Positions 1 to 28,470 of a stretch of 28,470 bases of DNA are shown piece by piece. The stretch spans positions 1 to 28,470 of IMG/VR virus record IMGVR_UViG_3300001256_000015. One strand, 5' to 3'. The DNA comes from a virus. A program made the translations under genes and the position numbers. Every line of letters starts with the position of its first letter. Position 1 is the stretch's first letter. The notes under the pieces were generated by a model. It was not told the DNA's origin, did no database searches, and saw only the letters and a list, made by a program, of their open reading frames with translations.

Positions 1-1
1 T

Positions 2-178
2 GAGCGGAGAGTTCTTGGCATGTGGCCAGAAGCACGACCGTGGCACCTGCCCCATGAGTCGCGCTGGAAAGACAGGTGGCTCGTGGTCGACTCGACCGGC
101 TTGAACGAAGAGGACCATGCGGATGCGCTGAGGAGGAACATCGATCGGACGCTGAATCGCCTTGGGTGGGAGACATGA
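2..178 (+). CDS. 3' end of an unknown gene (partial)
   Basis: An open frame enters from the left edge and ends at TGA 176-178, giving the last 58 residues of a protein whose start lies outside the window. The fragment is rich in Trp, Arg and Asp/Glu (WPEARPWHLPHES, then an acidic and basic helix ending in LGWET). The C-terminal 25 residues look helical. I recognise no family. It shares strand and close spacing with the next gene (start 31 nt downstream), so it probably belongs to the same transcript. It is called as coding because the frame stays open to the window edge with mainly G/C third positions and ends just before a plausible downstream start. Confidence 0.5.
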   Translation, partial: ERRVLGMWPEARPWHLPHESRWKDRWLVVDSTGLNEEDHADALRRNIDRTLNRLGWET

Positions 179-209
179 GCGCTATGGGACGAGGAGCAAA
201 GGCAGCTCG

Positions 210-524
210 ATGCCTTACAAATCGAGACGGGTGGGGCGAGTGACCTGGAACCCCGAGAAATTCCGTCGCGCTGCGGTCGTAGAAATTGCGAGAGCGCTCA
301 GGGTTCGCGGCATGCGAGCGACCAATATGCAGAGGCAAGACCTCCAACAGGAAGCGATGGCCAGAGCGCTGGAGAAGTACGACGCGACAAGAGACCCGAA
401 CGAGCTGGGGCCCATCGTGCTGATTCGGTGGAAGGCGATCGATGTGGTGAGCGACGAAGCGGCCAGGCGTGAGGAGGACGAGGTGGTTTTGGACGAGAGG
501 CATATGGCCGGGGTGTGGGCATGA
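210..524 (+). CDS. small sigma-70 region 2-like protein
   Basis: A 104-residue protein. Residues 44-87 (DLQQEAMARALEKYD, then RWKAIDVVSDEAARR) follow the layout of sigma-70 family region 2: an acidic DL-QEA-LAL-KYD helix, a short variable stretch, then an R-KAIDV-R helix like the part that binds core polymerase and the -10 element. No region 4 follows, because the protein ends about 17 residues after this block. The N-terminal 35 residues are basic. I chose ATG 210 over TTG 162 because AAGG (199-202) lies 7 nt upstream and GAGGAG (191-196) lies 13 nt upstream, whereas TTG 162 has no ribosome site. It overlaps the next gene by ATGA. If the match is real it could be a phage transcription regulator; an unrelated helical protein is possible. 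Confidence 0.5.
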   Translation: MPYKSRRVGRVTWNPEKFRRAAVVEIARALRVRGMRATNMQRQDLQQEAMARALEKYDATRDPNELGPIVLIRWKAIDVVSDEAARREEDEVVLDERHMAGVWA

Positions 525-1132
525 ACGAAAACTATCGCAGGAAGTTGCAAGCGAGTAGGACCATTCTCCGACCAGACCAGGAACGAGAGCTGGACGACTA
601 CTTCAACGGTGGACTCGAGGTCGCAGCAGGCGCCAAGTCGTCGCTTGGTCCGCAGCTTGACCAACTGCGCGATGGCACGGCTGGGTGCCAGCGTGGCACT
701 ACGGCATCAGACTTGCATCGCGGGGCCTTAGCCGTGGCTGCTAACCGAAGGATGCACGCCATTCTCGGAGGGGTGCAAAGGGGGAGCCCTGTCCTTTTCC
801 AGGTACTGCGCGCCATGTACCACCGCGGCGCCACCGCCGCACTTCGCGAGTTGGTCCCCTTCTTTGGTGGCGATTTTCGCGCTGCGCGCATCGCCGCTGA
901 GCGCGTAACCCTGCCGGCACCTGGGGCCAGCGGCGTCCGGCTGCTCAGTCAGCTGTGCCACCGGGCCAACAGCGGCAACAAGGACGCCAAGCGCGCCGTG
1001 GCTGAGATGCGTCGTACCATCGAGCGCGACATCCGCGCCGCCGAGAAAGAGTTCGTCAGTCACTACAAGCTCTGGGTGAAAGAGAACGTGGCGCGGAAGA
1101 AGAAACAACGGGAGCGGCGATACTATGCGTGA
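521..1132 (+). CDS. hypothetical protein, 203 aa
   Basis: Starts at ATG 521, which overlaps the stop of the sigma-like gene (ATGA), so translation is probably coupled. An in-frame GTG at 515 is the alternative. The protein is 203 residues, Arg/Ala-rich, predicted mainly helical and strongly basic at the end (residues 190-203, with KKKQRERR). The middle (about residues 80-130) has alternating hydrophobic helices. I recognise no family and see no catalytic motif. The basic tail and coupling to a region 2-like protein make nucleic-acid or polymerase association conceivable, but that is inference from position only. It overlaps the next gene by 8 nt. Confidence 0.7.
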   Translation: MNENYRRKLQASRTILRPDQERELDDYFNGGLEVAAGAKSSLGPQLDQLRDGTAGCQRGTTASDLHRGALAVAANRRMHAILGGVQRGSPVLFQVLRAMYHRGATAALRELVPFFGGDFRAARIAAERVTLPAPGASGVRLLSQLCHRANSGNKDAKRAVAEMRRTIERDIRAAEKEFVSHYKLWVKENVARKKKQRERRYYA

Positions 1133-1499
1133 CGCGGAATGGATCACCCTCACCGAAGCGTGCCGCCTCGTAGGCTGGTGGGACGAGGACGAGTCAGCAA
1201 ACGACCGCGCGCTCAACCGCCGCATGATGGAGCGCCACCTGCGCAGTCGCGAGCGCAAGTCGAGGCGACCCACGCGCAACGGCGAGCCACGCAAGCCGGT
1301 CACGCTTCTGTTCGACCAGCGCGACCCTGGCGCCACGCAGGCCAAGTGGCGGACGACCGAGGCGCTGCTCCGTCGACACTGCTCCAACCTGTTTGACGCC
1401 AATGCGGACCTGTTAGCTGGCATCGCGTCCAGAGTTTCTGCATTGGAGAGTCGTTGCGCGGACTTAGAGGAGCGACTGGCCATGTATGAGGCCACGTAA
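1125..1499 (+). CDS. possible HTH plus coiled-coil DNA-binding protein, 124 aa
   Basis: Starts at ATG 1125, overlapping the previous stop by 8 nt. Residues 6-20 (WITLTEACRLVGWWD) resemble the first helices of MerR/excisionase-type winged HTH proteins, where L-T-EA--L-G introduces the turn. A basic region (about residues 35-60, RRMMERHLRSRERKSRR) follows. The last 30 residues form a heptad-like Leu/Ala helix (SALESRCADLEERLAMY), likely a short coiled coil for dimerisation. This layout suits a small DNA-binding regulator or Xis-like protein, but no motif is decisive. The first gap of the window, with two dyads, follows its stop codon. Confidence 0.6.
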   Translation: MRDAEWITLTEACRLVGWWDEDESANDRALNRRMMERHLRSRERKSRRPTRNGEPRKPVTLLFDQRDPGATQAKWRTTEALLRRHCSNLFDANADLLAGIASRVSALESRCADLEERLAMYEAT

Positions 1500-1570
1500 C
1501 GTGTCACAAGTCGACACGTCGCAGCGATACCCTATCACACCGCCCCGACGCTGGAGCTAATCTACAGCTC
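1499..1570 (+). promoter_or_regulatory. gap with two dyads and a weak promoter-like sequence
   Basis: The 111-bp gap 1500-1610 begins with a perfect 7-bp inverted repeat, ACGTGTC (1499-1505) and GACACGT (1513-1519), with a 7-nt loop. A second dyad, GAGCT (1554-1558) and AGCTC (1566-1570), also has a 7-nt loop. No T-run follows either, so intrinsic termination is unlikely. TCGACA (1511-1516) and TATCAC (1533-1538), 16 nt apart, resemble a weak sigma-70 promoter whose -35 overlaps the first dyad, as an operator might. The elements are seen directly; the regulatory role is inferred. Confidence 0.3.
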
Positions 1571-1610
1571 GGCTCTGCGGCGGAGCTTTCCGATCGCGAG
1601 CACAGTCCAA

Positions 1611-1811
1611 GTGACCAAGCCCGAGCAAGTCACAGAAGCGTGCTGCCGTCTGTGGCACCCCGGCGCCGAGACGCGTCAGTGTGCTGCAGCCAGGCTCGCA
1701 CAGCTCGACGACCGCTCAGCGCTGCTTCACCTGAGGCGAGCACTTGAACGCGAGGCGGACGACGGGGCACGCGTAGCCATCGAGGCTGCCATCACCAGCC
1801 TGACCAGCTGA
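1611..1811 (+). CDS. small HEAT-repeat-like protein, 66 aa (tentative)
   Basis: A 66-codon frame from GTG 1611. Residues 17-64 read as two or three short amphipathic helices (AAARLAQLDDRSALLHL, then LEREADDGARVAIEAAI), a pattern like one PBS-lyase/HEAT-type helical repeat pair. There is no strong ribosome site (only GCGAG about 10 nt upstream) and no ATG alternative. It lies between the dyad-containing gap and the methyltransferase gene, with 30 nt to the next start. The translated sequence looks protein-like, so I keep it, but it may be non-coding or the relic of a longer gene. Confidence 0.42.
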   Translation: MTKPEQVTEACCRLWHPGAETRQCAAARLAQLDDRSALLHLRRALEREADDGARVAIEAAITSLTS

Positions 1812-1841
1812 AGACAACCAGGCCTGCGGGGGCGGGCAGAC

Positions 1842-2672
1842 ATGGACCAGATCATATCGCCAGGCGCGAAGGTAAGGATCGTCGACATTGGCGCACGCCG
1901 GAATGTGGACGAGCCCATCTACGCGCCACTGCAGGCCAATAACTACGCACACGTAGTGGCCATCGAGGCAGACGAGGACGCGCACGTACAGAACGCGGAC
2001 GAAGCCATTCGCGCGGTGATCGGAGATGGTGGCCCGGCAGAGCTCAACCACTGCGCGTCGCCGTACATGACGTCACTGCTGCGACCTTGGCAGATGGTGG
2101 CGCAGACATTCCGCAACCTCCCTCGCTGGATGCAGGTTCAGCGGACGGAGCCGGTGCAAACGACGCGACTGGCCGACATTAAGCAAGCCCGAGAGGCGCA
2201 CATGCTATGCCTGGACATCCAGGGTGGTGAGCATGATGCGCTTGAGAGCGCATCCCTGGACAGCGTGATGCTGGTCCAGGCTGAGGTGTCATGGGTCCCG
2301 ATCTACTGTGGCCAGCTTGACGCATCATCGCTCATGAGCCTGCTAGGCCGCTCGGGCCTCGTTCCTCACAAGCTGCTCAAGCAGAACTGCCACATGGTGG
2401 CCCCACTGGCTCCGTACGGTGGTCAATTCGGCAACTGTGGCCAGCTGGTCGACGGCGACATGGTCTTCATCCGCGACTGGCGGACGTGGGACCAATGCAC
2501 AGCCGAGCAGCTCGAGGCCGCGGCTCTTGCGCTGGCGTACTGCTACGAGTCGTACGACCTCTCGACCCTCGCGCTGCACACGCTGGACGGGCGAGACGGA
2601 GGCGATCGCGCTGAGCGCTACTGCGCATGGCTTCGAGGCCACGGCGCCCCGGTGACGCTGGAGGTCGCATGA
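1842..2672 (+). CDS. FkbM-family-like SAM-dependent methyltransferase
   Basis: A 276-residue protein with the class I methyltransferase layout of the FkbM family. Motif I is VRIVDIGA (residues 11-18), the acidic ribose-binding position is E42 in VVAIEADE, SPYMTSLL (73-80) matches the Ser-rich segment typical of FkbM proteins, and LDIQGGEHDALE (124-135) matches the conserved K/L-D-x-x-G-x-E-x-x-x-L block. FkbM enzymes usually O-methylate sugars or natural products. The start has GGGGGCGGGC just upstream. The stop overlaps the glycosyltransferase start (ATGA), so the two are probably made together and may act on one substrate, such as a glycan on the virion, the host surface or DNA; the substrate cannot be read from sequence. 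The last 80 residues are Ala/Leu-rich helical and outside the core fold. Confidence 0.78.
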   Translation: MDQIISPGAKVRIVDIGARRNVDEPIYAPLQANNYAHVVAIEADEDAHVQNADEAIRAVIGDGGPAELNHCASPYMTSLLRPWQMVAQTFRNLPRWMQVQRTEPVQTTRLADIKQAREAHMLCLDIQGGEHDALESASLDSVMLVQAEVSWVPIYCGQLDASSLMSLLGRSGLVPHKLLKQNCHMVAPLAPYGGQFGNCGQLVDGDMVFIRDWRTWDQCTAEQLEAAALALAYCYESYDLSTLALHTLDGRDGGDRAERYCAWLRGHGAPVTLEVA

Positions 2673-3550
2673 CCACCGCGACCATCGAGGAGCGCCTCGA
2701 GTTTGAGCACGGGACCGGGGTGGTGGTAGACCATCTGCTGCCTGGTGGCGCGCTCGTCACGCAGGGCGACGCCATCTTCCGCGTGATCCGCCACCTTGGC
2801 ATGGGCGACCGCCATGGCATGCAGCTGGCGCCCATAACCGATGACGACGTGCCAGAGTCTGGCGAGCTGAAGCTTGGTCGCGATCTCCGCGGGGTGAGTG
2901 TCTTCGTCCACACCCCTACCTACAATGGCTGGGTGGCCACCGAGTACTGCTTTGGCCTCATCGACGCCATGATGTCCCTCGGCGTGCGATTCCAGGCCAA
3001 GTCGGAGATGGGACCGCTCATCGCTCGACATCGAGACGAGCTCACCACGCAGTTCGCGGAGGGCGACGCGTCTCACATGCTATGCATCGACGCTGACATC
3101 TGCTTCGGCGCTGCGGACCTAGCTCGGCTGCTGGTAGCTGATCGTGACATCGTCGCCGGCTGCTACCCTCGCAAGAACAGCAAGCGGGACCTACCCGCGG
3201 CGCGCGCCACCGAGGTGGAGCCATCGAGCTCCCCGCTTGTCTCGGCCAAGTTCGCGCCGGCCGGCTTCATGCTGATCAGCCGCGATGCTATTCGGGCGAT
3301 GGCCGAGCAGGTCGACGATTCCGAGTACTACGCCCACAACGGACGCGCGGTGCTGCCGTTGTGGCATGCGCCCAGGGACGAGAACGGGCGCCAGAGCTTC
3401 TGCGGCGAAGACGTCGCATTCTGCCAACGAGCGCGAGCCGCTGGCTTCGACATATGGGTGCACACTGACGTGCGCCTGAAACACTACGGCATGCATCACT
3501 ACGAGTTCGACCCCGGGCCCATCAAGTGGATGGGCGACCGACCCTCGTAG
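2669..3550 (+). CDS. GT-A-fold glycosyltransferase-like protein
   Basis: Starts at ATG 2669, overlapping the methyltransferase stop by ATGA; earlier in-frame starts lie inside that gene. The protein has 293 residues. The first 73 form a small domain I do not recognise. From residue 76 the sequence follows a GT-A glycosyltransferase: VFVHTPTYNG (78-87) as the first strand and nucleotide-sugar loop, LCIDADICF (138-146) with the metal-binding DxD at 141-143, GFMLISRDA (199-207), then CGEDVAFCQRARAAGFDIW (245-263) with the catalytic-type ED at 247-248 and a terminal His (LKHYG, H272) usual for metal ligation. Family 2-like enzymes move sugars from nucleotide donors. With its partner methyltransferase it could build a methylated glycan; acceptor and donor are unknown. 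Confidence 0.78.
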   Translation: MTTATIEERLEFEHGTGVVVDHLLPGGALVTQGDAIFRVIRHLGMGDRHGMQLAPITDDDVPESGELKLGRDLRGVSVFVHTPTYNGWVATEYCFGLIDAMMSLGVRFQAKSEMGPLIARHRDELTTQFAEGDASHMLCIDADICFGAADLARLLVADRDIVAGCYPRKNSKRDLPAARATEVEPSSSPLVSAKFAPAGFMLISRDAIRAMAEQVDDSEYYAHNGRAVLPLWHAPRDENGRQSFCGEDVAFCQRARAAGFDIWVHTDVRLKHYGMHHYEFDPGPIKWMGDRPS

Positions 3551-3603
3551 CATGAGCGAGCCATCCCACTACGCGACGTCGGCGGTAACAGGCGGACCGG
3601 GAC

Positions 3604-4125
3604 ATGGCACGACACTCTACCCAGACCAGACTCGACGCACTCGCGTCGTACGCCATCAGTGGCAACGCGTCAGACGCGGCCCGCAAGCATAACGTTGCTG
3701 GGCGCACCATGCGCCAGTGGGTGCGAAAGGCCCTGAGTGGCGAAGACCACCAGGGCAAAGAGATCCTCGACGATGCCGGGGACGAACTCCGCAGCCACGC
3801 CATCGACGCGGCCATGCGGATGGCACTCGGTGTGATCGAGGAGAGCTCCACTCGCTTCCACGAGGAGGCCGAAGCTCCTGCAGAGGCGGAGAACGGGCGA
3901 TTCGTCATGCGTCCCGACCAGCGCCACCAGTACGGCAAGATCGTTCTGGACGGCGCCAAGATGTTCGTCACTGCTCACCACAAGCTCGAGACGCTCGACC
4001 GCGCCGATGTGGTACTTGAAGAGGAGGGCGACATCGCAGCCAGAGCCAATGAATTGGTTCGGCGTTCGTTCGGTGCTGTGACGCCTGACGTGGAGCCGGA
4101 CGAGGGCTCTGAGGATGCGGCTTAG
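3604..4125 (+). CDS. terminase small subunit (putative)
   Basis: A 173-residue protein directly before, and overlapping by 11 nt, the large terminase gene. Residues 8-42 form a helix-turn-helix of the transposase/terminase type (ALASYAISGNASDAARKHN, then GRTMRQWVRK), which would recognise the packaging site on phage DNA. The middle (55-90) is helical, suited to oligomerisation. The C-terminal 40 residues are acidic (VVLEEEGDI, VEPDEGSEDAA), a region that in small terminases can contact the large subunit. Length and order fit small terminase subunits. The 53 nt before its start contain a G-rich stretch (GGCGGACCGGGAC) but no obvious promoter. The family assignment rests on the HTH and position, not on full-length recognition. 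Confidence 0.8.
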   Translation: MARHSTQTRLDALASYAISGNASDAARKHNVAGRTMRQWVRKALSGEDHQGKEILDDAGDELRSHAIDAAMRMALGVIEESSTRFHEEAEAPAEAENGRFVMRPDQRHQYGKIVLDGAKMFVTAHHKLETLDRADVVLEEEGDIAARANELVRRSFGAVTPDVEPDEGSEDAA

Positions 4126-5440
4126 CCGAGAGGCGGCCAGGGCACTCCAGATCCTCACCAAGGCGCTGCCGAAGCGCGAGTCCGATGCCCTAACCGCTTG
4201 GCTCGGCACGTTCTACGCCTACCAGCGCGAGTGGCTCCTCGACCTGAGCAGATTCTCGCTGGTCAACAAGTCGCGTCAGATTGGCGCCTCTCACACGTAC
4301 GCTGCGCAAGCGGCCATGTGGTCCGCGTTTCTTGGCGAGACCACCACCATCATCAGCATGGGCGAGCGCGAGGCGCTCGAGGTTGCCGACAAGGCCAAGC
4401 GGCATGCGAAAGTGCTGCACCAGCTGGGGTCGCAGCTCGCTCGCCCCACGCGGATAGCGTCTCAGGAGATCCGAACCGCCTCCGGCGGCAGGGTCATAGC
4501 GCTACCAAACAGCAGTGGTGGCCGATCCTACTCGGGCAACGTGATGCTCGACGAGGTGGCGTATTACCAGCGCCCCGAGAGCACATGGGACGGCGCCGCA
4601 GCCGTCGTCATGCACGGCTTTCGGCTGCGTGGTTTCTCGACTCCAAACGGGGTGGGAAACTTTTGGCATGATCTATGGGCCAAGGCGCCGGAGCTGGGAT
4701 ACCGGACCCACGAGATCACCATCGACCGAGCCCGCAACGACGGACTCAAGGTCGACGACGACGAGCTGTGGCGCATGGCGCGCGGCGATCCACGGCTGTT
4801 CGACCAGCTGTTCCGCTGCAAGTTTCTCGACGGCATCAACCAACTCATACCCGCTGGTGCCATCGACGCATGTAGCGTCCCAAACACCTACAAGCCGCCA
4901 CCGGGCGAGTGCTTCGCCGGCCTAGACCTTGGCCGCGATGCTGACCGGACAGAGCTAGTCATCATCCGCATCGCTCCGGACGAAAACGGAGTCATGCGCG
5001 CCTGGCACCAAGCCTCAGAGTTCTGCCGTCGCACGGACGATGCCGACATCGACCGACTGGCCCACATGGCTTTTGCTCCGCCTTACAGCTGCCGGCGGCT
5101 GGCCATCGACGCGACTGGGCTGGGCACGTTCCCGGCCGAGAGACTCCAGCGTCGCTATGGGCAGATGGCCGTTTGGCCGGTCCAGTTCACGCTCAAGTCA
5201 AAAGAAGAGCTGGCCACCACGATGCATCACGCATTCGTCAACGGCTGGGTTCGCATCCCCCAAGACGACACGACTCTGCGAGACGAAGTCGCTAGCCTGC
5301 GACGCGAGGTGACCACCGCTGGCAACGTCAGATACGACGCACCGAGAACGAGCGAGGGCCACGCCGACCGTGCATGGGCGCTCGCTATGGCACTGCACGC
5401 GACGTCGATGGTGGGCAGGAAATACGAGGCTCCCCGTTGA
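4115..5440 (+). CDS. terL: terminase large subunit
   Basis: The 441-residue packaging motor. It has the adenine-contact Q37 (YQREW), a Walker A-like loop NKSRQIGAS (51-59) of the variant type seen in Mu gp28-like terminases, Walker B VMLDE (143-147), a coupling-type segment GFSTPNG (173-179), and a C-terminal RNase H-like nuclease with acidic residues D271 (AGLDLGRDADRTE), D332 (LAIDATGLG) and D418 (GHADRAWALA). It pumps DNA into the prohead and cuts it at packaging events, binding the portal and the small subunit. Its start overlaps the small subunit gene. Its stop overlaps a TTG start of the portal gene. Length and motif spacing are normal and it looks intact. The Walker A lacks the classical GK[T/S], as in other members of this group. 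Confidence 0.95.
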   Translation: MRLSREAARALQILTKALPKRESDALTAWLGTFYAYQREWLLDLSRFSLVNKSRQIGASHTYAAQAAMWSAFLGETTTIISMGEREALEVADKAKRHAKVLHQLGSQLARPTRIASQEIRTASGGRVIALPNSSGGRSYSGNVMLDEVAYYQRPESTWDGAAAVVMHGFRLRGFSTPNGVGNFWHDLWAKAPELGYRTHEITIDRARNDGLKVDDDELWRMARGDPRLFDQLFRCKFLDGINQLIPAGAIDACSVPNTYKPPPGECFAGLDLGRDADRTELVIIRIAPDENGVMRAWHQASEFCRRTDDADIDRLAHMAFAPPYSCRRLAIDATGLGTFPAERLQRRYGQMAVWPVQFTLKSKEELATTMHHAFVNGWVRIPQDDTTLRDEVASLRREVTTAGNVRYDAPRTSEGHADRAWALAMALHATSMVGRKYEAPR

Positions 5441-7215
5441 ACCGATTGCAGAAAGCGCGCGGAGACCTTGCGGGAGCTGACGACGCTGTGCGTCTGGCTC
5501 ACGAGGCGATGTCGCCACGGGCGCGAGAGTTAGCAGAGCTGGAGCGCTGGCACGATGGCACCCAGTACGAGGGGCAGCCGGATTGGTTCACGGCCACCGA
5601 AAATGCTCTGTTCGAGCGCGCCCCGTGTATCGTCTACCCGTTCGCGCGAAGTGCGATCTCGTCACACGTGGATCTAGTACTTGGCGATGGCCGATTCCCG
5701 ATCGTCAGCGCTGGCCTCATCGAAGCTGACTCCCCACTCGATGGCGAGGATGAAGATGCGGACGATGATGACCGGGCCATGCTCGACCGATTCATCGTCG
5801 AGACGATGCGGCAGTCGAAGTTCGAACGTGCTGCAAGGCACGCGCTGTCGGCGGCGATGCACTCGCGATCTTCGTGCCTCATCTTCGGAGCTCGCAACGG
5901 AAAGCTGTTCGTTGACCTCGTCAAGTCGAGGTGGTGCGAGCCAGAAAACGATGACGATGGCGCGGTCACCAAGCTGGTGATCCAGTACCCATACACGCAG
6001 GCCAAACAACGCGACGACGGGCATTGGGAGCTGCGCGCCTACCTATTCCGTCGCGAGATCGACGACGAGAGCGACAAGACGTACTACCCACACGAGCTGG
6101 GCAAGGGTCGGCAGGTTGAGTGGGTGGTTGACCCATCGCGCACCGTGACTCACGGTCTCGGGTTTTGCCCGGTTGTCTGGTACGCCTTCGAGAAGGGATG
6201 CGGGGTTGAGGGTCGAATCGATGGCAAGGCCATTCATGAAGACCTGCTCGACGAGATGTACGCGCTCGACTTTGCGCTGAGCCTACGTCATCGGTCTGCG
6301 ATCTATCTCGAGCCGCAAATCTACGAGACTGGTGTAGACCCAGGATACAACCCGACCGAGGCCAAGCGAATGCCAGCCGAGGTGATGGCCACCCGGGCGG
6401 GTGGCGCACCAACGGCGTTGACGGGGGACAACCCCATCAACGGCGCATACGTTGCGCGCAACGCTGGTCAGCAGACAGCGCGTGCCAAGTCGCCAGATCG
6501 AATCTGGCAGTACGAGAACCACCAGGCCAAGGTCGGCATGCTGGCGCTCGACGCCAGCGCGCTGAAGGCGCTTGATGAGCACGCCCGGGACCTGCGCGCA
6601 AAGCTGGCCGAGTCCGTATCCGTGGTGTTTCTCGACCCTGGCGACATCAAGCATGCCGCAGCACTATCCGGCAAGGCGCTGGAGACCCTGCGGAGCCGGC
6701 AGCTAGCGCGCTGTGACCAGATCCGAAGCGACGTTGAGGATGGCCTCATCCTGCCAGGCGTAGCGATGCTCCTGCGCATTGTGTCCACGCTTGGGAGCGG
6801 CAAGGTCCGGGTGCCTGGGATTGCCAGTGCGCTCGATTTGCTCAGCAGATTCTCGGAGAGCGAGGGCAGCCTCGTCCCCGAACTGCGCGCCACGTGGCCG
6901 CCGTACTTCGACATAGACCACGACGAGATCCAGAAGGTTTCCGAAACGGTCCGCGCAGACCTCGACGCCAACATCATCACGCGCCGAAACGCGGTGGCGA
7001 AGCTGGCCGACTTCTACGGGATCGATGACATCGAGGCCCATCTGGACCAGCTGAAAGAGGACGCCAAAGAGGCGCGCGCTGAGATGCATGAGGCCATGAA
7101 GGTCGCAGCTGGCGAGAGCGAGGACGAGGATGGGGCTGGAGAGGGCACACCGGGATCTTCTTCGATCGGAGGGGGAAGCCCGCCTAGTTCTCGACGCATC
7201 GACGCGAGCGGCTGA
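5437..7215 (+). CDS. portal protein
   Basis: A 592-residue protein following the large terminase, in the usual place and size for a portal, the dodecameric ring at the capsid vertex through which DNA moves. I chose TTG 5437 because it overlaps the terminase stop (TTGA) with CGAGG just upstream; ATG 5509 would remove 24 residues. Portal-like features are the N-terminal ELERWHDGTQY segment, an acidic loop at about residues 103-113 (DGEDEDADDDD), LDEMYALDFALSLRHRSA in the middle and a long helical C-terminal part. The last 35 residues (EDEDGAGEGTPGSSS and onward) are a low-complexity tail overlapping the next gene by 86 nt. The subfamily is unclear; identity rests mainly on order and length. Confidence 0.82.
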   Translation: MNRLQKARGDLAGADDAVRLAHEAMSPRARELAELERWHDGTQYEGQPDWFTATENALFERAPCIVYPFARSAISSHVDLVLGDGRFPIVSAGLIEADSPLDGEDEDADDDDRAMLDRFIVETMRQSKFERAARHALSAAMHSRSSCLIFGARNGKLFVDLVKSRWCEPENDDDGAVTKLVIQYPYTQAKQRDDGHWELRAYLFRREIDDESDKTYYPHELGKGRQVEWVVDPSRTVTHGLGFCPVVWYAFEKGCGVEGRIDGKAIHEDLLDEMYALDFALSLRHRSAIYLEPQIYETGVDPGYNPTEAKRMPAEVMATRAGGAPTALTGDNPINGAYVARNAGQQTARAKSPDRIWQYENHQAKVGMLALDASALKALDEHARDLRAKLAESVSVVFLDPGDIKHAAALSGKALETLRSRQLARCDQIRSDVEDGLILPGVAMLLRIVSTLGSGKVRVPGIASALDLLSRFSESEGSLVPELRATWPPYFDIDHDEIQKVSETVRADLDANIITRRNAVAKLADFYGIDDIEAHLDQLKEDAKEARAEMHEAMKVAAGESEDEDGAGEGTPGSSSIGGGSPPSSRRIDASG

Positions 7216-7774
7216 GCGAAACGACTACGACGAAGAGGCAGCGGCAGCCCTGTTGCTCATGCTCCTGACGAGAGGATGGGGCAGGGCGATCGCCGATGCT
7301 CGACTCCGAGCTGCGGTCACCGTTGCAGAAGATGTTCGGATTGCCGAGGATCTGCCCGCTGGGCCCCTTCCAGGGGCTCGCATTGACTACGCTGCGGCAC
7401 GCTACGCCTCAAGGTGGAGGCGCGCATCCGCGCAGGCTCGAGCCGATGGCGCATCGCGCCGTCTCGCCAAGCGCAGCGCCACCAAGGCCCTGAAGGGCTA
7501 CGGCGGCATGGTCGCCGTCACAGAGGCCAGCGTGGCCTACAATTCAGCACGAGAAGCCGCGGCGTTCGACTTCGCGGTCCGCAGCCGAGAGACCGTGCAC
7601 CTCGAGTGGTCCGCCGAACTCGACAGGCGCACGTGTCCGACCTGCGAGAGCAGGGACGACGAGCGCACCCTTGCCATTGTGGGCTGGGGAGGCGACGGGC
7701 CTGGGGCTGTGCACCCGCGCTGCCGGTGCACGTCACGAATCATCGTCGAGGGTCGCCGACGCTTTGCGGCCTAG
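7130..7774 (+). CDS. MuF-like minor head protein (SPP1 gp7/Mu gpF type)
   Basis: A 214-residue protein starting at ATG 7130 with GAGGACGAGG upstream. The C-terminal 55 residues carry the signature of the MuF/SPP1 gp7 family: LEWSAELDRRTCPTC, then PGAVHPRCRCTSRII. C169, C172, H195, C198 and C200 are candidate zinc ligands. Such minor head proteins sit inside the head near the portal, take part in head morphogenesis and can enter the cell with DNA. The N-terminal 150 residues are Ala/Arg-rich helices. The first 28 codons overlap the portal reading frame by 86 nt, longer than other overlaps here. No toxin domain is fused to it, unlike some MuF proteins. Confidence 0.88.
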   Translation: MGLERAHRDLLRSEGEARLVLDASTRAAERNDYDEEAAAALLLMLLTRGWGRAIADARLRAAVTVAEDVRIAEDLPAGPLPGARIDYAAARYASRWRRASAQARADGASRRLAKRSATKALKGYGGMVAVTEASVAYNSAREAAAFDFAVRSRETVHLEWSAELDRRTCPTCESRDDERTLAIVGWGGDGPGAVHPRCRCTSRIIVEGRRRFAA

Positions 7775-7783
7775 GAATCAACC

Positions 7784-8026
7784 ATGAAGATGATCTGCGC
7801 ATGCTGTGGCACCGAGAACGCTCCCAACGCGGCCACGTGTGTGGCATGCGGCGAGGCATCTTGGGTGCCGTCTGCCCCCAAGCCACAACTATCCCTGGAG
7901 CCTGTCAAGGCCGCGCCAGCATCTGACCCGAAGCTACCACCGCATCCGCCAGAGATCGTCGACGAAGCCGTGGGCGAGCAGGACAAGCGCAGCCGCAAGC
8001 GCCGCCGCCGCGGAGGTGACAAGTGA
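7784..8026 (+). CDS. zinc-ribbon miniprotein, 80 aa
   Basis: An 80-residue protein with an N-terminal zinc ribbon: C5-x2-C8, an 11-residue gap including GTENAPNAATC, and C19-x2-C22, the knuckle spacing of short zinc-ribbon domains. The middle is a Pro/Ala-rich linker and the end is very basic (DKRSRKRRRRGGDK), so it may bind nucleic acid or a charged partner. It starts 10 nt after the MuF-like gene and its stop overlaps the next start (GTGA). Function unknown; since it sits among head genes, a packaged or head-assembly role is possible. Confidence 0.72.
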   Translation: MKMICACCGTENAPNAATCVACGEASWVPSAPKPQLSLEPVKAAPASDPKLPPHPPEIVDEAVGEQDKRSRKRRRRGGDK

Positions 8027-8592
8027 GCCTGATGGGCGTTCGCGCGTCGCGGGCAAACGAGCCTCCGCAGCACGACGCCACGGCGCCATTCACCAAGATG
8101 CGCAATGTAACGATCTCAGCGGTGACCGAGGCGCATGCCGATGAAGCAGGAGGCGGCGCGCTCGATCTTACATCTGGCTGGACCGACCTGGACGCCAATG
8201 TGGCTTCACGTGTTCTGCTCATCACCCTAGGGGCAGGGAGCAACACCGACTACACGGTGACCGCCGTCGATGACGAGGGCGTGACCCACGTGGAGACGGT
8301 GAGCGTGGACGCGAGCGACAGCAACACGACCTTGCGCGGCTACAAGTCGATCACCAGCGTGACGACCGCTGGAGACCCCGGCGCAACGACCGAGTTCGAT
8401 TGGGGCGACACCCTCGTGAGCCCACCCGCTCGCGGCATCCACGTCGGCACAGCTGGCGACATCGCATGCATTGCCGCCGAGGACAGCACTGCTGTCACGG
8501 TGCCAGACGTAGCTGCTGGGGTCTGGCCCGTTCGTCTGAAGCGCGTCAACATCACGAACACGACGGCGAGCGGCCTCGTGCTGGGCTGGTGA
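8023..8592 (+). CDS. putative head spike-base or head fibre-attachment protein
   Basis: A 189-residue beta-rich protein from GTG 8023 (overlapping the upstream stop as GTGA; ATG 8032 is an alternative). The last 58 residues, with RGIHVGTAGDIA, VAAGVWPVRLKRV and NTTASGLVLGW, match the pattern I associate with the short spike base protein family named after gene-transfer-agent protein RCAP_rcc01079 (alyVG-aGDv, VpaG-lPVRv-rV, gTTA-dl-aLw). That family anchors fibres on capsid surfaces. The N-terminal 110 residues (NVTISAVTEAHADEAGG, VLLITLGAG, TVTAVDDEG) look like a beta-sandwich and could form the projecting part. Position among head genes, before the scaffold, agrees with a head role. Family match is from memory of the motif. 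Confidence 0.55.
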   Translation: MSLMGVRASRANEPPQHDATAPFTKMRNVTISAVTEAHADEAGGGALDLTSGWTDLDANVASRVLLITLGAGSNTDYTVTAVDDEGVTHVETVSVDASDSNTTLRGYKSITSVTTAGDPGATTEFDWGDTLVSPPARGIHVGTAGDIACIAAEDSTAVTVPDVAAGVWPVRLKRVNITNTTASGLVLGW

Positions 8593-8897
8593 TGGGCAAC
8601 CAGAACGTTGTCGACGCCGCGGCCATGTTTGGATCGATGCACGCGGCAGCGTCTGCCGTCGTCGGTCAGAAGTACGAGCCGCTGGTCGATACGCCCATCG
8701 TCACGCCACCAGCAGACGCCAGCGATCGTACGGCACCTGTCACCACCTCGACACAGACTGACGAGGTAAATCTCGACACCATCACGGCGCAGCTCCGGTC
8801 GCGCCTCGACCACATCCACAGCGAGCTGCAGAAGCTCGAGGCGCTCGACGCAGAGCGCCGCAAGCTCGAGCGGCTTCTCGCCGCCATTGGAGACTGA
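8592..8897 (+). CDS. hypothetical protein with C-terminal coiled coil, 101 aa
   Basis: Begins at ATG 8592, overlapping the preceding stop by one base (TGATG). The first half is low in charge (VDAAAMFGSMHAAASAV) and is followed by a Pro/Thr-rich linker. Residues 65-100 form a clear amphipathic helix with Leu heptads (LDHIHSELQKLEALDAERR). The size and helix are compatible with a structural adaptor or a small head-assembly factor, but I recognise no family. Frames upstream of 8592 in the same phase lie over the spike-base-like gene and are not believed. Confidence 0.65.
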   Translation: MGNQNVVDAAAMFGSMHAAASAVVGQKYEPLVDTPIVTPPADASDRTAPVTTSTQTDEVNLDTITAQLRSRLDHIHSELQKLEALDAERRKLERLLAAIGD

Positions 8898-8900
8898 ATC

Positions 8901-9284
8901 ATGCCCAACGTTGACGGCACCATCACTGGTGCGACCCTCCTCACCAAGTCCAGCAGCGGAATCGACGAGCGCGAGACCTGGCTCGTCACTGCCGACTTTG
9001 CGGCAGTAGCCGAATCGTCCGACGTGGCCCGGCTGCTCGACGTGGGCGCGGCACTCGATGCTCGCGCTCGCGATGGCAAGAGCCGCACCGTGCGATACGC
9101 CGGACCAGCGTTTGCTGGGCAGGAAACCGCCGATGGCGACCCTGCCTACTTTCTGGGCACCGACGGCTTCGCGCTGTCAGTTGCGAGCGACGACCTCTCC
9201 GGCGACCTTGGTACCGCAACCACGGTCGCGGACCGCACCGCCTGTACTGGCGTCGGCGTTCTCGTCGTTTGCGACGCCAGCTGA
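8901..9284 (+). CDS. hypothetical head-region protein, 127 aa
   Basis: Starts at ATG 8901, three bases after the previous stop. A 127-residue, acidic, Ala/Asp/Thr-rich protein with alternating beta-strand-like stretches (DGTITGATLLTKSSSG, TWLVTADFAAVAES) and a C-terminal hydrophobic strand (GVGVLVVCDAS). No motif is recognised. Genes at this place, between minor head proteins and scaffold, often encode head accessory or decoration proteins; this is inference by position. A 91-bp gap with a hairpin follows. Confidence 0.65.
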   Translation: MPNVDGTITGATLLTKSSSGIDERETWLVTADFAAVAESSDVARLLDVGAALDARARDGKSRTVRYAGPAFAGQETADGDPAYFLGTDGFALSVASDDLSGDLGTATTVADRTACTGVGVLVVCDAS

Positions 9285-9299
9285 CGTAGCGCCGCTCGC

Positions 9300-9324
9300 G
9301 GAGGCCCGAGCCTAACTGGCCTCC
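9300..9324 (+). other. hairpin in the gap before the scaffold gene
   Basis: GGAGGCC (9300-9306) and GGCCTCC (9318-9324) form a perfect 7-bp stem with an 11-nt loop inside the 91-bp gap 9285-9375. The sequence after it is C/A-rich with no T-run, so it is not a typical intrinsic terminator. It could be an mRNA processing or stability element that separates expression of the head accessory genes from scaffold and capsid. The stem is directly visible; its role is a guess. Confidence 0.4.
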
Positions 9325-9375
9325 ACCCCACCTCACTACGGCCACGCGCCCGGTCAAAGCGCGGAACGAGGACAC

Positions 9376-10062
9376 ATGAGCGAGCAAGCTACACCCGAAG
9401 ACACCGCCGTTGCGCCCGATGCCAGCGTCGAAGCGGCCGACAAGACCCAGGCCACCGAGCCGCCCGAGGCCTCCAGTGCCGACCAGGGCGACGGCGAGAT
9501 CAAGCTCACCAGCGAGCAGCTCAAGTCGCGCATCGACCGCGCCGCCAAGTCGGCGCAGTCCGACATGCTGAAGTCGCTCGGGGTCGAGAACGTGGACGAC
9601 ATCAAGGCGGCCATTGCGGCCAAGCGCGAGCAGGAAGAGGCCCAAAAGACGCTCGAGGAGCGGCTGGCCTCCGAGAGGCAGCAGCGCGAGGCGCGTGAGG
9701 CCGAACTCGCCATCTACCGCGAGACCGTGTCGCAGCAAGCACAGCAAGCGCTCGACGGGCTGAGCGACGAGCAGCGGGCAGCTGTCACCGCTATTGCGGG
9801 GGATGACTCCGCCAAGCAGCTGAGCACGCTAGCCGCATTGCGCCCGACGTGGGCTACAGCGCGTGACGAGCAGCCCAAGCCCCCACCGGCGAACACCGCC
9901 CCTCCGCGGTCCCAGCCGAACGACTCCGGGAACACGAGTCCCACCGACCACGCCGCCGAGTATCGACGGCTACGCACTGACCCGGCCAAGCAGGCCGAGG
10001 CAGCGCTCTACATGAACCTTCACTCTACCGCCATTCTCGCTGCGCAGCAGCAAGGCGGATGA
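9376..10062 (+). CDS. capsid scaffolding protein
   Basis: A 228-residue acidic, highly helical protein immediately before the major capsid gene, the classic scaffold position. The first 40 residues are Ala/Glu/Pro-rich and disordered. Residues 45-125 form long charged helices and probable coiled coils (IKLTSEQLKSRIDRAAK, KREQEEAQKTLEERLAS). A Pro-rich linker (KPPPANTAPP, about 173-182) follows, and the last 35 residues are a basic/Ala helix (YRRLRTDPAKQAEAA), likely the capsid-binding end. Scaffolds direct prohead assembly and leave before packaging. GAGGAC lies about 5 nt before ATG 9376. No protease motif is visible here or nearby, so the scaffold may exit intact. Confidence 0.85.
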   Translation: MSEQATPEDTAVAPDASVEAADKTQATEPPEASSADQGDGEIKLTSEQLKSRIDRAAKSAQSDMLKSLGVENVDDIKAAIAAKREQEEAQKTLEERLASERQQREAREAELAIYRETVSQQAQQALDGLSDEQRAAVTAIAGDDSAKQLSTLAALRPTWATARDEQPKPPPANTAPPRSQPNDSGNTSPTDHAAEYRRLRTDPAKQAEAALYMNLHSTAILAAQQQGG

Positions 10063-10103
10063 ACCGACGTCCCGGTCCCCTCGGTCTGGGAGCACACCTA
10101 TCT

Positions 10104-10108
10104 GAGGT
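10104..10108 (+). promoter_or_regulatory. strong ribosome binding site of the capsid gene
   Basis: GAGGT lies 9 nt before the ATG at 10118 and matches the anti-Shine-Dalgarno core. Most junctions in this window are overlaps with weak sites, so a good site after a 55-nt untranslated gap suits the high output needed for a capsid protein. Confidence 0.6.
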
Positions 10109-10117
10109 AACTACCCA

Positions 10118-11218
10118 ATGAGCACGATCTCCCGCGCCTCGCTGCCCGAGGGCTTCTACGACTACACCGACGCCAAGCTGCTCTCGCAGCCCGAGCCCAA
10201 GTACATCTTCGCCAGGATGTTCCTGAACGCCCACAACATCGGCCTTGCGCAGGTGTCGGGCTTCGGCCTCCCGTTCCGCGACAACAGCGGCAACGGCCAG
10301 GGCTACATGGATGCCGAGCGTGACAGGCTGTCCCTCGACTCTGCCGAGGGCCGACTGAGCGCCGAGATGTTCGCCGTCCGCCACCAGTTCTCTGGAGGCG
10401 CTGGCCATACCGTCCGGTTCAACCGTCCCAAGTACGCCGAGACCACCTACACCCAAGGGTCGCGACAGGTGGCCACCGGGTCGACGATCAGCACCACGCC
10501 GATCAACGTCGGCAGTGAGCAGGTCTCGCTCACGGTGGGCAACTACGCCGGTCCCTACGACCAGTCCAACGGCCGCGTGGCACCTTTCGGGGTGGAGAAG
10601 TTCGACGCATCGATGGGCGTCCACGACCTCTACGCCATGGCAGGCGTGCACCTCGTGCGCGACTTCCACAAGTGGCTCGATGCCGTCTACGTCGCCATCC
10701 TCGACGACGGAACGACGACTGTCCGCCCTCAGGGGATCAGCGCCGACAACGACATGACTACCGCGGACCACCCGCTGACCTACGAGCAGATCTCGCGCGC
10801 CAACAAGACGGCCGACGAGGCCAACCTGCCCACCCTCGGCGACGGCAAGCGACTCATGGTGGTCAGCCCGACCGGCAAGAAGCAGCTCCGTGACGACCCG
10901 CAGTTCGCGGCGTACGCCAAGGAGAACATGAGCACCAACCCCCTTTTCCCCGGGTGGTTTGGCTCGACGGACGAGAACCACTTCGTCTGCTCGAACACGC
11001 TCAGCAAGACCGACAACAGCTCGAGCATCGAGATCCACAGCGCGAAGCTCATCGCCCCCGGCGCGCTTCTCGGTGGCATTGCTCGGGCCCCGTACGTCGC
11101 CGACAGCACCGACGACAACTTCGGCCTGACCAAGAAGGTCATCTGGCTCGCTGAGCTGGCCATGGGGCTCGCTGATCAGCGATTCTCGATCAACGTGAAC
11201 CACACGGAGGACGCGTGA
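10118..11218 (+). CDS. major capsid protein
   Basis: A 366-residue protein right after the scaffold, preceded by the window's only substantial leader with a strong ribosome site. Length and composition (mixed alpha/beta, no long coiled coil, many Asn/Asp/Thr and aromatic residues) fit an HK97-fold major capsid subunit. Segments typical of such proteins are the N-terminal helix (YTDAKLLSQPEPKYIFARMF), a central helix with HDLYAMAGVHLVRDFHKWLDA (split here as HDLYAMAGVH and LVRDFHKWLDA) and a C-terminal strand-rich part (IHSAKLIAPGALLG). There is no obvious N-terminal cleavable delta domain, consistent with a separate scaffold. The identity comes from order, size and expression signals; I did not recognise a specific subfamily. 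Confidence 0.87.
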   Translation: MSTISRASLPEGFYDYTDAKLLSQPEPKYIFARMFLNAHNIGLAQVSGFGLPFRDNSGNGQGYMDAERDRLSLDSAEGRLSAEMFAVRHQFSGGAGHTVRFNRPKYAETTYTQGSRQVATGSTISTTPINVGSEQVSLTVGNYAGPYDQSNGRVAPFGVEKFDASMGVHDLYAMAGVHLVRDFHKWLDAVYVAILDDGTTTVRPQGISADNDMTTADHPLTYEQISRANKTADEANLPTLGDGKRLMVVSPTGKKQLRDDPQFAAYAKENMSTNPLFPGWFGSTDENHFVCSNTLSKTDNSSSIEIHSAKLIAPGALLGGIARAPYVADSTDDNFGLTKKVIWLAELAMGLADQRFSINVNHTEDA

Positions 11219-11219
11219 T

Positions 11220-11630
11220 ATGGGTTTCCCCATCCGACGAACGGTACTGACCGCTGACGCGGACGACCTCGACGCCATCACCGCCGGCGGCGGCACGGTC
11301 ACTGGCACTGCCGTCAACATGACGGCGGTATCCCCGGGGACGCTCTGCGCCCTCGTGGAGGTGACCATCGCCACTGGTTCGCTCACCCTTTCCCCAAAGT
11401 GGCAGGTGAGCGACGACAACTCAACGTTCTACGACCTGCAGGAAGGCTCCGGACCTGCCCCCGTTGCCATCGCGGCAACTGGCAGCAAGGTGCTCTCCGC
11501 CCCAGAGGCGGCCCGTGCGTGGAAGTTTGCACGACCAGCCATCGCCACCTCGGCGCACAACGCGACGACTGGCGACACGTACAGCATCACCACGCGGTAC
11601 GTGAAGCGGCAGGTCTTCGACGCCGGCTGA
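11220..11630 (+). CDS. putative capsid decoration or head-stabilising protein, 136 aa
   Basis: Starts at ATG 11220, one base after the capsid stop. The 136-residue protein is beta-rich and Thr/Ala/Ser-rich (TVTGTAVNMTAVSPG, LVEVTIATGSLTLSP, WQVSDDNSTFYDLQ, YSITTRYVKRQVF). Strand-loop repetition of this type is common in small head decoration and auxiliary proteins encoded just after the capsid gene. No catalytic motif is visible. It ends three bases before the connector gene. The assignment rests on position and composition. Confidence 0.6.
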   Translation: MGFPIRRTVLTADADDLDAITAGGGTVTGTAVNMTAVSPGTLCALVEVTIATGSLTLSPKWQVSDDNSTFYDLQEGSGPAPVAIAATGSKVLSAPEAARAWKFARPAIATSAHNATTGDTYSITTRYVKRQVFDAG

Positions 11631-11633
11631 CGC

Positions 11634-12239
11634 ATGGCACTGCTGGACGCGGAGGTGTGGCGGCTCAAGTACGAGCTGGGCTACAACGCTCTCGAGATCG
11701 GCGCGGAGCCCTACGTGGGCCACTCGTCGCTCTTCGATCAGGTGGTACAGCCATACCTGAACGCGGGCGCCACCACGACCAGCAGCACCACTGTTGCTGC
11801 GGCCACGACTCCTACGCCGGTCACACTCACGCTTGCGAGCGTGACCGGCGTGGCGGCGAACGCGACGCTCGTTGTAGACGTCGACGGACGCCAAGAGCGT
11901 GGCACGGTGCAGAGCGTCACAGGATCTGATGTCACACTGTTGCTGTCGCTCGATCACACTGGGACCTACCCAGTGACGGTAGAGGGCGGCGAGACCATTG
12001 TGCGCGACGTCCTGAGGCGACTCCGAGCGATTGCGGACTCTTTGGCCAACGACGCCGTGTCGTCCGCCGGCGTCAAGTCAGTGGACGAGATTGAGTTCTT
12101 TGGCGAGGCCGAGATGGCTCGCGCCAACATGCTCCGCCGTGAACAATCGCGGCTGAGAGACGAGCTGGCTTCAGTGCTTGGCATCGTGAACCTCTGGGCC
12201 CGCAAGGCAAGTGCAAGCAGCCGTGTCGCCATTTACTGA
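11634..12239 (+). CDS. head-tail connector (gp6-like) with inserted beta domain
   Basis: A 201-residue protein. The N-terminus (WRLKYELGYNALEIGAEPY, residues 9-27) and the C-terminal helices (IVRDVLRRLRAIADSLAND and onward) fit an adaptor protein that docks under the portal. Between them, from about residue 40 to 120, lies a Thr/Val-rich beta stretch (TPTPVTLTLASVTGVA, ATLVVDVDGRQERGTVQSV) ending in TYPVTVEGGETI. The same helix-beta-helix layout occurs in connectors of other phages as I remember them. The adaptor would form the first neck ring after packaging. It sits immediately upstream of other neck genes. The final 25 residues are Ser/Ala/Arg-rich. Confidence 0.7.
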   Translation: MALLDAEVWRLKYELGYNALEIGAEPYVGHSSLFDQVVQPYLNAGATTTSSTTVAAATTPTPVTLTLASVTGVAANATLVVDVDGRQERGTVQSVTGSDVTLLLSLDHTGTYPVTVEGGETIVRDVLRRLRAIADSLANDAVSSAGVKSVDEIEFFGEAEMARANMLRREQSRLRDELASVLGIVNLWARKASASSRVAIY

Positions 12240-12261
12240 CATCAGCTTCTGCCCTGCTACC

Positions 12262-12414
12262 ATGGTCTACGGGTCCATGTTGGCGGAGTGGATTCGGTCG
12301 GAGCATAGCGACGACGACGACGACCGCCTAGCGCGAGGGGTCGACGAGCTTTGGAGCGCCACCGATGACCGGGGGCGAGACATGCTCCTGCGGATGCTAG
12401 CCACGGTGCACTGA
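12262..12414 (+). CDS. acidic miniprotein, 50 aa (start uncertain)
   Basis: A short frame ending at TGA 12412-12414, which overlaps the next start (TGATG). I give ATG 12262; ATG 12277 and GTG 12211 are possible, and none has a strong ribosome site. The product is very acidic in the middle (SDDDDDRLARGVDE) and helical at the end (DRGRDMLLRMLA). No family is recognised. It is kept because it fills an otherwise empty 174-nt space between two neck genes in a densely packed operon and is coupled to the next gene. Confidence 0.45.
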   Translation: MVYGSMLAEWIRSEHSDDDDDRLARGVDELWSATDDRGRDMLLRMLATVH

Positions 12415-12848
12415 TGACGTTTCGGGACGACCTGCGAGGCTTGGCCGAGTCGGTGCGGGGGATGGCTGCCGACTTTGGCGTGCGCTCATACAGCCTCACG
12501 GTCCGAACCACAACGTGGAGCGGCGGACAGCCTGGCCACGGCACGGCAACGAATACCGACACGGCCATCACTGAGAGCGGCTCCAACCCCAAGGTCGCTT
12601 TCGTCCAGACGGACGAGATATTCAGCAACGACGGTGCCATCGAGGTGGCTGAGGTCGGGCCCATCACGCCTGACCACCCCACGGGCGGCACCGCGATCTC
12701 AACGCTACGCCCTGCCGTCGCAGACGGCGACGGCGTTACGTACATCCTAGCCGGACCGCGCTACCCGAATGGCGCTGAGTTCGAGCTCGAGCAGCTCAAG
12801 CACCACCGAGGATACCAGTACTCGCTCGTTCTTCGGCGCTCCGCATAG
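12414..12848 (+). CDS. putative head closure (neck) protein, 144 aa
   Basis: A 144-residue protein with a short N-terminal helix (FRDDLRGLAESVRGMAADFG) and a beta-barrel-like remainder (SYSLTVRTTTWSGG, VAFVQTDEIFSNDG, VGPITPDHPTGG, VTYILAGPRYPNG, YQYSLVLRRS). The size, the strand pattern and the place between connector and tail-completion genes suit a head-closure or stopper protein, which seals the portal channel after packaging. ATG 12414 overlaps the upstream stop. No catalytic motif is visible. Confidence 0.55.
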   Translation: MTFRDDLRGLAESVRGMAADFGVRSYSLTVRTTTWSGGQPGHGTATNTDTAITESGSNPKVAFVQTDEIFSNDGAIEVAEVGPITPDHPTGGTAISTLRPAVADGDGVTYILAGPRYPNGAEFELEQLKHHRGYQYSLVLRRSA

Positions 12849-12850
12849 CC

Positions 12851-13546
12851 ATGTCTCTCGTGTCTCGATGGGGCGGCGTCATCTTCCCCGTCGAGGCGGG
12901 CGACCTTGACGCCAGCCAGCAGCTATACAGCGTTGGCGACCCAGCCAGGGATCGGCTCATCGCGCTGCTCAGTTCGGCGTTGACGGCCGAGCTGACGGCA
13001 GTGTGGGATCTGGCCAAGGCGGGCACGGCGCTGTCTGGCGCTCCAGTCGTTGGGTCCACGACGTACCGCGAGCCTGACATGGGGCTGCTGAGGTCGAATG
13101 GCACTGTGTGGCCTCTCCTTGCCGTGTATCGGACGGAGGAGCCGCAGGAGTACGAGTGGTTGACCATGTCGTACCGCAAGATCGCATCATCTTGGCGAGT
13201 CGACTACATCCTAGGCCCGCTCAACGAGGCAGGGCACCGTCGACTCGGTGGGATGCTCGAGATGGTTCCACGCGTAGTGGCTGACGTCGCGTGGAAGCGC
13301 GGTCACTCGTCTTACGAGTCCGGGACTATCCAGTTTGGCGACCTCAAGGGCGGGCTCGCTGGCATCGACGTTGCTCGACATCGCTCCGGCGTGGCCTCGT
13401 TTGGCGAGGAGGATAAAGGGATGCAGATCCCCGTCGTCGCCATCGAGCTGGACGTGCATGAGATCGAGGAGCCCAACTACTCTGCGCCGTCGGTGCCCTT
13501 TGAAGGCGCCGACTTTACTGGCGAGATCATGGACAACGAGTCGTGA
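12851..13546 (+). CDS. putative tail terminator or neck protein, 231 aa
   Basis: A 231-residue protein starting two bases after the previous stop. The first 60 residues include a helix (RDRLIALLSSALTAELTAVW). The centre has strands and a charged helix typical of tail-completion proteins (WPLLAVYRTEEPQEYEWL, then WRVDYILGPLNEAG). A long C-terminal part ends in an acidic tail (GADFTGEIMDNES). Tail terminators cap the finished tail and join it to the neck. I do not recognise the family; the role is inferred from its place between head-closure and gp10-like genes. Its stop overlaps the next start (GTGA). Confidence 0.5.
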   Translation: MSLVSRWGGVIFPVEAGDLDASQQLYSVGDPARDRLIALLSSALTAELTAVWDLAKAGTALSGAPVVGSTTYREPDMGLLRSNGTVWPLLAVYRTEEPQEYEWLTMSYRKIASSWRVDYILGPLNEAGHRRLGGMLEMVPRVVADVAWKRGHSSYESGTIQFGDLKGGLAGIDVARHRSGVASFGEEDKGMQIPVVAIELDVHEIEEPNYSAPSVPFEGADFTGEIMDNES

Positions 13547-13737
13547 TCCTGTTCCTGCTCGGCATCTATCTTGGTGGCGCCATCGTATTCTGTGACTCAG
13601 CGATTGATGCTGCGAACAGCGGTAGCCTCCAGGACGAGCTGGAAACCCACGGGGCAGCGGTCATTGGGGCGGTGACGCTGCTAGTCATCGCTACGTGGCC
13701 CATTCAGATGATCCACGACCGACTGAAGAGCCAGTGA
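13543..13737 (+). CDS. two-transmembrane miniprotein, 64 aa
   Basis: GTG 13543 overlaps the upstream stop, and the stop overlaps the next GTG, so it is coupled on both sides. Residues 1-17 (MILFLLGIYLGGAIVFC) and about 38-57 (AAVIGAVTLLVIATWPIQMI) are membrane-type hydrophobic segments, separated by an acidic 20-residue loop (DSAIDAANSGSLQDELE). The C-terminus is short and charged (HDRLKSQ). Two TM helices and small size recall class II holins, but it lies inside the neck genes with no endolysin next to it. It could also be an envelope protein acting in superinfection or virion release. The topology is seen; the function is open. Confidence 0.62.
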   Translation: MILFLLGIYLGGAIVFCDSAIDAANSGSLQDELETHGAAVIGAVTLLVIATWPIQMIHDRLKSQ

Positions 13738-14180
13738 TCACCAACCTCGCCCAAGTGAAGGCGGCCCATCGCCGCTTCCTCGAGGGGCACCGCCGTGCGA
13801 CGCATGATGAGCTCGACCGCGCAGGAGACGAGGCGCATCGGCACGTCGAGTCCAACGCGAAGTTCAGGGACCGCAGCGGAAAGCTGAGGCGCTCGACCAA
13901 CCACAGCGTGCGCATCGGCCGCAACAAGTCGCGGCTGCGCCTGAAGTGGTCGCCAAGATATGCCGGGTTCATCGAATACGGCACGCGAGCCCACGTCATC
14001 CGCCCGCGCCGCAAAAAGTTTCTCCGCTTCCGAGTAGGCGGGCGCGTGGTTTTCGCGCGCAAAGTCAATCACCCGGGCACCCGCCCGTACAAGTTCGGCT
14101 GGAAGGCGTCTCGAGCTGCGCACCGTGTTTTCGGGCAACGCATGCGGAGGCGAATGACCCAGCTCGCAAAGAGATTCTAA
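13734..14180 (+). CDS. HK97 gp10-like tail completion (neck) protein
   Basis: 148 residues from GTG 13734, which overlaps the preceding stop; the longer frame from 13695 would run into the membrane protein gene. The signature of the HK97 gp10 family is visible: an N-terminal helical part (KAAHRRFLEGHRRATHDEL), GKLRRST, then YAGFIEYGTRAHVIRPRRKK (residues 65-84), GRVVFARKVNHPGTRPY and a C-terminal helix (RAAHRVFGQRMRRRM). These proteins sit at the head-tail joint and are needed for tail completion or joining. The protein is very basic, as usual for the family. Its stop TAA shares one base with the next ATG. Confidence 0.85.
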   Translation: MITNLAQVKAAHRRFLEGHRRATHDELDRAGDEAHRHVESNAKFRDRSGKLRRSTNHSVRIGRNKSRLRLKWSPRYAGFIEYGTRAHVIRPRRKKFLRFRVGGRVVFARKVNHPGTRPYKFGWKASRAAHRVFGQRMRRRMTQLAKRF

Positions 14181-14542
14181 TGCGACGATTCTGCGCCAAG
14201 GGGCGCCTGCTCGTACCCCACCCGCTTAAGCCGCGGCGCAAGGGCGAGGTGGCACACTACGTCAACCGCAAGGCGGTACAGGCTGACGACGGTCGGACTG
14301 CGTTTCCGGCCGTGTCGGAGCCGCTCGAGTACGACGAGGGCAGGCCTGAGCTGCGCGACATGGATCGTCGGCTCACCAAGCGAGTACGGCGCGACGGAGA
14401 CCTATGGCCGTACGACCGGGAGACGGCTGCGGCCTGCGGCGTCCCGTTCGTACCGGTCACGTTCAACGATGGGGAGTGGGTGGCCTCCAGCAACATCAAG
14501 CCCGCAGCCAAGTCGGCTGCGGCCAAGAAGGCGACTGACTGA
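14180..14542 (+). CDS. DUF2635-like protein preceding the sheath gene
   Basis: 120 residues from ATG 14180 (TAATG overlap). The features GRLLVPHP near the start, GRTAFPAVSEPLEYD in the middle and KRVRRDGDLWPYD resemble, in expanded form, the short Mu-like protein family (DUF2635) usually encoded just before the tail sheath; here the sheath gene starts at its stop (TGATG). The C-terminal 20 residues are Lys/Ala-rich (KPAAKSAAAKKATD). Its function is not established; a neck or sheath-initiation role is possible by position. The family link is moderate because this protein is about twice the usual length. Confidence 0.5.
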   Translation: MRRFCAKGRLLVPHPLKPRRKGEVAHYVNRKAVQADDGRTAFPAVSEPLEYDEGRPELRDMDRRLTKRVRRDGDLWPYDRETAAACGVPFVPVTFNDGEWVASSNIKPAAKSAAAKKATD

Positions 14543-16161
14543 TGGCCCAAATTCCTCTCTCTGGACTCCCGTCAACCTTCCGCGTTCCCGGGGGATACGT
14601 ACAGCTGCGCGTGGCGCAGGGCCCGTCCAGCGCATCGGCTGGCGAGCGCGATGTGTGCCTCGTGATGCCCAAGCTGGCGGCGTCTGGCGCATGGTCTGCG
14701 AACACCGAGTATCGGATCCGCTCTGAGCAAGATGCGATCGACGGCGCCGGTGAGGGATCGTTCCTTCACATCGCCGCACGAGAGTTTCTGAGGCACAACA
14801 AGAACTCAAAGCTCTACGCAGTCCCCTACCTGCCAAGCTCCGCCACCAGCCTGGAGACGGCCGACCTCGACATCGTGGTCACCTTTGCGTCTGGCTCCAA
14901 CCCCACGGCGGCTGGCATCGGAGCGGTCTACATCGGAGGGGAGGCGTGTTCGTTCAGCTACAGCACGGTGGACACCGCGACGACCATCGGCGACAGCATC
15001 GAGGCGGCCATCAACGCGCGGACCTGGCTTCCAGTCTCTGCGAGCAACACGAGTGGCACCGTTACGATCACCTGCAAGACTGCTGGTATCGCCGGTGGCG
15101 ACGGTACGCGGCCAGTCGTGCGCGTTCGGATGGAAGTTTCGCCGTCCACGAACGTCACGCTACAGTCGGAAAACAGCCTAACGTCCGACTTCCTGGGGAA
15201 CTCGTCCGGCCAGGCTGGAGTGGATGGCTCCACGACGGAGGCCTCCAATCTCAACACCGCCCTTTCGTCGCTCGACGTCACGCGTCGGTACTATGTCGTG
15301 ACCTCGACCTACATGTCAGATGGTAGCGACGAGGGCTGGGACTACGTCAACTCGCACGTGGTCACGAAGTCAGCCCCGAAGCAGGGGCTGCGAAGCATTG
15401 GCGTCGCCGCAGCGGTGCACACCCTGGCTGACGTCACCGGAGACGTGAACTCGCTCAACAGCGAGCGATTCCGCGTAGCGTGGCAGAAAAACAGCGACAA
15501 GCACCCTGCACAGATCGCAGCGGCCTATGCCGCTATCCTTCAAGCGGGCGAGTCACTCGACGCCGCGTACAACTTCGACGGCTTCCGAGGCGGGCGACAG
15601 GACATCACCAACGGGTGGTTCATCCCAGCGGCTGCGGACAACGGCGACTGGCCGGACACCGATGACGTGAATGACGCCATCAACGATGGGATCACCGTCA
15701 TCCAGTCCGACGACCTCGGCAGCTACATCGTCATGTCGTGCTGCACGCGTTCGAAGGACGCAGGTGGCACCGTGGACGACTTCCGAGCCACCGAGACGCA
15801 TCGCGTGTCCGCCGCAGACTTCGTACTCGACACGCTGCTCCTCCGGTTCCGACTCGACTTCGCCAACTTCAAGCTGGCCCCTGACCAGCTCCTCGCAGAT
15901 GGCGTGACAGTGGACCCTCGACAGCGGATCGCTTCGCGGACGACCACGCCATCCACGTTCAAGCCCTGGATGATCCGACAGCTGAACACATTCGGCCCCG
16001 CTGGCCGGGGGCTTCTCGTTCGGCTCACCGATACCGAGTCTGGGCTCGACGTACTTCTCGACCCCGACAACAGCGGACGGCTCGAAGTCGGCTTCCCGAT
16101 GTATGTCGTGAATCTTCTCCACCAGGCGACCATTCGCGCCGACGAAGCTACGGAGGGCTGA
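14542..16161 (+). CDS. contractile tail sheath protein (Mu gpL-like)
   Basis: A 539-residue protein that establishes the phage as a myovirus. The order DUF2635-like, sheath, tube, chaperone, tape measure is that of Mu-like tails. The N-terminus begins LSGLPSTFRVPGGYVQL and the C-terminal domain contains typical sheath segments (HRVSAADFVLDTLLLRFRL, RQRIASRTTTP, WMIRQLNTFGPAGRGLLV, ending in EVGFPMYVVNLLHQ). The middle (about 110-230) is a beta-rich surface domain with Thr/Ser-rich strands. Sheath subunits form a helical sleeve that contracts and drives the tube into the cell. Length is normal for the family (Mu gpL is about 495 residues). Its stop lies 3 nt before the tube gene. Confidence 0.92.
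   Translation: MAQIPLSGLPSTFRVPGGYVQLRVAQGPSSASAGERDVCLVMPKLAASGAWSANTEYRIRSEQDAIDGAGEGSFLHIAAREFLRHNKNSKLYAVPYLPSSATSLETADLDIVVTFASGSNPTAAGIGAVYIGGEACSFSYSTVDTATTIGDSIEAAINARTWLPVSASNTSGTVTITCKTAGIAGGDGTRPVVRVRMEVSPSTNVTLQSENSLTSDFLGNSSGQAGVDGSTTEASNLNTALSSLDVTRRYYVVTSTYMSDGSDEGWDYVNSHVVTKSAPKQGLRSIGVAAAVHTLADVTGDVNSLNSERFRVAWQKNSDKHPAQIAAAYAAILQAGESLDAAYNFDGFRGGRQDITNGWFIPAAADNGDWPDTDDVNDAINDGITVIQSDDLGSYIVMSCCTRSKDAGGTVDDFRATETHRVSAADFVLDTLLLRFRLDFANFKLAPDQLLADGVTVDPRQRIASRTTTPSTFKPWMIRQLNTFGPAGRGLLVRLTDTESGLDVLLDPDNSGRLEVGFPMYVVNLLHQATIRADEATEG
16152..16157 (+). promoter_or_regulatory. strong ribosome binding site of the tube gene
   Basis: GGAGGG lies 7 nt before ATG 16165 and inside the last sheath codons. 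It is the closest match to the consensus in the window, consistent with the tube being one of the most abundant tail proteins. Confidence 0.6.
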
Positions 16162-16164
16162 TCA

Positions 16165-16539
16165 ATGGCCGAAATGCAAGACTACGCTGGGCTCGACCTA
16201 TTCTTCAACGGGGCGCAGCTCAAGCAGATCAACTCCCTCGAGCTCACGCTGGAGAGCGGGCAGACGTCGATCGATCTGCTCAACGACGACCTTGGCGGAT
16301 TCTCCCCCGGCGCTGGTCGCGCTCGGATCACCTGCGGGTTCGTCGTGCCCATTGGCGGCATGGAAGAAGATTTCACCGCGCCGCTCGACGACGGAGAGTA
16401 CGTCGCCATGCAAGTTCCTATCGGCAACAAGACGTATGCTGGCACTGGTAAGCTCATCACCATGAGCATCAGCAAAGACGCCGGGGCTCCGCTGGCTGGA
16501 AACTTCGAATGGGAAGGCCAGCTGGAGAAGCTCAAGTAG
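16165..16539 (+). CDS. tail tube protein
   Basis: A 124-residue protein right after the sheath gene, the standard place and size for the tube subunit of Mu/P2-like tails. It begins with YAGLDLFFNGAQLKQI, a beta-strand entry typical for tube proteins, and continues with SLELTLESGQTSIDLL, then ends in a strand with FEWEGQLEKLK. Subunits stack as hexameric rings around the tape measure and form the channel for DNA. The gene has the strongest ribosome site of the region. Its stop shares one base with the following GTG start. Confidence 0.87.
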   Translation: MAEMQDYAGLDLFFNGAQLKQINSLELTLESGQTSIDLLNDDLGGFSPGAGRARITCGFVVPIGGMEEDFTAPLDDGEYVAMQVPIGNKTYAGTGKLITMSISKDAGAPLAGNFEWEGQLEKLK

Positions 16540-16700
16540 TGGCACTGAGTTCGCCACCTCCACATGCCATCTCGTGGCGCTTCTGGCGCGCGGATGGCGC
16601 TGGATGCCGCGTGACGGCACAGACTTACTTTGAGGCACGATCCATCGCGTCGGTGCTTCTGCGAGAGGACCCGCTCAGGCTTTTTGGGGCCCAGGCGTAG
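16539..16700 (+). CDS. hypothetical miniprotein, 53 aa
   Basis: GTG 16539 overlaps the tube stop (TAGTG). The 53-residue product contains ISWRFWRADGAGCRVTAQTY and EARSIASVLLREDPLRL, a short beta-hairpin followed by a helix, and reads like a genuine small domain with G/C third positions. No family is recognised. The place between tube and tail assembly chaperone suggests a tail-assembly factor; it could be related to the second chaperone component seen in other tails, but nothing in the sequence proves it. Confidence 0.55.
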   Translation: MALSSPPPHAISWRFWRADGAGCRVTAQTYFEARSIASVLLREDPLRLFGAQA

Positions 16701-16718
16701 GACTCACATAGGGGCGGA

Positions 16719-17546
16719 ATGAAACCACCGAAAGATTTGGACGGTGCCGACCTGTTCCAGGCACTTCTTGAGGCTGCGCAGCCGAGTGACGTCGTGGACT
16801 ATCCACGTGCCGGCCCTGACGGTCATCCCATTGGCAAGGTGCGGATCATGCTGCTTAGGCAGGAGGATCACGACCGGGCTCGCACGGAGGCGCAGCATTA
16901 CGTGCTGTCTCTCCTGAAGAGCGTCCAGGATAAGTCGATGCGTAACACGATGTTTTCGTCCGACGGCATGACGGCGATCCTTGGCGACGCCACAGCGCGG
17001 AGTCTGCTCGCTCGCGCATGCCGCACGGTCGAACCAATCGCGAGGACGGATGGCAAGGACGCAAAGGACTACGGGCTGATCTTCCCCGATGGGGCAGCGC
17101 TCAAGAAGCTGCCAGCTACCGAGGTGGCCCGACTGTTCAACCTCTACCTGATGGTGCAGCACAAGTTCGGCGGCATCGAGGCGAACATAGGCGACGACGA
17201 CGTGGAATCGTGGGTCGACTTGCTGATGGAGGGTGGGGAAGCCTACCCTTTAGAGCGCTTGCCCTTGGAAACCTTGGCCGAGTTGTGTCTCCGCTTGGCG
17301 TTGCAGGTGTCGGACCTCCGTGCGCAGGGATCGCCGAGTTCTTCGGGGTCCCCGTCAGGGACATCGTCTCCCTCCACCTCTACGCATGGCTCGCCTGCAA
17401 GCGCATCGTCGAGCGATGGGAGCGACGAGGACCACGAAGGCCTGTCATTCGACGAGGATGACGGCGGCATCGACCTCAGCGAGGTCGAGGGCATGTCCCT
17501 CACCGACGTACAGCAGCGCGCTTATCCGCTGATCAAGAAAGACTGA
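16719..17546 (+). CDS. tail assembly chaperone (contains a frame-switch region)
   Basis: 275 residues in the annotated frame, between tube and tape measure genes, the place of tail assembly chaperones that coat the tape measure during tail building. GGGGCGG precedes the ATG. Residues 1-200 are a plausible globular, mostly helical protein (IMLLRQEDHDRARTEAQHY, LPLETLAELCLRLALQVS). From about residue 204 to 232 the frame reads as a Ser/Gly/Pro-rich string (GSPSSSGSPSGTSSP), while the -1 frame over the same bases reads GIAEFFGVPVRDI and onward with far better codon use. The last 38 residues, in the original frame, again look genuine (LSFDEDDGGIDLSEVEG). Either a programmed frameshift, two compensating indels or a true linker explains this; see the finding. 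Confidence 0.8.
   Translation: MKPPKDLDGADLFQALLEAAQPSDVVDYPRAGPDGHPIGKVRIMLLRQEDHDRARTEAQHYVLSLLKSVQDKSMRNTMFSSDGMTAILGDATARSLLARACRTVEPIARTDGKDAKDYGLIFPDGAALKKLPATEVARLFNLYLMVQHKFGGIEANIGDDDVESWVDLLMEGGEAYPLERLPLETLAELCLRLALQVSDLRAQGSPSSSGSPSGTSSPSTSTHGSPASASSSDGSDEDHEGLSFDEDDGGIDLSEVEGMSLTDVQQRAYPLIKKD
17327..17413 (+). other. segment with coding signature in the -1 frame of the chaperone gene
   Basis: Over 17327-17413 the -1 frame has G or C in 28 of 29 third positions, against 18 of 29 in the annotated frame. Over 17247-17326 the annotated frame is better (22 of 27 against 11 of 27). The -1 translation contains FFGVPVRDI, LHLYAWLACKRIVERW and joins smoothly to the upstream DLRAQ. It stays open to TGA 17459-17461. 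A canonical -1 slippery heptamer, C CCT TTA, in the correct phase, lies at 17246-17252. GGG runs lie at both ends of the switched segment (17327-17329 and 17418-17420). Confidence 0.6.
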
Positions 17547-17549
17547 CTC

Positions 17550-19628
17550 GTGGCCCTGCTCCAGTACGACATCAGCGTGGTGGGCGCGAAGAACGTCGAG
17601 CGAGCTCTTGCGAGCATCGAGCGGCGATTCGTGACCCACAACCGCAAGGTGTCGCGCACGCTTGGATCATCGGGCAAGCGGGCGGGGAATTACCGGAGCA
17701 ACGCTGGTTCGGATGCCCGCGCAGCGGCATCAGCTCAGCGCCGCGTTCACGGCGAGCGGATGCAGCAGATCTCGCAAGAAGAGCGAGCACGCATCCGTGC
17801 AGAGCACCGCATTCATCGAATTGCGCGGCGAAACCAGCGGCGACGCGCGCGATCAAATCGACGGGCGCGCGTAGCCGAAGAGCGCGCCACTGCACGCGCA
17901 CGCACTCAGTTCCGTGGCCAGGTCTACAGCAACATGCGAGGCACAGTAGGCAGCGTGGGGCGCTACGGACTCATGGCGGCATCGATGGGTGGCGGCCTTG
18001 CGCTGGCCGGGTCGCTGCAGTCGGAGCGCGACGTGGGCAAGCAGGCCATGGGGCTGGCCATCCAGGGGCAGCGGTCGCAGGGCAAGAGCCGCGGCGGGAC
18101 GGTGCAGGACCGATACAGGCGCGTCCGAGGCACCGTCGGTGCGCTGGGACAGATGGGATTCGACCGTGATGGCGTCGTTCGTGCGATGCGCGGATACCAG
18201 AGCATCACGGGCGACTTCGACACCGCGAACAAGCTCGCTGGCGAATTCAGCAAGCTGGCCCTCTCGTCAGGTGCAGACTACGGCGACGTCGGAAAAACTG
18301 CTGGCGAATTCGACATGGCACTCAAGGGCCAGGGCATGGGCGACGCCACGAAGCGGCGCGCTGCCGTCAAAGACCTGATGCGCACGGCCGCGGCCAGCGG
18401 CGCGATGGGATCTATTGAGTTCTCAGAGCTCGCTGGCATCTCTTCTCAGCTGGGCGCATCTGGCGCTCGCTACACTGACATGGACCCGGTTGAGCGCATC
18501 AAGTATGCGCTCAGCGCCGCGCAGCTGGCGAAGATGGGTGGGGCATCGAGCGGCGCCGAGGCTGGCACGGCGCTGATGCGGTCCAGTGACGACATTCTGA
18601 AAAATAGCGGAAAGTTCAAGAAGCTCGGCATCGACACGGGAACTTACGACGACGAAGGCGTGCGAACTGGCACCAAGAACCCGATCCAGCTGCTCGCGGA
18701 GACGCTCAAGAAAACGAAGGGCGACGTGGGTGTGATCTCTGATCTGTTCGGTATACGAGGAGCGAAGATCGGAGAGAACCTGATGACCCAGGCGAAGGCT
18801 CAGGGCGTCAGCATCGAAGACCTTCTCAAGCCCTTCATGAATGCCACGCTCACGGATGCGGAGCTGGATCGCGACACGGGCGCTGCGCTCAGCACAACGG
18901 ACGCAAAGATGACCGCGGTTGCCAACAAGTTCAACGAGCGCCTAGGCCCCAAGATGGCGCAGCTTCTCGAGAAGCTACTGCCCGCCTTTGAGAAGCTGTT
19001 TCCGGCTGTCGAGAAGGCCGCGGACATGTTCGTGCGATTCGTCGACTGGTTCTCCGACAACCCAGTCAAGGGGGTTGGGGCTGTCATTCTCGCCGCGGTG
19101 GCGAAAGACGTAGGCTCGGCCGCCATCGGGCAGACGATCAAGAGCATACTCATGAGGAGCGCGGCGCCAGGGATTGCTCCGAAGGGCGCACCTAACGGAA
19201 CTCCCACGGCGCTCACCACGAGCATTGCCGGCACGGCCGGCATCACGGCCGGCATCTATGGCGCCTACAAGGGGTCAAATATAGCTGGCGACGTCTACAA
19301 GGATGCCGGGTTCGGCGACACCCTGTCGAAGGGGCTTGGCGCGCTACAGGGATACGGCGCGGTCCTGACCGCCGGCACGTCAGCGCCCATAGCCGCGGCA
19401 AGAAGTGCCATCACCGGTGAGAGCTTTGAAAACGCGTTCTTCGGCGGCAACCCGGCGAGCGCCAAGATCGACACGAGCGGGCTGGACAAGATGGCGGCCC
19501 AGGCCCAGTCGGCGCTCACGAAGGCCGCTCAGGACCTGAGCAGCTCGGCAGAGGCGATCAAGTCCAACTCCAGTGGCAACGGCGCGACGGGCGTACCCAA
19601 CCGAGGCAACTCCCCAACGGCACCCTGA
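17550..19628 (+). CDS. tail tape measure protein
   Basis: A 692-residue protein, the longest here, from GTG 17550 after the chaperone. It has the composition expected of a tape measure: a long charged helical N-terminus (EERARIRAEHRIHRIARR, unusually Arg-rich over residues 20-130), hydrophobic helical stretches (GLMAASMGGGLALAG near 143; AGTAGITAGIYGAYKG near 560), Ala/Gly-rich helices and a Ser/Asn-rich end. The segment with EFSELAGISSQLGASGARY and AEAGTALMRS near residue 290-350 is like the conserved core of Mu/P2-type tape measures (gpT/gp42-like). It sets tail length and enters the channel before DNA. At roughly 0.15 nm per residue, a general rule, the tail would be about 100 nm. Confidence 0.9.
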   Translation: MALLQYDISVVGAKNVERALASIERRFVTHNRKVSRTLGSSGKRAGNYRSNAGSDARAAASAQRRVHGERMQQISQEERARIRAEHRIHRIARRNQRRRARSNRRARVAEERATARARTQFRGQVYSNMRGTVGSVGRYGLMAASMGGGLALAGSLQSERDVGKQAMGLAIQGQRSQGKSRGGTVQDRYRRVRGTVGALGQMGFDRDGVVRAMRGYQSITGDFDTANKLAGEFSKLALSSGADYGDVGKTAGEFDMALKGQGMGDATKRRAAVKDLMRTAAASGAMGSIEFSELAGISSQLGASGARYTDMDPVERIKYALSAAQLAKMGGASSGAEAGTALMRSSDDILKNSGKFKKLGIDTGTYDDEGVRTGTKNPIQLLAETLKKTKGDVGVISDLFGIRGAKIGENLMTQAKAQGVSIEDLLKPFMNATLTDAELDRDTGAALSTTDAKMTAVANKFNERLGPKMAQLLEKLLPAFEKLFPAVEKAADMFVRFVDWFSDNPVKGVGAVILAAVAKDVGSAAIGQTIKSILMRSAAPGIAPKGAPNGTPTALTTSIAGTAGITAGIYGAYKGSNIAGDVYKDAGFGDTLSKGLGALQGYGAVLTAGTSAPIAAARSAITGESFENAFFGGNPASAKIDTSGLDKMAAQAQSALTKAAQDLSSSAEAIKSNSSGNGATGVPNRGNSPTAP

Positions 19629-20533
19629 TGGATCCCAACGACGTCCTATCGCGGCTGCCCATCGCGTCGTGGCGGGGCATCGAGGTGCCACTGCTGTCGC
19701 AACAGGCCCGGTTCGATCAGGACCAGGCGCGCCACGTCTACCAGTTCCGAGACAACGCCGTCATCGAGGCGCTAGGCTCGCGCAACTGGGACATTCAGTG
19801 GGTGATCCCGTTTCGCCAGGGCATCGCCATCGAGCCGTTCAGCGAGCTGTTCTTCGATGTGCTCCCCCGGTTCCTCGATGCGGTACGAGACCGCTCGCCG
19901 GGCGACCTGTACGACCCCATCCTCGGATACTACCGATGCCGCGTCACGTCGGTGGACGAGCAGGCCGTCCCAGGCACGCGCGATGGCGTCGACGTCACGG
20001 TCGGATTCATCCATGACCCTGAGCCGGGCGAGCTAGATCTCCCTGGCGCCGACCTCTACAACATCCCATCGCTACAGCAGGGCGCTGGCGCCCTCGACGC
20101 TGAGGTAGGGGAGCTGTTTGAGTCCGACGACCGCCCGCCACCCGAGCCCACTGTGGACCCTCTGCGGGCCATCGCAGGGGCTGGGCAACAGATCACGCAG
20201 AACATCAACCGCGCACAGGCGAACGTGGCAAACTTCCAGAACCGCGTCCAGACGGTACAGGAAACGATCGAGGACCTCGAGCGGCCCGACCTCGCCCCGC
20301 TGGTGCGCTCCGCTCGACGGTTGCGGGCCAATGCTGAGTTCGCAAAGGATCGCGTGACGAATCCACTGGGGATCATTCGGAGGATCACCACCACGGTGGC
20401 CAAGAGCGTCGCAGCCGTCGCGGCCGAGCTGGCAGTGACGCCAGGGGACCTGCTCAAGCTCAACCCGAACCTGGCCACGTCGCCGCTCGTCCCGGCCGGT
20501 ACCGTCGTAACCTACGAGGACACCAGTGGCTGA
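19628..20533 (+). CDS. Mu gpN-like DNA circularization/baseplate protein with C-terminal LysM-like segment
   Basis: 301 residues starting with ATG 19628 on the tape measure stop (TGATG). The N-terminal 110 residues (SWRGIEVPLLSQQARFDQ, AVIEALGSRNWDIQWVIPF and onward) follow the DNA_circ_N-type domain at the start of Mu gpN, with strand-rich features and RCRVTSVDEQAVPGTRDG. Mu gpN is nearer 490 residues, so this is shorter. The middle is helical (about 178-225, NFQNRVQTVQETIEDLER). The last 40 residues (VAAVAAELAVTPGDLLKLN, then LVPAGTVVTY) have the two-helix/strand pattern of a LysM or gpX-like module. The protein would join tape measure, tube end and hub. The next gene overlaps by 8 nt. Confidence 0.7.
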   Translation: MDPNDVLSRLPIASWRGIEVPLLSQQARFDQDQARHVYQFRDNAVIEALGSRNWDIQWVIPFRQGIAIEPFSELFFDVLPRFLDAVRDRSPGDLYDPILGYYRCRVTSVDEQAVPGTRDGVDVTVGFIHDPEPGELDLPGADLYNIPSLQQGAGALDAEVGELFESDDRPPPEPTVDPLRAIAGAGQQITQNINRAQANVANFQNRVQTVQETIEDLERPDLAPLVRSARRLRANAEFAKDRVTNPLGIIRRITTTVAKSVAAVAAELAVTPGDLLKLNPNLATSPLVPAGTVVTYEDTSG

Positions 20534-21698
20534 TGCTGACAGCATCGACATTGTGCTCACTGATGAGGGGCGATCACTCTCGCAGTTCGTCAAATCGTAC
20601 ACCTTGGAGAGCGATTACACCGTCGCCACGGATGGGTGGACGGTCGATCTTTTCTCGCCCAACCCGGGTGACTTGCTAAACCTCGAGCTTCAGCCTATCG
20701 AGATTCTGATCAACGGGGCCTCGCAGGTTGTCGGCAGGGTCGAGGTAACCGACGCAGGCGGCGACGGGACGTCGATCACCATAGCCGGTCGCGACTACAT
20801 CGCGGACCTGGTCGAGTGCCACATCGATCCGTCATTCAAGACCAACCCCGGCGAGACGCTCGACTCTGTGCTGCTGCGCGCATGCGGCCCCGCTGGCATC
20901 AATGGCGTGGTTGACGATGCTGACGTTGGCATGCGAGACATCCGCAGTCGCTTTGGGACGCAAGGGCGCCAGCCCCCAGTGGGGATGGCCAAAAAAAGCG
21001 CAGACGAGCTGAAGGCCGAGCCAGGCATGGGGCTCTTCGACTGGTGCAACCGCGCCGCTGCTCGCATCGGCGGGGCGACCATCCAGCCAGGAATCGGGCG
21101 AAACCAGCTGGTGCTGTCCAAGCCTTTCTACGAGCAGACGCCCAGATATGGCATCACACGACGTCGGTTGAACGCGCGAGCGAACAGTAACAACGTCATT
21201 GAGACGCGCGCGACGCAGGATCTGTCTTCGTTCCCGACGCACGTTGTGGCGGTCGGCAAGGTGGGCAAGACCGGCCGCACCAAGCAGACCACTGGCGTCA
21301 GCACGGACGCGGCATGGCTCGGCTCTGACGCTGTCGCGGATCGCATCTACCGCGGGCGCCACAAGCCAGACCAGGGCCCTCGACCCGGCACCGAGCTCTA
21401 CCGACTCAGGTATCTACGCGATGAGGACTGTCGCACCGAGCTCGAGCTGAGCAACCTGGCTGCTCGCCACCTGAGCGAGCACCTGCGTCACAGCCTCGAT
21501 TACCGCGTGACCCTGAAAGGGTTCACTGACCCCGGCACGGGGGCAATCTGGGCAGTAGACACGATGCTCAGCGTCGATGACGAGGTGCGCGGCATTCGCG
21601 AACCTCTGTGGGTCGCCGCACGAACCTTTCGATACGCCGCTGGCAACGGAGCGACCACCGATCTCCGATGCTGGCGCCCGTGGTCCTACGTTATCTGA
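20526..21698 (+). CDS. baseplate hub protein (Mu gpP/gp44-like)
   Basis: 390 residues from GTG 20526, overlapping the gpN-like gene by 8 nt. Position between gpN-like and spike genes, length near that of Mu gpP (379) and the strand pattern fit the hub that holds the spike, equivalent to phage P2 gpD and T4 gp27. Visible features are an N-terminal beta domain (VKSYTLESDYTVATDGW, FSPNPGDLLNLELQP, ASQVVGRVEVTDAGGDG, SITIAGRDYIADLVEC) typical of gpP/gp27 barrels, a helical insert (DELKAEPGMGLFDWCNRAA) and a C-terminal barrel half (LDYRVTLKGFTDPGTG, WAVDTMLSVDDEVRGI). It ends before the 83-nt gap with the hairpin. Confidence 0.82.
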   Translation: MADADSIDIVLTDEGRSLSQFVKSYTLESDYTVATDGWTVDLFSPNPGDLLNLELQPIEILINGASQVVGRVEVTDAGGDGTSITIAGRDYIADLVECHIDPSFKTNPGETLDSVLLRACGPAGINGVVDDADVGMRDIRSRFGTQGRQPPVGMAKKSADELKAEPGMGLFDWCNRAAARIGGATIQPGIGRNQLVLSKPFYEQTPRYGITRRRLNARANSNNVIETRATQDLSSFPTHVVAVGKVGKTGRTKQTTGVSTDAAWLGSDAVADRIYRGRHKPDQGPRPGTELYRLRYLRDEDCRTELELSNLAARHLSEHLRHSLDYRVTLKGFTDPGTGAIWAVDTMLSVDDEVRGIREPLWVAARTFRYAAGNGATTDLRCWRPWSYVI

Positions 21699-21710
21699 CT
21701 CGCTCCGGCC

Positions 21711-21778
21711 TGCCCGGGAGCCATCGACGCCGCTGTCCCGCCCCCACGTGAGCGCGTCGTAAATCCCGGGCACTTTTT
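21711..21778 (+). terminator. two-tier hairpin with T5 tract before the spike gene
   Basis: TGCCCGGGA (21711-21719) pairs perfectly with TCCCGGGCA (21764-21772). Inside, CGACGC (21725-21730) pairs with GCGTCG (21754-21759), leaving a 23-nt apical loop. One base after the outer stem comes TTTTT (21774-21778). It fills most of the 83-nt gap 21699-21781 and ends 3 nt before ATG 21782. A terminator or attenuator is the simplest reading. Because it is so close to the start codon, control of spike translation is also possible. No clear ribosome site other than bases within the stem is seen. Confidence 0.5.
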
Positions 21779-21781
21779 ACC

Positions 21782-22528
21782 ATGCGCCGACCAGAAGTAG
21801 CCCACATTCGCGAGGGCGCTCGCGACCAGACCACGAACCTGCCGACCTACAACGCCTACTTGCCCATCGACGGGCCAGGCGACGAGGAGCGGTTCGGGGA
21901 CATCGACGCCATCCAGGCGCTGGGCGTATCCTCGATTCCCTTCCCAGAGACCGATGAGGGATACGCCGAGGGCGTCGTGCTGCGCGGCTGTGGCGGCTCC
22001 GTGGGATGCGTGGTTGGTGGCCGTGACGAGCGATGCGCCAGCGTGTACGCAAGCCTGAAACCCGGCGACTCGTGCCTCCACAGTACTGACCCTGACGCGG
22101 CGGCGCAGTTCCAAGCCAAAGCCACGCGCCAAGCCGTCATGCTCACTACCGCAAGCGATGGCAGCACGATGCTGAACATCCTCGACGGCAAGAATGACAA
22201 GGTTCAGATCGCAGCGTTTGGTGGCATCATCCAGATGACTCCAGACGCAATCACCATCACCGGGCCTGGCGGTGCCAGCATCATCATGCAGGGCGACACC
22301 GTCGTTGTGCAGGGCAAACTGAGTTCATCCGCTGGAGCGGCCCAGCCGATCATGCTCGCAAGCCCGTTCGCTTCCACCTTCGCGGCGGGCGTGGCTACGG
22401 CCGTCTCGTCGCTTGGGGCAGCGGCGCCGGCCACGACCACCCAGGTGGCAGCCGCTATCTCTGCGCTGGGGTTGGCTGTCGCAAACGGGCTGTCAGCCTA
22501 CAGCACCAAGGTCACCAGCGGGCAATGA
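21782..22528 (+). CDS. baseplate spike protein (Mu gp45/P2 gpV-like)
   Basis: A 248-residue protein with the gpV layout. Residues about 35-105 correspond to an OB-fold (FGDIDAIQALGVSSIPF, EGVVLRGCGGSVGCVVGG), and 112-175 to a strand-repeat that would form a trimeric beta-helix (MLNILDGKNDKVQIAAF, GIIQMTPDAITITGPGG, ASIIMQGDTVVVQGKL). The last 70 residues are Ala/Ser-rich (ATAVSSLGAAAPATTT) and differ from standard gpV ends. The spike trimer is the membrane-piercing tip of the tube. It has several Cys (GCGGSVGC, ERCASV, DSCLH). A hairpin lies just upstream, and the stop overlaps the next gene by ATGA. Confidence 0.85.
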   Translation: MRRPEVAHIREGARDQTTNLPTYNAYLPIDGPGDEERFGDIDAIQALGVSSIPFPETDEGYAEGVVLRGCGGSVGCVVGGRDERCASVYASLKPGDSCLHSTDPDAAAQFQAKATRQAVMLTTASDGSTMLNILDGKNDKVQIAAFGGIIQMTPDAITITGPGGASIIMQGDTVVVQGKLSSSAGAAQPIMLASPFASTFAAGVATAVSSLGAAAPATTTQVAAAISALGLAVANGLSAYSTKVTSGQ

Positions 22529-22830
22529 GCTGCAACCTCACACTGCCTATTCCGGCGCTCCCGATTCCGTCTCTGTCGATCCCGACCTTCCCAGCGCTTC
22601 CCATCTTCAGCTTTGACACGGACCTCCCTGGCATCCCGCCCGTGCCCATTCCGGCACTCCCGATCCCGTCTCTGTCAATCCCCCCCTTCCCGTCGCTACC
22701 ATCTTTCTCGTTCGACTTGGGCCTGCCTGGGATCCCGCCGATCCCCATCCCAGCCCTCCCGATCCCGTCGCTCACTACACCCGCCTTCCCGTCGCTGCCA
22801 CTCTTCGACATTCCCTGCCCGTTAGACTGA
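22525..22830 (+). CDS. Pro-rich protein made of 33-residue repeats, coupled to the spike
   Basis: A 101-residue protein whose ATG overlaps the spike stop (ATGA). Apart from a head (MSCNLTL) and a tail (DIPCPLD) it consists of two full and one shortened copy of a 33-residue unit beginning PIPALPIPSL and continuing with FPxLPxFSFD, then LPGIPP. Copies start at residues 8, 41 and 74. About 30% of residues are Pro and most others are Ile, Leu, Phe or Ser; there are almost no charged residues apart from a few Asp. It has no signal peptide and no known catalytic motif. The Pro-every-3 spacing suggests an extended or polyproline-type fibre. Cys appear only near each end (C3, C98). By position it could act with the spike, for example as a tip or sleeve. 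I recall similar Pro-rich spike-adjacent genes in other phages but know no function. Confidence 0.75.
   Translation: MSCNLTLPIPALPIPSLSIPTFPALPIFSFDTDLPGIPPVPIPALPIPSLSIPPFPSLPSFSFDLGLPGIPPIPIPALPIPSLTTPAFPSLPLFDIPCPLD
22546..22827 (+). repeat. three tandem ~99-bp in-frame repeats
   Basis: Copies at 22546-22644, 22645-22743 and 22744-22827 (the last shortened by 5 codons) encode the 33-residue units. DNA similarity between copies is evident in the stretches encoding PIPALPIPSL (CCCATTCCGGCACTCCCGAT against CCCATCCCAGCCCTCCCGAT), with differences mainly at third positions. This means the repeat is old enough to have diverged synonymously and is held at protein level. Confidence 0.85.
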
Positions 22831-22831
22831 C

Positions 22832-23272
22832 ATGCCTGTCACTGGTGCTGCCGTTGGACTCGACCCCATGGGCTTCGCGCCCATCACGGAGGCCACAAAG
22901 CCTGAGCGCATCGAGGGACCCCTCGTGCGTCATGTCTCGCCGGGCACGGGCGACTATGAGCTTACAAGCGGCGGGCGGCGATTCAGGCGCACAACGTCAA
23001 TCCGGCAGCGCGTCTACCTCGCGCTTGCTACTCGACGCGGCGAGTCGCCGACGCTCCAGGGCTTCGGACTCACACTGCCAGGCCGCATCAACGACGGGGC
23101 CATCAAGGGCGAGGTGCGGCGCGCGCTCAACCAGCTGGCCGTAGTCGAGCAGGCCATCAGTATCAGCAGCATTGTGGTGACCGACGACGGAACGCTCGGC
23201 CGCATCAACATCCACATCGTCTACGTGCCCGTCGGGCAGCGCGAGACAGAGTCCGTGACCTTCACGCTATGA
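22832..23272 (+). CDS. baseplate wedge protein (Mu gp46/T4 gp25-like)
   Basis: 146 residues starting one base after the repeat-protein stop. The centre and C-terminal part follow the gp25/gpW lysozyme-like fold family: SIRQRVYLALATRRGESPTL (residues 51-70, the helix after the initial strand where a conserved L-T-GE-P-L pattern is usual), then IKGEVRRALNQLAVVEQAI and a strand pair RINIHIVYVPVG. These wedge proteins join baseplate to sheath initiation. Order (spike, repeat protein, gp46, gp47) matches Mu with one extra gene. The stop overlaps the J gene ATG (ATGA). Confidence 0.85.
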   Translation: MPVTGAAVGLDPMGFAPITEATKPERIEGPLVRHVSPGTGDYELTSGGRRFRRTTSIRQRVYLALATRRGESPTLQGFGLTLPGRINDGAIKGEVRRALNQLAVVEQAISISSIVVTDDGTLGRINIHIVYVPVGQRETESVTFTL

Positions 23273-24783
23273 CCATCCTCAAGGCCGGCCAGACTTACAC
23301 TCCGCGCAACTCTGCGGAGATCGCGCAGGACTTCCGCGATGACATATTGCTGGAAGCGCGCGCGGCAGGCTACGACGACCCGCCCATCGAGCCTGGCACG
23401 GACTGGTGGATCCTGTCGCGCGCCCTCGGCGCTATGGCCATCCTCGTGCACGGCAACGTGAGGGTTAGCGAAGACAACTCCGACGTCTTTAGCGCCTCCG
23501 GCGAGGCTCTGGACAATATCCGCGAGGCCGAGGGGCTGCGCATCGTCCCGCCGGCGCCGTCACGTGGCAGCATAGACTGCGACGTAGTAAACACCGTCGT
23601 GGTGCCCGCTGGACTACAGGGAACGCTTCCGAATGGCAAGCGATTCAAGACTACCGCGACGAAAACGCTTGAGCCGTCCCAGGATATCACCCTACCGGTC
23701 ATCACGATCGACACGGGCAAGGATACTCGCACCCCCGGGGGGACGACGGGCCTGTCACTCGTCTCCCCGCCGGTCAACCTTGGCACCAAGGCTACGGTCA
23801 GCACGGGCGACCCGCTCACGGGCGGCACCGATGGCGAGAGCGACGAGCAGAAGCGCGCGCGCATCCTGAACAAGAGGCAGAACCTGCCAGCTGCCGGCAA
23901 CTGGGCGGCCATTCGTCAAACCGGTCTCGAGGTGTCGAGCGCGGTGCAGGGGATCTTCGTCTACCCCGCGCTCGGCGGGCCGGGATCGCGCAAAGTCGTG
24001 GTCACGCGTGACATCGACACCGTCGTCAACGACTACTCGCGCGTCCCTGCCACCGACCTCGTCAACAAGGTCCGCACCGCGCTGTTCGCCTTCCTTCCGA
24101 GTGAGACAGAGACCGTGGTGCAAGCCGTGGCCGAGGAGACCACCAACGTCACGGTGCAGCTCACCATCCCCGAGTCTGTCGGGGCCGGTGGCAACGGGCA
24201 AGGGTGGGTGGACGACGCCCCGTGGCCGCCGCTCAACAGCGCGGACCAGGTCACCATAACGAGCATCACTGGTGCGAGCATCACGGTAGACGCCACGACC
24301 GCGACGAGCCCCATCGCGGGCAACACCACCGTCGCTTGGTGGAGCACCGTCGATCAGCGATTCTACACGCGTGAGGTCATCTCCGTGTCGGGGTCGTCTG
24401 GCGCATGGGTGCTCGGCCTTGACGCGGCACTGGTCGATAGCAACGGCAGCCCAGCGTCGACCGGCGAGTACATCAGCCCCGCAGCACTCAACATCGAGCA
24501 GTACGGCATCACGTTTCGCGACTTCATGCGAAACCTCGGCCCAGGTGAGAATACCAGCGACAGCAACCGGCTCCCGAGGGCAGCACGCCACCCGTTCACC
24601 GACGACGAGTGGCCCAGCGAGCTCGGGCTACGCGCACTCAAGGCGATGCTCGATGATCACACCGAGATCAGCGATGCCGCCTGGGTCAACCGCAGCAAGT
24701 CGTCCCCAACTGTGCCTGGCAGCGTAAGCACCGCGCCCAACATCCTCACCCTGAACCACTTCGGGATCTACAAGGACACCTGA
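23269..24783 (+). CDS. baseplate wedge protein (Mu gp47/P2 gpJ-like)
   Basis: 504 residues. The N-terminal two thirds follow baseplate J proteins: DWWILSRALGAMAILVHGNV (residues 44-63), LDNIREAEGLRIVPPAPSRG (82-101), VPAGLQGTLPNGKRFKT (109-125), then VNLGTKATVSTGDPLTGGTD and SDEQKRARILNKRQN. The C-terminal part is longer than in Mu gp47 (about 360 residues) because of a roughly 95-residue beta-rich stretch (about 305-400, TITSITGASITVDATTAT and REVISVSGSSGAWVLGL) before the closing helices. J proteins form the wedge ring that triggers sheath contraction. Both ends overlap neighbouring genes, so the reading frame is well supported. Confidence 0.92.
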   Translation: MTILKAGQTYTPRNSAEIAQDFRDDILLEARAAGYDDPPIEPGTDWWILSRALGAMAILVHGNVRVSEDNSDVFSASGEALDNIREAEGLRIVPPAPSRGSIDCDVVNTVVVPAGLQGTLPNGKRFKTTATKTLEPSQDITLPVITIDTGKDTRTPGGTTGLSLVSPPVNLGTKATVSTGDPLTGGTDGESDEQKRARILNKRQNLPAAGNWAAIRQTGLEVSSAVQGIFVYPALGGPGSRKVVVTRDIDTVVNDYSRVPATDLVNKVRTALFAFLPSETETVVQAVAEETTNVTVQLTIPESVGAGGNGQGWVDDAPWPPLNSADQVTITSITGASITVDATTATSPIAGNTTVAWWSTVDQRFYTREVISVSGSSGAWVLGLDAALVDSNGSPASTGEYISPAALNIEQYGITFRDFMRNLGPGENTSDSNRLPRAARHPFTDDEWPSELGLRALKAMLDDHTEISDAAWVNRSKSSPTVPGSVSTAPNILTLNHFGIYKDT

Positions 24784-25310
24784 TGGCCATCACCCCGACA
24801 GGCGCCCCGGTTTGGGTCAAGATCAACGACCACGCCACCTACGGTGGGCGCACCGACAAGCGAAACTTTGCCGGAAAGTCGTCGGTGAATGCACAGACCG
24901 ACCTATCGGCCGAGGAGTGGGTGCGCGCCTGTGCCGATCTTGGAGCGGTGTCGCGCACGGCATCGCTTGCGACCATCACATACACTGCCGACGATACGGG
25001 CAGCGCAGATCCAAGCATCGACAACATCGTCAGCATGGTTGCAGCCCCGACGGCTACGCGCGTTTCCGATGGCGTGACCAGGCTGACGTGGGCTTCGTCC
25101 TACACCGATGAGTATGGCGTGTCCGGGAGCGTGAACATCATCGGTGTCAATGTCACGGTGCATGGCACGTCGGCTGCGGTGGGTACCTTCAACCTTGAGG
25201 ACCCTGACGCCGACGGAAACAACGAGCGCATTCGCATCACCATTTTTGACGCGAGCGGAGTGGTCACCGACGCCACCGTGTCGGTTACCGTCTACACGGG
25301 GCCGGCCTGA
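24783..25310 (+). CDS. baseplate-periphery protein with shared N-terminal module, 175 aa
   Basis: ATG 24783 shares a base with the J stop (TGATG). The first 27 residues contain TGAPVW, eight residues, YGG, two residues, DK, the same spaced pattern as at the start of the gp48-like protein at 25773. Residues 41-175 are paralogous to the next gene's product: W-R-C-D at the start (EEWVRACADL), LATITYT, RLTWASSYTDEYG, then a final beta domain ending in VTVYTGPA. The composition is beta-rich with Thr, Val and Asp. I recognise no family. It lies where Mu-like phages keep gp47-gp48, so it is probably a baseplate or fibre-attachment part. Confidence 0.7.
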   Translation: MAITPTGAPVWVKINDHATYGGRTDKRNFAGKSSVNAQTDLSAEEWVRACADLGAVSRTASLATITYTADDTGSADPSIDNIVSMVAAPTATRVSDGVTRLTWASSYTDEYGVSGSVNIIGVNVTVHGTSAAVGTFNLEDPDADGNNERIRITIFDASGVVTDATVSVTVYTGPA

Positions 25311-25771
25311 TGTTCGGTGGGTTTGCTCCGCTTCCGCTGCGACTGACCGAGGGCGACCCGCGCGACGTGTGGACGCCTGCGCAGCACGCTCGTTTCTGCA
25401 GTGACATGCGCAACGCTGTGTTGACGGCACCACTTGCCCTGCTCCGGTACACTGGCGGCACGAGCCCTGTCGTCGACTCCTACATCGCGCAGGACGGCGT
25501 GGCCAGTGAGCCCAGCATCGTCAACAACGGCGACGGCGACCAGACCATCACCTGGCCAGCAGCCATCACCGATGAGTTCGGCGATGTTGAGGGGTTTCAG
25601 ATCCGGCACGCTCGCGCGACGGTGATGGAAACCAATCCGCCCATATCATTCTCGGCTGCCGGCTGGACGCCCAATGTGACCATCGTGTCGAGCCGAGCCG
25701 TGCGTGTGCGGACCTACGATTTCGCGACTGGTACACCCAAGGCTCGCACTGTCTTCCTGGTGATCTACTGA
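25310..25771 (+). CDS. paralogue of the preceding baseplate-periphery protein, 153 aa
   Basis: ATG 25310 overlaps the upstream stop (TGATG). It aligns to the preceding product along most of its length: HARFCSDMRNAVLTAPLALL against VRACADLGAVSRTASLATIT, then QTITWPAAITDEFGD against TRLTWASSYTDEYGV, and a shared closing strand (VFLVIY against VTVYTG). It lacks the TG-P-W/YGG-DK module and begins instead with FGGFAPLPLRLTEGDP. The pair likely arose by duplication and may form hetero-oligomers on the baseplate. No family is recognised. Confidence 0.7.
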   Translation: MFGGFAPLPLRLTEGDPRDVWTPAQHARFCSDMRNAVLTAPLALLRYTGGTSPVVDSYIAQDGVASEPSIVNNGDGDQTITWPAAITDEFGDVEGFQIRHARATVMETNPPISFSAAGWTPNVTIVSSRAVRVRTYDFATGTPKARTVFLVIY

Positions 25772-25772
25772 C

Positions 25773-26528
25773 ATGGCTGCGGGCGACATCGTTCTCACCG
25801 GCGGGCCAGCGTGGACGCGGAAGCGGAAGATCGGCCACTACGGTGGGGCGCTCGACAAGGCATCTTGCACGACGGAGCAGATCCCGTACGCCCACACATG
25901 GTGGAGGTCGCTCCAGACATTCCGCGGCAGCGCCTACACCAAGGCCAGGGGTGCACTGGTCGACGTCGAAAACGTCGCCATCGCTAGACTGTTCGCTGGC
26001 CTCACCCGCACCGCGGAAAAGCTCCGCTGCAACAGCAACCCGCTGACCGCAGCAGAGCGCATCGGCTACTGGGTGCGCTATCAAGCTGTCCCGCTGCTAC
26101 CAGGTGACACGATGCAAGACGTGCGAGTGCGATGCGCGGCCAAGTACGGCGCCGCGATGGGCCCGACCGAGGGCAACGTCGACCGTGTTTGCGAGCGGCT
26201 GCTGGGCGCCAACTTCGTGCGCACGTGGCGCTTCCGTGGTGCCGACCTAGCGTCCCCGCCCACTCCCACCTATTGGCCTGGCGTCAATCCGGGGCCGAGC
26301 GACCACGACCTTGGCGGCGGAACGTGGTTGTCACCACGATGCAAGTTGACCGTCGAGGTCCGCCAACTGCCGGGGCAGAGCGACAACGAGTGGAAGCAGC
26401 TCGCACGTCGCGCCCTCTTCGACATGCTCGATCGCGCCATCGACTCGCACGCCACCTTCACTGTCGGCACCGGCGTTGGCTTCACACTTGGGGTTTCGCG
26501 ACTCGGCTATGACCTACTAGGACCATAA
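25773..26528 (+). CDS. Mu gp48-like baseplate protein with shared N-terminal module
   Basis: 251 residues from ATG 25773. The start (residues 9-29) has TGGPAW, eight residues, YGG, two residues, DK, as in the protein at 24783. The remainder, with LLPGDTMQDVRVRCAAKYG, TEGNVDRVCERLLGANFV and KQLARRALFDMLDRAIDSH, suits the gp48/DUF2313-like proteins which in Mu-like phages follow the J gene and set the wedge-fibre junction. The match is by order and by the helical TEGN--RVCERLLG pattern; I cannot confirm the family. The stop shares one base with the next ATG. Confidence 0.6.
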   Translation: MAAGDIVLTGGPAWTRKRKIGHYGGALDKASCTTEQIPYAHTWWRSLQTFRGSAYTKARGALVDVENVAIARLFAGLTRTAEKLRCNSNPLTAAERIGYWVRYQAVPLLPGDTMQDVRVRCAAKYGAAMGPTEGNVDRVCERLLGANFVRTWRFRGADLASPPTPTYWPGVNPGPSDHDLGGGTWLSPRCKLTVEVRQLPGQSDNEWKQLARRALFDMLDRAIDSHATFTVGTGVGFTLGVSRLGYDLLGP

Positions 26529-26974
26529 TGGGATACACTGATCCAAAGTCTGGCGGATACAGCGATGGGGAACCATTGCCGGCCGCGCATCTCAATGCGT
26601 TCCGTGACGCGCACGACTCGGCTCTCTACGGCGATACGCAGATGTCCACTGGGCAGTACGTATCATTCTCGTTCGCGTCGTACGCTGGAACGACGCCATT
26701 CTCCGTGACGACGGCCATCGCTAGGCTCAGCGGCGCTATATCCACCTCTGGGCTTGAGGTGGCTTTGCCAACGTCGTCGGTTCCGAACGGGGCAAGGCTG
26801 TCTGTTGCCTGTGTTGGGAACGGATCTGGTGGGTCGAGCTACGACATCCGCTCAGGCGCGACTTCGGTTGTCAGCCTCGATGGCACCGCGGTTGGCGGAG
26901 CCGAACTCTACTGGGACGGGTCCCAGTGGAGATGCTCGACGGTGTCCGGTGGCGCATCTAGCGCCGTTTACTGA
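26528..26974 (+). CDS. tail fibre-region protein, 148 aa
   Basis: ATG 26528 (TAATG overlap). The N-terminus GYSDGEPLPAAHLNAFRDA contains the P-x-A-x-x-LN-x-x-x-D pattern often found at the start of tail fibre and appendage proteins. The rest is a Ser/Gly/Thr-rich beta domain (YVSFSFASYAGTTPF, SGLEVALPTSSVPNG) ending in ELYWDGSQWRC, a typical strand of receptor-binding or fibre domains. The small size suggests a short fibre or a fibre-associated knob. Identity is inferred from position and composition. Confidence 0.6.
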   Translation: MGYTDPKSGGYSDGEPLPAAHLNAFRDAHDSALYGDTQMSTGQYVSFSFASYAGTTPFSVTTAIARLSGAISTSGLEVALPTSSVPNGARLSVACVGNGSGGSSYDIRSGATSVVSLDGTAVGGAELYWDGSQWRCSTVSGGASSAVY

Positions 26975-26977
26975 CCC

Positions 26978-28117
26978 ATGACGATCACCGCAACAACGGT
27001 GCCCACCTACCCAGTGCCAGGGCAGGATGTGAAGACCACGTTCAGCGGCGGGACCACGGGTAACGTCATCCGACTGCGCTGTATCGGCGCACCCAGGACG
27101 TCGAAGCTCGGCGCTGAGTTGGCATCTCTGCGCGAGACGGCCACCGACGAACCGAGCGCTCCGGTGGTCGATGTGCCAGTGGGCACGGTGTGGGGATACA
27201 CCTTCGACCAGCCCGGCACGTACACGTTCAGGGCTCAGGAGTTTACGACGCTCACGGCATCTTACGGCGGTGGGTACGCTGGGTCGACGGACGCGTTTCA
27301 GGAGCGGACGAAGGTCGGCACCGAGGACGACATCATCATTCACGTGAGCCAGCGCATGACGGCACGGCTGACGTCTCGGCTTGGTGACGCGGCCACGTTG
27401 GTGCTCTACGTCAACAACGCGACCATTCGCGCGACCACGCCCAAGACGCACGGGATCGACGTCGGGTTCACGCCGCGAATAGACGAGCCAGCTCGACGTG
27501 GCGCACTAGCCATCGACGGCGGCAACATGCCGACCAAGCTGGCGGCACTCGTCGGTGAAACGGTCGCTAACGCATTCGACGTCGGAGCCCTCGCGCTGGA
27601 GCTCTCCGACGACCTGCCGGCGCACTTCGTTTTGACGACGTCTAGTACCCACGCCAACGCCGACAACGACAACGGCGGCACACTGACGGTGCTACCTACG
27701 GCAGCCGGTGAGTTCGCTGACCCGGTGACGCTGTCGGAGACGGGTCGACGCCTTATTCAAGCGTACAGCAACCACGTCCGAAACCTGGACGACAACGGAG
27801 CTGCGGCTAGCTCGGCATACCACGCCAGCGCCACATACGACGACCTGCCAATAGCGGCCATCCCGGCCGAGGGCGACGCGGTCATGGCACACCTGGCCAT
27901 CGCAGATGTCTACAGGCTCTACACCCTACACATCGCAAACACCACGGCGCACGGGGCTGCTGACGTGACAAATACTATCGCGGCCACAGTGCCTGAATTC
28001 ACCGACGTGTGCCTGGAGTTTCTTCGGCTCGTGCGCGGTGACCCAACGGCCACGGCCGCCGGTGACCAGTCGGGCGCGGTGTCGCTCGAGCGCAACGGAT
28101 TTACGAGGGGCAACTAA
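26978..28117 (+). CDS. putative tail fibre/adhesin protein, 379 aa
   Basis: 379 residues. The first 100 are beta-rich and look like an Ig-type or beta-sandwich domain (VPTYPVPGQDVKTTFSGG, VWGYTFDQPGTYTFRAQEF). A middle segment (about 110-205) has IIIHVSQRMTARLTSRLGD and ALAIDGGNMPTKLAALVGE. The last 175 residues contain helices (GRRLIQAYSNHVRNLDDNG, HLAIADVYRLYTLHIANTT, FTDVCLEFLRLVRGDPT) alternating with loops. I recognise no family. The mixture and location after the baseplate genes point to a virion appendage. Its stop shares one base with the next ATG (TAATG). Confidence 0.6.
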   Translation: MTITATTVPTYPVPGQDVKTTFSGGTTGNVIRLRCIGAPRTSKLGAELASLRETATDEPSAPVVDVPVGTVWGYTFDQPGTYTFRAQEFTTLTASYGGGYAGSTDAFQERTKVGTEDDIIIHVSQRMTARLTSRLGDAATLVLYVNNATIRATTPKTHGIDVGFTPRIDEPARRGALAIDGGNMPTKLAALVGETVANAFDVGALALELSDDLPAHFVLTTSSTHANADNDNGGTLTVLPTAAGEFADPVTLSETGRRLIQAYSNHVRNLDDNGAAASSAYHASATYDDLPIAAIPAEGDAVMAHLAIADVYRLYTLHIANTTAHGAADVTNTIAATVPEFTDVCLEFLRLVRGDPTATAAGDQSGAVSLERNGFTRGN

Positions 28118-28470
28118 TGGCCAGCAGCGCGGAGTTTGAGATTGACGTAGACGGTGGCGGATACGCTGCGAGTCCACAGAACGCATCTGCGGGATCTACC
28201 ATCACGTGTCGACTCATCAGCACGTCTGGAATCCTCCCGAACCAGATCAGTTGGTCGGTCGTGGGGACCAGCGGTGAGACCGCACCGGCGCTGACGACAG
28301 CCGGGGTTCCCGTTGGGCAAACCGTGTCGTTCACGATGCCGTCCACCGAGGATGGGTCGGCCGTCGGCATTCAGTGTGAGGTCAACGGTGGCACCGACAC
28401 CACCGGTCGCGCGGCCGACACCTACAAGGGCGCGGTCTACGTACTCGACCCCAACGCTCGGCGCCCATTC
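28117..28470 (+). CDS. Ig-like fibre protein, partial at the window's right edge
   Basis: ATG 28117 follows the preceding stop by TAATG. The frame is open for 118 codons to the end of the window. The product starts MASSAEFEIDVDGGGY and has an Ig-like layout: a Cys strand (STITCRLISTSG), a Trp strand (NQISWSVVGTSGE), a strand with VSFTMPSTEDG and a second Cys strand (GIQCEVNGG), with the Cys about 50 residues apart. Ig-like domains on phage fibres commonly bind surface glycans. The remainder of the protein lies outside the window, so length and C-terminal domains are unknown. Confidence 0.65.
   Translation, partial: MASSAEFEIDVDGGGYAASPQNASAGSTITCRLISTSGILPNQISWSVVGTSGETAPALTTAGVPVGQTVSFTMPSTEDGSAVGIQCEVNGGTDTTGRAADTYKGAVYVLDPNARRPF

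Follow-up and report, generated by a model that had tools for sequence, protein, structure and literature searches.

A proline-rich protein of three repeat units encoded directly after the tail spike gene: a proposed single-chain cap for contractile-tail spikes that lack an HxH tip

The window analysed here, the whole stretch of 28,470 nucleotides making up positions 1 to 28,470 of the IMG/VR virus record IMGVR_UViG_3300001256_000015, carries a small gene (22525..22830, plus strand) directly after its central spike gene, and this gene encodes a Pro-rich protein of 101 aa, one of 24 distinct homologues at the same locus. Since the gene is conserved beside the spike in every complete relative found and consists of exactly three units, the protein is probably a single-chain cap with pseudo-three-fold symmetry at the apex of the trimeric spike, where it would replace the HxH metal tip of other spikes. 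We hold this reading with reasonable, though not strong, confidence.

The sheath gene at 14542..16161 (plus strand, PHROG 165, E 6.1e-45) shows that the phage tail is contractile, and the order of the baseplate genes, all on the plus strand, is Mu-like. A DNA_circ_N baseplate protein of the Mu gp43 type (19628..20533; PF07157, E 2.7e-7) is followed by a baseplate hub of the Mu gp44/gpP type (20526..21698; PHROG 177, E 3.7e-18), the 248-aa central spike of the Mu gp45/P2 gpV type (21782..22528), the Pro-rich gene, a gp25-like baseplate wedge in the Mu gp46 position (22832..23272; PHROG 43, E 5.9e-4, and a weak GPW_gp25 match) and a baseplate J-like wedge in the Mu gp47 position (23269..24783; PF04865, E 4.7e-22). 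In Mu and four Mu-type relatives the annotated wedge gene stands directly after the spike gene, with no Pro-rich gene between spike and gp46, and the first-pass annotation, made from the sequence of the window alone, was thus right to call the gene an extra one relative to the Mu-type order.

That annotation had also described a 101-residue protein of three Pro-rich 33-residue units, with a Cys near each end and an ATGA overlap coupling it to the spike gene, all of which holds. At a lag of 33 residues the protein matches itself at 45 of 68 positions (66%), while the highest value over all lags in 300 shuffles was 34%, and Tandem Repeats Finder reports a repeat at 22544-22805 with a period of 99 and 2.6 copies. 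Register analysis places unit 1 at residues 3-35 (22531..22629, plus strand) with the invariant Cys3 at its start, unit 2 at residues 36-68 (22630..22728, plus strand) and unit 3 at residues 69-101 (22729..22827, plus strand) with C98-P-L-D at its end. With Cys3 taken as its start, the chain makes up exactly three units, so that the register closes exactly (99 = 3 x 33) and the array is not ragged; its cysteines are residues 3 and 98. The ATGA is the overlap of the start codon of 22525-22830 with the stop codon of the spike ORF 21782-22528. The dN/dS values between units of the gene (0.16-0.26) mean that, per site, synonymous changes outnumber replacements, which argues for protein-level constraint on the plus-strand frame and against the array being a recent duplication of the DNA. 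The near-absence of charge that had been pointed out is real in the window protein (no Arg or Lys and five acidic residues), but the lack of basic residues is not general, as the relatives have 2-11 Arg/Lys.

Relatives were collected by spike-based scans of IMG/VR, GenBank phages and GTDB contigs. Together with one relative first found independently of the spike, this gave 24 distinct homologues including that of the window. One is from a GenBank phage, one from a MAG contig and the rest from IMG/VR contigs; the relatives are mostly metagenomic, and their spikes are 30-80% identical in pairs. The Pro-rich gene lies directly after the spike gene in every relative whose contig runs past the spike, the contig L005/L024 stopping at the spike. 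At the loci examined the gene starts between 4 bases inside and 7 bases after the spike stop codon, and about half of the 24 homologues have the 4-base start/stop overlap. The first-pass annotation had let its case depend on a repeat gene being conserved at this locus, and the gene is kept there in the 24 homologues. Two DNA pattern scans independent of the spike led to the Pro-rich gene at the spike locus again, together with three chance matches, and the homologue in L050 was first found by such a pattern. A tblastn search of phages with the Pro-rich protein gave no match, probably owing to low-complexity filtering or composition; a pattern search for relatives with the Pro-rich protein alone gave 101 pattern matches, none of which was confirmed, and the alignment of the homologues is too degenerate for a pattern scan. 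The start codons of most homologues are often GTG or TTG and not ATG, and it may be speculated that such starts keep translation of the gene below that of the spike, which a 1:3 ratio would call for.

Among named records the family is rare, being present in one GenBank phage and one Chloroflexi MAG contig. Phage cta39025 (MW202476.1) has a homologous three-unit gene after its spike gene (L004:4645-4956, corresponding to 4938-5249 of MW202476.1). The deposited hypothetical protein UOF77303.1 (4940-5395) is in another reading frame, which indicates that the three-unit gene was missed in this record. The only GTDB match is the 21-kb contig JAKAHU010000028.1 (L011) of the Chloroflexi MAG, and a profile search of 301 genomes from the same phylum found the gene in this MAG and in none of the 300 others, which suggests that a phage contig may have been mis-binned.

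The number of units is three in all 24 homologues. Their best autocorrelation lag is 32-36 residues, every protein is about three lags long (about 97-109 aa), and 22 of them measure 2.993 ± 0.041 units when counted from their first Cys to their last residue. The lag periodicity is weak in L020, where it is within the shuffle range, and in L023 and L050, where it is just above it, and all three still align. The earlier suggestion that the number of repeats could be tuned to length is therefore unsupported. Both end cysteines are invariant among the homologues, and 20 of the 21 aligned homologues have no other Cys. In the repeat register the two are 2-8 residues apart, at the point where a three-unit ring would have its seam; judged from the sequences, the Pro-rich chain appears to end where such a ring would have to rejoin its own start.

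The units of one protein resemble each other more than they resemble their counterparts, with a mean core identity of 67% within a protein versus 46% for the same position between proteins, and 49 of the 66 units are most similar to another unit of their own protein. Where phages differ in unit length, the difference tends to recur in the other units of the protein (L006 and L008 are examples). Identical contacts with a homotrimer would enforce such likeness, but gene conversion by itself could produce it too.

The gene upstream of the Pro-rich gene is, by sequence comparison and modelling, a central spike with a predicted OB fold and needle strands. Pfam and PHROG gave nothing notable for the ORF 21782-22528. 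Alignment of the window spike family with Mu gp45 by hhalign gave E 3.6e-4 at a probability of 37% in the OB region, and adding more Mu-type sequences did not improve the match. The AF2 model of the window spike has a pLDDT of 72, and in Foldseek its top 13 matches are all spikes (phi92, AlgoCIS, Anabaena CIS, PhiTE, R2 pyocin and phiKZ), of which only the first has E < 0.001. Other structure matches with high Z (CPAP G-box, OspA) were rejected as unrelated, as they fit only the repeated strands of the needle.

All eight Mu/P2-type spikes compared (Mu gp45 and seven relatives) carry a C-terminal HxH, while none of 21 spikes of the clade of the window spike does, and the Pro-rich gene thus appears where the usual tip is missing. 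The window spike has a long, Ala-rich C-terminus without HxH, in line with the atypical end that had been noted before. This Ala-rich extension (22310-22525) is not general; most relatives have a shorter Gly/Pro-rich tail, e.g. GPPTGSPGGPASVPL, and the spikes of L006 and L028 have other long C-terminal ends.

The tips of contractile tails known so far are described as metal-sealed, either by iron at the HxH of the spike or by a PAAR/gp5.4 cap (PMC10715212). The VgrG trimer carries one PAAR protein as its cap, fitted through pseudo-trimeric symmetry, and gp5.4 caps T4 gp5 likewise; P2 and phi92 tie the ends of their own spikes (PMC10715212). The HxH is reported to coordinate Fe in the P2, phi92 and Mu spikes (PMC10811340); the title of the Mu reference cited in that paper speaks of bound calcium. 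No description of a Pro-rich three-unit tip was found in the open-access literature.

In the arrangement we propose, one chain of three near-identical units of about 33 residues would close into a pseudo-three-fold cone or prism, each unit docking on one subunit of the homotrimeric needle. The chain ends would meet at the seam, where the two invariant cysteines could form a disulfide or share a ligand; many disulfides can occur in virion proteins, as in phage Milano (PMC10811340). Such a cap would take the place of the metal-bound HxH tip that spikes of the Mu, P2, phi92 and R2 type make from their own C-termini, and would work like PAAR or gp5.4 without being a PAAR protein. That the protein sits at the apex in a 1:3 ratio to the spike chains, closes on itself through a disulfide and has a role in piercing or spike assembly is inferred from these patterns. 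Of the functions first suggested for the gene, a tip on the spike fits best.

The Pro-rich protein fits a PAAR-like role by analogy: it has the right number of units and the right size, is linked to the spike gene and complements a spike without HxH. Like PAAR of T6SS and eCIS and T4 gp5.4, it is a small separate protein (EAEC PAAR has 88 aa), and like them it would cap a trimeric spike as one pseudo-three-fold chain (PMC10715212). It differs in having Pro-rich 33-residue units with a sequence of their own and two invariant end cysteines, and in lacking both a PAAR Pfam match and the His/Cys metal set. No PAAR family was among the Pfam matches of 21 members at E <= 1, a PDB profile search gave no match, and no profile link to PAAR or to any solved protein was found. 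Each homologue contains 0-1 His and two Cys, or three Cys in the case of L009, which is too few for the sites of 3 His + 1 Cys or of 2 Cys + His (PMC10715212); together with the missing PAAR profile, this makes the protein a functional analogue of PAAR at most. The HxH tip of Mu gp45, P2 gpV, phi92 and R2 pyocin shares the proposed place, the apex of a gp45/gpV-type spike, but is formed by the three C-termini of the spike itself around a metal, whereas here the spikes are HxH-less (0/21) and a separate gene is present. The PAAR-like IglG of the Francisella T6SS is likewise an alternative tip family of a contractile system, but has four metal-binding Cys (PMC10715212) and no Pfam link to the Pro-rich family.

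Four other functions were considered. The protein could be a spike-specific assembly chaperone that holds the hydrophobic needle end or the Gly/Pro-rich tail while the spike folds and is no part of the mature virion. The gene is indeed small, translationally coupled and always adjoining the spike, and there are noncanonical secretion-system spike tips that depend on a chaperone (PMC11883445); however, this would leave unexplained the HxH-less spike, the closure at exactly three units and the homogenisation of the units, and we regard it as unlikely. Somewhat less likely still is the elongated needle or sleeve proposed in the first-pass annotation, an open fold with possibly three chains per spike. 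Its appeal lies in the high Pro content and the alternation of Pro and hydrophobic residues, which suit an extended structure, and in the lack of a compact fold from AlphaFold2, which for the Pro-rich protein by itself yielded a model of low confidence (pLDDT 55, pTM 0.12) that offers no structural support for a closed chain either. Yet the copy number of open arrays usually changes, and here length and repeat number are constant (3 units, about 97-109 aa) across spikes of 30-80% identity.

The protein could also act as a linker or adaptor that joins the spike to the gp25-like wedge, as in the window its gene lies between the genes for these two. This idea is weakened by seven relatives in which 0.8-1.6 kb of inserted DNA with a minus-strand ORF parts the Pro-rich gene from the gp25-like gene while the attachment to the spike is kept (L002:3930-5485, L004:4957-5886 and L008:4954-5774, and also in L013, L015, L017 and L028). 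The insert always follows the Pro-rich gene and never comes between it and the spike gene; the window, L006, L009, L010 and L050 are without it. Three units, moreover, match a trimer and not the six-fold wedge ring, and the linker must be considered very improbable. Equally hard to credit is a hydrophobic membrane-acting protein, outer-membrane perturbing or lysis-related and unconnected with the spike apex, which the hydrophobic composition and the nearly uncharged window member would suit, but which agrees poorly with the strict linkage to the spike gene, the up to 11 Arg/Lys in relatives and the absence of a signal peptide or transmembrane helix apparent by eye.

The longest minus-strand ORF of the insert often has a hydrophobic start and a lipobox-like Cys, followed in several cases by a Gly/Ser/Ala-rich linker, and is a candidate for lysogenic-conversion or superinfection-exclusion cargo.

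It is tempting to go further and regard the single-chain cap as a third way of closing the spike of a contractile tail: a metal-free, Pro-rich chain of three units with a Cys-Cys seam, unrelated to PAAR, whose units co-evolve through contact with the homotrimer. We offer this broader view only tentatively, as somewhat less probable than not. If true, a conserved cap family without the residues of the known metal sites would have solved independently the problem of seating a single chain on a trimer, would test the need for metal in piercing and would be a new small adaptor for engineered contractile systems. The family also allows uncultured phages with HxH-less spikes to be annotated.
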